Shown one piece after another: positions 1 to 64,000 of a stretch of DNA of 64,000 nucleotides (positions are counted from its first letter, which is position 1; every line of letters starts with the position of its first letter). Source of the DNA: Pseudemcibacter aquimaris (lineage in GTDB: Bacteria; Pseudomonadota; Alphaproteobacteria; Sphingomonadales; Emcibacteraceae); NCBI RefSeq assembly GCF_028869115.1, contig NZ_CP079800.1:496001-560000 (forward strand), in the 5' to 3' direction. The notes below the pieces were generated by a model that worked only from the letters and a program-made list of their open reading frames with translations, made no database searches and was not told the DNA's origin. The position numbers and the translations under genes are program-made.

Positions 1-1240
1 TCTTTACCTTATAGGCTTCAGTACAGCTGAAAACAAATTTACCGTTGGTAATATCAACCTGACCACCCCCAAAATTAACGGCATAAAGGCCGTCTTTAAC
101 ACCAGCCAAAATTTCTTCAGGTGATTGATCGCCACTTAACATATATGTATTGGTCATGCGTGGCATGGGTTGGTGTGCATAACTTTGGCGTCTTCCGTTG
201 CCGGTTGATTCCACACCCATAAGGCGGGCATTCATGCGGTCTTGCATATATCCAACAAGAATGCCGTCCTCAATTAACGTTGTGCAATTGGTCGACGTGC
301 CTTCGTCGTCAATACTTAATGAACCGCGGCGGTTTTCTAGAGTGCCGTCATCAACAACTGTTACGCCTTTTGCAGCGATTTGTTCACCCATAAGACCAGC
401 AAAGGCAGACGTCCCTTTGCGGTTGAAGTCGCCCTCAAGGCCATGTCCGATGGCTTCATGAAGAAGGACGCCGGGCCATCCTGGCCCAAGAACAACATCC
501 ATTTCACCAGCTGGGGCAGGAACGCTATCCAGATTTAATATTGCTTGTCTGATGGCATCATCGGTTTGTCTTTTCCAGTTTTCTTCGGATAAGAGTTCGG
601 TGTATGTGTATCTTCCACCTGCGCCTTCGTAACCGCTTTCCATGCGGTCCCCGTCTTTTGCAACGACGCTGACATTTAACCTGACGAGCGGTCTGATATC
701 TTGAACGCGATGACCACCAGGTCTGATAATTTCAACGACTTGCCATTCACCCGCTATTGAACAGCTGACTTGGCAAACTTTTGGATCTCTAGAACGGGCA
801 TATTCATCAATTTCTTCAAGAAGTCTGATTTTATCTTTGAATGCTACACCCCCAAGCGGGTTTTCGTCGCTATATAGTTTTTTGTTAGTTCGGATCGGTG
901 GAATGGCAAGTGTGCCGCCTGAACCTGACTTAATACTACTGACTGTGTCTGCCGCACGTTTAAGTGATTCTTTATTTATTTCCGAAGAATGTGCGAATCC
1001 GGTGACTTCGCCCAGTATACTTCTTAATCCAAAACCCTTTGACGTATCATATGCGGCATTTTTTAGCCTGCCATCATCAAATGAGAAAGTTTCAGATTGC
1101 GAATATTGTAAATATAGTTCGCCGTCATCCATGCCATGCAAGGCTTCATCGACAATGCGCTGTGTCTCTAATGATGAAATATCAGAATCATCGCTAGATT
1201 CTGCAAAAAAGTGAGAATTTTCGTCTGAAATTATGGTCAT
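1..1240 (-). CDS. tldD: TldD-family metalloprotease, 3' end cut by window
   Basis: Reading the minus strand from the ATG at 1240 gives an open frame that runs off the window start, about 413 codons; the family is usually about 470-480 residues, so roughly the last 60 are outside. The zinc-binding helix HEAIGHGLEGDF, with the HExxxH motif typical of TldD, lies about 260 residues in, followed by NRKGTSAF. The visible end (ITNGKFVFSCTEAY) also fits TldD. TldD works with TldE (PmbA) as a cytosolic protease that degrades unfolded peptides and matures some modified peptides; that is family knowledge. The gene is divergent from the cox operon, an arrangement common in Alphaproteobacteria. Identification is firm; only the C-terminus cannot be checked. 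Confidence 0.93.
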   Translation of the reverse strand, partial: MTIISDENSHFFAESSDDSDISSLETQRIVDEALHGMDDGELYLQYSQSETFSFDDGRLKNAAYDTSKGFGLRSILGEVTGFAHSSEINKESLKRAADTVSSIKSGSGGTLAIPPIRTNKKLYSDENPLGGVAFKDKIRLLEEIDEYARSRDPKVCQVSCSIAGEWQVVEIIRPGGHRVQDIRPLVRLNVSVVAKDGDRMESGYEGAGGRYTYTELLSEENWKRQTDDAIRQAILNLDSVPAPAGEMDVVLGPGWPGVLLHEAIGHGLEGDFNRKGTSAFAGLMGEQIAAKGVTVVDDGTLENRRGSLSIDDEGTSTNCTTLIEDGILVGYMQDRMNARLMGVESTGNGRRQSYAHQPMPRMTNTYMLSGDQSPEEILAGVKDGLYAVNFGGGQVDITNGKFVFSCTEAYKVK

Positions 1241-1389
1241 AGGTGTTTATATACTTCGTAATTTTTGGGAATATTATATAGACAAAATCAGTAATATCCA
1301 TTTGTTTATTGTATTTCAAGCATAGAAAAAGAGCGGTTTTGAGAATGATTCTACAACTGTGGTATGGCTAAAGGGGCGTAACTATTCAA

Positions 1390-1403
1390 TTGATATAGAT
1401 CAA
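1390..1403. promoter_or_regulatory. FNR/FixK-type box, perfect match
   Basis: TTGATATAGATCAA is a perfect match to the TTGAT-N4-ATCAA consensus recognised by Crp/FNR-family oxygen or redox regulators (FNR, FixK, FnrL, Anr). It is centred 51 bp upstream of a second, one-mismatch copy. Binding by such a regulator is inferred. Confidence 0.65.
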
Positions 1404-1440
1404 AGGGGCAAAAATAATAATATTTTTTGCACTTGTAGAC

Positions 1441-1454
1441 TTGAGCTAGATCAA
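1441..1454. promoter_or_regulatory. FNR/FixK-type box overlapping the putative cox -35
   Basis: TTGAGCTAGATCAA differs from the FNR consensus at one position. Its first six bases could also serve as the -35 (TTGAGC) for a -10 TATAAA at 1463-1468, spacing 16. A regulator bound here would cover the -35, which suggests repression of this high-oxygen oxidase when oxygen is low. Confidence 0.5.
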
Positions 1455-1593
1455 AATTCTGGTATAAACTCACCCGAAGGTCGTTTGATGTGGAGGAAGG
1501 GGAACATCTTTATATATTTATAAAGAGCTCTTTTCGCATACATTTTACGTCAAAATAATCGTTCATATCCGTATTTAAGGGGTAAAGAGGAAC

Positions 1594-4106
<2,513 letters not shown>

Positions 4107-4114
4107 TTTTAATT

Positions 4115-4145
4115 TGCCGGGCTTTTAACGAAGCCCGGCAGTTTT
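4115..4145 (+). terminator. Hairpin between coxA and ctaB (attenuator or partial terminator)
   Basis: A perfect 10-bp GC-rich stem, TGCCGGGCTT (4115-4124) and AAGCCCGGCA (4131-4140), with a 6-nt loop, is followed by GTTTT. It lies 9 nt past the coxA stop and ends 25 nt before ctaB. The short U-tract suggests partial termination or 3'-end protection of the coxBA message rather than a full operon end, because the downstream genes are all cox assembly genes. Confidence 0.65.
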
Positions 4146-4169
4146 ACCTGATAGAAGCCAAATAGAATT

Positions 4170-5099
4170 ATGAGTAACATGGAAATCACAAACGAACAGG
4201 AAATGACGGATTATTATCTGCCGACTGCGGGTGATTATTTTAGCCTGCTTAAACCGCGGGTGATGTCTCTTGTTATTTTTACAGCTTTTATTGGTCTTTT
4301 GGTTGCACCGGGTGAAATTCACCCTGTGATTGGATTTACTGCAATTCTTTGTATTGCGGTTGCTGCGGGTGCTTCGGGCTGTCTTAACATGTGGTACGAA
4401 GCAGACGTTGATGCGAAAATGAAACGCACAGCGAGCCGTCCAATCCCTGCTGGGAAAATTGATGCAACGTCTGCACTGCATTTTGGTGTAGCACTGGCTG
4501 TTGGTTCCGTTCTTATTATGGGATTAATGGTTAATGTTATGTCGGCGGTACTGCTTACTGTTACGATTCTGTTTTATGTTGTGGTTTACACAATGTGGCT
4601 TAAGCGCCGTACAGCACAAAACATCGTGATCGGTGGTGCGTCTGGTGCGTTCCCACCGATGGTGGCTTGGGCTGCGGTTACTGGTGATGTTAGTATCGAA
4701 AGCATTACACTATTTGCTATTATTTTTATGTGGACACCGCCACATTTTTGGGCGCTATCACTTTTTGCCTGTAAAGATTATGAAAATGCAGGCATTCCGA
4801 TGTTGCCGGTTGTCAGCGGTGAAAAAGCGACCAAAACACAAATTATGCTTTATACGCTTGCGATGGTGCCAGTAAGCATCTTGCCTTGGTATTTCGGTTT
4901 TGCCGGTGTCTTTTACGGTGCGACGGCAGCACTGCTTGGCGGTATGTTCATTTGGTTATCTTTTGCGCTTTATACGGATAAAGTATCTGTTGATGAAAAT
5001 GCAGCAAAGGCAAAGAAAGTCTTTTTCTTTTCTGTCTTTTATCTGTTTGCATTATTCGCGGTACTTGGGATTGAAAACTTGATCGGGAGGGTATTATAA
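4170..5099 (+). CDS. ctaB: Protohaem IX farnesyltransferase (haem O synthase)
   Basis: CtaB transfers a farnesyl group to haem b to make haem O, the precursor of haem A needed by the aa3 oxidase; it acts in the inner membrane. The 309-residue product shows the UbiA prenyltransferase signature [19 protein letters not shown] (aspartate-rich motif, about residues 75-93) and multiple hydrophobic segments, plus [12 protein letters not shown] typical of CtaB. The ATG at 4170 gives a cytosolic N-terminus; an in-frame ATG 4 codons later is also possible. It lies between coxA and coxF, as expected. Confidence 0.96.
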
Positions 5100-5219
5100 A
5101 TGCCACTTCATGAAGAGCATAAAAAAAGAAAAGGTCGCAATTTTGCACTAGCAGCCGTGCTGGGCGGGCTTGTGTTCCTGTTTTTTATTATCACTTTGGT
5201 TAAGTTAGAGGTTATTTAA
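5100..5219 (+). CDS. coxF: CoxF-like small membrane protein
   Basis: A 39-codon gene starts at the ATG one base after the ctaB stop and ends 2 nt before ctaG. The product begins MPLHEEHKKRKGRNF and continues as one hydrophobic segment of about 20 residues (about 16-35). This layout, a short basic N-terminus followed by one membrane helix between ctaB and ctaG, matches the small CoxF/CtaF-type proteins found in alphaproteobacterial cox operons; their exact role in oxidase assembly is poorly known. The position, tight spacing and charge pattern make it a real gene despite its size. Confidence 0.82.
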   Translation: MPLHEEHKKRKGRNFALAAVLGGLVFLFFIITLVKLEVI

Positions 5220-5221
5220 AT

Positions 5222-5782
5222 ATGTCTGTACCTGCTAACCAGAGTAATGTTCATACAAAGACACTGATTTTAACGCTCGGTATCGTTTTCGGTATGGCGA
5301 TCCTTGTGGCAGCGTCCGTACCACTTTATCAGATGCTATGTCAGGTAACAGGGATCGGCGGAACAACAAATCAGGCTGAATATGCACCGGATGTAATTCT
5401 TGACCGTGAAGTTACAGTGCTTTTCAATTCCGATATTAACGGAAATCTTCCGTGGAAATTTAAACCTGTGCAGCGCCGTGTAAAAGTTAAAGTCGGCGAA
5501 GAGGCGCTCGTTTTTTATAAAGCTATTAACGAAAGTGATAAGCCGATCACGGGTGTCGCAACATATAATGTTACGCCATTTAAAACGGCATATTATTTTA
5601 ATAAGATTGAATGTTTCTGTTTTACAGAACAAACATTACAACCTGGCGAAGAAGTTGATATGGCAATCAGTTTTTACATTGATCCAGAATTCGTTGAAGA
5701 CGAAGATGTGGATGAAATTAAAGAATTGACCCTATCATATACTTTTTTCCCAGTAGACGATTACAATAAACAATTTGAATAA
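5222..5782 (+). CDS. ctaG: Cytochrome c oxidase assembly protein CtaG/Cox11
   Basis: CtaG (Cox11) delivers copper to the CuB site of subunit I. The 186-residue protein has one N-terminal membrane segment (about residues 14-38, ILTLGIVFGMAILVAASVPLY) and a periplasmic immunoglobulin-like domain. The copper-binding IECFCF motif (about residues 125-130) and the family-typical EQTLQPGEEVDMAISFYIDP are present, as is YQMLCQVTGIGGT near the membrane. It lies 2 nt after coxF and 27 nt before coxC, as in related operons. Confidence 0.96.
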   Translation: MSVPANQSNVHTKTLILTLGIVFGMAILVAASVPLYQMLCQVTGIGGTTNQAEYAPDVILDREVTVLFNSDINGNLPWKFKPVQRRVKVKVGEEALVFYKAINESDKPITGVATYNVTPFKTAYYFNKIECFCFTEQTLQPGEEVDMAISFYIDPEFVEDEDVDEIKELTLSYTFFPVDDYNKQFE

Positions 5783-5809
5783 TTAAACTAGAAAAGTAAG
5801 GAATCATTT

Positions 5810-6607
5810 ATGTCAGATTCACATGCTCCAAATCATAATTACCACTTGGTTGATCCAAGTCCATGGCCAATTGTATGCTCATTATCAGCATTCGTATTAT
5901 TCTTTGGTGCTGTAATTTACATGCACTTTGAAAGCCCATGGTTATTTGCGGTTGGTCTGCTAGCAACACTATTCGGTGCATACAGCTGGTGGGGTGACGT
6001 TATCCGTGAAGGTGAACATGAAGGACACCATAAGCCAATCGTACAGCTTGGTCTTCGTTATGGTATGTTCCTGTTCATTATTTCAGAAGTAATGTTCTTC
6101 GTAGCATGGTTCTGGGCATATTTTAATGCAAGCATCTTCCCAGTAGAAGCTGTTGGTTTTGTATGGCCGCCAGAAGGTGTTGAAACACTTGATCCATGGC
6201 ATCTGCCGCTAGTGAATACTCTGATCCTTCTTCTTTCTGGTTGTACGGTAACATGGGCTCACCATTCACTTGTTGAAGGTGACCGTAAGATGTTCATTCA
6301 AATGCTATTATATACTGTATTACTTGGCGGTTTATTTACGGGTGTTCAGGCATACGAATACAGCCATGCAACATTCGGTTTTGCTGATGGTATCTACAGT
6401 TCAACATTCTACATGGCGACCGGTTTCCACGGTTTCCACGTTCTAATTGGTACAATCTTCCTGTGCGTAAATCTGTTCCGTGGTATTAAAGGTCACTTTA
6501 AACCTGATCACCACTTTGGATTTGAAGCAGCAGCTTGGTACTGGCACTTCGTTGACGTTGTGTGGCTCGTACTATTCTTCTGCATCTACGTAGGAATTAC
6601 AGGTTAA
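5810..6607 (+). CDS. coxC: Cytochrome c oxidase subunit III
   Basis: Subunit III stabilises the oxidase core and helps sustain proton uptake. The 265-residue product has seven hydrophobic segments and the family motifs SEVMFFVAWFWAYF, WPPEGVETLDPWHLPLVNTLILL, ATGFHGFHVLIGT and the C-terminal AAAWYWHFVDVVWLVLF. A good ribosome site (AAGTAAGGAATC) precedes the ATG. It sits after ctaG and is followed closely by a DUF983 gene. Confidence 0.97.
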   Translation: MSDSHAPNHNYHLVDPSPWPIVCSLSAFVLFFGAVIYMHFESPWLFAVGLLATLFGAYSWWGDVIREGEHEGHHKPIVQLGLRYGMFLFIISEVMFFVAWFWAYFNASIFPVEAVGFVWPPEGVETLDPWHLPLVNTLILLLSGCTVTWAHHSLVEGDRKMFIQMLLYTVLLGGLFTGVQAYEYSHATFGFADGIYSSTFYMATGFHGFHVLIGTIFLCVNLFRGIKGHFKPDHHFGFEAAAWYWHFVDVVWLVLFFCIYVGITG

Positions 6608-6612
6608 GACAC

Positions 6613-7014
6613 TTGTCTGATTATTCAAATTCTGACACCCCAGTCTCGCCAATAAAAGCGGGGCTGGGGTGTCGTTGTCCTAGATGCGGAAAAGGAAAAC
6701 TATTTAACGGTATTCTTGAATTCGCGGAAGGGTGTAAAGTGTGTGATCTTGATTACGCAGAATTTGAAAAGGGTGATGGCCCCGCCGTTTTCATTATTTT
6801 AATTCTTGGCTTTATTGTGGTGGGTTTTGCTTTACTGGTTGAAGTGATTTATGAACCGCCATTATGGTTACATGCTATTTTATGGGGCCCTATGATTATT
6901 GGTGGATCAATTTGGATGTTACGCCCGATGAAAGCATTTATTATTGCAATGCAATATAGCTATAATGCAAGAGAAGGGCAGCTCGTCAATAAGGATACCG
7001 ACCAGGATACATAA
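6613..7014 (+). CDS. DUF983 zinc-ribbon membrane protein
   Basis: A 133-residue protein with an N-terminal zinc ribbon (CRCPRCGKGKLF and CKVCDLDY) and two membrane segments (about residues 60-105). DUF983 proteins are regularly found in alphaproteobacterial cox operons between coxC and SURF1; a role in oxidase maturation is assumed, not proven. The TTG at 6613, 5 nt after the coxC stop, is preferred because the only upstream ATG in frame (6562) would overlap coxC by 46 nt and add a non-family, Arg-rich N-terminus. The start is therefore moderately certain. Confidence 0.85.
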   Translation: MSDYSNSDTPVSPIKAGLGCRCPRCGKGKLFNGILEFAEGCKVCDLDYAEFEKGDGPAVFIILILGFIVVGFALLVEVIYEPPLWLHAILWGPMIIGGSIWMLRPMKAFIIAMQYSYNAREGQLVNKDTDQDT

Positions 7015-7015
7015 T

Positions 7016-7726
7016 ATGTCTTCCTATACATTTAAACCACGGCTATGGCCGACCATCATCACTTTACCTATTCTTGTTTGTTTACTGTTGCTGGGCAATT
7101 GGCAGGTTGAACGACTTGATTGGAAATTAGACCTAATTTCAAAAATTGAGGCACGTGCAACAAGCGAACCGGTTGAATTGCCACAAGGGATGGCGGATCA
7201 GGATGAGCTTGAATATCTACATGTGACGGTTACGGGTAGGTACGATAATGCTGCGGAAGTCACCATGTATAGCGTTGGTCCAAATGGGGAGCCGGGATAT
7301 GACTTGTACGCCCCGTTAAAGTTAACCGATGGACGCAGTATTATAATCAATCGTGGATGGGTTCCTGAACAAATCAAAGATCAAAACGTAAGGCCGGAAA
7401 CATTGGTGGATGGTGAAGTGACCATCATAGGGTTACTTAGAAAGCCATGGGAAAAATTATGGTATGGTCCGGAAAATGATCCGGCCGGCAATATGTGGTT
7501 TTATGGGGATGTTAATGGTATGGCCATGCATATGGGAATTAATGCCTATTTCCCGATGTTCCTTTATGCCGACAAAATCGATTCGGATAATGGTTTCCCG
7601 GTTGCCGGAAGAACGGAATTTAACATTGTGAATAATCATCTTGATTATGCAATGACATGGTATGGACTATCGATTGTATTGATTGTTATTTATTTGATTG
7701 CCCATATCCGTAAAAAAGAACAGTAA
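7016..7726 (+). CDS. SURF1 family cytochrome oxidase assembly protein
   Basis: SURF1 (Shy1) proteins assist haem A insertion into subunit I. The 236-residue product has the family layout: a membrane helix near the N-terminus (PTIITLPILVCLLLLGNWQ, about 13-31), a periplasmic domain with INRGWVP, and a second helix at the C-terminus (YGLSIVLIVIYLIAHIRKK). The GNWQVERLDWK motif after the first helix is typical. The ATG at 7016 directly follows the DUF983 stop; a longer frame from 6944 would run inside the previous gene and is rejected. Confidence 0.94.
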   Translation: MSSYTFKPRLWPTIITLPILVCLLLLGNWQVERLDWKLDLISKIEARATSEPVELPQGMADQDELEYLHVTVTGRYDNAAEVTMYSVGPNGEPGYDLYAPLKLTDGRSIIINRGWVPEQIKDQNVRPETLVDGEVTIIGLLRKPWEKLWYGPENDPAGNMWFYGDVNGMAMHMGINAYFPMFLYADKIDSDNGFPVAGRTEFNIVNNHLDYAMTWYGLSIVLIVIYLIAHIRKKEQ

Positions 7727-7801
7727 TTCTACAGAAAAGCTTGAAAGAAATTTACATATCGCTAATGTCTGTTGCGAAATTTAAATCTGAAGGACAAATC
7801 A

Positions 7802-9190
7802 GTGAAATATATAAGTACACGTGGTGAAGCACCTGAATTAACATTTGAAGAAGTTCTATTAACCGGACTGGCGCGTGATGGCGGTCTTTATCTGCCGGAA
7901 ACATGGCCGACATTTTCAAGTGATGAAATTGCTGAAATGCAAGGAATGCGATATCAGGATATCGCATTTAAGGTAATGTCACCTTTTGTTTGTCCTGAAA
8001 TTCCAGAAGATGATTTTAAAGGATTAATTGAAAAAGCATATTCAACATTCCGCCATGATGCGGTTGTGCCACTGGGTCAGGTTGATAACAATGAATGGAT
8101 CCTTGAATTATTCCATGGGCCAACACTTGCGTTTAAGGACGTTGCGCTTCAGCTTCTTGGCCATTTATTTAATTATGTACTGACCAAACGCGGCGAAAAA
8201 ATCACGATCGTTGGTGCAACATCCGGTGATACGGGTTCGGCGGCGATTGATTGTGTCCGTGGCCGTGATAGCGCCAATATCTTTATGCTGCATCCAAAAG
8301 GACGCGTGTCCGATGTTCAACGTCGCCAAATGACCACAGTGATTGAAGGCAACGTGCATAACATCGCGATTGAGGGCGATTTTGATAATTGTCAGGCACT
8401 TGTGAAGGCGCTCTTTAATGATCTTGAATTCCGTGATCAGATTAACCTATCCGCAGTGAACAGCATCAACTGGGCCCGTGTGATGGCGCAGATCGTTTAC
8501 TACTTTACATCTGCCATTGCTCTTGGCGCACCTGATAAAAAGGTTTCATTCAGTGTACCAACCGGGAATTTCGGTGATGTTTATGCCGGCTATATCGCGA
8601 AACAAATGGGTCTTCCGATTGAACAGCTTGTAGTGGCAACAAACGTGAATGATATTTTATCGCGTACTATCAATGGTGGTGAATATAAAGTTGGTGAAAC
8701 AATCCCAACCATCAGCCCGAGCATGGATATCCAGGTTTCCAGTAACTTTGAAAGATTACTGTTCAACATTTATGATGGTGATGGCGCGGCCATTCGCAAT
8801 CTGATGGAAAACTTAAAACAAAGCGGCCAGTTCAATATTGGTGAAGCGCAGCTTGAGAAAGCAAAAGAATCATTTGTTGCCATGCGCGTTTCTGAAGATG
8901 AAACCAAAAAAGCAATCGCTGACGTGTTTGAAAATGGCGGTCATTTAATCGATCCGCATACTGCGGTTGGTGTTAAAGCAGCCCGTGAAAATTGGGCTGA
9001 TAAGAAAACACCTATGGTGACATTAAGCACGGCCCATCCGGCAAAATTCCCGGATGCTGTGAAAGAAGTAACTGGAATTCATCCGGAACTTCCGGCGCAT
9101 ATGGCTGATCTTTTTGACCGTGAAGAAAAATTTGATGTTCTTTCGAATGATCTGGAACAGCTTAAAAAATATATTCTGGAAAATTTATGA
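7802..9190 (+). CDS. thrC: Threonine synthase
   Basis: ThrC converts O-phosphohomoserine to threonine with PLP. The 462-residue product begins VKYISTRGEAPELTFEEV, as in the longer-type (class 1) threonine synthases. The PLP lysine is in HGPTLAFKDVALQLLG (about residue 108), and GATSGDTGSAAI is the phosphate-binding loop. The GTG at 7802 is chosen because GAAGGA lies 7 nt upstream and the protein then begins as in relatives; a TTG at 7772 would add ten residues. It follows the cox genes by 75 nt and overlaps the M16 peptidase by 4 nt (ATGA), so the two are translationally coupled. Confidence 0.96.
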   Translation: MKYISTRGEAPELTFEEVLLTGLARDGGLYLPETWPTFSSDEIAEMQGMRYQDIAFKVMSPFVCPEIPEDDFKGLIEKAYSTFRHDAVVPLGQVDNNEWILELFHGPTLAFKDVALQLLGHLFNYVLTKRGEKITIVGATSGDTGSAAIDCVRGRDSANIFMLHPKGRVSDVQRRQMTTVIEGNVHNIAIEGDFDNCQALVKALFNDLEFRDQINLSAVNSINWARVMAQIVYYFTSAIALGAPDKKVSFSVPTGNFGDVYAGYIAKQMGLPIEQLVVATNVNDILSRTINGGEYKVGETIPTISPSMDIQVSSNFERLLFNIYDGDGAAIRNLMENLKQSGQFNIGEAQLEKAKESFVAMRVSEDETKKAIADVFENGGHLIDPHTAVGVKAARENWADKKTPMVTLSTAHPAKFPDAVKEVTGIHPELPAHMADLFDREEKFDVLSNDLEQLKKYILENL

Positions 9191-10446
9191 GCGTCCGCTC
9201 CACCACATTAAATAATGGACTTCGTGTTGTAACGGATCACATGCCACATGTGGAAACAGTGACGGTGGGCACATGGGTTGATGTAGGCAGTCGATTTGAA
9301 TCTGCATCGGAAAATGGTCTTTCGCATATGCTGGAACATATGGCGTTTAAAGGGACTGATCGCAGAAGTGCGCTTGATATCGCGGAAGAAATTGAAAATG
9401 TTGGTGGTTATCTCAACGCTTATACATCCCGTGAACAGACAACCTATTATGCACGCCTATTAAAAGATGATTTGGCGCTTGGCGTTGATATGCTTGGGGA
9501 TATTCTGCAAAATTCCACTTTTGAACAGGATGAACTTGAACGTGAACGCGGCGTCATTATTCAGGAAATCGGCCAAGCCGAAGACACGCCGGATGATATC
9601 ATTTTTGATTTGATGCAAGATGCTGCTTATCCTGATCAACCGCTCGGACGCCCCATTCTTGGAACAACTGATCTCGTCAATGCCTATAGCCGTGATGACC
9701 TTAACCGTTATATGAAAGGGCACTACCGGTTTGATACAATGGCCGTGGTCGGTGCCGGTAACCTTGATCATGATGATTTTGTAAAAATGGTGGAGAAGGG
9801 TTTCTCATCATTTGCTGCCGTTCGTGATTACGAAAAAAATACCGCTAAATATGTTGGTGGCGATAAACGCGTTTCAAAGGAACTGGAACAAGTAAACTTG
9901 CTTTTCGGGTTTGAAGGGGTGTCTTACGACGATCCTGATTATTACGCGGCACAAGTCATGTCGATGATTTTCGGTGGCGGCATGTCATCACGTCTATTCC
10001 AAGAGGTAAGAGAAAAACGTGGTCTGGTTTATTCCATTTATTCATACAATATTTCATATGTTGATGGCGGTACATTTGGAATTCACGCGGGTACGGGACC
10101 TGACCAAACGGCGGAATTAATCCCTGTTGTGGCGACAGAATTTAAAAAGATGGCAGATCATATTGCTGATCAGGAAATTATGCGTGCCAAGGCACAATTA
10201 AAAGCAGGCATTTTAATGTCGCTTGAAAACACAACCAGCCGCATGGAACAACTTGGCCGTCAGCAAATGATTTTTAATCGTCATATTCCAAGAGAAGAAA
10301 TCATCGAGAAAATCGAAGCTGTTGACGCAGCACAAATCAAACGCGTCACGGAAAGATTTCTTTCAAAAAGTGATTTAAGCTTTGGCGCGATTGGCCCGCT
10401 TATGAATATTGACCCTTATGATAAGGTATCGGCCTTTTTTAGTTAG
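9187..10446 (+). CDS. M16 family zinc peptidase (processing-peptidase-like)
   Basis: A 419-residue single M16 unit with the inverted zinc motif HMLEHMAFKG (HxxEH, about residues 48-52) and a downstream conserved acidic stretch (ERGVIIQEIGQAEDTP) that supplies the third ligand. The C-terminal part has the FGGGMSSRLFQEVREKRGLVYSI signature. It resembles the bacterial homologues of mitochondrial processing peptidase beta, commonly found next to thrC in Alphaproteobacteria. Its substrate is unknown. The start overlaps the thrC stop; its own 3' end overlaps the convergent GFA-type gene by 8 nt. Confidence 0.93.
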   Translation: MSVRSTTLNNGLRVVTDHMPHVETVTVGTWVDVGSRFESASENGLSHMLEHMAFKGTDRRSALDIAEEIENVGGYLNAYTSREQTTYYARLLKDDLALGVDMLGDILQNSTFEQDELERERGVIIQEIGQAEDTPDDIIFDLMQDAAYPDQPLGRPILGTTDLVNAYSRDDLNRYMKGHYRFDTMAVVGAGNLDHDDFVKMVEKGFSSFAAVRDYEKNTAKYVGGDKRVSKELEQVNLLFGFEGVSYDDPDYYAAQVMSMIFGGGMSSRLFQEVREKRGLVYSIYSYNISYVDGGTFGIHAGTGPDQTAELIPVVATEFKKMADHIADQEIMRAKAQLKAGILMSLENTTSRMEQLGRQQMIFNRHIPREEIIEKIEAVDAAQIKRVTERFLSKSDLSFGAIGPLMNIDPYDKVSAFFS

Positions 10447-10828
10447 GCGCGTCTTTTTCATATTTCGGCAAATCATCATCCAACTTCACATGTTTAAGCG
10501 CACCGCTTGACCAGATATGTTGCGTGATTTCGATGTCATCCGGGTTTTCAAGAACCCCAATTGGTAAATCAAAACATTTATCAGTATGGATAGAAACGTT
10601 TGATCCGCAATTTTCACAAAACCCGCGGGCGAGGGCCGCACTGGATTGATATTTTTTAATGTCGCCTTTTGTAACACGCACATTTTCTTTATCAAAAACC
10701 ACCCATACCATAAAGCTGGAACCAGATGATTTCTGACACATATTGCAATGACAATATTCTGCATAGTTTGGCTCGCCCGTGGCTTCTATTTCAATGGCTC
10801 CACATAGGCATTTTGCTTTATGGATCAT
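10439..10828 (-). CDS. GFA/CENP-V family zinc-binding protein
   Basis: A 129-residue protein of the Gfa-like fold, named after the glutathione-dependent formaldehyde-activating enzyme. Zinc-binding cysteines are seen in KCLCGAIE, CHCNMCQKSSGSSF and FCENCGSN. Family members are mostly uncharacterised and only a few act on S-hydroxymethylglutathione; the name should not be read as a function. It follows a glutathione S-transferase gene on the same strand with a 1-nt gap, which fits a glutathione-related role. Confidence 0.88.
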   Translation of the reverse strand: MIHKAKCLCGAIEIEATGEPNYAEYCHCNMCQKSSGSSFMVWVVFDKENVRVTKGDIKKYQSSAALARGFCENCGSNVSIHTDKCFDLPIGVLENPDDIEITQHIWSSGALKHVKLDDDLPKYEKDAPN

Positions 10829-10829
10829 G

Positions 10830-11432
10830 TTAAAACATCTTTATGTAATTGGGTTCGGCTTCAATATTTTTGCACCACTTTTCAATGGCTTTGAAACGTG
10901 ACATATCAAAATCACCCATATGTGCTTTATGGGTATAGGCATAAAGGGCAATATCCGCGATGGACATATGTTCACCAACCAACCATTTATGCTCGCTTAA
11001 ATGATCTTCCATAATTTGAAGCGCGGCATATCCCTTTTCATGAAGCGTTGGAATTTCCGCGCGACGTGGTGTGTCTTTTGGTAACATGGTCAGGATGAAC
11101 TTAGCCACAGCGACAAATGGTTCATGTGAATATTGTTCGAAACACATCCATTCCATGACCTTGGCTTGTTCCCAGTCATCATCAGGAAAATATTTTGTCC
11201 CTTTTGCCATATAATAAAGAATGGCGTTTGATTCCGGCAGGCATCTACCGTCTTCAAATTCAAGGACAGGAATACGTCCATTTTTATTGATGTTCGCTAG
11301 ATATTCCGGTGTGCGGGTTTCACCGTTTACAACATCATACTGGATGCATTTATATTCTTTACCCAGTAATGATAATAAAAGTCTTACTTTATAGGCGTTA
11401 CCTGATTCAATATTGTCATGGAGTATCAACAT
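10830..11432 (-). CDS. Glutathione S-transferase family protein
   Basis: A 200-residue protein with an N-terminal thioredoxin-like domain (about residues 1-78) and a helical C-terminal domain. MLILHDNIESGNAYKVRLLL carries the putative catalytic Ser, GRIPVLEF the cis-proline that contacts glutathione, and PESNAILYYMA the glutamate/serine that binds the gamma-glutamyl part. Substrate cannot be predicted. It sits between mutY and the GFA-type gene with 1-nt gaps on both sides, so the three form an operon. Confidence 0.92.
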   Translation of the reverse strand: MLILHDNIESGNAYKVRLLLSLLGKEYKCIQYDVVNGETRTPEYLANINKNGRIPVLEFEDGRCLPESNAILYYMAKGTKYFPDDDWEQAKVMEWMCFEQYSHEPFVAVAKFILTMLPKDTPRRAEIPTLHEKGYAALQIMEDHLSEHKWLVGEHMSIADIALYAYTHKAHMGDFDMSRFKAIEKWCKNIEAEPNYIKMF

Positions 11433-11433
11433 T

Positions 11434-12531
11434 TTATAAATCCAATAATGGTTGTCCGACGTGGTTAAATACTTTTTTCATTACAGTGGGCAGCGCATAT
11501 TGATCTTGTTTATCAATATCGCACCATTCCCCTTCCTGCAGGTTGATCATTTCTTCAAGCTGCAGTTTGACGACCTTAAGTTCCAGATGAAAATGGGTAA
11601 AAGTATGGCGCACAACACCCGGCAGCAATTTCCAGTTTGCAATGATCGGAATGCGTGGTGTTGGAATATTTTGCCAGCTGTTGCTTGGTGCCCATTCATC
11701 CGATGGCACTTCCATCATGCCACCGAGCAATCCTTTTTCTGGTCTTCGTCTTAACCAAACCTTGCCATCATACTCGGCCCAGAAAACATATCCGCGTCTG
11801 GTTTCTTTTTCTTTTTTATTTTTACGCCTCGGAAGATCAGCTACAAGATCATTTTTGCGCGCAAGACAGTCTTCTTGTAAAGGGCAACTTCCACATTTTG
11901 GTGATTTGGGTGTGCAGATGGTTGCACCAAGATCCATTAAGGCCTGTGCATAATCACCTGGACGATAATCTGGGGTTAATATTTCTGCATGCCCCCTGAT
12001 TTCCGGGCGCGAATCCGGTAGTGGGGTTTCAATTTGACATAACCTTGAAAGGACGCGTTCAACATTTCCGTCGACGACGGTTTCCGGAATATCATAGGCA
12101 ATGGAACTAATGGCCGCTGCGGTATAGACACCGATACCCGGTAATTTTAACAGTTCATCATTGGTTTTGGGAAAGTTGCCGCCAAGGTCATCATGAATGG
12201 TGCGTGCACATTTATAAAGATTTCTTGCTCTTGCATAATATCCAAGCCCGGCCCATTCGGTTAGAACGTCATCAAGATCCGCTTCTGCTAATTTTTCAAG
12301 CGTCGGCCATTTTTCCATGAATTTTTCAAAATAGGATTTTACGGTTGCAACAGTGGTTTGTTGCAACATGATCTCGCTAAGCCATACGTGATAAGGGTCC
12401 GGTTTGATGCCGCCACGTTTTGCTTCGGGGGAAATACGCCATGGCAAGGTTCTGGCATTATGGTCATACCAGTCAAGAAGCGCATCCACGAATTCGGGCT
12501 TTTTATCTGTTATTTCGGCAATGGAGTTCAT
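11434..12531 (-). CDS. mutY: A/G-specific adenine DNA glycosylase
   Basis: MutY removes adenine mispaired with 8-oxoguanine. The 365-residue product has the catalytic Glu in HVWLSEIMLQQTTVATV, the helix-hairpin-helix LPGIGVYTAAAI, the catalytic Asp in VVDGNVERVLSRL, and the 4Fe-4S ligands in CTPKSPKCGSCPLQEDC. The C-terminal third is the NUDIX-like 8-oxoG-recognition domain (RPEKGLLGGMMEVPS). The ATG at 12531 has AGGGTGG just upstream; a GTG at 12537 adds two residues. It is divergent from the DciA-like gene, the usual alphaproteobacterial order. Confidence 0.96.
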   Translation of the reverse strand: MNSIAEITDKKPEFVDALLDWYDHNARTLPWRISPEAKRGGIKPDPYHVWLSEIMLQQTTVATVKSYFEKFMEKWPTLEKLAEADLDDVLTEWAGLGYYARARNLYKCARTIHDDLGGNFPKTNDELLKLPGIGVYTAAAISSIAYDIPETVVDGNVERVLSRLCQIETPLPDSRPEIRGHAEILTPDYRPGDYAQALMDLGATICTPKSPKCGSCPLQEDCLARKNDLVADLPRRKNKKEKETRRGYVFWAEYDGKVWLRRRPEKGLLGGMMEVPSDEWAPSNSWQNIPTPRIPIIANWKLLPGVVRHTFTHFHLELKVVKLQLEEMINLQEGEWCDIDKQDQYALPTVMKKVFNHVGQPLLDL

Positions 12532-12678
12532 TTCCACCCTGTTTAAGTGATTCTTATTTGGAACTATACAATATAGAGGGGCCTTTTCCAGAAACTATTC
12601 TGTAATAGAAATGATTAAGGTCTTATTTTTAAGGCAATTTTTATATCCTGTGTGGAAAATTAAGGGTATTATCCCTCT

Positions 12679-13245
12679 ATGTCAGACGAAAAGAAAATTA
12701 AAAGAACATATAAGACATTATCCATTGCCGAACTTGCGCAAGGGATTCAAGGACGCGCTTTTCGTCGGTTTGGTTTTGCGAAAAGCGACATTCATATGCA
12801 TTGGGCGGAAATTGTGGGGCCAGTGCTCTCAAAATCAAGTATTCCACAACGATTAGTCAGGCCAAAATCACAAGAAGAAAATGCGAATAATGTCGGAACG
12901 CTTCACATCCGTGTTGAGGGCAGTTACGCACTCGAGATGCAGCACCTTGAACATTTGGTGATTGACCGAATCAATTCTTATTTCGGGTTTAAAGCCGTTG
13001 ACCGGTTGGTATTTCACCATGGAAATGTGGAAAAACAGGATGTGGCTACTAAATATAGTGAGCCGATTCTTTCCGATTCTCAAAAAAATGCGCTGGAAAT
13101 GACGTTAAAAGATGTAAAAGATGATGAACTTCGTAAAAGTTTATATAAAGTCGGTGCAGAGATTCTAGGACAGCAAGAACGCAAAAAACCAAAGCAGGCC
13201 AAGCGTTTCACCAGAAGAGGCATGGGCAGCACGAAAACGAAATAA
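12679..13245 (+). CDS. DUF721 / DciA-like protein
   Basis: A 188-residue protein with a DUF721 domain (about residues 12-115), including IHMHWAEIVGPVLSKSS, which matches the W-x-x-hydrophobic-V-G core. DciA, the characterised DUF721 member, loads the replicative helicase in bacteria lacking DnaC/DnaI. The C-terminal tail is basic (QQERKKPKQAKRFTRRGMG), as is common for nucleic-acid contact. It precedes the DsbA-like lipoprotein and smc, a conserved neighbourhood. Function as helicase loader is inferred from the family. Confidence 0.82.
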   Translation: MSDEKKIKRTYKTLSIAELAQGIQGRAFRRFGFAKSDIHMHWAEIVGPVLSKSSIPQRLVRPKSQEENANNVGTLHIRVEGSYALEMQHLEHLVIDRINSYFGFKAVDRLVFHHGNVEKQDVATKYSEPILSDSQKNALEMTLKDVKDDELRKSLYKVGAEILGQQERKKPKQAKRFTRRGMGSTKTK

Positions 13246-13277
13246 ATATTTTAAAGACAAAATTGGATTTTCTTACA

Positions 13278-13298
13278 TTCGACACTTGATTTGTCGAA
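13278..13298. promoter_or_regulatory. Inverted repeat before the DsbA-like gene
   Basis: TTCGACA and TGTCGAA form perfect 7-bp arms around a 7-nt spacer, 42 nt upstream of the lipoprotein ATG and 32 nt past the DUF721 stop. It may be an operator or, with the CTTTTCATTTTT that follows, a weak terminator. The stem has only three G-C pairs, so either reading is open. Confidence 0.4.
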
Positions 13299-13340
13299 CT
13301 TTTCATTTTTATATTATTAACAACATATTGTAGGTGAGGT

Positions 13341-14138
13341 ATGACCAAACAACTATATACGCCAAAAATTGGCTCAACGATAAAAATTACATTATTGGCA
13401 ACAGCGAGCATGCTGCTAGCAGCATGTGGTGATGCAGCTGATGATAATCAGGCTGCGGCTGATATCGCACAAGAAACACAACAGGCTGCGCAATCTGCGC
13501 CAGCTGAAACGGCACAGGTGGCTGATACAACACCAGCTGAGACCGTATCTGCTGAGGAAGCCGGGTTCTTAAATCATGATATGGTTATGGGCGATCCGAA
13601 TGCGCCTATTGAAATTATCGAATATGCATCGTTAACATGTAATCACTGTGCTACATTTCATAATAATGTTCTTCCACGTATTAAAGAAAAGTATGTTGAT
13701 ACAGGAAAAGTGAAAATCGTATTCCGCAGTTATATGTTAAATGCCATTGATATGACGGCATCATCGATTTCACGCTGTCTTCCAGAAAGAAGATATTTTC
13801 CGTTTATGAACATGCTGTTTGAACGCCAAATGCAATGGTATGATGTTGCCAAGTATCAGGAACTTTCAGCAAACAATGATCAGGAAACAGCAAATAGATT
13901 ATTTGTTGAAAGTGTGATGGGTGAAATCGAAAAATACGCGCGTCAGGCTGGCCTAAACAAAGCGAAAATTGATGCATGTCTTGCAAACGAAGAGGTTGGC
14001 AAATACCTGTTCGAAGTGCAGCAACACGCCGTTCAGCATTATAAAGTCAATGCAACACCAACCATCATAATTAACGAAAATAAGGTTGGAAATGATTATG
14101 CATCGATTGAAAGGGCAATTGAAGCAGCACTTAATTAA
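13341..14138 (+). CDS. DsbA-like thioredoxin-fold lipoprotein
   Basis: A 265-residue envelope protein with a lipoprotein signal (lipobox LLAAC, Cys about residue 29) and an Ala/Gln/Thr-rich linker to about residue 75. The thioredoxin-fold domain follows, with the active site SLTCNHCATFH (C-N-H-C) and the cis-proline segment KVNATPTIIIN. This is the DsbA/BdbD-like Thioredoxin_4 type found next to smc in many Alphaproteobacteria. It probably acts as a membrane-anchored periplasmic thiol oxidase or isomerase; no DsbB partner is seen here. Confidence 0.92.
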   Translation: MTKQLYTPKIGSTIKITLLATASMLLAACGDAADDNQAAADIAQETQQAAQSAPAETAQVADTTPAETVSAEEAGFLNHDMVMGDPNAPIEIIEYASLTCNHCATFHNNVLPRIKEKYVDTGKVKIVFRSYMLNAIDMTASSISRCLPERRYFPFMNMLFERQMQWYDVAKYQELSANNDQETANRLFVESVMGEIEKYARQAGLNKAKIDACLANEEVGKYLFEVQQHAVQHYKVNATPTIIINENKVGNDYASIERAIEAALN

Positions 14139-14163
14139 TAAGTGTGGTTAGAAAGGGAGAAAA

Positions 14164-17100
14164 TTGCATTTTACGCGACTGAGATTATCTGGGTTTAAGT
14201 CATTCGTTGACCCAACCGAACTGGTAATCGAGCCTGGCCTTACCGGTGTGGTAGGGCCAAACGGTTGTGGAAAATCAAATCTTCTTGAAGCATTGCGCTG
14301 GGTGATGGGGGAAAATTCCGCCAAAAGCATGCGTGGTTCCGGCATGGACGATGTGATCTTTGCCGGTACCAACAGCCGCCCGGCCCGGAATTTGGCCGAA
14401 GTTACCCTGACCCTTGATAACGAAGAACGCACCGCACCCGCAGCATTTAATGATGAAAAACTGCTGGAAATTTCAAGACGTATTGAACGGGATAGCGGTT
14501 CTGCTTACCGTTTAAACGGAAAAGAAATCCGTGGTAAAGATGTGAAGCTGATGTTTGCGGATGCCTCAACCGGTGCCCATTCACCATCGCTTGTCAGCCA
14601 GGGCCGCATTGGTGCATTGATCAGCGCAAAACCAAAAGAACGCCGCGCCATTTTGGAAGAAGCCGCCGGGATCAGTGGTCTACATTCAAGACGTAAGGAA
14701 GCGGAAAGCAAATTAAGAAGCGCCAATAAAAATCTGGAACGTCTTGGTGATGTGGAAATCGGTCTTAATGATCAGATCAGAAGCTTAAAGAACCAGGCGC
14801 GCCAAGCAACACGGTATAAGAATGTCGCCAAAGATATTCGTAAATTACAATCTTTGCTTCTTTATATAGAGTGGAAGAAAATTCAGGAAAATATCCTTGA
14901 AACTTCAAGCGAAGATAAAGAAATTTCCATTCTAGTTTCTAAAGTGACCAATATGCTTGCTGCACTGAGTAAAGAGCAAGCAATCTTGGCGGCGAAGCTT
15001 CCTGAATTGCGCCAGAATGAAGCAGAACTTGCTGCGAAACTTCATCGGATCACCGTAAGCCGAGACGGCCTTGACGGGGAAGAAGCCCGTATACTTGAAA
15101 CACAGGAAAAACTTCGTGCACTAATCGAACAAATCGGCCACGATGAAATCCGTGAAAAAGAGGCTGTAAAAGATAGCCAAGAAACGCTTGCGAGACTGGA
15201 ACTTGAACGCGGTTCATTAGAAGACGCGATGGACGGCGCCAGCGGCAATATTGAAAAACTGGCGCAATTGCTTGCGGAAAAACAGGCCGATACATTAAGT
15301 GCAGAACTGGTGCTTGAAGAATTAATGGGCCGTCAAGCGGAACGTAATGCGGACAGATTGAACTTCGCCCGTGAAATCGAAGAGCGCCGCGCGCAAATTC
15401 AAAACCTGCAGGACCAGCGCATTACCGTTGAAGAAAGACTTGTAACGTTACAGGAAAGCAACCTGTTTACGCAAAATCTGGATGGTGCAGAGAAAAAAGT
15501 AAATGACGCTGAAGAGCTGATAACAAAAATGCGTCTTGCCTTTAACGAAGCAGAAGACAAACGTCAGGCCATTCAGCAAAAAGAACAAGATGCGAGAAAC
15601 CATCTTCAGGCATGTGAAGGAAAGCTCGCCCGCGTAAGAGCGGAAAAACAAGCGTTAGAAGAAGTGCTCAAGGTTGATTTCGAAGATGGCGGCGAGCCAA
15701 TCCTTGAAAAATTAACAGTGACAAAGGGTTATGAAACCGCACTTGGTGCAGCACTGGATAGTGACCTGGACGCAAGCGATGATGAATTTGCGGCCATGCA
15801 TTGGCGTGATCTTCCGCCGTTATCAGATAATCAGGCATTTCCAAACGGGATTGATACACTTGATAAATTTGTTAAGGCGCCGTCGGTTCTTAAACGCCGT
15901 CTTAGCCATATTGGGGTCGTCGAAAGTGAAGAAAAAGCGCTGGAATTAATGGGCGCATTAAAAGCTGGTCAACGTCTTGTAACCATGGCTGGTGGTGTTT
16001 GGCGTTGGGATGGTCTTTGTGTATCACCGGACGCGCCAAGTGGTGCGGCGATTAGGCTTTCACAAAAAAACAGACTTGAAAATCTGACGGCAGAATTTGA
16101 AGCGCGCACGAAAGAAGCGGAAGACGCAGAAGCAGCGCACGCCAAAATTCAGGAAGAACGAGAAGCCATCAAAGAGATTAGCCGCAAGGCACGTGATGAA
16201 TGGCGCGATGCGGATGAAAAAGCAAACATCGCCCGCCGTGAACTGACCGAGGCAGAAAAACTCGCGGCTCGTCATCAATCGGAAGAAAGTGCATTAAAAG
16301 AAAGGCTGGCGCATCTAAACGAAGATTTGGAAGCACATAATATTCGTTATAAAGCGGCCATCGAAAATCTGGAAAAATTACCTGAATCAGTTGAGCTGGA
16401 AAATGATATCGCAAAGAATCGTGAGATCGTTGAGGCAAAACGTGGTGAACTTTCCGAAGCACGTATCGCGCACGATAGTCATAAAAGCCAAAGCGAAATG
16501 AAGCGTAATCGCCTTGAGCAAATCAAGCTCGAATATGAAAATTGGCAAGGCCGCATTCGTAATGTGAATGATCATCTTGAAAATCTTGTCGTGCGAAAAG
16601 AGCAAGCCGCAAAAGAACTTAAAGAGCTTGAAGATCGTCCGGGTGAGATTGTTGTTGAACGTCGTAAGCTTAATCAGTTGATTGACGAAGCAGAAACAGA
16701 AAGACAGGAAGCGGCAAAAATTCTAGCTGAAGCAGAAGAAGCGCTGGCAACCAAAGAACGTGAAATGCGTGACGTTCAAGGCGAAGTTGCAGAGGCACGT
16801 GAACATAAAGTCCGTCTTGAAACCAATCTTGAGCAGTTCACAGATCAGAAAGATAATCTTGTGCGCCGTATTCACGAAGAGTTCGATTGTGAACCGGCCG
16901 CACTATTTGCGATGGCAGAGCTTAAAGAAGATGAAGAACTTCCGGATGAGGATAAATCACATCACAAATTAGAGCGTCTTAAAATTGAACGTGAACGTTT
17001 AGGTGCAGTTAATCTGCGTGCTGAAACGGAGCTTGAAGAAATTAATGAACAGTTAGACGCATCGATAAAAGAACGTGAAGAGCTTGAAGAAGCGATCAGA

Positions 17101-17649
17101 CGGTTAAATAAAGCGATCTCGGATCTAAATCGTGAAGGTCGCGCCAGAATGTTATCTGCATTTGAAGAAGTGAATAACCACTTTAAAAATCTATTCACAT
17201 CACTGTTTGGCGGTGGTGACGCGTATCTTGAATTAACCGAATCTGATGATCCGCTTGATGCTGGTCTTGAAATTATGGCCTCACCACCCGGCAAAAAGAT
17301 GCAGAATCTTGGTCTGTTATCCGGTGGTGAACAGGCTCTAACCGCACTATCACTTATTTTTGCGGTCTTCATGACGAACCCGTCACCAATTTGTGTGCTT
17401 GATGAGGTCGACGCCCCGCTTGATGACGCAAATGTGGAACGATTCTGTGACTTGCTTGATGAAATGAGAAAAAATACATCAACCCGATTCCTTATCGTAA
17501 CCCACAATGCCATCAGCATGAGCCGCATGAACCGTTTATTCGGTGTAACAATGGCGGAAAGAGGGGTTTCACAGCTTGTTTCAGTGGATCTTGAAAGTGC
17601 TGAAAGAATACGTGATCGGGTAGGGGATTCTCATTTTCAGAACGCGTAA
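14164..17649 (+). CDS. smc: Chromosome segregation protein SMC
   Basis: SMC is the ATPase of the condensin complex that compacts and segregates the chromosome. The 1161-residue product has Walker A GPNGCGKSN (about 31-39), two long coiled coils rich in Glu/Lys/Ala (about 170-490 and 640-960), a hinge domain between them (about 500-620), the ABC signature LSGGEQ (1052-1057) and Walker B ICVLDEVDAPLDD (about 1076-1088). It starts with TTG at 14164, placed 5 nt after GGGAG. No scpA or scpB is nearby. It follows the DsbA-like gene by 25 nt. Confidence 0.97.
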   Translation: MHFTRLRLSGFKSFVDPTELVIEPGLTGVVGPNGCGKSNLLEALRWVMGENSAKSMRGSGMDDVIFAGTNSRPARNLAEVTLTLDNEERTAPAAFNDEKLLEISRRIERDSGSAYRLNGKEIRGKDVKLMFADASTGAHSPSLVSQGRIGALISAKPKERRAILEEAAGISGLHSRRKEAESKLRSANKNLERLGDVEIGLNDQIRSLKNQARQATRYKNVAKDIRKLQSLLLYIEWKKIQENILETSSEDKEISILVSKVTNMLAALSKEQAILAAKLPELRQNEAELAAKLHRITVSRDGLDGEEARILETQEKLRALIEQIGHDEIREKEAVKDSQETLARLELERGSLEDAMDGASGNIEKLAQLLAEKQADTLSAELVLEELMGRQAERNADRLNFAREIEERRAQIQNLQDQRITVEERLVTLQESNLFTQNLDGAEKKVNDAEELITKMRLAFNEAEDKRQAIQQKEQDARNHLQACEGKLARVRAEKQALEEVLKVDFEDGGEPILEKLTVTKGYETALGAALDSDLDASDDEFAAMHWRDLPPLSDNQAFPNGIDTLDKFVKAPSVLKRRLSHIGVVESEEKALELMGALKAGQRLVTMAGGVWRWDGLCVSPDAPSGAAIRLSQKNRLENLTAEFEARTKEAEDAEAAHAKIQEEREAIKEISRKARDEWRDADEKANIARRELTEAEKLAARHQSEESALKERLAHLNEDLEAHNIRYKAAIENLEKLPESVELENDIAKNREIVEAKRGELSEARIAHDSHKSQSEMKRNRLEQIKLEYENWQGRIRNVNDHLENLVVRKEQAAKELKELEDRPGEIVVERRKLNQLIDEAETERQEAAKILAEAEEALATKEREMRDVQGEVAEAREHKVRLETNLEQFTDQKDNLVRRIHEEFDCEPAALFAMAELKEDEELPDEDKSHHKLERLKIERERLGAVNLRAETELEEINEQLDASIKEREELEEAIRRLNKAISDLNREGRARMLSAFEEVNNHFKNLFTSLFGGGDAYLELTESDDPLDAGLEIMASPPGKKMQNLGLLSGGEQALTALSLIFAVFMTNPSPICVLDEVDAPLDDANVERFCDLLDEMRKNTSTRFLIVTHNAISMSRMNRLFGVTMAERGVSQLVSVDLESAERIRDRVGDSHFQNA

Positions 17650-17752
17650 TAATATTTTCACAAAAAGCCCTGAAAATAACGTTTTGAAAAATCCTTTAAA
17701 ATCAATAAGTTAAAAAATATATAAAGAGTGAAAAAACTGTGATTTTTGGTGC

Positions 17753-17781
17753 TTGACACCGCACGTCTCTGAAACTATGTT
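17753..17781 (+). promoter_or_regulatory. Sigma-70-like promoter of the F0 operon
   Basis: TTGACA (17753-17758) and TATGTT (17776-17781) are separated by 17 bp, a consensus -35 with a moderate -10. It lies in the 205-bp gap after smc, about 70 nt before the atpI start, and is the most likely promoter for atpI-atpB-atpE-atpF'-atpF. The rest of this gap shows no gene. Confidence 0.6.
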
Positions 17782-17854
17782 GCACACAATTTTAAGGGTG
17801 TAGGGATGGTGTGTCTTTTTGACGCTTTTTCCCATGATTTTTAAGGAGCTTTCC

Positions 17855-18190
17855 TTGGCTGACGATAAAAAAAAGTCGGAAGAAATGAAAGCATCATTGG
17901 ATGATTTAAACACCCGATTAAGTGCCGCGCGCGAGGCTTCGAAACCGAAAGAGGCCCGCGGATTTAAAGAAGCGACCACTTATGGCGTTGCCACAAGATT
18001 GGTTGCAGAATTGATTGCCGGGATACTGGTAGGGGTGCTTTTTGGCTGGTATTTGGACCAGTGGTTGGATACAAAGCCGTGGTTGATGATCATTTTGATC
18101 ATTATAGGTGCTGCGGCAGGTATAATGAATGTTATGCGTGCTGCGAAGCAATTAGCGCCAAGCGAACCGCATGATGAAGATGACGATTAA
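17855..18190 (+). CDS. atpI: AtpI-like F0 accessory membrane protein
   Basis: A 111-residue protein with a charged N-terminal half (ADDKKKSEEMKASLDDLNTRL) and two membrane helices (about residues 50-70 and 76-96). AtpI-type proteins help assemble the c-ring or act in Mg2+/cation supply; in Alphaproteobacteria they lead the F0 operon. GVLFGWYLDQWLDTKPWLMIILIIIGAAAGIMNV is the typical C-terminal half. The TTG at 17855 follows AAGGAG by 7 nt; a TTG at 17819 would be 12 codons longer and lacks such a site. Confidence 0.88.
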   Translation: MADDKKKSEEMKASLDDLNTRLSAAREASKPKEARGFKEATTYGVATRLVAELIAGILVGVLFGWYLDQWLDTKPWLMIILIIIGAAAGIMNVMRAAKQLAPSEPHDEDDD

Positions 18191-18207
18191 ATACTGAGGT
18201 AAATAAA

Positions 18208-18957
18208 GTGGCAGGCCCGCTCGAACAGTTTGAAGTAATTACGCATGTGCCTTTGCAAGTTGCTGGTTACGATATCTCTATTACTAATTCAGCCGTATAT
18301 ATGGTGATTACACTAGCAACGATCATGATTTTCATGGTTGGCGGTATGCGTAAAACAGCACTTGTGCCAGGACGTTGGCAGTCAAGTGTTGAAATGTGTT
18401 ATGAATTTATAGCTAGGATGCTCGGTGATACAGCCGGACCGGAAGGCCGCAAGTATTTCCCATTCGTCTTTACGCTGTTTATGTTCATTCTAGCGGCCAA
18501 CCTGATTGGTATGGTTCCTTGGATACACGCTTTCACCGTAACAAGCCATATTGCCGTAACATTCGCGATGGCTTTCTTTATTTTTATCGGTGTGACGATT
18601 ATCGGTTTTATCAAACACGGTATCGGCTTTCTAAAATTCTTTGTACCGGGCGATGCGCCGATTGCGCTTTTACCGTTACTTGTTGTGATTGAGGTTGTTT
18701 CTTATCTCTCACGTCCAATCAGTCTTTCTGTTCGTTTGTTCGCTAACATGGTTGCTGGACATACGATGCTTAAAGTATTCGGTGGTTTCGTCGTAAGCCT
18801 TGCTGCGGCGGGTGGTGTACTTGCGGTTGGTTCAATTGTACCGTTCGCATTCATTGTTGCACTAACCGGACTAGAACTACTTGTTGCTTGCTTGCAAGCA
18901 TATGTATTTGCGGTACTAACCTGCATTTACTTAAATGATGCTCTTCATATGCACTAA
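18208..18957 (+). CDS. atpB: ATP synthase F0 subunit a
   Basis: Subunit a forms the two proton half-channels facing the c-ring. The 249-residue product has the essential arginine in SRPISLSVRLFANMVAGHTML (about residues 171-190) and the C-terminal GLELLVACLQAYVFAVLTCIYLNDALH. It has five to six membrane segments. The GTG start at 18208 is preceded by GAGGTAAATAAA and gives the normal N-terminus AGPLEQFEV. It lies 17 nt after atpI. Confidence 0.97.
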   Translation: MAGPLEQFEVITHVPLQVAGYDISITNSAVYMVITLATIMIFMVGGMRKTALVPGRWQSSVEMCYEFIARMLGDTAGPEGRKYFPFVFTLFMFILAANLIGMVPWIHAFTVTSHIAVTFAMAFFIFIGVTIIGFIKHGIGFLKFFVPGDAPIALLPLLVVIEVVSYLSRPISLSVRLFANMVAGHTMLKVFGGFVVSLAAAGGVLAVGSIVPFAFIVALTGLELLVACLQAYVFAVLTCIYLNDALHMH

Positions 18958-19027
18958 GGGTGTATGGGGTATAACTATTAATTAATTGAATTTGAATTTG
19001 AACTTTTCATAATTAAAGGAAAATAAA

Positions 19028-19285
19028 ATGGAAATGGAAATCGCAACTCTTGCTGCTAATGCAGACATTCAAGCAGCTCGTTACATCGGTGCTGGTCTTG
19101 CTTGTACAGCTCTTATCGGTGCTGGTGTTGGTATCGGTGTGATCTTCGGTAACTACGTTTCTGCAGCTATTCGTAACCCATCTGCAGCTGGCCCAGTATT
19201 CGGTCAAGCTATGCTTGGTTTCGCGCTTGCTGAAGCAACAGGTCTATTTGGTCTGGTTATCGCCTTTATTATCCTGTTCGTATAA
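19028..19285 (+). CDS. atpE: ATP synthase F0 subunit c
   Basis: The 85-residue proteolipid has two hydrophobic helices joined by a polar loop (FGNYVSAAIRNPSAAG, with the conserved Arg-Asn-Pro), and the carboxylate that carries the proton in the second helix is a Glu in LGFALAEATGLFGL. Nothing in the ion-binding region clearly argues for Na+ coupling. Codon use is strongly biased toward a few triplets (GCT, GGT), as expected for a highly expressed gene. Confidence 0.97.
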   Translation: MEMEIATLAANADIQAARYIGAGLACTALIGAGVGIGVIFGNYVSAAIRNPSAAGPVFGQAMLGFALAEATGLFGLVIAFIILFV

Positions 19286-19344
19286 TAATCTACCCCAAGA
19301 AACTTTAGATTATTAATGATCAGGCCTGATCCTATAAAAGGATC
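19286..19344 (+). promoter_or_regulatory. Cluster of RNA hairpins between atpE and atpF'
   Basis: Three inverted repeats fill the gap: TAATCTA / TAGATTA (19286-19312), a perfect 14-bp palindrome GATCAGGCCTGATC (19318-19331), and GATCCT / AGGATC with a 5-nt loop (19328-19344). The last two share bases and exclude each other, and the third ends directly before AAGGAGG, the atpF' ribosome site. They may tune atpE message stability and atpF' translation. Confidence 0.45.
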
Positions 19345-19356
19345 AAGGAGGAAACG

Positions 19357-19860
19357 ATGCCACAATTAGATCCAGCGGTATTTATACCACAGATTTTTTG
19401 GTTAGCTGTTGTCTTTGCAGCGCTTTACATTTTTGTTGCCCGTAATGCGGCACCGAAAATTTCAGAAGTTCTAAAAAGACGTCAGGATACCATTGCGGAT
19501 GATCTTGCAAATGCTGAAAGCCTTCAAGCGAAAGCAGAAGAAGCGCGTGTAGCATTTGAAAAATCACAAGAAGATGCGCGTAACAATGCGGCGGCACTTG
19601 TTCTTTCAAAACGTGAAGAACTAAAGGCCCAAGCAGAAGCTGACTATCAAAAGCTTTCTGATGAATTATCAGCCAAAGCAGACGAAGCAGCAAAACGCAT
19701 CAATGACGCAAAAGAAAAAGCTCTTGGTGAAGTACGCGATGTAGCAACCGAAGTTTGCGCAGAGATTGTTTCTCAGGTTTCTGGCCTTTCACTTGATGGT
19801 GAAACAGTTGCCAAAACCGTTAATGCTAAAACAGATGCTGCTCTTAAGGGAGAAGGTTAA
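19357..19860 (+). CDS. ATP synthase F0 subunit b'
   Basis: A 167-residue b-type stalk protein: an N-terminal membrane helix (about residues 8-27, IPQIFWLAVVFAALYIFVAR) followed by a long Ala/Glu/Lys-rich coiled coil. Phototrophs and Alphaproteobacteria carry two different b subunits that form a heterodimeric peripheral stalk; the first of the pair, beginning MPQLDPAVFIPQIFWLA, is b' (called atpF' or atpG by different authors). It has a strong AAGGAGG site and its TAA overlaps the next start by 1 nt. Confidence 0.93.
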   Translation: MPQLDPAVFIPQIFWLAVVFAALYIFVARNAAPKISEVLKRRQDTIADDLANAESLQAKAEEARVAFEKSQEDARNNAAALVLSKREELKAQAEADYQKLSDELSAKADEAAKRINDAKEKALGEVRDVATEVCAEIVSQVSGLSLDGETVAKTVNAKTDAALKGEG

Positions 19861-20363
19861 TGGAAGAACATGTAACTTTCTTTACTGACCCATCAACATG
19901 GGTGTCGCTTGCGATTACTGTATTTTTTGTTTTGATTATCTGGAAAAAGGTTCCGGCTATCTTTGCAAAAATGCTTGATGATCGTGCAAAAGAAATCGAA
20001 GACCAACTGGATAACGCCAGAAACCTTCGTGAAGAAGCGGCAGCACTATTAGCAAAATACGAGCGTGATCAACACGCTGCTGAAAAACAGGCTGCGGAAC
20101 TTATGGCAAACGCTGAAGCAGAAGTGAAGCTGATGGTAAACGACAGTAAAGCGCAAGTGGAAGAAATGACCAAGCGCCGCTCTGAAGTTGCCGAACAGAA
20201 GATCGCTCAAGCAGAAGCAGCTGCACTGAAAGAAATTCGCACACTGACAGTTAAAGTTGCAACTGATGCTGCACGTGACCTGATCGAAGCGAATATGAAG
20301 AAAGCTGACCATGCAAGCCTGATTAAGGCAAGCACAGACAAGCTTGACGCAAAGCTTCATTAA
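19860..20363 (+). CDS. atpF: ATP synthase F0 subunit b
   Basis: The second stalk subunit, 167 residues, with a membrane helix (about 12-31, WVSLAITVFFVLIIWKKVPA) and a long coiled coil ending in DLIEANMKKADHASLIKAS. It starts at the ATG that overlaps the b' stop (TAATG), so translation is coupled. It is the last gene of the F0 operon; the F1 genes are not in this window, as usual for Alphaproteobacteria. Confidence 0.95.
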   Translation: MEEHVTFFTDPSTWVSLAITVFFVLIIWKKVPAIFAKMLDDRAKEIEDQLDNARNLREEAAALLAKYERDQHAAEKQAAELMANAEAEVKLMVNDSKAQVEEMTKRRSEVAEQKIAQAEAAALKEIRTLTVKVATDAARDLIEANMKKADHASLIKASTDKLDAKLH

Positions 20364-20384
20364 TCAGTTTCTGATACGAATTAA

Positions 20385-20417
20385 AACCCCGTAAGCGTTG
20401 CTTGCGGGGTTTTTTTA
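20385..20417 (+). terminator. Rho-independent terminator of the F0 operon
   Basis: CCCCGTAAGC and GCTTGCGGGG form a 10-bp stem with one G-T pair and a 3-nt loop, followed by eight T. It begins about 20 nt after the atpF stop and also overlaps the 3' end of the convergent MBL gene. Confidence 0.9.
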
Positions 20418-21293
20418 TTTTGGAAGTTTGTAATGTGTGTCTTCTGATGGTTCGCCGTCGCATATAACCTGTTCAAGTCCAACCAACCGGATTAAATGAG
20501 CGTATATGGTTCTGGCTGCGGCGGGATAAAGTCTTTCGTCAATGGTCACATAAATCTTTAAGACGATATCTTTGATTGTGTTGGCATCATCCTCAATTGC
20601 GCGGATGATTTCCTTTTCCCGCCTTAAGCGGTGACCATAAAGTTGTTTGACGAACTGATGTGGTTTTTCAATCGGCCAGCCATGGGTTGGGTAATATATT
20701 TTATCATCGCGTCCTAATAACATTTCAAGGCTATTCATATAATCCTGCATATTACCGTCTGGCGGTGACACAATGGTGGTTGACCATCCCATAACATGAT
20801 CACCGGTGAATAATGCCTTTTCTTGGTTATATGCAAAGCAATAATGATTGGACAAGTGGCCTGGTGTGTGAATGGCCTCTATGGTCCAGTTACTTCCTTG
20901 AATGATCATTCCATCATTAATGATGACATCGGCTTTAAATGATTTATCGATGCCTTCTTCGATTTTTTCATTGGAATATTGCTGATCTGATGTATCTGGG
21001 CCAAATATTTTTGCGCCTGTTTTTTCCGATAATAATTTTGCCCCCGGTGAATGGTCCATATGGTTGTGAGTTACCAGAATATGGCTGATCTTTTCACTGC
21101 CGAGTTCAGAAAGGATGGCATCAATATGATCTTCAAGCGCGGGCCCGGGGTCAATGACGGCCACTTCACCATATCCAATGATATAGGTTCCAGTGCCTTT
21201 AAATGTAAAGGGCATAGGGTTATTGGCCGTGATGCGGCGAATGTTTGGGGATATGATTTCCATTTCCCCATATGGGGGTTTGAAATCATCCAT
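20415..21293 (-). CDS. MBL-fold metallohydrolase (LACTB2-like)
   Basis: A 292-residue metallo-beta-lactamase-fold protein with the metal motif VTHNHMDHSPGA (HxHxDH, about residues 75-80), a later His in HTPGHLSNH, the Asp in FTGDHVMG and a C-terminal His in YPTHGWP. A winged-helix-like C-terminal segment is probable (about 220-290). It resembles LACTB2-type hydrolases, some of which are RNases, but the substrate cannot be read from sequence. It lies 3 nt downstream of the polyprenyl synthase on the same strand. Confidence 0.88.
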   Translation of the reverse strand: MDDFKPPYGEMEIISPNIRRITANNPMPFTFKGTGTYIIGYGEVAVIDPGPALEDHIDAILSELGSEKISHILVTHNHMDHSPGAKLLSEKTGAKIFGPDTSDQQYSNEKIEEGIDKSFKADVIINDGMIIQGSNWTIEAIHTPGHLSNHYCFAYNQEKALFTGDHVMGWSTTIVSPPDGNMQDYMNSLEMLLGRDDKIYYPTHGWPIEKPHQFVKQLYGHRLRREKEIIRAIEDDANTIKDIVLKIYVTIDERLYPAAARTIYAHLIRLVGLEQVICDGEPSEDTHYKLPK

Positions 21294-21296
21294 GCT

Positions 21297-22340
21297 TTAA
21301 TAAGCCCTGTTAATGCAGAAATCCAGAATACCGATTAATGATTTGCGGTATTCATTATCCGGGAAAATCGCCAGTGCATCTTGGGCGATTTTTGAATAAT
21401 GACGTGCTCTTTCAATGGTATCAGTAAGGGCGTCATATTTATTCATCAATTCAATGGCATGTTCCAGATCGCCATCTTTTTGATCAAGATCTTCCATGGT
21501 GCGTTTCCAGAACTCACGTTCCTCGTCAGTACCGCGGCGGAAAGCAAGAACGATCGGGAGCGTGATTTTCCCTTCAAGGAAATCATCACCAATGGTTTTA
21601 CCAAGTGTTTTCTGTTCCGCGGAATAATCAAGCACATCATCAATAAGCTGGAAAATAATACCAAGGTTTTTACCGTAGCTCATTAACGCATCGCATTCTG
21701 ATTTTGGACGTTCGGAAATGACGCCGCCGATTTCACAGGCGGCCGCGAATAATGCAGCCGTCTTGGCACAGATCACTTCCATATAAGCTTCTTCTGTGGT
21801 GTCGGTGTCGTTAGCGGTCACCAGCTGCATCACTTCGCCCTCTGCGATGATGGATGATGCATTGGAAAGAATTTTTAAAACTTCAAGTGACCCGTCTTCG
21901 GTCATTAGTTCGAATGACCTGCTGAAAAGGAAATCACCCACAAGAACGCTTGCCTTATTACCCCAGATGGCATTGGCGGTATCTTCGCCGCGGCGAAGTT
22001 CGCTTTTATCAACAACATCGTCATGAAGAAGCGTTGCAGAATGGATAAATTCCACACATGTCGCAAGCTGGATATGGCGATCGCCTTCGTAACCGCAAAG
22101 TCGGCTTGATGCTAATGTCAACATTGGGCGTAAACGTTTGCCACCGGATGCAATCAAATGACCGGCAAGTTGCGGGATCAGTGCAACCGGACTTTGCATT
22201 TTTTGCATAATGGTCTGGTTCACTTTATCCAGATCATTTTGAACGAGTTCAAGAAGGTTGGTAAGGGCCTCTTTTCCCTTGTCCTTCTTTTCTTCTTCCA
22301 GATTAATTACAACACCCACGACACTTTTCCTTGTGACCAT
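21297..22340 (-). CDS. Trans-polyprenyl (octaprenyl-type) diphosphate synthase
   Basis: A 347-residue all-helical prenyl synthase with both aspartate-rich motifs: LLHDDVVDKSELRRG (first, about residue 108) and FQLIDDVLDYSAEQ (second, about 235), plus the GGKRLRPML substrate loop. Such long-chain synthases make the side chain of ubiquinone, which feeds the respiratory chain; chain length cannot be judged by eye. The N-terminus from the ATG at 22340 (MVTRKSVVGVVIN) is longer than needed, and a later start is possible. Transcription diverges from the DUF2007 gene. Confidence 0.92.
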   Translation of the reverse strand: MVTRKSVVGVVINLEEEKKDKGKEALTNLLELVQNDLDKVNQTIMQKMQSPVALIPQLAGHLIASGGKRLRPMLTLASSRLCGYEGDRHIQLATCVEFIHSATLLHDDVVDKSELRRGEDTANAIWGNKASVLVGDFLFSRSFELMTEDGSLEVLKILSNASSIIAEGEVMQLVTANDTDTTEEAYMEVICAKTAALFAAACEIGGVISERPKSECDALMSYGKNLGIIFQLIDDVLDYSAEQKTLGKTIGDDFLEGKITLPIVLAFRRGTDEEREFWKRTMEDLDQKDGDLEHAIELMNKYDALTDTIERARHYSKIAQDALAIFPDNEYRKSLIGILDFCINRAY

Positions 22341-22423
22341 TAAAATTTAATGCAAAATAGTCCGAACCGCGCCGAATGGCAAGGATACAAACGATAAACC
22401 AATGAAAAAAAGGACTTGGCTTA

Positions 22424-22654
22424 GTGAAAGATCTGCTTTTTAGCGATAACCCCGTCGTCATATCACGTATTTCCGCCATGTTAGAGGCCGAAAACATTGA
22501 ATATGTGGTGCTTGGCGGTCATGCCAGCCTTTATGGTGTCGGGTTAGAGGGAATCCAGTCTCGTATGATGGTGGATGAAGAAAACCATGAACGCGCCGTC
22601 AGCCTGATTCGCGCGGAAAACCTTGAAAATGTTGTGGATTTGAAAGATGGCTAA
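22424..22654 (+). CDS. DUF2007 small protein
   Basis: A 76-residue acidic protein (KDLLFSDNPVVISRISAMLEAENIEYVVLGG) of the DUF2007 type, often called putative prokaryotic signal-transducing protein. It has an alpha/beta pattern and no membrane segment. Function is unknown. It starts with GTG at 22424 and its end overlaps the methyltransferase start by 8 nt, so both are likely translated from one message. Confidence 0.85.
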   Translation: MKDLLFSDNPVVISRISAMLEAENIEYVVLGGHASLYGVGLEGIQSRMMVDEENHERAVSLIRAENLENVVDLKDG

Positions 22655-23384
22655 CTTTGAAAAAACACACGATGATTTTCTTGGTGGCCGTATAAAGCTT
22701 TATCAACCGAAAAAAGGATATCGGGTAACCAGTGATAGCGTTTTTCTTGCGGCGTCTGTTACGGTAAAAAGCGGCGAAAAAATATTGGATATTGGTGCGG
22801 GAACGGGTGCAATTCTATCCTGCCTTTCTGCGCGCTTGGAAAATCGAGCTGATATTACCATGCACGGTTTGGAATATCAGGAAGACCTTATTGAGCTTGC
22901 CAGAAAGAACGCAGAAAATGTTGAATATTTTCAAGGTGATGTTTTTGGCGACGATGTGCTTGAGCCAAACAGTTACCATCATGTGGTCAGTAACCCGCCT
23001 TATTATGATAAGGGTACGGTAACGGAATCGCCATATGTAACCAAAGCAATGGCCCATGGTGGCGGTATGGATAGCTTAAAATTATGGATCGAACGCTGCG
23101 TTAGAATGGTAAGACCAAGAGGTTACATCACCCTTGTTCACCGTGCCGACAAAATGGATGATATCATTGAAATATTAAACCAAAAATGTGGTGGCATGAT
23201 TATCTATCCTTTTTATTCAAAGTCGGGACAGGACGCGAATAGGGTCATAATTCGCGCGCAAAAGGATGCAAAAGGACTTTTATCCTTGAAATCGGGGATG
23301 ATCGTGCATAAATCAAATGGCGACTATACTAATGAGGCCGAAAATATTTTAAGGCACGCCCATTTTTTAGATATTGAAAAATAA
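22647..23384 (+). CDS. TrmN6-like tRNA adenine-N6 methyltransferase
   Basis: A 245-residue Rossmann-fold methyltransferase with the SAM loop LDIGAGTGAILSCL (about residues 47-60) and the amino-methylase motif VVSNPPYYDKG (about 112-122). NPPY marks N6-adenine or exocyclic-amine methylation; the overall form resembles TrmN6, which modifies A37 of tRNA-Val. A tRNA-Val lies elsewhere in the window, but this is not evidence of a link. The target remains an inference. Confidence 0.85.
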   Translation: MANFEKTHDDFLGGRIKLYQPKKGYRVTSDSVFLAASVTVKSGEKILDIGAGTGAILSCLSARLENRADITMHGLEYQEDLIELARKNAENVEYFQGDVFGDDVLEPNSYHHVVSNPPYYDKGTVTESPYVTKAMAHGGGMDSLKLWIERCVRMVRPRGYITLVHRADKMDDIIEILNQKCGGMIIYPFYSKSGQDANRVIIRAQKDAKGLLSLKSGMIVHKSNGDYTNEAENILRHAHFLDIEK

Positions 23385-23396
23385 AGAAGATTATAA

Positions 23397-24251
23397 ATGA
23401 AAAAAGCAATTAGAAATCTGATTTCAAAATTACCTGTTGAATCGCTCGCTAACCCTGCGCCGGTGGTTGCCGTATTGCCGTTAGAAGGGGTGATTGGATC
23501 ATCAGGTCGTTTCAGCAAAGCGATTAATCTTGGTAACCTTGAAGAAAAAATCGTTCAGGCATTTGACGTTTATAATGTAAAGGCGGTGGCACTGGCCATT
23601 AATTCACCAGGCGGATCACCGGTTCAATCGGAACTTATTGTGAAACGCATTCGTGAATTATCCGAAGAAAAAGAAATACCGGTATATGCCTTTGCCGAGG
23701 ATGTGGCCGCATCCGGTGGGTATATGTTATCCCTTGCGGCAGAAGAAATTTACGCAAGCCAAGCATCAATTGTCGGTAGTATCGGTGTAATTAATGCTGG
23801 ATTTGGCTATCCGGCCGCACTTGAAAAATTAGGCATCGAACGCCGCGTTTATACGGCCGGTGAAAGCAAATCGATCCTTGACCCGTTCAAGCCGGAAGTG
23901 GAAAAAGATGTGAAGCTGATGGAACGGCTACTGAAGGAAGTCCATGATTTCTTTAAGAATTTTGTGAAGGACGCCCGCGGAGATCGCTTAAAAGGTACGC
24001 AAAAAACAATCTTTTCCGGTCAGGTTTGGAATGGTGACGAGGCCCTTAAACTGGGTCTGATTGACGGTGTTGGTGATATGCGCGCCATTATGAAAGACAA
24101 GCTTGGTGATGATGTTAAATTCAAGCGCATAAAAGAAGAAAAAGGTATGTTGAAAGGCATGCTTGGAATGCGTGCCGATAAAGCATCAATCGCTGACGAA
24201 GTGATCAAGACTTTGGAAACCAGAAGCGAATGGGGTCGATTCGGACTGTAG
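23397..24251 (+). CDS. S49 family serine peptidase (SohB/SppA-like)
   Basis: A 284-residue single-domain protease. The nucleophile is the Ser of EDVAASGGYMLSLAA (about residue 107), the general-base Lys is in YTAGESKSILDPF (about 159), and NSPGGSPVQSELI is the oxyanion region. The short size and lack of a clear signal peptide differ from full-length SppA; a weak N-terminal hydrophobic stretch (APVVAVLPLEGVIG) is strand-forming. Such enzymes cut leftover signal peptides or membrane protein fragments. It is the usual neighbour of glyQ in related genomes. Confidence 0.9.
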   Translation: MKKAIRNLISKLPVESLANPAPVVAVLPLEGVIGSSGRFSKAINLGNLEEKIVQAFDVYNVKAVALAINSPGGSPVQSELIVKRIRELSEEKEIPVYAFAEDVAASGGYMLSLAAEEIYASQASIVGSIGVINAGFGYPAALEKLGIERRVYTAGESKSILDPFKPEVEKDVKLMERLLKEVHDFFKNFVKDARGDRLKGTQKTIFSGQVWNGDEALKLGLIDGVGDMRAIMKDKLGDDVKFKRIKEEKGMLKGMLGMRADKASIADEVIKTLETRSEWGRFGL

Positions 24252-24349
24252 TTTACGTGTAATCTATTGAATTTTAAGCGATTTAAGCGGATAAAACCCC
24301 TTCTAATCATTCACTTTCAAAAAGAATGGATGAATATTAATTTCTGTCC

Positions 24350-24378
24350 TTGACCAATCGGGTTCGGATGGGTAGTTT
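24350..24378 (+). promoter_or_regulatory. Candidate promoter of glyQS-ppdK
   Basis: TTGACC (24350-24355) and TAGTTT (24373-24378) lie 17 bp apart in the 169-bp gap before glyQ, with the predicted start about 35 nt upstream of the ATG. The -35 is good and the -10 is moderate. No T-box or other riboswitch is recognised here. Confidence 0.45.
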
Positions 24379-24420
24379 TGCCGCAGTTTTTCGATATTTT
24401 TTACGGGAAAAGGCAGCCTC

Positions 24421-25302
24421 ATGAGCGGCGTAAACAAAGATGATAACAGCTTTCAGAATTTAATTTTGAAACTACAGCATTACTGGGCAGATCAGGGGTG
24501 CTTAATTCTTCAACCTTATGACATGGAAGTCGGCGCCGGAACATTCCATCCTGCGACCACATTACGCTCACTTGGCAGTAAGCCATGGAAAGCCGCCTAT
24601 GTGCAGCCTTGCCGCCGTCCGACCGATGGTCGCTACGGTAAAAACCCGAACAGATTACAACATTATTATCAGTTCCAAACGGTACTGAAACCATCACCAC
24701 AGAATATTCAGGAATTATACCTGGAAAGTCTTGCTGTTCTTGGGATCGACAGCAGTCAGCATGACATTCGCTTCGTTGAAGATGACTGGGAAAGTCCAAC
24801 CCTTGGCGCCTGGGGACTAGGTTGGGAAGTTTGGTGTGACGGCATGGAAGTCAGTCAGTTCACCTATTTCCAGCAAGTTGGTGGCTTTGACTGTAAACCT
24901 GTGATGGGTGAGCTTACTTACGGACTAGAGCGTCTTGCCATGTATATTCAAGGCATCGATAATGTTTATGATCTAAAATGGAATTCAGAAGGCGTAAAGT
25001 ACGGTGAAGTATTCCTGCAAAATGAACAGGAATTTTCCGCCTATAACTTTGAAATGGCAAACACAGATACGCTGTTCCAGCATTTCGCGGATGCGGAAGC
25101 AGAATGTAAAGCAATCCTTGAAAGGGGTGTTTACCCATTACCAGCTTATGATCAATGTATTAAGGCATCGCACACATTTAACCTGCTTGATGCTCGTGGC
25201 GTGATCAGTGTGACGGAACGCCAGGCTTATATCGGCCGTGTTCGTGCGCTTGCGAAAGCATGTTGTGAAGCTTACCTCAAATCATTAGGGGAGGCAGAAT
25301 AA
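24421..25302 (+). CDS. glyQ: Glycyl-tRNA synthetase alpha subunit
   Basis: GlyQ is the catalytic subunit of the tetrameric (alpha2-beta2) glycyl-tRNA synthetase. The 293-residue product starts with the typical [43 protein letters not shown] and contains [25 protein letters not shown] and [21 protein letters not shown], all diagnostic. Its stop overlaps the glyS start region by 1 nt, so the subunits are coupled. Confidence 0.98.
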
Positions 25303-27374
25303 TGGCTGAATTTTTACTTGAAATTTTTTCTGAAGAAATTCCAGCACGTATGCAGCAAAAGGCAGCCGCGGATTTAGAAAAGTTAGTAACGGACAAACTG
25401 AAAGACGCCAAGCTTGCATTTGATGGTGTTAAATCATTTGTGACTGCACGTAGACTGGTTCTTATAATTGCTGATCTTGCAACCGAACAGCCGGATGTTT
25501 CCGAAGAACGCCGCGGCCCACGTGCCGACGCGCCGGAAAAGGCCATTGAAGGGTTCCTTCGTGGTGCGGGTGTTACGCGCAAAGACCTTGAAGAACGTGA
25601 AGATAAAAAAGGAACGTTCCTTTACGCGGTGATTAATCAGAAAGGTCGCCCTGCGAAGGACGTCGTTTCAGAATTTATGCCGGAAATCATCCGTAATTTC
25701 CCATGGCCAAAATCACAGCGCTGGGGCGCCGGATCGCTGCGATGGGTGCGTCCAATGCACAGTATTCTGTGTTTGCATGATGGCGCGGTTGTTGATTTTG
25801 AAATTGACGGTATTCAGTCAGGAAACAAAACTCGCGGTCATCGTTTTATGGCACCAGCGGAATTTGAAATTTCTAACTTTGCTGAATATTCAGATGCACT
25901 AAAGAACGCTTATGTGGTTCTAGATCGCTGCGAACGTATCGGCAATATCGATGACGAAGCACAGGCACTGGCATCAAACGCCGGACTTGAACTTGTAGAA
26001 GATAAAGCACTATTAGGAGAGGTCGCAGGCCTCGCCGAATATCCGGTTGTGATGATGGGTTCTTTTGATGAAGAATTTCTGGATATGCCAGCTGAGGCAC
26101 TGACATCGGCCATGCGTACCCATCAGAAATATTTTTCTGTGAATGGTAAAGGCGGCAAATTAACCAATAAGTTCATTTTTGTATCCAATATGAAAACGGA
26201 TGATAATGGTGCAAAAATTATTGATGGTAATGAACGTGTGCTGCGTGCGCGTCTTTCTGACACGAAATTTTTCTGGGATAATGATTTAAAAACTAAATTA
26301 GAAGATCACTTGCCAGCACTTGATGAAATTGTGTTCCATGCGAAACTTGGTACTGTTGGTGACCGTGTGAAGCGTCTTGAGGCGCTATCAGGTTTCATCG
26401 CGGGCCGCATTAACGCGGATGCGGATAAGGCATCAGTCGCTGCCATGCTTTCAAAATCAGACCTTGTTACAGGTATGGTTGATGAATGTCCGGAACTGCA
26501 AGGATTAATGGGTAAATATTTCGCGGTCGCAGAAGGACAAGATGCAGAAGTCGCAGACGCAATCGCTGATCATTATTCACCAAAGGGCCCATCGGATAAT
26601 TGTCCATCAGCGCCAGTGAGTATTGCGGTAGCAATGGCAGAAAAGATTGATACGCTTGTTGGGTTCTTCGGCATCGATGAAAAACCAACCGGATCAAAAG
26701 ATCCATTCGCACTTCGCCGTGCGGCACTTGGTATCATTCGTCTGGTGATTGAAAATAATGTTCGCATTAATCTTGAAGATGCAATTATGAAAGCGGCTAC
26801 GCTTTATAGTCATCAGCTTAACGAAAGAAATCAAGAATTTCTTCATAACACGACCATAAGAATTGACCTTAAATCATTCTTCTGGGACCGTCTTAAGGTT
26901 TATGCGAAAGATCGCAACATTCGACATGATGTTATTGGTGCAGAATTTAATTGGGATTTCGTCTGCATGATGGCAAAGGCAAACGCGCTTATGAACTTCA
27001 TCAAAACAGATGATGGTGAAAACCTGCTTGCCGGGTTTAAGCGTGCGGCAAATATTCTTAAGGCCGAAGAAGAAAAAGATAACACAAGTTATGACGGCGA
27101 GGTTGATGAAACAGCTCTGACCCTTGAACAGGAAAAAGAGCTGAATGTAACCTTGTGTAACGTTGCAAATGATGCTGCAAAAGCATTAGAAAAAGAAGAG
27201 TTTGAAATGGCAATGACGCATCTTTCTAAGCTGCGTGGTCCAATTGATGCATTCTTCGATAAAGTTACGGTAAACAGTGACAACAAAATAGAGCGGGAAA
27301 ATAGACTTAAATTATTATCACACATCAGATCAACTATGAATGATGTGATCGATTTTTCAAAAATAGAAGGTTAA
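25302..27374 (+). CDS. glyS: Glycyl-tRNA synthetase beta subunit
   Basis: The 690-residue beta subunit is needed for tRNA binding and aminoacylation. It begins [18 protein letters not shown], a family signature, and carries TRRLVLIIADLA, EERRGPRADAP, RWVRPMHSI, the HD-like segment HAKLGTVGDRVKRL, and KDPFALRRAALGIIRL near residue 465. The C-terminal 100 residues match the DALR-type anticodon-binding helices. Length is normal for the short alphaproteobacterial form. Confidence 0.97.
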   Translation: MAEFLLEIFSEEIPARMQQKAAADLEKLVTDKLKDAKLAFDGVKSFVTARRLVLIIADLATEQPDVSEERRGPRADAPEKAIEGFLRGAGVTRKDLEEREDKKGTFLYAVINQKGRPAKDVVSEFMPEIIRNFPWPKSQRWGAGSLRWVRPMHSILCLHDGAVVDFEIDGIQSGNKTRGHRFMAPAEFEISNFAEYSDALKNAYVVLDRCERIGNIDDEAQALASNAGLELVEDKALLGEVAGLAEYPVVMMGSFDEEFLDMPAEALTSAMRTHQKYFSVNGKGGKLTNKFIFVSNMKTDDNGAKIIDGNERVLRARLSDTKFFWDNDLKTKLEDHLPALDEIVFHAKLGTVGDRVKRLEALSGFIAGRINADADKASVAAMLSKSDLVTGMVDECPELQGLMGKYFAVAEGQDAEVADAIADHYSPKGPSDNCPSAPVSIAVAMAEKIDTLVGFFGIDEKPTGSKDPFALRRAALGIIRLVIENNVRINLEDAIMKAATLYSHQLNERNQEFLHNTTIRIDLKSFFWDRLKVYAKDRNIRHDVIGAEFNWDFVCMMAKANALMNFIKTDDGENLLAGFKRAANILKAEEEKDNTSYDGEVDETALTLEQEKELNVTLCNVANDAAKALEKEEFEMAMTHLSKLRGPIDAFFDKVTVNSDNKIERENRLKLLSHIRSTMNDVIDFSKIEG

Positions 27375-27381
27375 GTTGAAA

Positions 27382-30042
27382 ATGACTAAATGGGTTTATA
27401 ATTTCGGTGATGGCTCTGCTGAGGGTGAAGCCTCAATGAAAAATCTGCTCGGTGGTAAAGGTGCAAACTTGGCAGAAATGTCAAATCTTGGTCTTCCTGT
27501 TCCACCTGGATTTACGATTACAACCGAAGTCTGTACCTCGTATTATGATAACGATAATACATATCCCGCCGATCTTGCTGATCAGGTCGCTGCATCGATT
27601 AAAGTAATCGAAGAAACAGTAGGCGCGAAATTCGGTGACGAAGAAAACCCGCTGCTTGTTTCTGTGCGTTCCGGTGCACGTGTTTCCATGCCGGGCATGA
27701 TGGATACTGTTCTTAACCTTGGTCTTAATGATGTGACGGTTAAGGCGCTCGCGAAACAAAGTGGTGATGAACGTTTCGCGTATGACAGTTACCGCCGTTT
27801 CATTCAAATGTATTCTGATGTGGTTCTTGGTGTTGATCATTATCTGTTCGAAGAACTTCTTGAAATTCATAAAGAAGAAAACGGATTTACCCTTGATACA
27901 GAACTTGAAGCCGAAGATTGGAAAGAGTTGTCCGCTGCCTTTAAAGCAAAGGCAGAAGATGAGCTTGGCCGCCCATTCCCGCAAGATGTAAACGAACAGC
28001 TTTGGGGCGCGATTGATGCGGTGTTTGGTTCATGGATGATTGAACGCGCGTTTGTTTATCGCCGTCTTCACAATATTCCGCATACATGGGGCACTGCGGT
28101 GAATGTCCAGTCAATGGTGTTTGGTAATATGGGTGATGATTGTGCAACGGGTGTTGCCTTTACCCGTGACCCGTCCACTGGTGAAAATACTTATTACGGT
28201 GAATATCTGATTAACGCGCAGGGCGAAGATGTGGTGGCGGGTATCCGCACACCGCAAAACCTAACGAAAGCATCACGAATTGCTGCAGGTTCAGACATGC
28301 CATCCATGGAAGAAAGCATGCCGGAAGTATATGGCCAGCTTGCTGATGTTTTCCAAAAACTTGAAGCCCATTACCGTGATATGCAGGACATTGAATTTAC
28401 GGTTCAAAAACAAAAACTATGGATCCTTCAAACCCGTAGCGGTAAACGCACGGCACCAGCCGCGCTTAAAATTGCCGTTGAAATGGTACATGATGATATC
28501 ATCAGCAAGGATGAAGCGCTTCTTCGTGTTGATCCGGGTGCGCTTGATCAATTACTTCATCCGACACTTGATCCTGATGCAGCGCGTGATGTGTTGACAA
28601 AAGGTCTTCCGGCGTCACCAGGTGCCGCCAGCGGTAAGGTTGTCTTTACAGCGGACGAAGCAGAAATTCTTTCTAAAAACGGTGAAGATGTAATCCTTGT
28701 TCGTATTGAAACAAGTCCAGAAGATATTCATGGAATGCATGCGGCGCGTGGTATCTTAACGAGCCGTGGTGGCATGACATCACATGCGGCGGTGGTTGCC
28801 CGGGGTATGGGGCGCCCATGTGTATCTGGTGCAGGATCACTTCATATTAATATGGCTGAACAAACAATCACGGTTGATGGTCGTGTGATTAACAACCACG
28901 ATATCATCACCATTGACGGCGGTAACGGTGAAGTTATGGCGGGCAAGGTTGCCACCATCAAGCCGGAACTTGGCGGTCATTTCGGTGAATTGATGGCATG
29001 GGCCGATGATAAACGTGAACTTAAAGTACGCACCAATGCCGAAACACCACTTGATGCATCAGCAGCACGCGAATTTGGCGCAGAAGGTATTGGCCTTTGC
29101 CGTACTGAACATATGTTCTTTGATGCGACACGTATCATTAACGTACGTCAAATGATCATGTCATCTGATGAAGAGGGGCGCCGTGCTGCCCTTGATAAAC
29201 TTTTACCAGATCAACGTAGTGATTTTGTTGAGCTATTCACGATCATGAAAGGCCTACCTGTAACGGTTCGTCTACTTGATCCGCCACTACATGAATTTCT
29301 TCCACATAAAGAAGAAGATTTTGTTGATGTGGCAAACGCCATGGGCGTTGATATGGCGTTCTTAAAGCGCCGCGCAGAAGAGCTTCATGAATTCAACCCG
29401 ATGCTTGGTCATCGTGGTTGTCGTCTTGGTATTTCATTCCCGGAAATTTATGAAATGCAGGCACGCGCCATTATTGAAGCGGCGCTTGAAGTTTCAAAAA
29501 CACTTGGCGAAGCGGTTATTCCTGAAATTATGGTGCCACTTGTTGGTTCCGCAAAAGAGCTTGAAATACTTAAAGAGCTAATCATTAAAACGGCTGATGA
29601 GATTATCGAGGCCTCTGGTGAAAAGCTTGAATATATGGTTGGCACCATGATTGAACTGCCACGTGCGGCACTTCAAGCGGGTGAGATCGCAAATCACGCT
29701 GAATTTTTCAGCTTTGGTACAAATGACCTGACGCAAACAACATACGGTATCAGCCGTGATGACAGCGCGCGTTTCCTTGATGATTATCTAAAAGCCGACA
29801 TTTATGATCAGGACCCGTTTGTAAGCCTTGATCAGGACGGTGTTGGTGAACTGGTTAAAATCGGTGTTGAACGTGGACGCAACACACGAAACGATCTTAA
29901 GGTCGGTATTTGTGGTGAACATGGTGGTGACCCTGCATCCGTAGAGTTCTGCCATAGAAACGGACTTGATTATGTGTCCTGTTCACCGTACCGCGTTCCA
30001 ATCGCAAGACTTGCCGCGGCGCAAGCGGTTTTAAGAAAATAA
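27382..30042 (+). CDS. ppdK: Pyruvate, phosphate dikinase
   Basis: PpdK interconverts pyruvate + ATP + Pi with PEP + AMP + PPi, linking the lower glycolytic pool to gluconeogenesis. The product (886 residues) has an N-terminal ATP-grasp domain (NLLGGKGANLAEM, FGNMGDDCATGVAFTRDPSTGE), the phospho-histidine domain (SRGGMTSHAAVVARGMGRPCV, about residues 455-475) and a C-terminal PEP/pyruvate barrel (GLCRTEHMFF, and CGEHGGDPASVEFCHRNGLDYVSCSPYR). The ATG at 27382 gives MTKWVYNFG as in relatives; a TTG two codons upstream is possible. It follows glyS by 7 nt, a common alphaproteobacterial pairing. Confidence 0.97.
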   Translation: MTKWVYNFGDGSAEGEASMKNLLGGKGANLAEMSNLGLPVPPGFTITTEVCTSYYDNDNTYPADLADQVAASIKVIEETVGAKFGDEENPLLVSVRSGARVSMPGMMDTVLNLGLNDVTVKALAKQSGDERFAYDSYRRFIQMYSDVVLGVDHYLFEELLEIHKEENGFTLDTELEAEDWKELSAAFKAKAEDELGRPFPQDVNEQLWGAIDAVFGSWMIERAFVYRRLHNIPHTWGTAVNVQSMVFGNMGDDCATGVAFTRDPSTGENTYYGEYLINAQGEDVVAGIRTPQNLTKASRIAAGSDMPSMEESMPEVYGQLADVFQKLEAHYRDMQDIEFTVQKQKLWILQTRSGKRTAPAALKIAVEMVHDDIISKDEALLRVDPGALDQLLHPTLDPDAARDVLTKGLPASPGAASGKVVFTADEAEILSKNGEDVILVRIETSPEDIHGMHAARGILTSRGGMTSHAAVVARGMGRPCVSGAGSLHINMAEQTITVDGRVINNHDIITIDGGNGEVMAGKVATIKPELGGHFGELMAWADDKRELKVRTNAETPLDASAAREFGAEGIGLCRTEHMFFDATRIINVRQMIMSSDEEGRRAALDKLLPDQRSDFVELFTIMKGLPVTVRLLDPPLHEFLPHKEEDFVDVANAMGVDMAFLKRRAEELHEFNPMLGHRGCRLGISFPEIYEMQARAIIEAALEVSKTLGEAVIPEIMVPLVGSAKELEILKELIIKTADEIIEASGEKLEYMVGTMIELPRAALQAGEIANHAEFFSFGTNDLTQTTYGISRDDSARFLDDYLKADIYDQDPFVSLDQDGVGELVKIGVERGRNTRNDLKVGICGEHGGDPASVEFCHRNGLDYVSCSPYRVPIARLAAAQAVLRK

Positions 30043-30050
30043 TTTGATTA

Positions 30051-30081
30051 AAAAAGGCACCTTGAAAAGGGTGCCTTTTTT
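30051..30081. terminator. Bidirectional terminator after ppdK
   Basis: AAAAAGGCACC (30051-30061) and GGTGCCTTTTT form an 11-bp stem around an 8-nt loop, with T-runs on both strands. It can end ppdK on the plus strand and the small minus-strand gene whose stop is at 30085. Confidence 0.88.
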
Positions 30082-30084
30082 AAT

Positions 30085-30204
30085 TCAAGACACGGCGGCC
30101 AGAATAATGATAATGAGCAGGCCTGCCATAGCCATGGTAATAAGCAGTCTTTTGTCTTTTTGGCCTGATGATTTCTTCTTTTTGTTTCTGTGAAATTTAC
30201 TCAT
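30085..30204 (-). CDS. Small basic single-helix membrane protein, 39 aa
   Basis: Reading the minus strand from the ATG at 30204 gives 39 codons and a TGA. The product starts MSKFHRNKKKKSSGQKDKR (strongly basic) and continues as one membrane helix of about 17 residues (LLITMAMAGLLIIIILA). A good ribosome site (AGGGG, 5 nt before the ATG) and the terminator directly after the stop support it as a gene. I do not recognise a family. The positive-inside pattern predicts a cytosolic N-terminus. It could be a small regulator or subunit of a membrane complex; nothing in the context shows which. Confidence 0.6.
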   Translation of the reverse strand: MSKFHRNKKKKSSGQKDKRLLITMAMAGLLIIIILAAVS

Positions 30205-30409
30205 TTCGTCCCCTACAATATTTGCCGTTTTCTTCGATTCATCTTAGCGCAATATTGCCCACTTCAGCAAGAACTGGTCAGATATCACATCTTTTTGATA
30301 GTTGTTAATTAATATGGTTAACGCGAAGGTTGTGATAAACTCTTAAAAATCAATAACTTATAATGGTGGTGTTGTCTTGTTTAGATAATTTCACAATTGT
30401 TTCATGAAA

Positions 30410-30426
30410 TTGGCACGCCCGTTGCA
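30410..30426 (+). promoter_or_regulatory. Sigma-54 (RpoN) promoter, near-perfect
   Basis: TTGGCACGCCCGTTGCA matches the consensus TTGGCACG-N4-TTGCA at every defined base. The invariant GG (30412-30413) and GC (30424-30425) are separated by 10 bp, as required for the -24/-12 elements. Transcription would start near 30437 and give a 95-nt leader to the ATG at 30532. The enhancer-binding protein is not identifiable here. Confidence 0.7.
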
Positions 30427-30455
30427 AATAGCCCTTGCAAACTGTTATCGATTAG

Positions 30456-30493
30456 TTAATATGTCGTTAACAAAATATTAACAAATAGTTAAC
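30456..30493 (+). promoter_or_regulatory. Three overlapping CtrA-type boxes (four TTAA, 11-bp period)
   Basis: TTAA occurs at 30456, 30467, 30478 and 30489, so each neighbouring pair forms TTAA-N7-TTAA, the consensus for the alphaproteobacterial cell-cycle regulator CtrA; the last three are TTAAC. A -10-like TAAAAT at 30500-30505 lies 16 bp after TTAACA (30478-30483), the usual geometry of CtrA-activated promoters. Confidence 0.65.
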
Positions 30494-30531
30494 GCTATTT
30501 AAAATACGAAGTATTTAAGGGATTAGAGAGT

Positions 30532-30909
30532 ATGTTTAAGAAAGCTATCACATCAGGTATCAGTATTTTAGCTTTAATGATCACAATGATAACTTCTGCC
30601 AATGCATCTTTACATGCAAGCATTCCAACATTTGAAGACCAGCAAAAATTTGATCTCGCATATTATGAGAACAAAGAAAACCGTTGTCTTCAGGCTTTTG
30701 CGCAATCTGAATTTGAAATGGCATTTTCAATTTGTACGCCGCTTGCAAACCTTGGTTTTAAGGATGCACAGTTGATCACTGGTCTTTTATATGCATATGG
30801 TGAAGGCGTTGATAAAGATTTACGCCGTGCGAAAATCTGGTTAACAGAAGCGCTTAAAAATGGCCGCGAAGATGCTGCGGATGCTCTTACCCAATTTGGT
30901 CTTAACTAA
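30532..30909 (+). CDS. Secreted Sel1-like repeat protein
   Basis: A 125-residue protein with a signal peptide (about residues 1-26, cleavage after SANA) and Sel1/TPR-like helices: AFSICTPLANLGFKDAQLITGLLYAYGEGVDKDLRRAKIWLTEALKNGREDA matches the A-x-x-x-G-x-x-Y-x-x-G-x-G-V-x-x-D-x-x-x-A pattern of a Sel1 repeat. Two Cys (in NRCLQAF and FSICTPL) may form a disulfide. Such proteins usually act as periplasmic adaptors. The combination of a sigma-54 promoter and CtrA-type boxes upstream suggests cell-cycle or flagellum/polar-development-linked expression. No partner is evident. Confidence 0.85.
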   Translation: MFKKAITSGISILALMITMITSANASLHASIPTFEDQQKFDLAYYENKENRCLQAFAQSEFEMAFSICTPLANLGFKDAQLITGLLYAYGEGVDKDLRRAKIWLTEALKNGREDAADALTQFGLN

Positions 30910-30941
30910 TTCAAAAAAATAAAGCTGTACATTAATCAGCG

Positions 30942-30979
30942 AAGCTCTTAAATTCCGGCGAGTTTAAGAGCTTTTTTTA
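30942..30979 (+). terminator. Terminator after the Sel1-like gene
   Basis: AAGCTCTTAAA (30942-30952) and TTTAAGAGCTT (30963-30973) form an 11-bp stem with a 10-nt loop and a following T-run. It separates the Sel1-like gene from prfC, whose ATG is 17 nt downstream. Confidence 0.85.
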
Positions 30980-30995
30980 TATTTAGAGAAAATGA

Positions 30996-32585
30996 ATGTC
31001 CCAACTTGAGACAGAGGTAAACAGACGCAAGACATTTGCGATTATTGCCCACCCTGATGCCGGTAAAACCACACTGACAGAGAAGCTACTTCTTTTCGGT
31101 GGTGCGATCCAAATGGCGGGTGAGGTAAAAGCGCGCGGTGACCGCAGACGTGCTCGTTCCGACTGGATGAAGGTCGAGCAAGAACGCGGAATTTCTGTGG
31201 CGTCGTCTGTGATGTCATTTGAATATGAAGGACGTATGTTCAACCTGCTTGATACACCTGGGCATGAGGATTTTTCTGAAGATACGTACCGGGTGTTAAC
31301 GGCGGTGGATAGCGCCGTGATGGTTCTGGATAGTGCGAAGGGTGTTGAGGGCCAGACAAAGAAGCTTTTCGAAGTATGTCGCCTGCGTGATATGCCTGTT
31401 ATTTCATTCTTTAACAAAATGGACCGCGAAGCACTGGACCCGTTTGAGCTTCTTGATAATCTTGCTGATACATTGGCGCTTGACGTTGCGCCGGCCACAT
31501 GGCCAATCGGTATGGGACGCGATTTTAAAGGGTGTTATGACCTTATCAATGACAGGTTGATCCTGATCGAACGATCAAAAGGCGATCTGCCTGATGAAGG
31601 AACCGTCTGCGAAGGGGTGGATGATCCGAAATTAAATGAATTACTGCCTGCTGATTTGGTTGAGAAACTTCGTGAAGATGTGGAGATGGTTCGTGAACTG
31701 TGCCCTGAATTTGATGCTAAGGCTTATCAGGAAGGGACATTGACGCCAGTTTTCTTTGGTAGTGCGATTAACACATTTGGCGTGCGGGAATTGCTGGACG
31801 GTCTTACTGAACATGCACCGACACCAGGCACATATGGCACCCAGAGCCGCGATGTTGATGCCCATGAAACAAAAATGAGCGGTTTTGTATTTAAAATTCA
31901 AGCCAACATGGATCCAAAACACCGTGACCGTATTGCGTTTTTCAGAATGGTTTCTGGCAAGTTTAAGCGGGGAATGAAGCTTAAACACGTCAGAAGCGGC
32001 AAGACGGTTAATCTGCATAATCCGGTACTTTTCCTAGCACAGGACCGTGAACTGGCCGAGGAAGCATGGCCGGGCGATATTATCGGTATTCCAAACCATG
32101 GCAACTTACGCATTGGTGATAGTCTTTCAGAAGGTGAAGAATTAAAATTCACCGGTATTCCAAGCTTCGCACCGGAACATATCCAAACGGTGCGTGCAGA
32201 AGATCCAATGAAAGCAAAACACCTTTCCCGTGCACTTATTCAGCTAGCGGAAGAGGGGGCAGCCCGCGTGTTTAAACCGACTATCGGTGCCGAATGGTAT
32301 GTGGGTGTAGTTGGTATGCTGCAATTCGAAGTGATGGCAGACCGTATCAGAACCGAATATGACGTTCCGTGCCGTTTTGAAACGACATCGCTATATACGG
32401 CGCAATGGGTCGAATCGGATGATCAATTTAAGCTAAAGAAATTTGTCGATGCTAATAAGGCTAATATGGCTGAAGATCATAATGGTTCACCTGTATTTTT
32501 AGCACGAAATTCGTGGCGACTTGATAAAGCGATAGAAGAAAATCCGGATATTCGCTTCTTAAAAACCAAAGAACAAACAATTTGA
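30996..32585 (+). CDS. prfC: Peptide chain release factor 3
   Basis: RF3 is the translational GTPase that recycles RF1/RF2. The 529-residue product has G1 AHPDAGKTTLTEKLLLFGGAIQMAGEV, the switch I region RARSDWMKVEQERGISV, G3 DTPGHEDFSEDTYR and G4 FNKMDREA. Downstream domains with VRAEDPMKAKHLSRALIQLAEEGAARVF and the C-terminal WRLDKAIEENPDIRFL fit the family. Normal length. Its promoter is not obvious; it may rely partly on readthrough of the preceding terminator. Confidence 0.97.
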   Translation: MSQLETEVNRRKTFAIIAHPDAGKTTLTEKLLLFGGAIQMAGEVKARGDRRRARSDWMKVEQERGISVASSVMSFEYEGRMFNLLDTPGHEDFSEDTYRVLTAVDSAVMVLDSAKGVEGQTKKLFEVCRLRDMPVISFFNKMDREALDPFELLDNLADTLALDVAPATWPIGMGRDFKGCYDLINDRLILIERSKGDLPDEGTVCEGVDDPKLNELLPADLVEKLREDVEMVRELCPEFDAKAYQEGTLTPVFFGSAINTFGVRELLDGLTEHAPTPGTYGTQSRDVDAHETKMSGFVFKIQANMDPKHRDRIAFFRMVSGKFKRGMKLKHVRSGKTVNLHNPVLFLAQDRELAEEAWPGDIIGIPNHGNLRIGDSLSEGEELKFTGIPSFAPEHIQTVRAEDPMKAKHLSRALIQLAEEGAARVFKPTIGAEWYVGVVGMLQFEVMADRIRTEYDVPCRFETTSLYTAQWVESDDQFKLKKFVDANKANMAEDHNGSPVFLARNSWRLDKAIEENPDIRFLKTKEQTI

Positions 32586-32677
32586 TCTAATCGTAAATAT
32601 TTTGTTAATTTCTTGCGATTTATAATACGGACTTAAGTCAACCCTTGGGGGATGATGAGTATTGAGTAAGTATAGTA

Positions 32678-33127
32678 ATGAGTAAAGTAGTTAAATTTTG
32701 TTCGGATTTTTCCGAAAGCGATTTCACATCCAATCAACAGATTAAATTCTTTGAATACTGGAAAGCCTTAAAAGGTGATCGCAGTATGCCTTCACGCGCG
32801 GATATTAATCCGGGTGATGTGGTGAGTGTTCTTCCTTATATCATTTTGGTGGAATTAAGTGATGGTCAATATACCGTGCGGCTTATGGGAACCATTTGCG
32901 CAGAAATATTTGGTGAACATACCGGAAAAGAATTAGGCACTATACCAGCCGCTGTGGATGCGGCAACAAGGTATGATTGGCTTGTAGAAAACAAGAAGCC
33001 CTATTTCAATATCAAATCACTTGAATATTTAAATAAGGATCATGTTGAAGCCTCAACAATCGCCATGCCGTTATCAAGCAACGATAACGACGTGGATATG
33101 ATCGTGCTCGTGCATCACTTTTATTGA
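32678..33127 (+). CDS. PAS domain protein (PAS_5 type)
   Basis: A 149-residue, single-domain protein of the alphaproteobacterial PAS_5 kind: FFEYWKALKGDRSMPSRADINPGDVVSVLPYIILVEL is the characteristic opening, followed by RLMGTICAEIFGEHTGKEL and a C-terminal strand MIVLVHHFY. Members such as MopJ-like proteins act in cell-cycle or redox sensing, but most are uncharacterised; no output domain is attached. ATG at 32678 follows weakly spaced AGTAAGTATAGTA. Confidence 0.83.
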   Translation: MSKVVKFCSDFSESDFTSNQQIKFFEYWKALKGDRSMPSRADINPGDVVSVLPYIILVELSDGQYTVRLMGTICAEIFGEHTGKELGTIPAAVDAATRYDWLVENKKPYFNIKSLEYLNKDHVEASTIAMPLSSNDNDVDMIVLVHHFY

Positions 33128-33136
33128 TTTTTCAAA

Positions 33137-33769
33137 TTATTTGTTCGTGGCTGACCAATTTTGCGTGATTGCGGCAACATCCGGGCGGCCACGTTCGGCC
33201 GGGTCTTTGGTTGCGCTTCCGATATATATGAAACCTGCTATTCTTTCTTCTTGAGTAAGGCCAAGTTCATTAAGAATATCCTCGTCGAAAGCGTACCACT
33301 CGGTTAACCACTGCCCTGCGTAACCAAGAGCATTGGCAGCGAGTAATATATTCTGACAAACGGCACCTGCTGTCAGGATTTGTTCCCATTCAGGTACATT
33401 TTTCGGATTGTCTTCAGTGGCTGTTGATATGACAGCAATGACCAATGGGGCGCGCATCAATCTGTTTTCTTCGAAATTTAGAAGTTCTTCATCCGCAACA
33501 GGATTGTTTTTATGGAAAACTGTGCGCAATGTTTTTCCAAGATCGGCTCGTGCGCCTCCTTGTATCGTAAGGAAGCGCCATGGTACCAATTTCTTGTGGT
33601 CCGGTACTCTTGATCCTGCGGTCAGAATGGTTGCTATTTCATTATCCGATGGGCCAGGTTCGGTCATATCTTTTACGGTTAATGATCGGCGACGTAATAA
33701 AATTGATAACATCTCTTCACATGGGTTTGACGCAGGCAAACGATCACTATTGATAGCGCTTTTATTCAT
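33137..33769 (-). CDS. Nitroreductase family protein (YdjA-like)
   Basis: A 210-residue FMN-dependent nitroreductase-fold protein with RRRSLT near residue 27 (FMN phosphate), RVPDHKKLVPWRFLTI in place of the more common SxxNxQPW, and AVCQNILLAANALGYAGQW, which closes the flavin site. The HKKLxPWRF form matches the small YdjA type. Substrate unknown. It converges with the PAS gene (9-nt gap) and lies downstream of a lipoprotein gene. Confidence 0.88.
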   Translation of the reverse strand: MNKSAINSDRLPASNPCEEMLSILLRRRSLTVKDMTEPGPSDNEIATILTAGSRVPDHKKLVPWRFLTIQGGARADLGKTLRTVFHKNNPVADEELLNFEENRLMRAPLVIAVISTATEDNPKNVPEWEQILTAGAVCQNILLAANALGYAGQWLTEWYAFDEDILNELGLTQEERIAGFIYIGSATKDPAERGRPDVAAITQNWSATNK

Positions 33770-33792
33770 TGGGTACTCTTAATATTCTTAAG

Positions 33793-34383
33793 TTATGGTT
33801 TCACAGTCACTGTGTTTGAAGTTCCACTTTCACCTGGGAAACCTTCAAATAAGGCATTTACCAGAAAAGGCATGACTTGTGCAAGTGATGGGCTTTCTGA
33901 AACATTTTCCACATGTCCTTCGTAAATTCTGTTTCCACTGCTTAAGTCGACAATGTTCATATGCAGACGGCTTAGGTATTTTTCTTCGCTCCTGGATGAA
34001 CCAAGACCGGTTGAAATGCCAAAGCCAACGGATGTGCCGCTGCGGCTGCCGCTACCAACGCCCATGCCAACGGAAACAGGTGACCTTCCCTCTACAACGC
34101 CGCCCATAGGATGGATTTCATAACTGATTTCAGCGATATATTGTGATGCACTGTTCTGAGCTGGACGGTATCCGTATTTTCCAAGTTGGCTACCAATCAT
34201 GCCAGCGTAATTTGCGAATTCAATAGATTGTTGCTGGTTTGGATCCATGGCGATGACTTCGATTGTCTCTCCATTAGGGGCAGGCAATTGATGAAAACGG
34301 GTAACATCACTTTTTATGCTTGATGAACAGGCGGCAAGCGTAATTGCGATTAAGAATACTGAAATCTGTTTCAATCGGATCAT
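33793..34383 (-). CDS. DUF4136-like lipoprotein
   Basis: A 196-residue lipoprotein (lipobox ITLAAC, Cys about 19). The body resembles DUF4136-type outer-membrane-associated lipoproteins: TRFHQLPAPNGETIEVIAMD, then a YxPA segment, a Gly/Ser-rich stretch (SVGMGVGSGSRSGTSVGFGISTGLGSSRS, about residues 103-131) and a C-terminal strand pattern. The Gly/Ser stretch may be a flexible linker or a surface loop. Function unknown. Confidence 0.72.
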   Translation of the reverse strand: MIRLKQISVFLIAITLAACSSSIKSDVTRFHQLPAPNGETIEVIAMDPNQQQSIEFANYAGMIGSQLGKYGYRPAQNSASQYIAEISYEIHPMGGVVEGRSPVSVGMGVGSGSRSGTSVGFGISTGLGSSRSEEKYLSRLHMNIVDLSSGNRIYEGHVENVSESPSLAQVMPFLVNALFEGFPGESGTSNTVTVKP

Positions 34384-34514
34384 GACATTCTTTCCTTATT
34401 TTTAAGAGAGGATATCAAAGGAAGGATTAATCTTCCATGAATAAATAATCGTATTTGAAATATCTTAATGCTTGCTTCTTTTATAAAAATAGTTATAAAA
34501 CCTAAATCTCTTTG

Positions 34515-34589
<75 letters not shown>

Positions 34590-34636
34590 TTCATTCTCCT
34601 TCATATTGCTATATGTAGTTTATTGATTTCTTCACG

Positions 34637-35995
34637 TTATAGTGCATTAAATAAGACTCTGATTTCTTCCCATAAACTTCTATTAGCGATTGCTTCTTCA
34701 CGCATGGTTTCAAGTGTTTCTCTTGAATACCAATTTCCATTTTTCATCACGGCTTCTGGGTTTTTAAGAACGTTGATGTTTTGAATTGGGTTTTGAATTG
34801 TGTAGATTAAATCAGCATTAAAACCATCTTCAATTTTACCGATACGTTCATCCATTTTAAGGGTTTTTGCAGCATTGATTGTTGCCGTCTTTAAAACATC
34901 ATATGGGGTTAAGCCGGATTGTAATAACAGGCTCATTTCATTGTGTGTGGCAATTCCATGCGGGGATAGCAGCACACCGGAATCAGATCCAACGAGTAAG
35001 GGTATATTTTGTTTATGAAGTTCTTGGGTTATATATTTTAAAAAATCCATTGTTTTAAGATTATGGGTCACCATTTCATCTGATGCCTCAATCCAGCGTT
35101 TGATTTGATTTTTTGATGCCTCAAGCGCAATAAGATCGGACGTATAATGTTCATGTGTTTTTTCTAAATGCTTTTCTTTATCCTGACTAAGTTTTGTAAG
35201 TTGATGAAAGATATTCAATGTTGGCGTGATGGGTACATTTGCCGCTTTTAAAGCCGCAATAATTTCAGGTAATTTTTCACTATCAAATTCATAATTCAGT
35301 GGTCCTTGATAAATATCTTCTGCGTGCTCTAATGATTGAAAAGTGGATAGTTGTGCTGGGTTAACTTTGCCAGCAATATGTGGGCCATGCTTGGCAATGG
35401 GCATGCCAATTTTTTGTCCTTCTTCAATTAATGCGGATATTACCTTTTCATCAAGACCGCCATAAGCTTTGATCAGGTCATAACCCATCGCATGATATTT
35501 TCTGATGGCCTTTCGGGCTTCATCAGCACTGTTAATTCCGTGTTGAAGGATTGCCCCTTCGGCTGCTGATATAATCGGGCTGCTGACTGTGGAACTGCTG
35601 CCGATCATTGTTCCGGCATTAACATTATCACGCCATTCTAATTGTTTGGGAACGCCATTCATAATACGAACGTGTGTTATCCCATGGCTTAACGTCATAA
35701 GGTATGCGGCTCTTTCATACATATGAACATGCATGTCGATCAAGCCGGGTGTGACATATCCATTTTGGCCATCAATCACGTCATGATCCGGATAATTTTG
35801 TGGTGACGGGGTATCAATTATTTGTTCGATTTTACCCTTATTTATCAGTAATGATTTGGCGGGTAAGATTGTTTTGTTTTCAACGTCAATGATGTTTACA
35901 TTCTTTAAAATGTAACTGGATTGGTGTTGAACATTTTGCGCCTGCACATTGATGACAAAAGTAAGCACGATAAAAAACACTGTAATTATTCTCAT
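34637..35995 (-). CDS. Exported amidohydrolase (imidazolonepropionase-like)
   Basis: A 452-residue metal-dependent hydrolase with a signal peptide (about 1-19, ending VQAQ). Metal motif GLIDMHVHMYERA (HxH), the presumed bridging residue around YDLIKAYGGLDEKV, a His in KHGPHIAG and the Asp of GSDSGVLLSPHG mark the TIM-barrel site; the N- and C-terminal beta-sandwich is complete. Such periplasmic relatives hydrolyse dipeptides or cyclic amides. It is 62 nt downstream of the AraC gene on the same strand and may be a weak extension of that operon. Confidence 0.88.
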   Translation of the reverse strand: MRIITVFFIVLTFVINVQAQNVQHQSSYILKNVNIIDVENKTILPAKSLLINKGKIEQIIDTPSPQNYPDHDVIDGQNGYVTPGLIDMHVHMYERAAYLMTLSHGITHVRIMNGVPKQLEWRDNVNAGTMIGSSSTVSSPIISAAEGAILQHGINSADEARKAIRKYHAMGYDLIKAYGGLDEKVISALIEEGQKIGMPIAKHGPHIAGKVNPAQLSTFQSLEHAEDIYQGPLNYEFDSEKLPEIIAALKAANVPITPTLNIFHQLTKLSQDKEKHLEKTHEHYTSDLIALEASKNQIKRWIEASDEMVTHNLKTMDFLKYITQELHKQNIPLLVGSDSGVLLSPHGIATHNEMSLLLQSGLTPYDVLKTATINAAKTLKMDERIGKIEDGFNADLIYTIQNPIQNINVLKNPEAVMKNGNWYSRETLETMREEAIANRSLWEEIRVLFNAL

Positions 35996-36057
35996 TATTC
36001 ACTCCTTGCTTTGAATGCCTTGGTGATAATGGGAATGGGTATTACTGTCGTCTCATA

Positions 36058-37086
36058 TCATGATAATAGACTTGATTTGTATTGAGATGGGGTAGTACCA
36101 GTAAGTTCTTTAAAAACTTTATTAAATGATGCTTTTGAACTAAACCCTGCTTCAAATGCGATATCAAGTATGGATTGATTAGGGTTGTCTTTGATTTTCT
36201 GACACACAAAATCTACGCGGTATTGATTGATATATTCATTGTAAGACTTTTTAGTCACAAGGTTAATTGCTCTTGAAATGTCACGTATGTTTAAACCTGT
36301 TTTATGACTTATGTCACTAAGCGAAATTCTTGGCTCTAAAAACCAATTGTTTTTTTGAACCAAATGGTCGAGTTCAGTAAAAAGAGTTTGATAATCGTCT
36401 GCTTCTGAAGTGTTCTTTTCTTCTTTTGGTTTAAAGAGGTCTTCAATGACAGGCGTAGATTGCTGAAGTTGAAGCTTGATAATAATGATCATTGATATGA
36501 TTAACCAAATAGCATTATTCACAGCTTGTCCGATTACATTGAGGGCATAAGGCAAAAGATGTTGAGTATTTAACCGAACAAGATCGATGAAATTAAATAA
36601 TGCCGTAATTACCAAAATCCAGACCAGCCAGTTTAATGAATGATCATCTGAATCTGAACGTTGTTCATCCAATTCTTTTTTGTAATTAATTAAGGTCCAA
36701 ACGGTAAGGAAGGCGTATGCCAACCGCCACAACGTTCCTATTGCTATTACCGTAGACGTATATGATGTCATCATTAAAAGCGGAAGTGCGGGAAAAAAAT
36801 GCCAATAAGCTTTTTGTTCAATTTTTTTATCAATGATTAATTTTACGGATAGAAAAATGGCCGGACCAAATAACATTATAAAAATCGGGCTGATTAAATA
36901 ATAATCTCGAGTTAATCCGGTTTCTTCTAATATATTGATTAATGATGCTATTGCGATCATTGCAAATGTAAGTGCAATACCGCGGAATTCATTTGGTTTT
37001 GATAACCATAATAAAATGGCACCCATAATCCCTGTTGTAATCATGCCTGCTTGAATAAGGTTCACATAATTTAGGGAATAAATCAT
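36058..37086 (-). CDS. Membrane-bound AraC-family regulator
   Basis: The 342-residue product has six or seven membrane helices in its first 205 residues and a C-terminal AraC/XylS DNA-binding domain (about 235-340: NKEYINQYRVDFVCQ, IAFEAGFSSKASFNKVFKELTGTTPSQYK, with the second helix-turn-helix). This architecture implies a membrane sensor coupled directly to DNA binding. It is 3 nt downstream of upp and so sits at the end of the PLP-lyase / transporter / upp operon. Its ligand and targets are unknown. No AraC-binding site is recognised. Confidence 0.87.
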   Translation of the reverse strand: MIYSLNYVNLIQAGMITTGIMGAILLWLSKPNEFRGIALTFAMIAIASLINILEETGLTRDYYLISPIFIMLFGPAIFLSVKLIIDKKIEQKAYWHFFPALPLLMMTSYTSTVIAIGTLWRLAYAFLTVWTLINYKKELDEQRSDSDDHSLNWLVWILVITALFNFIDLVRLNTQHLLPYALNVIGQAVNNAIWLIISMIIIIKLQLQQSTPVIEDLFKPKEEKNTSEADDYQTLFTELDHLVQKNNWFLEPRISLSDISHKTGLNIRDISRAINLVTKKSYNEYINQYRVDFVCQKIKDNPNQSILDIAFEAGFSSKASFNKVFKELTGTTPSQYKSSLLS

Positions 37087-37089
37087 GGT

Positions 37090-37731
37090 TTATATGGTTC
37101 CGAAAATACGGTCACCTGCGTCCCCAAGGCCCGGTACGATATAGCTTTTTTCATTTAGTTTTTCATCAATTGCTGCGGTATAAATTTTTACATCAGGATG
37201 CGCATCGTTTAATGCCTTAATTCCTTCTGGCGCGGCGAGTAGGCAAAGAAAGGTGATGTTTTTGGCGCCAGCACGCTTAATTCTATCAAGGGCAGTGATT
37301 GCAGAATTGGCGGTTGCGAGCATAGGGTCGACTACCAAATTAAAGCGTTCATTTAAATGGGGCGGTGCTTTAAAGTAATATTCAACCGCATGTAAATCAT
37401 TCGGATCACGATATAGGCCAACATGCCCTACTTTAGCGGTGGGGATAAGATCAAGAAGCCCTTGTGCAAGCCCTTCGCCTGCTCTTAAGATCGAGAAAAT
37501 GCACATTTTGCGACCACTTAGTTTTGAACCCGTTGTTTTGGATACGGGTGTTTCAATATCAATGTTTTTAAGCTCAAGATCTCTGGTGACTTCGTACCCC
37601 ATAAGAACACTTATTTCTTTAAGCAGTCCTCGAAATAGTGCAGGGGGCGTGTCTTTTTTACGCATCAAAGTTAGTTTATGCAGAATAAGTGGGTGGTCAA
37701 TTAATTGAGCTTCCATGATTTTATTATCCAT
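37090..37731 (-). CDS. upp: Uracil phosphoribosyltransferase
   Basis: UPRT salvages uracil with PRPP to UMP. The 213-residue product shows [34 protein letters not shown], the PRPP loop [16 protein letters not shown] and the uracil-binding C-terminus [15 protein letters not shown]. The usual ATG(G/N)S in the PRPP loop reads ATANS here, so the loop Gly is replaced by Ala; whether activity is kept should be asked. It is 15 nt after the NSS transporter in the same operon, which lies behind a RutR-like operator. Confidence 0.94.
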
Positions 37732-37746
37732 TCAATTTGAATTGCG

Positions 37747-39114
37747 TTACTGAAAATTAGTAACGAAAATAATTATAATTGCTACAGGAATGATGTAGCG
37801 AATAGCAAAATGCCATATTTTAAAAACAAGTCCGTCCCCCAAATCAATTTCATTCACCATAGATTTCCGCGCCATGATCCATCCTACAAAGAGCGCGATT
37901 AACAGTGCATTTAGCGGAATAAATAAATTAGTAATGATAAAATCGGTTAATTCAAGAAGGTTCTTTTCCTTCAATATTGGTGTGTTTGGAAATAGCCGAA
38001 CATCTGCCCAGATATTATATGATAATACGAAAACGATCCCAAGAAGCCATGTTGATCCACCGGCAATAAGGGCCATAAGCGGGCGGCTAAATCCACGATC
38101 TGATAGCCACGCCACCGTTGGTTCCAACATGCCAACAGCGGTGGAAAATGCAGCGCAAAAAAGAAGAATAAAAAACAATAATCCCAGCAAATACCCAAGC
38201 GGCATCTGACCGAACGCAACAGGCAAGGTTACGAATATCAATTCCGGTCCGCCGCTTGGGTCAAGCCCATATTCAAACACAATTGGGAAAATGGCAACGC
38301 CAGCGAGGATGGCAACCAGTGTGTCTGATATGGCAATTGTTGCTGCAGATGTTGTAAGTGAGAATTTCTTAGGCATGTATGATCCATATGTCATCATGGC
38401 CCCCACACCAATACCCACAGAAAGAAAAGCCTGTCCCATCGCCATGGTAATTACGGCAGGTGTGATTTTAGAAAAATCAGGCGTGAATAAAAACTTCAAT
38501 CCGGCACTGATGTCTGCTGTCAGTACTGAATTTATGACCATAATTACCAATAGTATAAATAAAGCAGGCATCATGATTTTTACAATCCGTTCAATGCCGT
38601 TTTTAATGCCGCGACCGACGACCAAAACCGCCAGTCCGGTAAAAATGGTGTGGGCTATAAAAAGTTGTGTTGGGGACGCGACAAAACTATCAAAATTTTC
38701 TTTTGATTTGATGCCCTCGATGGCATCAAAACTATTCATTCCGGCTTCAAGAATATAATACAAGGCCCAACCGCCGACCACACTGTAAAAACTTAAACTG
38801 ATAAGCGGAATGCCGACGCTTAACCAACCAACGATGCTCCAGCCATTGTTGGCATTTTCATGTTTGCTGATTGACTGCATTGAATTAATCGGATTTTTTT
38901 GCCCGCGCCTGCCAATGCCGAGTTCGGATACAAGTAACGGAATGCCAAATAAAGCCACAAAAAACAAATAAACAAGAACAAATGCACCACCACCATTTTC
39001 ACCGGCAACAAAGGGGAAACGCCATAAGTTTCCAAGGCCAACAGCTGCGCCTACGGTGGCGAATAGGAATGTGGCTTTTGAAGACCATTGTTCATGTTTA
39101 TTATTCGTAGCCAT
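37747..39114 (-). CDS. Neurotransmitter:sodium symporter family transporter (copy 1)
   Basis: A 455-residue NSS carrier with about 11 membrane helices. The first helix reads FATVGAAVGLGNLWRFPFVAGENGGGAFVLVYL, with the unwound Na+/substrate region, as in LeuT and TnaT/MhsT. Bacterial members co-transport Na+ with amino acids. It lies 8 nt after a PLP-dependent lyase and 15 nt before upp, so uptake of the lyase substrate is the likely role. A second, divergent copy is at 46223. Confidence 0.93.
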   Translation of the reverse strand: MATNNKHEQWSSKATFLFATVGAAVGLGNLWRFPFVAGENGGGAFVLVYLFFVALFGIPLLVSELGIGRRGQKNPINSMQSISKHENANNGWSIVGWLSVGIPLISLSFYSVVGGWALYYILEAGMNSFDAIEGIKSKENFDSFVASPTQLFIAHTIFTGLAVLVVGRGIKNGIERIVKIMMPALFILLVIMVINSVLTADISAGLKFLFTPDFSKITPAVITMAMGQAFLSVGIGVGAMMTYGSYMPKKFSLTTSAATIAISDTLVAILAGVAIFPIVFEYGLDPSGGPELIFVTLPVAFGQMPLGYLLGLLFFILLFCAAFSTAVGMLEPTVAWLSDRGFSRPLMALIAGGSTWLLGIVFVLSYNIWADVRLFPNTPILKEKNLLELTDFIITNLFIPLNALLIALFVGWIMARKSMVNEIDLGDGLVFKIWHFAIRYIIPVAIIIIFVTNFQ

Positions 39115-39122
39115 ATTATCCC

Positions 39123-40274
39123 TTATATTTCGATTGTTTCGAGTGCTTGTGCGAAATCAGCAAGGATGTCTTCCTCATCTTCGCATCCGACTGAAACTCT
39201 TATAAGGCCGTAGTTTACTCTTGCAGCAGCCAATGTGTAAACATCACCAAGGCTGGTTGCTTGATCAACCATAGTCAACGCATTCATAAATTTATGAAGA
39301 TTATCCGGATCGCCTTTAATATTAAAAGAAAGCATACCGCCGCACCCTTTCGGGAATTGCTTTTCCATCAGTGCAACTTGATTGCTGTCTGGTGTTCCAG
39401 CATAGCGAACCCATTCTATCTTTTCATGGTTTTTTAGCATCTTGGCTAGCGCCATTGCGTTCTTCGTATGTCTTTGCATCCTAAGCGGTAATGTACGAAT
39501 ACCACGTAAGATGAGCCAAGCATTAAACGGGCTAATACACTGACCAAAGGATGACATGGATGAACGTGCCCTGGAAATCAACTTCTCAGAGCCACATAGA
39601 ATGCCGCCAACAGCATCACCATGCCCGCTAAGATATTTTGTCGCTGAATCGAGGATGAGATCGGCGCCGAAATCAACGGGTTGTAGCAAATATGGGCTTA
39701 GGTAGGTGTTATCGACAATCAGTGATAAATCATAACTGGTCGCTATCTTTTTTAGGGCGGCAAGGTCAACAACAAACATTTCGGGGTTTGTAATCGTTTC
39801 AACGAATAATGCTTTTGTATTTGGTTTAATGGCATTTTTAACGCTTTCCAAATCGAGCATATCAACGAATGTTACCTCGATCCCCATTGCCGGGCATTCT
39901 TCTTGAAAGAAGCTTCTGCTTACGACAAAGATTTTGTCTGTAACAATGACATGGTCACCCGCTTTGGCGCATAACCTGATTGACGCGGCGACGGCGGCCA
40001 TGCCGGAAGCCATTGCAAGGCTTGCCTCGGTTTTTTGTAAGACCGACATTTTGTCCTGCAGCATACTTATGGTTGGATTGCTTTCCCGGGTGTAAAGGTC
40101 AGGACAATCGGGCTTACCGTAATTGATAAAGGCATCAGCGAGTTCTTCTGATGTTTCAAATGAGAAAGTAGCCGTTTGATATATAGGCGTATTGTGAGCA
40201 CCGGTTACAGGGTCACGGTGTTCGCCTGCGCGAATTGCGTTGGTATCGAAACTCCAATTCGTTTGTTTGTTCAT
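39123..40274 (-). CDS. PLP-dependent gamma-family lyase (methionine gamma-lyase / cystathionine gamma-synthase-like)
   Basis: The 383-residue product is a Cys/Met-metabolism PLP enzyme: YTRESNPTISMLQDKMSVLQ, ASGMAAVAASIRL (phosphate loop), DNTYLSPYLLQP and the PLP lysine in DSATKYLSGHGDAVGG (about residue 205). It could be a methionine gamma-lyase, cystathionine gamma-lyase or a trans-sulfuration enzyme; sequence reading does not decide this. Co-transcription with an amino-acid carrier and upp favours catabolic use over biosynthesis. AGGAG lies 9 nt before the ATG. A RutR-like operator overlaps its predicted promoter. Confidence 0.88.
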   Translation of the reverse strand: MNKQTNWSFDTNAIRAGEHRDPVTGAHNTPIYQTATFSFETSEELADAFINYGKPDCPDLYTRESNPTISMLQDKMSVLQKTEASLAMASGMAAVAASIRLCAKAGDHVIVTDKIFVVSRSFFQEECPAMGIEVTFVDMLDLESVKNAIKPNTKALFVETITNPEMFVVDLAALKKIATSYDLSLIVDNTYLSPYLLQPVDFGADLILDSATKYLSGHGDAVGGILCGSEKLISRARSSMSSFGQCISPFNAWLILRGIRTLPLRMQRHTKNAMALAKMLKNHEKIEWVRYAGTPDSNQVALMEKQFPKGCGGMLSFNIKGDPDNLHKFMNALTMVDQATSLGDVYTLAAARVNYGLIRVSVGCEDEEDILADFAQALETIEI

Positions 40275-40328
40275 GTCCGGTTACTCCTTATCTCAAATTA
40301 TTAACTGCGACTTATTAAGCGGAATCAT

Positions 40329-40356
40329 CTTATAAATTTTCTGACTAAGTAGTCAA
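40329..40356 (-). promoter_or_regulatory. Promoter of the lyase-NSS-upp-AraC operon
   Basis: On the minus strand TTGACT (40356-40351) and TATAAG (40334-40329) are separated by 16 bp, a good sigma-70-type promoter. It lies 55-82 nt upstream of the lyase ATG. The operator-like palindrome overlaps the -35. Confidence 0.6.
40341..40356. promoter_or_regulatory. RutR-type operator
   Basis: The minus strand reads TTGACTA-CT-TAGTCAG, with perfect 6-bp arms TGACTA / TAGTCA around 2 nt. The published E. coli RutR consensus is TTGACCA-N2-TGGTCAA, so each arm differs by one base. It overlaps the -35 of the operon promoter, and a RutR-like TetR gene starts about 720 bp upstream. Confidence 0.6.
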
Positions 40357-40434
40357 GTTTTTAAAAGAATGCAATAAACCTTTAGTGGATATTTAATATT
40401 ATAAAAATGGGGAAGGACAGAGATGATTAGGTTA

Positions 40435-41079
40435 TTAACGGTTTTCTATAATAACGCCTCTTACGACCATATTTTCAGCGTCACGGTATACTTTTTCACG
40501 TTGTTCTTTGCTTAAATATTTATTGTTATTCAATATTTTGATCTGATCTCTTAAGTCGGAAAAATGTCTTGTCACACCCCATAAGAAAAAAAGCAGGTTT
40601 TGCGGCTCAATTGGAATGATTTGTCCTGTATCAATCCATTTTTGGATAAGTTCCGTCTCTTGGCTATGGCGCTTGATCATGCTTTGTTTAATTTCTTTGG
40701 AAAGATTTTTTGCGCCGAACATCATTTCCCAGCTCCAGATTTTATAGGCACGGGGATTTTCAAATGAAATATCCAGCAAACTTCTGACATATCCGCTTAA
40801 GGCCGTCTTCGCGTCATCTTCATTCATCAGGATACCAATGTCGCTTTTCCAAATGTCGCGTAAATTTTTAATGACCGAAAGATACAAATCTTTTTTGGTT
40901 GGGTAATAGTAATGGATGTTGGCTTTTGGTATATCAACGAGGTCCGCAATTTCTTGTACGGTTGCGGCGATATATCCTTTTTCCGAGAATATTTTTTCCG
41001 CAGCGGTAATGATTTTTCGTTGATTACGGTTGCGCACACGTTGCTTGCGCGCAACCCCATTTTTTTCTTTAGCCGTCAT
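40435..41079 (-). CDS. RutR-like TetR family regulator
   Basis: A 214-residue regulator. The N-terminal TetR helix-turn-helix reads KIITAAEKIFSEKGYIAATVQEIADLVDIPKANIHYYYPTKKDLYLSV (about residues 20-67). The C-terminal ligand domain resembles RutR/YcdC: LRDIWKSD, a Pro-Arg-x-x-KIWSWEMMFGA helix, IQKWIDTGQIIPIEPQNLLFFLWGVTRHFSDL. E. coli RutR senses uracil and controls pyrimidine degradation and related genes. Its partner operon here includes upp. It is 52 nt downstream of an aminotransferase gene on the same strand. The ligand is inferred. Confidence 0.85.
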   Translation of the reverse strand: MTAKEKNGVARKQRVRNRNQRKIITAAEKIFSEKGYIAATVQEIADLVDIPKANIHYYYPTKKDLYLSVIKNLRDIWKSDIGILMNEDDAKTALSGYVRSLLDISFENPRAYKIWSWEMMFGAKNLSKEIKQSMIKRHSQETELIQKWIDTGQIIPIEPQNLLFFLWGVTRHFSDLRDQIKILNNNKYLSKEQREKVYRDAENMVVRGVIIENR

Positions 41080-41131
41080 TCGATTTTCTTAAATACCAAA
41101 TATATTTTTGAAAATACTAAGACGCTTTTTG

Positions 41132-42316
41132 TTATTTATCTACTATTTTTCTTATAAAGGGGTCGAGCCTATCAAATGCTTGATGAAGGCGTTCTTCACT
41201 TTGAGCAAAACATAATCTGAACCAGTCTTTTGCACTTGGGTCAAATGCAACGCCTGGGGCAAGGCCGACACCGGTTTCATCAATAATATATCTTGCCATT
41301 TCCATATTATTTTTTACGCCATCAATTTGAAAGTAAGCATAAAAGGCAGCTTCCGGCCGTTTGAACGATATGTTTTGATGTCTGGAAAGTCGATCTTCAA
41401 CCACATCTAATCCTGCATTATATCTGTTTTTTGATGTTTTGATGAAATCCTCGCCTTGCTCAAGTGCGACTTTTGCAGCGCGTTGAATAAAGACGGGCGC
41501 GCAGGCAACAGAATATTCCATCAATTTTTCCACTGTGGGAATAAGTGACGGTGGCAATGTTAACCAACCAATGCGCCATCCAGTCATTGCCCAAGTTTTT
41601 GAAAAACTATTCACAGCGATCACCCTATCTTCAGGTTCCGCGATTTCAAGGAATGATGGCGCAGCGAGGCCGTTATAATAAATTCGGTTATAAACCTCGT
41701 CAGAAATCAGCCATGTTCCGGTTTTACGAAATTCTTGTAAGATAGTTTGCTGTTCCTCACGGCTTAAGGTCCACCCTGTAGGGTTGCCCGGACTGTTTAA
41801 CAGAACCACCTTTGCACCGCGCGCAGCTGCAAGAAATTTATCAATATCCAGTTTCCAGCCATTTTCACCGTATTCAAGATGTACTGCTTCAACCGCCGCG
41901 CTTTGTAAGGACGGGATTGCAAGCAAATTGGGGAAGGCGGGAATGGTGGTCACGACCTTATCACCATCATTCAGGATAAGCTGAAATGCCAAATTTAAAG
42001 CATTGCCACCGGATAACGTGACGGCAATGCGGTCCGTTCCAATTGTATTTTTGAAAAGTCCGGATTGATATTTGGCGATTGCCTCTCTTAAAAATGGTTT
42101 ACCTAGTCCTTCGGAATAAAATGTCTCGCCGTGTTCAAGTGATCCCGCCGCCGCTTTACAAATAAAATCGGGGGTGGAAACATCAGGTTCCCCAAACCAC
42201 AGCGGGATAATATTATCGCGCCCCATTGTGGCGTTTGCTAGTTCCCGTGTGGCTGATCCATTTAGCCGTAGACCTTTACTTTCTAGGCCATCGATAGCTT
42301 TAAATTCTTTAGTCAT
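41132..42316 (-). CDS. Class I/II PLP aminotransferase
   Basis: A 394-residue fold-type I aminotransferase: WFGEPDVSTPDFICKAA at the N-terminus, NSPGNPTGWTLSREE (about residue 166), SDEVYNRIYY (PLP Asp/Tyr), the PLP lysine in NSFSKTWAMTGWRIGWLTLP (about 235) and the carboxylate Arg in DWFRLCFA. It overlaps the SDR gene by 1 nt (TAATG), so both are coupled. Substrate not predictable; the operon with a cupin dioxygenase suggests a catabolic amine or amino-acid step. Confidence 0.9.
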   Translation of the reverse strand: MTKEFKAIDGLESKGLRLNGSATRELANATMGRDNIIPLWFGEPDVSTPDFICKAAAGSLEHGETFYSEGLGKPFLREAIAKYQSGLFKNTIGTDRIAVTLSGGNALNLAFQLILNDGDKVVTTIPAFPNLLAIPSLQSAAVEAVHLEYGENGWKLDIDKFLAAARGAKVVLLNSPGNPTGWTLSREEQQTILQEFRKTGTWLISDEVYNRIYYNGLAAPSFLEIAEPEDRVIAVNSFSKTWAMTGWRIGWLTLPPSLIPTVEKLMEYSVACAPVFIQRAAKVALEQGEDFIKTSKNRYNAGLDVVEDRLSRHQNISFKRPEAAFYAYFQIDGVKNNMEMARYIIDETGVGLAPGVAFDPSAKDWFRLCFAQSEERLHQAFDRLDPFIRKIVDK

Positions 42317-43047
42317 TAGTAAGTTGCCCTTCCGCCAGAAAGATCAAAAACCGCGCCGCTGTTAAAACTACATTCGTCTGAACATAGCCACATCACTATC
42401 TCGGCCACTTCATCAACTGTTCCCAATCTTTGCTGGGGGCTTTTATTGATCATGGTTTGCACATGTTCCGGTGACATCTGTTCTAGGATCGCGGTTTTTA
42501 CGGCCGCTGGTGCCACTGAATTTATTCGTATGTCGTAATCCGCGAATTCTTTGCCCATTGATTTGGTTAAGGCGATGACGCCTGCCTTGGCGGCGCTATA
42601 GGCCGATGCATTTGGCGTGCCTTCTTTTCCGGCAAGAGAGCTGATGTTAACGATGCGTCCATATTCAGAGTTCCGCATATGCTTTAAAACATTTCTGCAA
42701 GTTTCAAAGACGCCTACCAGATTAATATCAATAATTCTTTTCCATTCGTCAGGATCATATTGATCAACCGGCATAGTTGGCCCCGCATAACCCGCTGAAT
42801 TGATCAGCATGTCGATGCGGCCATGTTTATCTATGACCGACTGTGTGGCGGTTAGTACATTTATTCTGTCCGTCACGTCGACTTGCAAATATTCCGCATC
42901 ATCAGGGTTTTCTTTCGTATTTAAATCCCACACCACAACAGTTGCACCTGCGCGGATAAGGTGGTTTTTTATTGCTTCCCCAATACCGGCGCTGCCGCCT
43001 GTTACAACGGCAATTTTACCTTCATAATTATAAGAAACAGACATCAT
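42316..43047 (-). CDS. Short-chain dehydrogenase/reductase
   Basis: A 243-residue classical SDR with the nucleotide loop VTGGSAGIGEAI (TGxxxGxG), Asp in WDLNTKEN which favours NAD(H), NSAGYAGP, and the catalytic Ser / Tyr-x-x-x-Lys in NISSLAGKEGTPNASAYSAAKAG. It ends FNSGAVFDLSGGRATY. It is 2 nt after the cupin gene and couples to the aminotransferase. Two adjacent ATG codons (43047, 43044) could start it. Confidence 0.93.
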   Translation of the reverse strand: MMSVSYNYEGKIAVVTGGSAGIGEAIKNHLIRAGATVVVWDLNTKENPDDAEYLQVDVTDRINVLTATQSVIDKHGRIDMLINSAGYAGPTMPVDQYDPDEWKRIIDINLVGVFETCRNVLKHMRNSEYGRIVNISSLAGKEGTPNASAYSAAKAGVIALTKSMGKEFADYDIRINSVAPAAVKTAILEQMSPEHVQTMINKSPQQRLGTVDEVAEIVMWLCSDECSFNSGAVFDLSGGRATY

Positions 43048-43049
43048 TA

Positions 43050-43577
43050 TTACCTTATGAATTGGTCAACATAATTGGCGCCAAGGCCGACTTCTTCGTA
43101 ATGTTTGCGGCACATATCAATTTTTGTGAATACGTCCTCATACCCAAGATGTTTTCCATATGGGTCAACATAATTCATGGTGCCATTTACCTGAAACAAT
43201 GTGATCATTTCTTCTACATCATCTGGAACGACCAAGGTGTGTGTTTCACCTGGTGGTTCATATACATAACCACCTTCTTCAGCGACCCAGTCATGTTCCA
43301 AATAATGCCAGCGCCCTTTAATCACATACCCATGTACAGGGTTAGGGTGGCGGTGGCGACTTAGAACACCGGATTTTCTAACCCGCAATAAATTCATCCA
43401 GTAACCATTACTGACGTTTAGGCATAATGGGCGAAAGCTTACCTTTTCGCCCTGTGGTACCCAAATGCGTTCATCATTCGGAATGGCATGTGGCACAACG
43501 ATTTCCGGTGCCGCTTCCTTTGGCATTGGGAATTGGTATGGGATTTGCGGGTTTTTATCTTCATTTACTAACGGCAT
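43050..43577 (-). CDS. Cupin protein (2,4'-dihydroxyacetophenone dioxygenase-like)
   Basis: A 175-residue single-cupin protein. The metal site appears as HRHPNPVHGYVIKGRWHYLEHDW (two His plus Glu/His) and PPGETHTL (His). The opening PHAIPNDERIWVPQGEKVSFRPLCLNVSNGYWMNLLRV resembles 2,4'-dihydroxyacetophenone dioxygenase, a non-haem iron enzyme that breaks a C-C bond; many relatives have unknown substrates. It is the first gene of an operon with an SDR and an aminotransferase, divergent from an IclR regulator. Confidence 0.8.
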   Translation of the reverse strand: MPLVNEDKNPQIPYQFPMPKEAAPEIVVPHAIPNDERIWVPQGEKVSFRPLCLNVSNGYWMNLLRVRKSGVLSRHRHPNPVHGYVIKGRWHYLEHDWVAEEGGYVYEPPGETHTLVVPDDVEEMITLFQVNGTMNYVDPYGKHLGYEDVFTKIDMCRKHYEEVGLGANYVDQFIR

Positions 43578-43600
43578 ATTGAAAACTCCAAATAATTAAT

Positions 43601-43617
43601 TGTCCATATTATAGACA
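43601..43617. promoter_or_regulatory. Candidate IclR operator 1
   Basis: TGTCCATATTATAGACA is a 17-bp near-palindrome (arms TGTC-x-ATA / TAT-x-GACA, one mismatched pair) in the 110-bp gap between the divergent cupin operon and the IclR gene. Intergenic position and symmetry suggest an operator. Confidence 0.5.
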
Positions 43618-43625
43618 TTATATTC

Positions 43626-43640
43626 ATATTATGATAATAT
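43626..43640. promoter_or_regulatory. Candidate IclR operator 2
   Basis: ATATTATGATAATAT is a 15-bp palindrome with a single central G, centred 24 bp from operator 1. Its AT-only composition means it could partly reflect promoter sequence. Confidence 0.4.
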
Positions 43641-43687
43641 TTGATTCTCTTGAATTAAGTCAACACAGTAAATAATCGGGAAAAATA

Positions 43688-44449
43688 ATGAGTAAATCAG
43701 TCAAGGGCGCAGCATCATTTTCAAAGAATATGGCTGTGTTAAAGGCAATCGCGGATGCGGGTAAGCCTTTATCGGTTCCAGAGCTAGTTGAAAGTGTCGC
43801 AATGCCAAGGCCGACGGTATACCGGTTCATTGCGGCTCTTGAAGCTGAACAGTTAATAGAGCAGACGGTAAGTGGGGGATGGCAATTGAGTTTGGGGCTT
43901 CTTAATCTGGCATCAAAAGTTTGGCAAGGGAATGACATCAGGCAGGCAGCGCGGCCATTTTTGGATAAGCTTCGTGATCAAACTGGTGAAACTGTTCACT
44001 TAGCGATCAGAAGTGGTAATGAACTGACCTATATTGAAAAAGTGGAAAGTAGAGAGTCTGTTAAAATGACATCCACCATTGGGGCGCGTGTTCCATTTCA
44101 TTCTTCGTCAGTTGGTAAAGCTTATTTAATGGCAATGGATAATGATGAAAGAGAGAAGGTCTTATGGGAAATCTCATATCCACCAATTACAAGTCATAGT
44201 GTGACGTCCCGTGAACAGTTGGAAAAACAGCTGGATACATTAAGGCAAGCTGGATACGTCATGGAACGCGAAGAAAATGAAGAGGGCGTTGCATGTTACG
44301 GGGAAGCAATTTTAAATTCTGCTGGTAAACCTGTCGCCGCCATCAGCGTTAGTATCCCTTTATATAGATTGAAACCAGATCATCATATTTATACAGCGCC
44401 TCTTGCAAAGGTATGCCAAGAGATCAGTTTAAGATTGCCACCGTGTTAA
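43688..44449 (+). CDS. IclR family regulator
   Basis: A 253-residue regulator with an N-terminal winged helix (SKNMAVLKAIADAGKPLSVPELVESVAMPRPTVYRFIAALEAEQLIEQ) and a C-terminal ligand-binding domain (about 80-250) with GETVHLAIRSGNELTYIEKVES, VPFHSSSVGKAYLM and AISVSIPLYRL. IclR regulators control divergent catabolic operons; here the cupin-SDR-aminotransferase operon starts 110 bp away on the other strand. The ligand is unknown. It converges with the YtcJ-like amidohydrolase. Confidence 0.92.
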   Translation: MSKSVKGAASFSKNMAVLKAIADAGKPLSVPELVESVAMPRPTVYRFIAALEAEQLIEQTVSGGWQLSLGLLNLASKVWQGNDIRQAARPFLDKLRDQTGETVHLAIRSGNELTYIEKVESRESVKMTSTIGARVPFHSSSVGKAYLMAMDNDEREKVLWEISYPPITSHSVTSREQLEKQLDTLRQAGYVMEREENEEGVACYGEAILNSAGKPVAAISVSIPLYRLKPDHHIYTAPLAKVCQEISLRLPPC

Positions 44450-44474
44450 TATTGTATTTGAGAGGGGGGGGTAA

Positions 44475-44505
44475 AACTGGCGACTTAAAAAGCCGCCAGT
44501 TCAAT
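44475..44505 (-). terminator. Terminator of the amidohydrolase operon
   Basis: AACTGGCG (44475-44482) and CGCCAGTT (44494-44501) form an 8-bp stem; on the minus strand TTTT follows it. It lies 16 nt past the amidohydrolase stop and may serve both convergent genes. Confidence 0.65.
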
Positions 44506-44517
44506 AATTAGACTTGA

Positions 44518-46212
44518 TTAGTTTTTCGAATATTTAATGTCGCCACCAACGATGGTGTATTCAACCTGAACATTCTTAAGATCTGTTGATTCGATGCTCA
44601 ACACATCACGATCAATAACGATAAGGTCGGCATATTTGCCCGTTTCGATTGATCCTAAGATATCTTCATCAAAACTTGAATAAGCAGCCCAGATTGTGTG
44701 CGCTTTGATCGCTTCTTCGATGGTTACAGCTTGTTCAATGTTCCAGCCGTTTGCCGGTGTGCCGTCTTCGTGCATACGTGTTACGGCGCGGTACATTCCT
44801 TCAAACGGGTTGATTGATTCTGTTGGGAAATCAGAACTAAAGATCAGCGGCGTTCCAGTATTAAGGAAATCACGGAACAAATAAGCACGTTTGATACGCT
44901 CTGGACCAATACGTGTTTCTGTCCAGTCCATGTCTGTAATCACAGAACCCGGTTGAACACCCGGAATAACACCTAATTCAACAAAGCGGTTTACGTCTTC
45001 TTCATGGATGATTTGTGCATGTTCCATGCGGAAACGGTGATCTTGCTTACCTGTTTCATTGAACGCTTTTTCATAAGAATTAAGTGTTGTTGAAACGGCT
45101 TCGTCACCAATAGCGTGGGTTACAATTTGAATGCCTGTATCAATGGCTGCTTTTGAAATTTCATAAACTTCTTCTTGGGTTGCAACCTCGATACCATAGT
45201 TATGGGTATCATCGTGATATGGTTCAGTTAATAACGCACCACGTGATCCTAGTGCACCGTCACGATAAAGTTTAATGCCTTTAGCCATAAGCATGTGATC
45301 GTCAATATTTTCAATCTTGTTTTCTTTGAAAAACGCTCTGTAATCGATTTCTTCCGCAGGGTTATCGAACATGACATTTACGCGCATGTCAAATTCACCA
45401 TTTTCTGCCATTGCTTTAAATACTTTAAGCTCAGCTGGTGATGTACCAAGATCGTGAACCATGGTTAAGCCAACGCTTAACGCTTTATCCGCCGTAACTG
45501 TTAATCTATCAGCGATGTTTTTGTCTGTTACAGGCTCATATTGTCTGATTAACTCTTCCGCAAGGTCAACGAAAACACCTGTTGCTTCGCCAGCTTCGTT
45601 TCGGATGATTTTTCCGCCGTCTGGGTCTGGTGTGTCGTTGGTGATACCAGCAATGTCCATTGCGTTTTTATTTGCAAGGATCGCATGACCATCTGTTCTG
45701 TTAAGAATAACCGGGTTATTCGGTGAAACAGCACTTAATGGTTCCTGTGTTGGGAAGATTTTTTCGTCCCAATTATTTTGGTCCCAACCTTGGCCGATAA
45801 TCCATTCGCCAGGCTCAAGTGTTTCTGCCTTGGCTTTCACCATGGCAATAATTTCAGCATAGCTTTTGGTATTATTCAGATCCAAGTTTTGTAATAGTCG
45901 GCCATATGAATGAATATGACCATGTACGTCAATCAGACCTGGAAGAACTGTTTTACCTGCAAGATCAATCACATTCGTGTCTGAACCGATATAGGCTTTA
46001 ATGTCTTCGTCACTTCCGACGGCGATGATTCTTTTGCCTTGAATGGCAACGGCTGTTTTAAGCGAAAATTGATCGTCAACAGTGATGACGTTCCCGCCCA
46101 TAAGAACCATGCTTGCAGGGTCCTGTTGTGGTTGTGCGGCATTTTCGCTGTTGTTACTACAGCCGGTGATCACCATCATCATGGTGATCAATAAGATTGT
46201 TAACTTTTGCAT
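44518..46212 (-). CDS. YtcJ-like amidohydrolase lipoprotein
   Basis: A 564-residue amidohydrolase (amidohydrolase_3 type) with a lipoprotein signal (MVITGC). The metal motif is LIDVHGHIHSYGR (HxH), with a later HAIGDEAVS and FSSDFPTESINPFEGMYRAV. YtcJ relatives act on amides, hydantoin-like rings or N-acyl amino acids. The ATG at 46212 is chosen: AGGGAG lies 6 nt upstream, and the upstream GTG at 46236 would overlap the transporter gene. It is 10 nt after the NSS transporter, hence the last gene of a DadA-NSS-amidohydrolase operon. Confidence 0.87.
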   Translation of the reverse strand: MQKLTILLITMMMVITGCSNNSENAAQPQQDPASMVLMGGNVITVDDQFSLKTAVAIQGKRIIAVGSDEDIKAYIGSDTNVIDLAGKTVLPGLIDVHGHIHSYGRLLQNLDLNNTKSYAEIIAMVKAKAETLEPGEWIIGQGWDQNNWDEKIFPTQEPLSAVSPNNPVILNRTDGHAILANKNAMDIAGITNDTPDPDGGKIIRNEAGEATGVFVDLAEELIRQYEPVTDKNIADRLTVTADKALSVGLTMVHDLGTSPAELKVFKAMAENGEFDMRVNVMFDNPAEEIDYRAFFKENKIENIDDHMLMAKGIKLYRDGALGSRGALLTEPYHDDTHNYGIEVATQEEVYEISKAAIDTGIQIVTHAIGDEAVSTTLNSYEKAFNETGKQDHRFRMEHAQIIHEEDVNRFVELGVIPGVQPGSVITDMDWTETRIGPERIKRAYLFRDFLNTGTPLIFSSDFPTESINPFEGMYRAVTRMHEDGTPANGWNIEQAVTIEEAIKAHTIWAAYSSFDEDILGSIETGKYADLIVIDRDVLSIESTDLKNVQVEYTIVGGDIKYSKN

Positions 46213-46222
46213 GGTTACTCCC

Positions 46223-47611
46223 TTAACCTGTTGCACTCATATAAAAGATTATAGAAATCGCAACAGGTATAAAGTAACGCATTAAGTTAATCCAGAGTTT
46301 ATATCCTTTACTGTCTTTCGAAAGACCAATTTCTTCCTGAATGATGTGTGGTGGCAATATCCAGCCAATAAATATTGATGTCAGAAGCGCGCCAAATGGG
46401 AATAGAATATTGGCGGCGAAATAATCAATAATGTTGAAAATGGTCATATCAGCGAATTTTTCGATAAATCCAAGTGGTCTTACATCTTCAAGAATATTAA
46501 GAGAGGCAAGCGCAACAAGGCCAAAGACCCACATGACAATACCGGAAACAATCGCGGCCTTTGTATGTGACATTTTAAATTTTTCTGCGCACCATGCATT
46601 AACCGGGGCAAAGTTACTGATACAAGATGTCAGTGCTGCCGCAATCAATAACATAAAGAAAATAGCGCCAAAAACCTGACCACCCGGAAGACCGCCGAAT
46701 GCGAGTGGTAATGTTTCAAACACAAGACCCGGTCCTGAATTAATTTGTAAGCCATAACTAAACACGATTGGGAAGATCGCGAAACCAGCGATTAACGCAA
46801 CAAAAGTGTCGGCACTTACAACGATAAAGGCATTTTGTGGAATTGATGTATCCTTAGTAAGGTACGATCCGTAAGTGATCATCACGGCCATGGCAATACC
46901 GATGGAAAAGAATGCCTGACCAATTGCAAGCAGGATTGTTGACGCGTTAATTTTGCTGAAATCAGGTGTTAGTAAGAAATCGAATGTTGATGCGATATCG
47001 CCAACAAAGAACGAATAAACCACCATCAGTAGGATACAAATGAATAGTGACGGGATAAGAACATTAACCGCTTTTTCAATACCGGCTGTGATCCCTTTTG
47101 AATTAACGGCAACAGTAATGACGACAACAACCGCATGCCAGAACATCAGTCTGCCCGGGCTTGCCATAAGATCCTGAAACATTGATGTTGATCCAGCCGC
47201 TGTAATTTCATTGAAACTACCGGAAACGGCGCGAATGAAATAATCGAATGTCCAGCTTGCTACCACTGTGTAAGTAAGCATCAACATAAATACGGCAAGT
47301 ACCGCAATGTCACCAATTACGGACCATTTGTTGGACACATTTCCTTGTGATGCAACATCGCTAATGCAGCTAGGCGCTGATGCAGAATTACGGCTGCGAC
47401 GACCAATTGACCATTCTGCCATCACAAGCGGAACGCCGATGATAAATGCGCATAACAAATATACGATGATAAAGGCGCTACCGCCATTTTCCCCAGTGAC
47501 GTACGGAAAGCGCCATATGTTGCCAAGCCCGACGGCAAATCCAACGGATGCCATAAGGAAGGTTAGTTGTGATGACCAAGTTTCCTGTGCTTGTGGTGCT
47601 GGTCCAGCCAT
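46223..47611 (-). CDS. Neurotransmitter:sodium symporter family transporter (copy 2)
   Basis: A 462-residue NSS carrier with about 11 membrane helices; SVGFAVGLGNIWRFPYVTGENGGSAFIIVYLL is the first, substrate-binding helix. It resembles the copy at 37747 in layout but is clearly divergent. Its place between a DadA-like oxidase (15 nt) and an amidohydrolase (10 nt), facing the racemase operon, points to Na+-coupled uptake of the amino acid degraded there. NSS uptake is unusual beside a racemase/DadA set, where ABC or proline-type carriers are more familiar. Confidence 0.92.
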   Translation of the reverse strand: MAGPAPQAQETWSSQLTFLMASVGFAVGLGNIWRFPYVTGENGGSAFIIVYLLCAFIIGVPLVMAEWSIGRRSRNSASAPSCISDVASQGNVSNKWSVIGDIAVLAVFMLMLTYTVVASWTFDYFIRAVSGSFNEITAAGSTSMFQDLMASPGRLMFWHAVVVVITVAVNSKGITAGIEKAVNVLIPSLFICILLMVVYSFFVGDIASTFDFLLTPDFSKINASTILLAIGQAFFSIGIAMAVMITYGSYLTKDTSIPQNAFIVVSADTFVALIAGFAIFPIVFSYGLQINSGPGLVFETLPLAFGGLPGGQVFGAIFFMLLIAAALTSCISNFAPVNAWCAEKFKMSHTKAAIVSGIVMWVFGLVALASLNILEDVRPLGFIEKFADMTIFNIIDYFAANILFPFGALLTSIFIGWILPPHIIQEEIGLSKDSKGYKLWINLMRYFIPVAISIIFYMSATG

Positions 47612-47626
47612 AATGATTTTCCCTTT

Positions 47627-48871
47627 TTAAAAACGATCAATTGAAAATGATCTATTGTTTGTTTTAATTGTTTCTGTTTCTTTATTTGCGACCATGTCGC
47701 GGATTATATTTGCAGTTGACGCTGCCTGAGTTAGCCCAAGGTGACTATGACCAAATGCAAAGAAGACATTCTCTTTTTGGTCAATGACCGGCAAGTAATC
47801 AGGCAATGTCGGACGACACCCCATCCATTCACTTTCAATCTCTGATGAAAGATCTGGTAATAATTCGGTTGCGAATTTGGTCAGCATTCTGGCGCGATCC
47901 ATTGTCGGATTTTCGCTGTTTTTTGCAAATTCTGCGGTTCCGGCTAGTCTTAATCCATTCTCAAGTGGTGTAATCACAAAATGGCGTTCATGATGGGTTA
48001 GCGCATATTCAAGGTTTTTGTGTTTCGGCAACATCAAATGATAACCGCGCTCTGCTGTGAGTGGCACTTTATAGCCAAGCTGCGCCGTTAATTCGGCACT
48101 TTTATATCCTGCGGCAATGACCAGTTTTTCTGCGTGAAGAGTGTTTTCACCGTATGAAATGTCAACGCCAGTTTCGGTTTTCTTTAATGTGTGTACTTGC
48201 TCTTTTATGAATGTACCGCCATCAGCGATAAATTGATCAAATACTGCACGGACAAGTCCGTGTGGCTCAATGCTGTGACCGGTATCCAGAAACTGAACCG
48301 CGCCGTGTTGATCATCGGAAATATCAGGAACCATTTCCTTTAATTCTTGTGCGTTTACCATACGGGCACGAATATCATGTGTATTCAGGCTTTCAAGTAA
48401 TTCTTTACCTTCTTCATGACCGCGCGCCGTTTTAAAGACGTGAAGATTGCCATTTTGCCTTAAGAACCGATCAGCGTTCGCGGATTTCATCACATCTTGC
48501 CAATCGGCAAGCGCATTTTTATTTAAGTTTTTAAGGGCTTCGACACCTGATTTATTTTTTGATGGCCGACACGCCCATAGAAACCTTAGTCCCCATGGGA
48601 TAAAGGAAAGCATATAATCTGGCTTAATGACCAAAGGGCTTTCCGAATTAAAAAGCATACCCGGAATTTTGGGTATGATAGAAAGACTTGGTGTCGGGAA
48701 AATTTCATCTGTTGCGAAAAGTGCGCAATTGCCATATGAACATTCCATGGCTGGCTCGCCTTTGTCGATCAGCGTTACTTTTTTTCCGCTTTTTAAAAGT
48801 TGGAATGCAGTAACAACGCCAATGACGCCAGCACCTATTACGACACAGTCTTTAGTATTTTTATTAACCAA
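47627..48871 (-). CDS. DadA-like FAD-dependent D-amino-acid dehydrogenase
   Basis: A 414-residue DAO-fold oxidoreductase. The FAD-binding CVVIGAGVIGVVTAFQLLKSGKKVTLIDKGEPAMECSYGNCALF (about 8-50) is DadA-like, with LTAERGYHLMLP, the C-terminal WMGCRPTLPDYLPVI and FAFGHSHLGLTQAASTA. Enzymes of this type that sit beside a hydroxyproline epimerase oxidise cis-4-hydroxy-D-proline; this is the suggested role. The start is TTG at 48871, with a weak ribosome site. Divergent from the racemase. Confidence 0.88.
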   Translation of the reverse strand: MVNKNTKDCVVIGAGVIGVVTAFQLLKSGKKVTLIDKGEPAMECSYGNCALFATDEIFPTPSLSIIPKIPGMLFNSESPLVIKPDYMLSFIPWGLRFLWACRPSKNKSGVEALKNLNKNALADWQDVMKSANADRFLRQNGNLHVFKTARGHEEGKELLESLNTHDIRARMVNAQELKEMVPDISDDQHGAVQFLDTGHSIEPHGLVRAVFDQFIADGGTFIKEQVHTLKKTETGVDISYGENTLHAEKLVIAAGYKSAELTAQLGYKVPLTAERGYHLMLPKHKNLEYALTHHERHFVITPLENGLRLAGTAEFAKNSENPTMDRARMLTKFATELLPDLSSEIESEWMGCRPTLPDYLPVIDQKENVFFAFGHSHLGLTQAASTANIIRDMVANKETETIKTNNRSFSIDRF

Positions 48872-48937
48872 TTTACTATTTACTCTTAATGTGTTGATAA
48901 ATAAGAAATAATTTTAATTTTAAAATTGTTTTTTGAC

Positions 48938-48960
48938 TTATTGTATAAAATATACGATAA
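48938..48960. promoter_or_regulatory. GntR-type palindrome, copy 1 (racemase / DadA divergent region)
   Basis: Arms TTATTGTATA (48938-48947) and TATACGATAA (48951-48960) around AAA, one mismatched pair in ten. The core is GTATA-AAA-TATAC. It lies in the 250-bp divergent gap, 67 bp from the DadA start and 161 bp from the racemase start, and matches two more copies further on. Confidence 0.6.
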
Positions 48961-49121
48961 AACAATTTATGATTCAACAGACATTCTGGCTGTGTACAAT
49001 TGTTGTGATTGAATAACGAAATTAAGACACAATCAGCGTTTGTGACCATGGTGAATAATTATTATTTCTGGGACGAATATTAATAATAATTATGCAAAGT
49101 ATAAAGGATAATTGATAATAA

Positions 49122-50123
49122 ATGAAATCACATACATTTAAATGTGTTGATGGACACACCTGTGGAAACCCTGTTCGTGTAGTTATCGAAGGGGGGCCGG
49201 AATTAAACGGCCATACAATGAGCGATAAAAGACAGGATTTTCTTAATAACCACGATTGGATCAGAAAAAGCCTGATGTTTGAGCCACGCGGCCATGACAT
49301 GATGTCAGGTACAATTCTATATGATCCAGTGGATGAAAATAGTGATACAGGCGTTCTATTTATTGAAACAACAGGGTGTCTTCCAATGTGTGGACACGGC
49401 ACCATCGGTACTGTGACAGCGATCCTTGAACGCGGAATTGTAACGCCGAAAAACGAAGGTGAATTGGTTCTTGAAGTGCCAGCTGGTCTTGTCAAAGTCG
49501 AATACCAAAGAAACGGCGAATTTATTGAATGGGTGCGTATTCATAATGTTGCAAGCTACTTGGCGGCAACCGACATCGTTGTTGAATGTCCTGAACTTGG
49601 TGAATTAGTTGTCGATATTTCATATGGTGGCAATTATTACGCAATTGTTGACCCACAAAAGAATTATGACGGTGTAAATGATTATAACGTTGAAAATATT
49701 TTGCGTTATTCACCAGTGTTACGTGACCGTTTGAACGAGATCATTAACCCTGTTCATCCAGATGATGAAACAGTGAATGGCGTATCACATATCTTATGGT
49801 CAGGGCCAAAACTTAAGGAAGAATCGCATGCTAGAAACGCCGTGTTTTACGGTGAAAACGCTATTGATAGATCGCCTTGCGGTACGGGAACAAGTGCACG
49901 TATGGCGCAACTTGCTGCTAAAGGTAAACTTGATGTGGGTGATGAATTTATTCATGAAAGCATTATTGGCAGTCAATTTGTTGGTCGTGTTGAAAGCAAA
50001 ACGAAAGTTGGCGATTTTGATGCCATCAAACCAAGCATTCGTGGCTGGGCGCGTGTAACAGGCATCAACACAATTTTTGTTGATGACCGCGATCCATACG
50101 CAGAAGGTTTTACAGTTAAATAA
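49122..50123 (+). CDS. Proline racemase / 4-hydroxyproline 2-epimerase family protein
   Basis: A 333-residue cofactor-free isomerase. Both catalytic Cys are visible: MCGHGTIGTVTA (about residue 90) and DRSPCGTGTSARMAQLAAKG (about 250). Cys at the second site separates it from the trans-3-hydroxyproline dehydratase branch, which has Thr. It begins SHTFKCVDGHTCGNPVRVVIEGGP, the family opening. With a DadA-like oxidase and an aldehyde dehydrogenase, hydroxyproline epimerisation (trans-4-hydroxy-L- to cis-4-hydroxy-D-proline) is the best guess; proline racemisation is not excluded. Confidence 0.9.
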   Translation: MKSHTFKCVDGHTCGNPVRVVIEGGPELNGHTMSDKRQDFLNNHDWIRKSLMFEPRGHDMMSGTILYDPVDENSDTGVLFIETTGCLPMCGHGTIGTVTAILERGIVTPKNEGELVLEVPAGLVKVEYQRNGEFIEWVRIHNVASYLAATDIVVECPELGELVVDISYGGNYYAIVDPQKNYDGVNDYNVENILRYSPVLRDRLNEIINPVHPDDETVNGVSHILWSGPKLKEESHARNAVFYGENAIDRSPCGTGTSARMAQLAAKGKLDVGDEFIHESIIGSQFVGRVESKTKVGDFDAIKPSIRGWARVTGINTIFVDDRDPYAEGFTVK

Positions 50124-50146
50124 TTATAGAATAATAGGATAATACA

Positions 50147-51586
50147 GTGGATAAATTTGATAACTATATTGGCGGTCAATGGGTAGCAGCTGATAAATAT
50201 GTGGAAAACATCAACCCATCAGATCTTTCTGATGTCATTGGTCTATATGCATCCGCATCAAAAGAACAAGCGCATGAAGCAATCGATGCGGCGGAAAAAG
50301 CATCTGAAGTTTGGGGCGCTTCAACACCGCAAGACCGTTTTAATGCATTAGATAAAATCGCAACTGAAATTTTTGAAAGAGCAGCGGAGCTCGGTGAGTT
50401 ACTTGCCCGTGAAGAAGGCAAGACGCAACCGGAAGCAACGGGTGAAGTAATGCGCGCGGGACAAATTTTCAAATTTTTCGCCGGTGAAGCACTACGCCTT
50501 ACCGGAGAGCTTGTTGATTCTGTAAGACCGGAAGTTGACGTTGAAATTACACGTGAACCTGTTGGTGTTATTGGCTTGATCACACCTTGGAATTTCCCGA
50601 TTGCAATTCCAGCATGGAAAATCGCACCTGCAATTGCCTATGGTAATAGTGTCGTGATTAAACCAGCGGAACTGGTTTCTGGTTCTGCATGGGCGCTTAC
50701 AGAAATTATTTCAAGAGCTGGCCTTCCAGACGGTACTGTAAACCTTGTAATGGGTTCCGGCCGTGTTGTTGGTGAAGAAATCGTGGCTTCTGAAAAAGTT
50801 GGCGCGGTAAGCTTCACAGGTTCCGTTGGCACTGGTGAAATGATCCGTAACAAGGTTGTTGCTCGTGGCGGTAAAATCCAACTTGAGATGGGTGGTAAAA
50901 ATCCACTTGTTGTTCTGGATGACGCTGATCTTGATACGGCGGTTAATTGTGCGGTTCAGGGTGCATTTTATTCAACAGGTCAGCGCTGTACTGCATCAAG
51001 CCGTATTATTGTTACAGAAGGTATTTATGATCGCTTTATCGAGAAAATTTCCGCTGAAACAGAAGCGCTTAGAGTGGGCGATGCCCGTGATGCAAATACA
51101 CAAATCGGCCCAGTTGTTGATGAAGCACAATTTAATATTGATATGAACTATGTTGAGATCGCTCTTAAAGAAGGTGCGAAGCTTGTTTGTGGCGGTACTA
51201 AAGCTGACTGTGGTAAAGAAGGTTATTATATGAAACCTGCTTTATTCATCGATACGACACCTGAAATGACAATTAATAAGGAAGAGGTATTCGGGCCAGT
51301 TGCCAGTGTGATTAAGGTAAAAGATTACGAAGAAGCACTGAAAGTTGCAAATGATACTGAATTTGGCCTTTCATCTGGTATTTGTACTAAGTCATTGAAA
51401 TATAGCCGTGATTTTAAACGAAGAGCAAAAGCGGGTATGGTTATGGTGAACCTGCCAACAGCTGGTGTTGATTATCACGTACCATTTGGTGGACGCAAAG
51501 GATCAAGCTACGGGAACCGTGAACAAGGTAGTTATGCTAAAGAATTTTATACAATTGTAAAAACAAGCTATATTTGGGCGCAATAA
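50147..51586 (+). CDS. Aldehyde dehydrogenase (KGSA-dehydrogenase-like)
   Basis: A 479-residue NAD(P)-dependent aldehyde dehydrogenase with ITPWNFPIAIPAWKIAPAIAYGNSVVIKPAE, FTGSVGTGEMI, the catalytic Glu in LEMGGKNPLVVLDDADL and the nucleophile in FYSTGQRCTASSRIIV (Cys, about residue 283). The second-to-last step of hydroxyproline and several sugar-acid routes makes alpha-ketoglutarate semialdehyde, and enzymes of this type oxidise it to 2-oxoglutarate; that is the proposed role from its place 23 nt after the epimerase. Substrate unproved. Confidence 0.9.
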   Translation: MDKFDNYIGGQWVAADKYVENINPSDLSDVIGLYASASKEQAHEAIDAAEKASEVWGASTPQDRFNALDKIATEIFERAAELGELLAREEGKTQPEATGEVMRAGQIFKFFAGEALRLTGELVDSVRPEVDVEITREPVGVIGLITPWNFPIAIPAWKIAPAIAYGNSVVIKPAELVSGSAWALTEIISRAGLPDGTVNLVMGSGRVVGEEIVASEKVGAVSFTGSVGTGEMIRNKVVARGGKIQLEMGGKNPLVVLDDADLDTAVNCAVQGAFYSTGQRCTASSRIIVTEGIYDRFIEKISAETEALRVGDARDANTQIGPVVDEAQFNIDMNYVEIALKEGAKLVCGGTKADCGKEGYYMKPALFIDTTPEMTINKEEVFGPVASVIKVKDYEEALKVANDTEFGLSSGICTKSLKYSRDFKRRAKAGMVMVNLPTAGVDYHVPFGGRKGSSYGNREQGSYAKEFYTIVKTSYIWAQ

Positions 51587-51636
51587 TAGTTTAATATATT
51601 CTTTTTTATATTTTTAAACTACTAAAGGGTCGATAT

Positions 51637-52293
51637 TTGTCTTTTTCACCTTTTCGACGAAATACTGTTGTTGATAATGTTTTTCAGGAACTTAAAAAAC
51701 GAATAATATCTAATGAATACGAAGCTGGTTTCCAGCTTCGTCAAGATTCACTTGCCAATGAACTTGGGGTTAGCCGTATCCCGCTTAGGGAAGCTTTGCT
51801 TCGTCTTGAAGCGGAAGGGCTGATTGAGATCGTTGCTCATAAGGGGGGCGTCGTTAGGTCGCTTTCTCAAAAAGAAGCGGCCGAGCTTTTTAATCTACGT
51901 ATTCTGATTGAGTGCGATTTGATGAAGCAAGCGGTTCCAAAAATGAGTGATGATGATTTGGATCAGGCAGAAGTTGCGCTGAAGAAATTCGACAAAATGG
52001 TTATCTCAGGTGAAAATATTGATAATTGGACCAAGCTTAATTGGGATTTCCATTATCAATTTTATAAGCCTGCTGATCAGCCAAATACCATTAAAATTCT
52101 ACAAATGCTTCATAGTAATACGGACCGTTACATCAGACAGCAGTTGCTCGAAGAGGGCGCACCTGAACGTGCCCATGAAGAACATAATGAATTGATCGAG
52201 CTATGCCGTAAAGGTGATGTAGACGGAGCGTGTTTATTACTTAAGCAACATATCAATGCGACGTTCGAGCAGATTAAGCCGCATCTTTCTTAA
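51637..52293 (+). CDS. GntR family (FCD) regulator
   Basis: A 218-residue regulator with an N-terminal GntR winged helix (FQELKKRIISNEYEAGFQLRQDSLANELGVSRIPLREALLRLEAEGLIEI) and a C-terminal helical FCD domain (about 80-215, with NWDFHYQFYKPA holding metal-binding residues and HEEHNELIE). FCD-type members bind organic or amino acid-derived acids. TTG at 51637 with AAAGGG 7 nt upstream. Third gene after the epimerase and aldehyde dehydrogenase; likely controls the locus through the nearby palindromes. Confidence 0.9.
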   Translation: MSFSPFRRNTVVDNVFQELKKRIISNEYEAGFQLRQDSLANELGVSRIPLREALLRLEAEGLIEIVAHKGGVVRSLSQKEAAELFNLRILIECDLMKQAVPKMSDDDLDQAEVALKKFDKMVISGENIDNWTKLNWDFHYQFYKPADQPNTIKILQMLHSNTDRYIRQQLLEEGAPERAHEEHNELIELCRKGDVDGACLLLKQHINATFEQIKPHLS

Positions 52294-52311
52294 TTTTTTA
52301 TTTTTTTAATC

Positions 52312-52350
52312 ACGAAAAAAGCCAAAGTTATTTTTAAGTAACTTTGGCTT
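52312..52350 (-). terminator. Terminator after the M24 peptidase gene
   Basis: AAGCCAAAGTTA (52319-52330) and TAACTTTGGCTT (52339-52350) form a perfect 12-bp stem with an 8-nt loop. On the minus strand a run of T follows, which fits termination of the peptidase gene ending at 52409; the plus-strand GntR gene can use it too. Confidence 0.8.
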
Positions 52351-52408
52351 AGTTATTTCTATGGAGGTAGAATTTTTTAAATTTTTTTATTGTTATCTCT
52401 AAAAATTC

Positions 52409-53698
52409 TTAGTTATTACCAAATGGGTCGTCGATGGCGACACTTGGTTGCGTGAACCAACGTGGGCCGTCTTCGGTCATGTAACATACATCTTCCAGAC
52501 GAACGCCGAACTTACCCGGAATTGCAATCATTGGTTCAATACTGAAACACATGCCTGGTGCAAGTGGTGTTTTGTTGCCAAGCACAGCATTACCCCATTC
52601 GTGACCGTCAAGACCAATACCGTGACCGGTACGGTGCGGAAGACCTGGTGTTTTATATTCAGGGCCATAACCAGCATCCGTGATTACTTTTCTTGCTGCA
52701 ATATCAACATTTTCAAGCGGGGCACCCAGTTGTGCTGCTTCGAAACCGGCTTGTTGTGCTTTTCTTTCCAGATCCCAAACTCGTTTTTGTTCATCTGTAT
52801 GGGTACCGTGAACGAATGTACGACTGATGTCTGATTCATAACCATGAACAGTACAGCCACCATCCATAAGAACGATAATGCCGTCTTCTACTTCTGGCTC
52901 AACAAGAAGACCATGCGGTGATGATGATACGATGCCAACTTGAGCATAAATTGTACCATAAACCCCCATTTTGGCGTGGGCAGCACGTGTGATATCACGA
53001 ATGTCTGGTGCAGTCATGCCTGCTTCAATCATTGAAACACTTGTTTTATAAGCTTCGATTGTGATGTCGTTCGCTTTTTGTAAAAGCGCTAGTTCATGCT
53101 TTGATTTATAAAGACGACATGGAATTGTAACAGGATCAGCACTTACGAATGTTAGGTGAGGTGCTTCTTTACGGATACCGTCAAATAAGAAGAATCTTGT
53201 TCTTTCGCCAATACCGATTGTGCCATTGTTGATGCCCATGTCTTTAAACATTTGTGCAACATGTTTATATGGGCTTTCGTGTTCTTCCCAGCCACGAACA
53301 TCATCACCGAAAATGATTTTTTCACGAAGACGGTCGGCTTCAAACATTGGACAGATATATTTTACTTCACCTTTTTGCGGGATGATGGCAGCCATCATAC
53401 GCTCGCTGCGTCCCCAAGTCACACCTGTGAAATATTCAAGGTTGCTTGAACCTTCAAGGTAAATCGCGTCGATATTGTTTTCACGCATCAGGCGCTTTGC
53501 CTTTTCAATACGGTTCATGCGTTCTTGTAATGTAATAGGCTCAACCCCACCCATCATATTTTGAAGCTTGTCTATTGGAGTGGCATTTACCTTTACCTTT
53601 GCAGAGGCAGGTGCAACCAAACCAGATGTCGCAGAAAGTGCTAATCCTGCACCCGCTGCTGTCGACATTTTTAAAAAGCTTCTTCTGTCGTTTTTCAT
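52409..53698 (-). CDS. Tat-exported M24 peptidase (Xaa-Pro peptidase-like)
   Basis: A 429-residue protein with a twin-arginine signal (NDRRSFLKMSTAAGAGLALSA, about 1-34). The pita-bread metal site is complete: Asp in LMDGGCTVHG, Asp in YESDISRTF, His in HRTGHGIGLDGHEW, Glu in FSIEPMI and Glu in VRLEDVCYM. It is like Xaa-Pro dipeptidases and aminopeptidases, which free N-terminal residues before proline; creatinase-like activity is the alternative. Export to the periplasm is unusual for prolidases, and its position beside a hydroxyproline/proline locus gives it a clear possible role, release of (hydroxy)proline from peptides outside the cytoplasm. Confidence 0.88.
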   Translation of the reverse strand: MKNDRRSFLKMSTAAGAGLALSATSGLVAPASAKVKVNATPIDKLQNMMGGVEPITLQERMNRIEKAKRLMRENNIDAIYLEGSSNLEYFTGVTWGRSERMMAAIIPQKGEVKYICPMFEADRLREKIIFGDDVRGWEEHESPYKHVAQMFKDMGINNGTIGIGERTRFFLFDGIRKEAPHLTFVSADPVTIPCRLYKSKHELALLQKANDITIEAYKTSVSMIEAGMTAPDIRDITRAAHAKMGVYGTIYAQVGIVSSSPHGLLVEPEVEDGIIVLMDGGCTVHGYESDISRTFVHGTHTDEQKRVWDLERKAQQAGFEAAQLGAPLENVDIAARKVITDAGYGPEYKTPGLPHRTGHGIGLDGHEWGNAVLGNKTPLAPGMCFSIEPMIAIPGKFGVRLEDVCYMTEDGPRWFTQPSVAIDDPFGNN

Positions 53699-53736
53699 AC
53701 TTCTTCCTTATTTGCTGAATTGATTATTTATAAATT

Positions 53737-53753
53737 TTGTATACAATATATTA
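53737..53753. promoter_or_regulatory. GntR-type palindrome, copy 2 (before M24 gene)
   Basis: TTGTATA-CAA-TATATTA, with one exact arm and one arm with two mismatches to TATACAA; inside it lies the perfect 10-bp palindrome TTGTATACAA. It is 39-55 bp upstream of the M24 start and in the 135-bp gap shared with the divergent TPR gene. Confidence 0.45.
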
Positions 53754-53833
53754 TATAACATTATATGTGGCAATCACCCATTTTAAAGAATTTCAAACGG
53801 GAAAAGTCATTATAAAGAAACGGGATAATTAAA

Positions 53834-54925
53834 GTGAAAAAAATTATATTTTTAATCGTGAGTTTGCTTTTTGTTTTTCAGGCATCCGCACAAAACATTG
53901 ATCAGCCATTAGGGGTGTTTATCCCGCTTAAATCAGGGGAAACTGCGAAAAATCAGAATGAAATTACGTCTGATATGATTTCATTTTTACTGTTGAATGA
54001 TTTGCGTTATGCGTCAAAAGTACCGTTTATCAGTGAACAGGATTTCAATGCATTCTTTAAAGATGGTGACAAAAAACCAGATGTTATTGTGTCCGGTGAA
54101 TTTCGTGGTGGTGATAATAATGAACTGATTCTCAATATCGATTCGGGCGGTAAGACAGTCACAAAAAATGTGATCATCACAAATGGCCATGATTTATTAA
54201 ATGGTGGCATAAAAAAATTGACGACTGCTGTTCTTAATCAGCTTCCATCGTCACCTGCACGCGGAAAATATTATTTCACTAAAAACTGGGATGCTTTTCT
54301 TCATTATAATGCATCAATGAAGCATAACGATGATGATGATGACCAGCGCAGACTGGATGAACTATTAAAAGCCATTGAAATTGATCCTAATTTCAATAGA
54401 GCAAAATATGAAGCGGCCGGTATCTATAGCGGTTTTGGTATTTACGAAGAAAGAAGAGCGCTAATTGATGAACTGTTGGCGAGTGGCGATCAGTTAAATG
54501 AACTACAAATGCTTGAAGCAAAAGCAGCAGATGCATCGGCGGCCGGTAATTATCCGGTATATCGTGATTTAATGCTTCAAATTGAACGCTTTAGACCATA
54601 TGAACTTTCAACATATATGACCACGGCTGGCATGTTTTATGGCATGAGCGAAATGGAAAATGCCGTAAAATATTATAATATCGTGCTTAATGTTGATGAA
54701 AATAATGCCCGCGCCCATAACAATATTGGCTATGCTTATAGCCATATGGGAATGCATGACAAGGCTATTTCCCATTATCAGAAATCCGTTGATTTAAACC
54801 CGTCTGCTAATGCGTATGACAGCCTTGCGGATGGTTATTCGACGGCAGGCTTTACTGAAAAAGCGATAAAGGCCAAAGAAAAAGGCATCGAACTTGATCC
54901 GTCTCTTTTCTACCTGCATGGTTAG
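53834..54925 (+). CDS. Secreted TPR protein with TolB-N-like domain
   Basis: A 363-residue exported protein (signal peptide about 1-19, ending SAQN). Residues 25-140 form an alpha/beta domain similar in layout to TolB N-terminal or CsgG-like domains (LGVFIPLKSGE, DVIVSGEFRGGDNNELILNID). Residues 150-360 are TPR-like helices, clear in AVKYYNIVLNVDENNARAHNNIGYAYSHMGMHDKAISHYQKSVDLNP. Probably a periplasmic interaction protein. Its last 4 nt overlap the stop of a convergent, truncated aminotransferase gene. Function unknown. Confidence 0.75.
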   Translation: MKKIIFLIVSLLFVFQASAQNIDQPLGVFIPLKSGETAKNQNEITSDMISFLLLNDLRYASKVPFISEQDFNAFFKDGDKKPDVIVSGEFRGGDNNELILNIDSGGKTVTKNVIITNGHDLLNGGIKKLTTAVLNQLPSSPARGKYYFTKNWDAFLHYNASMKHNDDDDDQRRLDELLKAIEIDPNFNRAKYEAAGIYSGFGIYEERRALIDELLASGDQLNELQMLEAKAADASAAGNYPVYRDLMLQIERFRPYELSTYMTTAGMFYGMSEMENAVKYYNIVLNVDENNARAHNNIGYAYSHMGMHDKAISHYQKSVDLNPSANAYDSLADGYSTAGFTEKAIKAKEKGIELDPSLFYLHG

Positions 54926-55872
54926 GCGACTTCACAAGCGAGCAACCCATATGTGTTACAAGCTGTTCTGTGGGTTTTCATAGTTGCGCGCATAAGGTCT
55001 TCGTTTTGTGTGAAGAAATGCGCGACACAAAGGCTTGATTGGCTGAATGTCTTACTGGATGAACGGTATGTGATGCTTGTGTTTGCATATTTTTCACCAA
55101 GGGATGAATAGGGCGTAAATTTCTTATCCTTTCTTATGAAATCACAATGAATTTCGTCAGAAAGTACCGTAACGCCATGTTTTATACAAAGATCGCCCAA
55201 CGCTTTTAGTTCATCCGCGCTCCAGGCGGTGCCGGTTGGGTTGTTCGGATTACAAATGATTAGACATTTTGTATCGTCATCAAACGCGCGTTCAACCGCC
55301 GCAAGGTCCATTGAAAATTTACCGTTATTTTGTTTAAGCGGAACTTCAACCCTTGTCATTCCCGCGCGTTTGATCGCACCCCAAAATCCGCTATAGGTTG
55401 GGGTTTGGATAATGACTTTTCCTTTATGCGGATTTAAACCGACCAGTGATGCCGTAATGCTTGGCAGCAATGTTGCTGAGTTTTTAATCCATTCTTTTTT
55501 TATACTTTGGCCATAACGTTGTTCGTTCCAGTTGATGATAGACTGGTAATAACTATCTGGCACCATTTCATAGCCATAGTTTTCATATTTTGTGCGCTCT
55601 CGTAAGGCGCTGTTAACTTCTGAAAATTGGCGAAAATCCATATCGGCAACGCCCATGGATGCTTTAATTTTTTCCCTACCATATTGCTGGATAATCAGGT
55701 CCCACTTGTCACTGTTATGACCAATGCGGTTAAAGTGTTCATCAAAGTTATGTCTTGATGTACTTTGTTTGTTAGAGGTTCCTTGGGAAAATGCTTTATG
55801 TGTTCCCATTGATGACAGCAATGCTGTCATGCCCGCTGTTTTCATGAAACCACGTCTTGATGAATTTCTCAT
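54922..55872 (-). pseudogene. Tat-exported MalY/PatB-like aminotransferase, C-terminally truncated
   Basis: A 316-codon frame. It has a twin-arginine signal (SSRRGFMKTAGMTALLSS), then a MalY/PatB-type C-S lyase fold: VADMDFR, NPNNPTGTAWSADEL, LSDEIHCDFI and the PLP lysine in RSSSKTFSQSSL (about residue 274). Relatives need another 110 or so residues after the TYGLLACEVA that ends this frame, including the C-terminal small domain. The TAA coincides with the end of the TPR gene, so the missing part is not downstream. It is likely a deletion remnant; a functional short form is possible. The promoter palindrome is intact. Confidence 0.65.
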
Positions 55873-55894
55873 AATGTACCCCTATGATTAAATT

Positions 55895-55911
55895 TTGTAT
55901 ATTTTATACAA
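55895..55911. promoter_or_regulatory. GntR-type palindrome, copy 3 (before aminotransferase remnant)
   Basis: TTGTATATTTTATACAA is a perfect 17-bp palindrome (7-bp arms, TTT centre), 23-39 bp upstream of the truncated aminotransferase start. It is the clearest of the three copies of TTGTATA-N3-TATACAA. Confidence 0.65.
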
Positions 55912-55951
55912 TTTATCAATGAGGGATGATTATTGCAAGGATTGAAAATCC

Positions 55952-56608
55952 TTAAGCTGCGTTATCTTTTTCCAGCTTTTTAAGCCTGGATGAAATATCG
56001 CAAACTTCATCGGAAATATTTTCAAGCGATTTTGCAAGTTCCGGCGGAATGTCATCGAGCGATAACCCATAAGCACAAAATGCATCTGATGCTTTATTTT
56101 TCTTAATCGCTTTTGCCGGAATACCGACCACAGTATTTCCAGCATCAACTGAATTAATAACGACAGCATTTGATCCCACGCGAACATTTTCGCCAATTGT
56201 AATTGGGCCCAGAATTTTTGCGCCCGCGCCAACGATCACATTATCTTTAATCGTCGGGTGTCTTTTTTCATCCTTAAGCGACATACCGCCTAGCGTCACC
56301 CCTTGATAAAGGGTGACATTGTCGCCGATAACGGCAGTTTCACCAATGACCACACCCATGCCGTGATCAATGAAAAGAAATTTTCCTATCTTGGCGGCAG
56401 GATGTATTTCAATCCCGCTAAAAAAACGGCCAAGATGGGAAATGAAACGCGCCAGTGTATAAAGGCGTAGGTTCCAAATGAAATGTGCAGTGCGGTAAAA
56501 CATAAGCGCATGAACACCCGGATAAGAAAGAACCACATCCAATGCTGATTTTGCCGCAGGATCACGGTCCAAAACCATGGATATATAACGATTTATTTTT
56601 CCAATCAT
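55952..56608 (-). CDS. cysE: Serine O-acetyltransferase
   Basis: CysE acetylates serine for cysteine synthesis. The 218-residue form (shorter than the E. coli enzyme and typical of the EpsC type) has a helical N-terminus and a left-handed beta-helix from about residue 70: [44 protein letters not shown], with the catalytic Asp-His. It is 13 nt after cysK, so the pair can build the cysteine synthase complex from one message. Confidence 0.94.
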
Positions 56609-56621
56609 TCTATTTCCTTTC

Positions 56622-57620
56622 TTATAACCAGTCGGGAGAAGGCAGGCCTTTTTCCTTTAAAAACGCAGGGTTATAAAGTTTGCTTTGATAGCGCGCACCA
56701 CCATCACAAAGCAACGTTACGATTGTATGGCCGGGGCCCATTTCTTTGGCCAATCTGATCGCCGCAGCCACATTAATGCCGGAAGAGCCACCAAGGCATA
56801 ATCCTTCATATTTAATCAGGTCAAATAAGACATGTAATGCTTCTTCATCAGGGATTTGATACGCTTCATCAATTTCAATATTTTCAAGGTTTGCTGTTAT
56901 GCGCCCTTGTCCGATCCCTTCCGTAATTGATGTTCCCTCAGCTTTTAATGAGCCACGTTTATAATAATGATAAAGCGCGGCACCCATCGGATCGGCGAGA
57001 GCGATTTTAACATCCGGATTAAATTCCTTTAAGGCAAGCGATATACCGCCAATTGATCCACCGCTTCCCACCGCGCAGGTAAAAGCGTCAATCTTGCCAT
57101 CGGTTTGTTGCCAAATTTCCGGGCCAGTTGATGTGATGTGAGCCTCTCTATTGGCAACATTATCAAATTGATTTGCCCAAAATGCACCATTTGGTTCTTT
57201 GTTGCCAATTTCAACGGCTAATCTACCGGAAAAATGAATGTAATTGGCCGGGTCCTTATATGGTTTTGCCGGCACAAGTTTTAATTCAGCACCCGCAAGT
57301 TTGATCGCGTCTTTCTTTTCCTGCGATTGGGTTTCCGGCATCACGATAACCGTTTTATAGCCAAGTGCATTACCGACAAGCGCAAGGCCAATGCCGGTAT
57401 TGCCAGCCGTGCCTTCAACGATGGTGCCGCCTGGTCTAATTAAGCCATCTTCTTCTGCTTGCAGGATAATATTGAGCGCGGCTCTATCTTTTACGGACCC
57501 ACCGGGGTTTAGGAATTCTGCTTTTCCTAAAATGGTGCAGCCTGTTTCCTCTGATGCTTTTTTCAGTTTAATAAGAGGGGTGTTGCCAATTGCACCGATA
57601 AATCCATCACGAATGTACAT
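56622..57620 (-). CDS. cysK: Cysteine synthase A family protein
   Basis: CysK adds sulfide to O-acetylserine with PLP. The 332-residue product has [15 protein letters not shown], the PLP lysine in [17 protein letters not shown] (about residue 43), [13 protein letters not shown] (substrate loop), [13 protein letters not shown] (phosphate loop) and [10 protein letters not shown]. It resembles the longer CBS-like cysteine synthase forms rather than short CysM. The ATG at 57620 ([13 protein letters not shown]) is the natural start; a frame from 57683 adds 21 poor residues. Confidence 0.92.
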
Positions 57621-57747
57621 ATTAATTTGCCTTATAAAAATATGTATTAATATGATGCAGAATGAACAGTTTTCAAGCAACATTATCTTGTTTTAAAGAC
57701 AAGGAAATATTACCCGTAAAGCCACAGTGAGTAAGGGATAGGCAGTT

Positions 57748-59109
57748 TTACGGCATCACCCCAATAAAACGGTCGCTGATCATCATATGAACCCAAATAC
57801 TTGCGGCGTATCCAATGGCAATAACAGGTGTCCATTTCAGATGACCAAAGAAAGTGTATTTTCCTTGTGACTGTCCCATAAGGGCAATTCCGGCAGCGGA
57901 GCCAATGGAAAGCATGCTGCCGCCAACGCCGGCCGTTAAGGTTACAAGCAACCATTGTTGGATATCCATGGTTAGGTCCATCTGTAATACGGCTACCATT
58001 ACAGGGATGTTATCTACAATCGCTGATAAAATGCCGACCATAATATTGGCAAAAGTAGGTCCCATTTCCACATACATCAGGTTGGATGCAAGCGCCAGGT
58101 AACCGATAAATCCAAGGCCGCCAACACACATAATCACACCAAAGAAAAAGAGAAGCGTATCCCACTCTGCACGCGCAATTTCGCGAAAACTATCAAATTT
58201 ACGGGTGTCACCGATTTCGCCGACACCCATATCTTCGCCGGGGCTGTTTGCGATAAAATCTTGATGGGTGATACGTAAATAATGGCCAAATGCCTTTAGA
58301 TACGCGAGACCCACCATCATACCGAGGAATGGTGGAATATGAAGGAAACTATGGAAGCTGACCGCTGTGACGATAGTAAGACCGAAAAGAAGCATGATAC
58401 GGCGTGCGCCTCTAAGCATAACGACTTCTTCCTCTTCTTCGACGGCGGGGACCTCTTTACTGACGGCAAGTGACATAAAGAAAGCTGGAATGATATAGTT
58501 CACGACACTCGGTAGGAATAAATTAAAGAATGTCCAGAAGTCCACCACACCTGTTTGCCATACCATCAGGGTGGTAATGTCACCAAATGGACTAAAAGCG
58601 CCCCCAGCATTGGCTGCAATTACGATATTCACAAATCCAATGGCAATAAAATTATTATTATCACGGCCAACTGCCATAATCACCGCACACATCACAAGAG
58701 CCGTGGTCAAATTATCAATGATTGGGGATAGAAAGAAGCTCATCACACCCGTTACCCAGAAAAGTTGACGATAACTGAATTTATGGTGTACGAGCCAAAC
58801 GCGTAAGCTATCGAAAACTCCGCGTTCGTTCATGGCATTTACATATGTCATTGCCGCAAGTAAGAATAAGAAAAGTTCACCAAATTCAATAAGTAAATGC
58901 TTTATTGCCTCTTCCGTTTGATGATTAGGATCACCAACATATTGGACAGCCACAATCAACCAAATAAGACCAGCGCCAAAAATGACTGGAATTGATTTTT
59001 TAAGATGTAAATATTCCTCTGCAATCACCAGAGAATAAGACAGAACAAAAATTACAATGGCGGTAATACCAACCCAATGTGATGTAAGATCCATGATGGT
59101 TGAATCCAT
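57748..59109 (-). CDS. nhaD: NhaD-type Na+/H+ antiporter
   Basis: A 453-residue carrier of the NhaD family (arsenite-permease-like fold), with about 12 membrane segments. SPIIDNLTTALVMCAVIMAVGRDNNNFIAIGFVNIVIAANAGGAFSPFGDITTLMVW is the characteristic central region and SAIVDNIPVMVAVL its repeat. NhaD is found in marine and alkaliphilic bacteria and maintains the sodium gradient that the two NSS carriers here would use. It lies 127 nt downstream of nothing cotranscribed (cysK is further on); no promoter is certain. Confidence 0.94.
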   Translation of the reverse strand: MDSTIMDLTSHWVGITAIVIFVLSYSLVIAEEYLHLKKSIPVIFGAGLIWLIVAVQYVGDPNHQTEEAIKHLLIEFGELFLFLLAAMTYVNAMNERGVFDSLRVWLVHHKFSYRQLFWVTGVMSFFLSPIIDNLTTALVMCAVIMAVGRDNNNFIAIGFVNIVIAANAGGAFSPFGDITTLMVWQTGVVDFWTFFNLFLPSVVNYIIPAFFMSLAVSKEVPAVEEEEEVVMLRGARRIMLLFGLTIVTAVSFHSFLHIPPFLGMMVGLAYLKAFGHYLRITHQDFIANSPGEDMGVGEIGDTRKFDSFREIARAEWDTLLFFFGVIMCVGGLGFIGYLALASNLMYVEMGPTFANIMVGILSAIVDNIPVMVAVLQMDLTMDIQQWLLVTLTAGVGGSMLSIGSAAGIALMGQSQGKYTFFGHLKWTPVIAIGYAASIWVHMMISDRFIGVMP

Positions 59110-59183
59110 AATAATATCCTTTCGAATGTTATTATGATTGTATCACATGTTGACAAGTAATTGTATAGGTTGTGGTTCGGGTG

Positions 59184-60551
59184 CTATTTAATCAATTTCG
59201 TTTCTGGGAAGGCAGCCTGCCATCCAAACCAAAATGCACGGTGTGCCGGAAGACGTTCAAGTGTTTTTCCAGAACTTGATGTCATCATGTCTTCCGTGAT
59301 GGACCATGTTTCACCATTTCTGTCTGTGACGGTAATATCCTGATCATAGTCAGTAAAGATTAAGCCCGCACTATCATAAACACGGTTGGCGCCGGAACTG
59401 TCGGTTAGTACAACAAAATTCTGAAGGCCAATTTTCCCCATAAATACAGGATGGGTATTTAGAAATTCTGTATCAATGGCCAATTGTTCATCAGGGCTCG
59501 CGGGAAAACGTAATGCCAGAATTTCCTGTTTGTTCTTAAGCCGGTCATCACTAAACGGTGTGCTGAACATCAATTCATCTGTGTCGAAGTAATCTTTATA
59601 GGCTTCACCCTCATCATAATCACGTGTGTATCCTGTATCCAGTGATAGGACCTTTGTATCTGGGTGACGTTTTTTCCATTCGCCCCAAGTGGTGGTGACA
59701 ACACCAACATATTCAAGGCGAATACCCTGTCCAACCAATGGGCCAAGTACGGGTTCACCCATAAAAGTATTCCAAAGCGATTGGGTGCGGCGGTCATACA
59801 TCAATTTATTGGATCTATATAAAAATCCGCTGGTACCTAGATTATAATCACCGGATTTATAAGGGATGACCGTGCCGCAAAGAGTGCAATAAACGCCGGA
59901 TATTTTTTCACCGCCGATTTCGTCCACGAACATTTCGTGCCATGCGAGAATTCTTTTGGGATAGGCGCGTGCATCACCATTATTTTCAATGCCAAACACG
60001 ATATTGTCGTCTTGCATGTATGTGGCTTCATCCGCGCCAACCATGTCAGGATTTCTTAATGGTGGGATGCCATCCTGCTGAACGCCGCCCCAACGAATTT
60101 CATCAAGTCTGATGGTGGATGTTTCCCCGCGTCCACTGAAATATTTTTCAAATCTGGGATCAATGTTTTTATAAAGAAATGCTTTGAAATCATCATATGT
60201 TTCATTGGCATATGTCGGCTCGTTCCAAAGCCAGTGATACCAATCGTTTACATTATTACGAAACTTCTGTTCTGTTTTTTCCTGTAATAAATTCATGATT
60301 TTGGTGCGCATGTATCTGGACTGTGAAAACATGAAATTTTCAAGCATCATGGGAATGAATTCCTGTTTCCAGTTTTGATCAATGCGTTTGATCGCTGTAT
60401 CCATTAATTTTTCATCTTCGATGAAAATAATTACCGATACCAATTGTTCATCATCAAGATCATCAATGGTCAGTGACGTGCGCTGCGCATGGGAAACGGT
60501 CATCGCCGATAGAGCAAGCCAAAATACGATATGTTTTAATAACCTAATCAT
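59184..60551 (-). CDS. Exported DUF3179 protein
   Basis: A 455-residue secreted protein (signal peptide about 1-23, ending SHAQ). The DUF3179 region (about residues 130-445) has NGDARAYPKRILAWHEMFVDEIGG, the paired cysteines YCTLCGTVIPYKS, FRSNKLMYDRRTQSLWNTF and DTGYTRDYDEGEAYKDYF. The first 120 residues form a helical domain. Function unknown; the Cys pair could bind metal or be redox active. The ATG at 60551 (MIRLLKHIVFWLALS) is chosen for the normal signal peptide; an upstream start adds 14 residues. Confidence 0.85.
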   Translation of the reverse strand: MIRLLKHIVFWLALSAMTVSHAQRTSLTIDDLDDEQLVSVIIFIEDEKLMDTAIKRIDQNWKQEFIPMMLENFMFSQSRYMRTKIMNLLQEKTEQKFRNNVNDWYHWLWNEPTYANETYDDFKAFLYKNIDPRFEKYFSGRGETSTIRLDEIRWGGVQQDGIPPLRNPDMVGADEATYMQDDNIVFGIENNGDARAYPKRILAWHEMFVDEIGGEKISGVYCTLCGTVIPYKSGDYNLGTSGFLYRSNKLMYDRRTQSLWNTFMGEPVLGPLVGQGIRLEYVGVVTTTWGEWKKRHPDTKVLSLDTGYTRDYDEGEAYKDYFDTDELMFSTPFSDDRLKNKQEILALRFPASPDEQLAIDTEFLNTHPVFMGKIGLQNFVVLTDSSGANRVYDSAGLIFTDYDQDITVTDRNGETWSITEDMMTSSSGKTLERLPAHRAFWFGWQAAFPETKLIK

Positions 60552-60609
60552 TGATTGTAATAGTTTGGTTTTTACATAAAAAAAGCAAATCAAAAAAGCA
60601 TCACATTAT

Positions 60610-60639
60610 CGTGACGATTAAAGTCGTGACGTTTAATGT
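60610..60639 (+). repeat. Tandem 15-bp repeat upstream of the radical SAM gene
   Basis: CGTGACGATTAAAGT (60610-60624) and CGTGACGTTTAATGT (60625-60639) are adjacent 15-bp copies with two differences. They end 21 bp before the radical SAM ATG. The ACGA-N6-TCGT symmetry inside suggests a protein-binding element. Confidence 0.5.
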
Positions 60640-60660
60640 AGAAGTCAGTATGCTGAATTC

Positions 60661-61599
60661 ATGGATAAATTAAATAGTATACAGGGTAAATTTTGTGATC
60701 CGGAATTCACCAAAGACGGTAGTCCGCGTGCACACGTTGGTTTAAAAAAGCTGGAAACATTGTGGTTTAACACAGGTACGCTTTGTAATCTGACTTGCGT
60801 GAACTGTTATATTGAATCGTCCCCTACAAATGACGCGCTCGTTTACATCAGCCATGATGAGGTTCTTTCCTATCTTGATGAAATAAAGGATCAAAATATC
60901 CCGACCGCTGAAATTGGTCTTACCGGTGGTGAGCCTTTCATGAACCCGGATATTATTCCGATTATGGAAAGCGCGCTTGAATATGGTTTTAATCTGCTGG
61001 TACTGACCAATGCCATGAAGCCGATGATGCGGCACACGGATGCTCTCCTTAGATTGAATGAGCAATATGGTGACAAACTATCAATCCGTGTTTCAACTGA
61101 TCATTACACGAAAGAAAAACATCAGGACGAGCGCGGCGAGCGCAGCTGGGATCCGATGTTGCTGGGATTGAAGTGGTTAAGTGATAATGGGTTTGATATT
61201 CATGTGGCGGGCCGTACATTCACCCATGAAGATGAAAATGATTTACGGAGTGGTTATCAGACGTTTTTTGATGAAAATGATATAAAAATCGATGCATCCA
61301 ACCCGCATTCGTTAATTTTATTCCCGGAAATGAATGAAAAGGAAGATGTCACCGAAATCACCAGCGCTTGTTGGGATATTCTTGGTATATCCCCATCTTC
61401 GATGATGTGTGCAACGTCCAGAATGGTTGTAAAACATAAAGGGGCCAAGACGCCTGCGATTATGGCTTGTACGTTGCTTCCATACGATAGTGAGTTCAAT
61501 ATGGGTGAAAAACTTGGCGATATGAGGGATAAAGTGTCGTTAAATCACCCGCATTGCTCAACTTTTTGTGTACTTGGTGGGGCATCTTGTAGTAATTAA
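60661..61599 (+). CDS. Radical SAM protein, unassigned subfamily
   Basis: A 312-residue radical SAM enzyme with the cluster motif TLCNLTCVNCYIES (C-x3-C-x2-C, about residues 42-49) and GLTGGEPFMNPDI (SAM loop). The last 70 residues hold several Cys (MMCATS, MACTLLP, HCSTFCVLGGASCSN), as in SPASM-like auxiliary cluster domains. Its substrate is unknown; no precursor peptide is seen next to it. It is followed by metZ after 53 nt. Confidence 0.87.
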   Translation: MDKLNSIQGKFCDPEFTKDGSPRAHVGLKKLETLWFNTGTLCNLTCVNCYIESSPTNDALVYISHDEVLSYLDEIKDQNIPTAEIGLTGGEPFMNPDIIPIMESALEYGFNLLVLTNAMKPMMRHTDALLRLNEQYGDKLSIRVSTDHYTKEKHQDERGERSWDPMLLGLKWLSDNGFDIHVAGRTFTHEDENDLRSGYQTFFDENDIKIDASNPHSLILFPEMNEKEDVTEITSACWDILGISPSSMMCATSRMVVKHKGAKTPAIMACTLLPYDSEFNMGEKLGDMRDKVSLNHPHCSTFCVLGGASCSN

Positions 61600-61652
61600 C
61601 GTGTCTTGCGGATTTATGAATGCCGCATTTTGACAATTTAAGGCTAAAGAAG

Positions 61653-62873
61653 ATGAAAAAAGACACAGGAAAAAATAAGGAAATTACGGATAAATGGCGG
61701 CTTCAAACGAAGCTTGTTCGCGGCGGTACATACAGAAGTGAAATCGGCGAAACAAGTGAAAGCATGTTCATGACATCCGGATATGCTTATGACTGTGCCG
61801 AGGATGCGGCCGCCCGTTTCGAAGGTGAGCAAGACGGATACACATATTCGCGCCTACGTAACCCGACATGTGCGATGTTTGAAGATAAAATGGCCCTGAT
61901 CGAAGGGGCAGAAGCGGCCCGTTCAACCGCGACCGGTATGGCCGCAATGACGCAAGCGATGCTTTCGATCGTGAAAGCGGGCGATCATGTGGTTTCAAGT
62001 AAGACGCTATTTGGATCATGCCGCGTGTTCATCGAAAATATCCTCGCGAACTTTGGGGTTAGTTGCACGCTTGTGGATGGTGATGATAACGAAGCATGGA
62101 AAAATGCGTTTAAGCCAAACACCACAGCGGTATTTTTAGAATCGCCAGCGAACCCGACACTTGATGTTGTGGATATTGAATTTGTTTGTAACGTTGCCCA
62201 TGAAAATGGCGCGCTTGTGGTGGTGGATAATGTTTTTGCAACGCCGCTACTACAAAAACCGATCCAAATGGGTGCGGACATCGTAATATATTCATCAACA
62301 AAACATATTGATGGTCAAGGGCGCTGCCTTGGTGGTTGTATTTTGACATCAGAAGAAATTTTGGAAGAAAATATTTTGCCGCTTATCCGCCATACTGGTC
62401 CAAACCTTAGCCCCTTTAATGCATGGGTCATGCTTAAGGGTATGGAAACAATGGATCTGCGTATTGATCGTATGTGCGAAAATGCAAGCAAGGTTGCGCA
62501 TGGTTTGCGTGATCTGGGTTGTTTTGAAACGGTTAATTATCCGGGGTTTGCGGATTTCAAACAACGTGATCTGGTTGAGAAACAAATGAGCGCTGGTGGT
62601 ACGGTCGTAACTGTATTTATGCCGGAAGGACGCGAGCAAGCTTTTAAGTTTTTAAACGCGTTAGAAGTAACGGATATTTCCAATAATATTGGTGATGCAA
62701 AAAGTTTAATGACCCATCCGGCGAGCACGACCCACAAATCGGTCGAGGAAGAAGCACGACTTGGCATGGGTATTACTGAAGGCATGTTAAGGCTTTCTGT
62801 TGGGCTTGAACATCCAGATGACTTGCTCGAAGATTTCGCAAAAGCAGCACATGCAGCAGGTCTAAAGGTATAA
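61653..62873 (+). CDS. metZ: O-succinylhomoserine sulfhydrylase
   Basis: MetZ makes homocysteine directly from O-succinyl- (or O-acetyl-) homoserine and sulfide. The 406-residue product shows KLVRGGTYRSEIGETSESMFMTSGYAYD, a family opening; YSRLRNPTCAMFEDKMALIEGAEAARSTATGMAAM; DNVFATPLLQKPIQMGAD; and the PLP lysine in YSSTKHIDGQGRCLGG (about 215). The ATG at 61653 gives a natural N-terminus before the KWR motif; a frame from 61620 adds 11 residues. It is followed by apaG after 9 nt, a common pairing. Confidence 0.93.
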   Translation: MKKDTGKNKEITDKWRLQTKLVRGGTYRSEIGETSESMFMTSGYAYDCAEDAAARFEGEQDGYTYSRLRNPTCAMFEDKMALIEGAEAARSTATGMAAMTQAMLSIVKAGDHVVSSKTLFGSCRVFIENILANFGVSCTLVDGDDNEAWKNAFKPNTTAVFLESPANPTLDVVDIEFVCNVAHENGALVVVDNVFATPLLQKPIQMGADIVIYSSTKHIDGQGRCLGGCILTSEEILEENILPLIRHTGPNLSPFNAWVMLKGMETMDLRIDRMCENASKVAHGLRDLGCFETVNYPGFADFKQRDLVEKQMSAGGTVVTVFMPEGREQAFKFLNALEVTDISNNIGDAKSLMTHPASTTHKSVEEEARLGMGITEGMLRLSVGLEHPDDLLEDFAKAAHAAGLKV

Positions 62874-62882
62874 GAAAGTCAT

Positions 62883-63290
62883 ATGGACGATAAAAAAACA
62901 TATAAATCCATTACCAATGATATTGGTGTGTCAGTAGAACCATTTTATCTGGATCAGGAATCTGAACCGGATGAGGGGCGTTATGTATGGGGATATCAGG
63001 TTCAGATTGAAAATCACGGACCTGATACCGTGCAATTAAGACGTCGCCACTGGATCATTACCGATGGAAATGGTATGACACAAGAAGTCGAGGGCGAAGG
63101 CGTTGTTGGTGAGCAGCCCGTGCTTGAACCCGGTGAGGCATATGAATATACAAGTGGCGCGCCGCTGAGAACACCATCAGGTTTTATGGTGGGAAGCTAT
63201 AAAATGCAGGCAGGTGACGGCACATATTTTGATGTTGAAATTCCAGCGTTTTCATTGGATATGCCAACATCATCAAGACGTTTGCATTAA
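62883..63290 (+). CDS. apaG: ApaG/DUF525 protein
   Basis: A 135-residue protein with a fibronectin-like ApaG fold (about residues 8-128): VSVEPFYLDQESEPDEGRYVWGYQVQIENHGPDTVQLRRRHWIITDGNG and GEAYEYTSGAPLRTPSGFMVGSYKM. ApaG is linked to Co2+/Mg2+ handling and Ap4A metabolism by genetics only; molecular role unclear. It lies between metZ and folE, spacing 9 and 27 nt. Confidence 0.95.
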   Translation: MDDKKTYKSITNDIGVSVEPFYLDQESEPDEGRYVWGYQVQIENHGPDTVQLRRRHWIITDGNGMTQEVEGEGVVGEQPVLEPGEAYEYTSGAPLRTPSGFMVGSYKMQAGDGTYFDVEIPAFSLDMPTSSRRLH

Positions 63291-63317
63291 GCCAAAGCGT
63301 TGCATAAAGGAAGAAGA

Positions 63318-63908
63318 ATGACTGATAAACCAAGCCGCGAAGAAGCTGAAGAAGCAGTAAGAACATTACTTAGATACGCAGGCGAAGACCCGATGCGTGA
63401 AGGGTTACTTGAAACACCAAAGCGCGTGGTTAAATCATATGATGAATTTTATAAGGGCTATACAGAAGACCCGCATGAATATCTATCACGTACTTTTGAA
63501 GAAGTAAGCGGATATGATGAAATGGTGGTTTTACGTGATATTCCGTTTGAATCACACTGTGAACATCATATGGCACCGATTATTGGTAAGGCTCATGTTG
63601 GTTATCTTCCGAAAGATAAAGTAGTTGGCATCAGTAAGCTTGCGCGCGTTGTGGAAACATATGCAAAAAGACTTCAGGTTCAGGAAAAAATGACGGCGGA
63701 AATCGCAGATTGTATTCAAGACATACTTGAACCATATGGTGTTGGTGTCGTTATTCAGGCGACACATGAATGCATGAGCACACGTGGTGTCCACAAACAT
63801 GGTGTATCCATGGTCACAAGCCGTATGGCTGGTGCATTTCGCAAGGATGAAAAAACAAGACGCGAATTTTTGGCCGTGGTTGGGCCAATTGAATCCTTAA
63901 GGGGATAA
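63318..63908 (+). CDS. folE: GTP cyclohydrolase I
   Basis: FolE converts GTP to dihydroneopterin triphosphate, the first folate step. The 196-residue product shows the zinc-binding and active-site residues [48 protein letters not shown] and the C-terminal [13 protein letters not shown]. The ATG at 63318, with AAGGAAG 6 nt upstream, is preferred over a TTG at 63300. It is 27 nt past apaG and likely in the same transcript. Confidence 0.96.
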
Positions 63909-63929
63909 ACAAAACAAGGGGCGAGGGAA

Positions 63930-64000
63930 TTGGTTGATTTTCGACCCATATGGATGGTTTCGGGAATATTCCTTATCATTATTGGTATCGGGATGTTGTT
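63930..64000 (+). CDS. trkH: TrkH-like potassium uptake protein, N-terminus only
   Basis: Only 23 complete codons fit before the window ends. They read (L/M)VDFRPIWMVSGIFLIIIGIGMLL, a membrane helix that resembles the first helix of TrkH/TrkG K+ carriers (DFRP followed by a hydrophobic run). TTG start at 63930 with GAGGG just upstream. Given the small sample, the assignment is tentative. Confidence 0.55.
   Translation, partial: MVDFRPIWMVSGIFLIIIGIGML

Follow-up and report, generated by a model that had tools for sequence, protein, structure and literature searches.

In Caulobacter, CtrA and sigma-54 belong to successive regulatory tiers: CtrA turns on rpoN and flbD, and the flagellar class III/IV promoters use RpoN together with FlbD (PMC6180460). 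Tandem promoters are described for the Caulobacter ctrA gene itself, where CtrA represses the upstream promoter P1 and activates the downstream promoter P2, with the activating TTAA repeat overlapping the -35 of P2; the same source describes four CtrA sites at Caulobacter pilA, one at -35 and the others upstream (PMC11264516). A different sigma-54 system is that of PrsK-PrsR: Haft and colleagues described a 17-nt motif 1 ending TTTACA upstream of proteobacterial PEP-CTERM genes, placed 32-92 nt before a sigma-54 core and predicted to be bound by PrsR (PMC1569441). Among other published work, PMC11999139 describes an RpoN3-driven repressor of ctrA, and PMC4287350 describes promoters with several regulatory motifs that may include CtrA-plus-RpoN cases. 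A promoter shared by CtrA and sigma-54, or by CtrA and the PEP-CTERM system, was not recognised in the open-access literature searched.

Here, predicted CtrA and sigma-54 sites meet on one short leader, upstream of a gene for a Sel1-like protein in Pseudemcibacter aquimaris (the window is the whole stretch of 64,000 nucleotides that was analysed, from a genome of 3.37 Mb). We read the region, with a probability of roughly 55%, as a tandem sigma-54/CtrA promoter that is old in the family and whose probable input by PrsR seems lost in the window species. The tandem layout resembles that of Caulobacter ctrA. The differences are that the leader found here has four boxes phased at exactly 11 bp and precedes a Sel1-like gene, and that the Caulobacter P1 is GcrA-activated and not described in PMC11264516 as sigma-54-dependent. 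As at pilA there are several CtrA-type sites with one at -35, but the pilA sites are irregularly spaced (PMC11264516), whereas those found here form an overlapping head-to-tail array that follows a sigma-54 core.

Layout of the promoter region

The regulatory region is AT-rich (about 30-34% GC) and bounded by a small divergent ORF and the Sel1-like gene. Its features are:

30085 to 30204, minus strand: small ORF of 39 aa (MSKFHRNKKKK...) that points away from the Sel1-like gene and has, by eye, a single hydrophobic span
30410 to 30426, plus strand: sigma-54 -24/-12 element TTGGCACGCCCGTTGCA, with correct GG-N10-GC spacing and a predicted start at about 30437
30456 to 30470, plus strand: TTAA boxes 1-2 (TTAATATGTCGTTAA), within the predicted sigma-54 initially transcribed region
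30467 to 30481, plus strand: TTAA boxes 2-3, the second overlapping TTAA-N7-TTAA
30478 to 30493, plus strand: TTAA boxes 3-4 (TTAACAAATAGTTAAC), which may form a full CtrA site at the -35 of P2
30478 to 30505, plus strand: sigma-70-like promoter P2, TTAACA - 16 nt - TAAAAT, with a predicted start at about 30512
30499 to 30502, plus strand: fifth TTAA, overlapping the -10, at a 10-bp step from box 4 (TTAA-N6-TTAA)
30532 to 30909, plus strand: gene of the Sel1-like protein (125 aa; signal peptide apparent by eye; C52 and C68 conserved)
30941 to 30974, plus strand: terminator-like hairpin, then a T run, 3' of the Sel1-like gene (1 found against 0.8 expected)

The 39-aa ORF has a similar ORF in five of six genus relatives; in the sixth, L011, the contig ends before the ORF. 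Further TTAA are found by direct reading at 30515 and, upstream, at 30305, 30309, 30318 and 30343.

The preliminary description of this DNA had called the -24/-12 element a near-perfect RpoN match, and it is in fact an exact one, TTGGCACGCCCGTTGCA having 0 mismatches to the consensus YTGGCACGNNNNTTGCW. Direct reading also confirms the TTAA at 30456, 30467, 30478 and 30489 in exact 11-bp steps and the -10-like TAAAAT 16 bp past the third box (TTAACA at 30478-30483, TAAAAT at 30500-30505). The sigma-54 pattern has one exact match in the window, which is the element at 30410-30426, and eight matches at two mismatches or fewer (4.5 expected). The genome-wide scan for RpoN sites that had been suggested returned four exact matches, window element included; at one mismatch or fewer it gave 21 matches, a weak excess over the 16 of the reversed pattern.

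TTAA-N7-TTAA by itself shows no enrichment in the window (four found, 3.14 expected), but three of the four are in this leader. The genome has three places with runs of three boxes, a frequency that the reversed control equals (4 forward, 4 control). The exact four-box run, which consists of two overlapping three-box runs, is found only in the window within the whole genome, and about 0.01-0.05 such runs per genome are expected by chance (estimated by hand from 500 TTAA per 64 kb). The -35/-10 pair at 30478-30505 has 10 of 12 matching positions and is the best of six sigma-70-like matches in 30050-31000, where 3.0 are expected from shuffles.

In Caulobacter, a full TTAA-N7-TTAA most often starts near -35 (PMC4287350). 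The candidate CtrA full site of boxes 3-4 starts at about -34 relative to the predicted P2 start and is followed by the -10, which is the layout of a CtrA-activated promoter relative to that predicted start. Relative to the predicted P1 start, boxes 1-2 span about +20 to +34, and they are upstream of P2, so that phosphorylated CtrA (CtrA~P) on them should help P2 and hinder P1. We thus propose that two promoters in tandem serve the gene of this apparently periplasmic Sel1-like protein: P1 would be a sigma-54 promoter with its -24/-12 at 30410-30426 and its start at about 30437, and P2 a CtrA-dependent sigma-70 promoter starting at about 30512, with boxes 3-4 at the Caulobacter-type activating position. 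CtrA~P on boxes 1-2 would help to load the P2 site and hinder P1, as at ctrA P1/P2; that CtrA hinders P1 is put forward tentatively and is, in our judgement, somewhat doubtful.

The same box positions can be read the other way. Boxes 4 and 5 lie in the P2 spacer and on its -10, and CtrA~P could therefore shut P2, and P1 as well, so that CtrA would mainly be a repressor and the gene be expressed when CtrA is low. In Caulobacter, CtrA at -35 plus -10 represses hemE Ps, and added CtrA sites reduce and delay pilA (PMC11264516). However, boxes 3-4 also occupy the activating -35 position, and no box was clearly found, by eye, on a -10 in the relatives; we regard a mainly repressing CtrA as rather unlikely.

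Conservation of core, boxes and dyad in the Emcibacteraceae

We compared the upstream DNA of 21 orthologues from the family (E <= 9e-15; weaker Sel1 paralogues were ignored), corrected for orientation and with starts chosen by eye; with the window, this makes 22 upstreams. Both elements recur, as the preliminary description had wished to see examined. The sigma-54 core, TGGC-N7-TTGC, was found in all upstreams but L006, L014 and L026 (19 of 22), and the core of the window is closer to consensus than that of most relatives. An exact TTAA-N7-TTAA in the leader, defined as the sequence between the core (or the last 100 nt) and the start codon, is found in seven of the 22 (window, L006, L008, L009, L011, L012 and L021), where shuffles give an expectation of 0.47. 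Among the nine relatives outside the g3 group, N7 occurs in six and every other spacing in 0-2; L007 and L010 (g1) have one altered box each, and in L013 the spacing is N8. No relative has more than one exact TTAA-N7-TTAA, compared with the four boxes in register of the window, and none of the 12 g3 relatives has one in the leader.

A side observation concerns the g3 relatives: 11 of the 12 (L014-L020 and L022-L025) have, at about -175 and directly next to the dyad region, a pair of the form TTAAC-N6-TTAA or TTAAC-N6-TAAA, preceded by a conserved TCCCAAAATGAAACA-like stretch.

Five relatives have both core and pair. Counting from the C of the -12, their first box begins 14-20 nt further on, which corresponds to about +3 to +9 relative to the predicted sigma-54 start (about +20 in the window). 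This is downstream of the predicted P1 start, so that, by geometry, CtrA would sit in the path of P1. The upstream of genome G001 (L006) has a perfect pair, TTAACAAAAAGTTAAC, without a sigma-54 core, in a genome without a flagellin match; the boxes therefore do not depend on P1. A TTAA run that arose by chance in an AT-rich gap, beside a chance sigma-54 match, would fit the low GC of the region and the three-box runs that are no commoner than in the reversed control. This explanation is already contradicted by the recurrence of both elements at orthologues in aligned positions, and we consider it very improbable. P1 is very probably a true sigma-54 promoter in this lineage.

Upstream of the core, most relatives have a further element. 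Of the 22 upstreams, 16 contain an exact TGTA-N9/10-TACA dyad; 15 of these also have a core, always with 72-74 nt between it and the dyad. L012 has a near copy at 73 nt, and in L011 a second copy lies further up, a repetition also described for some PEP-CTERM genes (PMC1569441). No exact dyad was found upstream in the window, L013, L014, L021 and L026, and the best 17-mer of the window has four mismatches. The dyads of the six genus relatives are 17 bp long and end TTTACA in five cases and CTTACA in one (L007). With their 73-74 nt spacer, the core, and PrsR in most, these relatives resemble the PrsK-PrsR/sigma-54 promoters of PEP-CTERM genes as described in PMC1569441. The genus dyad fits the published PrsR motif and we infer that the two are the same. 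The ten g3 dyads are 18 bp long and end GATACA or GTTACA, and their identity with the published motif is thus less sure. Further differences to the PEP-CTERM promoters are the added TTAA boxes, a product with no PEP-CTERM tail evident by eye, and a window species in which dyad and PrsR were not found: the PrsR-regulon motif (17 nt, TTTACA end, 32-92 nt before a core) is absent in the window.

The distribution of PrsR was followed from G010, a genome with an orthologue, a perfect 17-bp dyad and an encoded PrsR (669 bits over a cut-off of 502.6), whose prsR lies in a run with genes of a histidine kinase and a TPR protein, by eye PrsK and PrsT. By similarity to this protein (at least 65% identity; other proteins 41% or less), PrsR is present in 14 of 19 family genomes; it was not seen in the window genome (four strong enhancer-binding proteins typed) and in G001, G002, G005 and G012, with proteins partly sampled. 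Of the seven dyad-bearing genomes with sampled enhancer-binding proteins, six have PrsR; the exception is G001, with a perfect dyad but no PrsR seen in the proteins sampled. The Sel1-like gene does not track PrsR strictly: G003, G006, G007 and G018 have PrsR and no orthologue, and G013, G016 and G017 have PrsR and the gene without an exact dyad at it. The dyad was also considered as the mark of a wide regulon and rejected as such: dyad-plus-core (gap 65-95 nt) occurs in 11 of 40 genomes, with 10 of 16 matches at the Sel1 gene and the other six compared with two for the reversed control.

We propose that in the family P1 was probably driven by PrsR from the dyad 72-74 nt upstream of the core; the ancestral sigma-54 input thus looks more like PrsR (PEP-CTERM/exopolysaccharide) than like a flagellar activator. 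The window species has neither the dyad nor, among its four strong enhancer-binding proteins, PrsR; its core is kept and its CtrA ladder is longer. On sequence grounds, we infer that PrsR would bind the dyad and CtrA the boxes, with activation of P2 and interference with P1.

Regulators and CtrA-type sites in the genome

The preliminary description had made dual control dependent on the presence of both regulators, and both are encoded. RpoN is present in one copy (PF04552 match, 223 bits) and CtrA is identified by NF045991 (414 bits over 350). CtrA is 74% identical over residues 1-228 in the search, and 75% by direct alignment, to a Caulobacter CtrA reference sequence; in the alignment the two share a 36-residue stretch and the DNA-binding region is near-identical.

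PF00158 has seven matches over the Pfam cut-off. Four of them are strong; the other three, with 26 bits or less, are weak (at default E-value, all 14 control genomes match too). Three of the four strong enhancer-binding proteins are NtrC (677 over 558.6), NtrX (727 over 600) and PspF (473 over 443.6). The fourth is unclassified, its best match being PrsR with 356, under the cut-off of 502.6. Neither PrsR (TIGR02915) nor FlbD (NF050807) was found over cut-off among these four; the FlbD model recognises the FlbD of G010 with 783 bits over 750. For comparison, the 12 flagellin-bearing family relatives counted have 7-11 strong enhancer-binding proteins.

The genes after the other three exact sigma-54 matches are those of a flagellin, P-II and a HlyD-type protein; the HlyD-type gene and that of the unclassified enhancer-binding protein diverge, and the longest ORF of the former starts before the sigma-54 element. 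By eye, TGTTCG/CGAACA-type repeats precede the sigma-54 cores of HlyD and MacB/FtsX-type genes (L047, L054 and L057), a possible small regulon of the unclassified enhancer-binding protein, with one locus divergent to its gene. Sigma-54-type elements also precede genes of a flagellin, FlgI and an FlgE/F/G protein, in a genome that has flagellins and in which FlbD was not found; another protein may thus act as activator. PspF was considered as the missing activator of P1 and rejected, with no dyad upstream of pspA in the window genome. A GGAATCTTTT stretch, noted by eye upstream of the sigma-54 cores at L045 (flagellin) and L050 (a gene without Pfam family), is a possible enhancer site in a genome without FlbD. 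Like the flagellar class III/IV promoters, which RpoN drives with FlbD (PMC6180460), the Sel1-like gene has a sigma-54 core, and its genome encodes flagellins and CtrA; it differs in that FlbD was not found in the window genome and that no GGAATCTTTT copy was seen, by eye, at its sigma-54 promoter.

The window species has an exact core without a recognised enhancer site, and P1 may thus be silent: the promoter would then depend on CtrA only, with a dead P1 and a perfect core left over from the time of PrsR and dyad. Dyad and PrsR are both missing from the window genome (with PrsR sought among the four strong enhancer-binding proteins), and G001 keeps its TTAA pair without a core. Against such a relic stands the core itself, which is exact and closer to consensus than in most relatives and thus argues for selection; moreover, other sigma-54-type elements stand before flagellar genes without FlbD, and another activator may serve here too. 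We consider a CtrA-only promoter unlikely, if a serious competitor, and give P1 an even chance of being active in the window species. Of the dual control by RpoN and CtrA that had been proposed, the presence of both regulators and the recurrence of both elements stand; a working sigma-54 promoter in this species is not supported, as the dyad is missing and none of the four strong enhancer-binding proteins reaches the cut-off for PrsR or FlbD.

The scan for TTAA-N7-TTAA across the genome, likewise suggested earlier, supports CtrA by placement of the sites. N7 spacing is not over-represented (57 matches, compared with 579 for N4-N11 together), and a genome-wide excess as proof of CtrA sites was rejected; placement is therefore used as evidence instead. 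The 57 matches to TTAA-N7-TTAAC on both strands correspond to 44 unique places (window array counted once), of which 37 are intergenic, meaning that no ORF of at least 100 aa lies over the site. Of the N6/N8 controls (all 23 such places among the matches listed, plus strand, first 1.34 Mb), five are intergenic (1/17 for N8, 4/6 for N6 alone; Fisher p about 8e-7 for N7 vs N6/N8, 1.7e-6 without the window). About 93% of the window is under some ORF of at least 100 aa, and 65 of its 500 TTAA lie outside. Twenty neighbouring proteins, picked by eye from 61, were scanned: families found are FtsZ, two flagellins, three GGDEF, PilZ, MCP, DUF2336, STAS, four PAS (one a histidine kinase, one with part of HisKA) and one further histidine kinase, and five of the 20 gave no family. 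The site of the DUF2336 gene is under an antisense ORF and was counted as inside, and several places adjoin, by eye, housekeeping genes without CtrA logic. By placement and neighbours, the TTAA-N7-TTAAC sites of the window genome resemble CtrA signals. One of the flagellin copies (G000:C1:1018281-1018691) reads with an internal TAG stop. Both elements also occur at a second gene, a GGDEF gene (G000:C1:700777-700953; L051, L080): a sigma-54 core with one mismatch and, about 105 bp upstream, a TTAA-N7-TTAAC.

OmpR-type regulators often bind direct repeats of about 11 bp, and the genome encodes eight other near full-length CtrA relatives, one of which could bind the boxes in place of CtrA. Yet TTAA-N7-TTAA(C) is the known CtrA motif, the DNA-binding region of CtrA is near-identical to that of Caulobacter CtrA and the genome-wide sites precede typical CtrA targets, which makes another OmpR-type regulator improbable. 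That the Sel1-like gene is a CtrA target we consider likely.

The Sel1-like product and its biological context

Pfam recognises one Sel1 repeat in the product (E 1.6e-5; 25.7 bits, below the cut-off of 30.7). The start is signal-peptide-like by eye, and the protein is apparently secreted or periplasmic; C52 and C68 are invariant in alignments of 18 and 16 sequences. The predicted structure has a mean pLDDT of 83.9, with block means of 89-98 from residue 41 on, and is a helical repeat. The top rows of the structure searches are mostly Sel1-repeat structures, headed in both lists by human DELE1, but all Foldseek matches have an E above 0.001, and the Z of 12-13 is within reach of helical repeats generally. 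The flagellar protein MotX was rejected as a homologue: chain 8z5n_C of a flagellar ring structure, which we take to be MotX, is a weak Foldseek row (rank 25, E 0.18), not distinguishable from Sel1 repeats generally, although the lack of a row would not in itself speak against homology.

The preliminary description had suggested a role in flagellum, pole or cell-division timing. Among the 24 family genomes searched for both, the gene and flagellin are present or absent together in 21 (Fisher p 0.0027, kinship uncorrected): 16 have both, G001 has the gene only, G006 and G018 have flagellin only and five have neither (G002, G003, G005, G007 and G012, the latter 53% complete). A link to the flagellum is thus retained only through this co-occurrence in one family and the company of CtrA-type genes; pole and division were not borne out.

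One scenario joining these observations, which we offer as speculation, is a hand-over of control: a PrsR/sigma-54 gene that lost PrsR would have passed to CtrA through an enlarged 11-bp ladder that drives a downstream promoter and gates the core, so that the level of CtrA would select the sigma factor. The family offers a natural series, with dyad, core and boxes in relatives, boxes and dyad in G001, dyad and core in g3, and core and boxes in the window, and this series serves the question of how a gene moves between regulators. The probable CtrA gene set of the Emcibacteraceae also gains a Sel1-like protein that is uncharacterised, apparently secreted and marked by two invariant cysteines.
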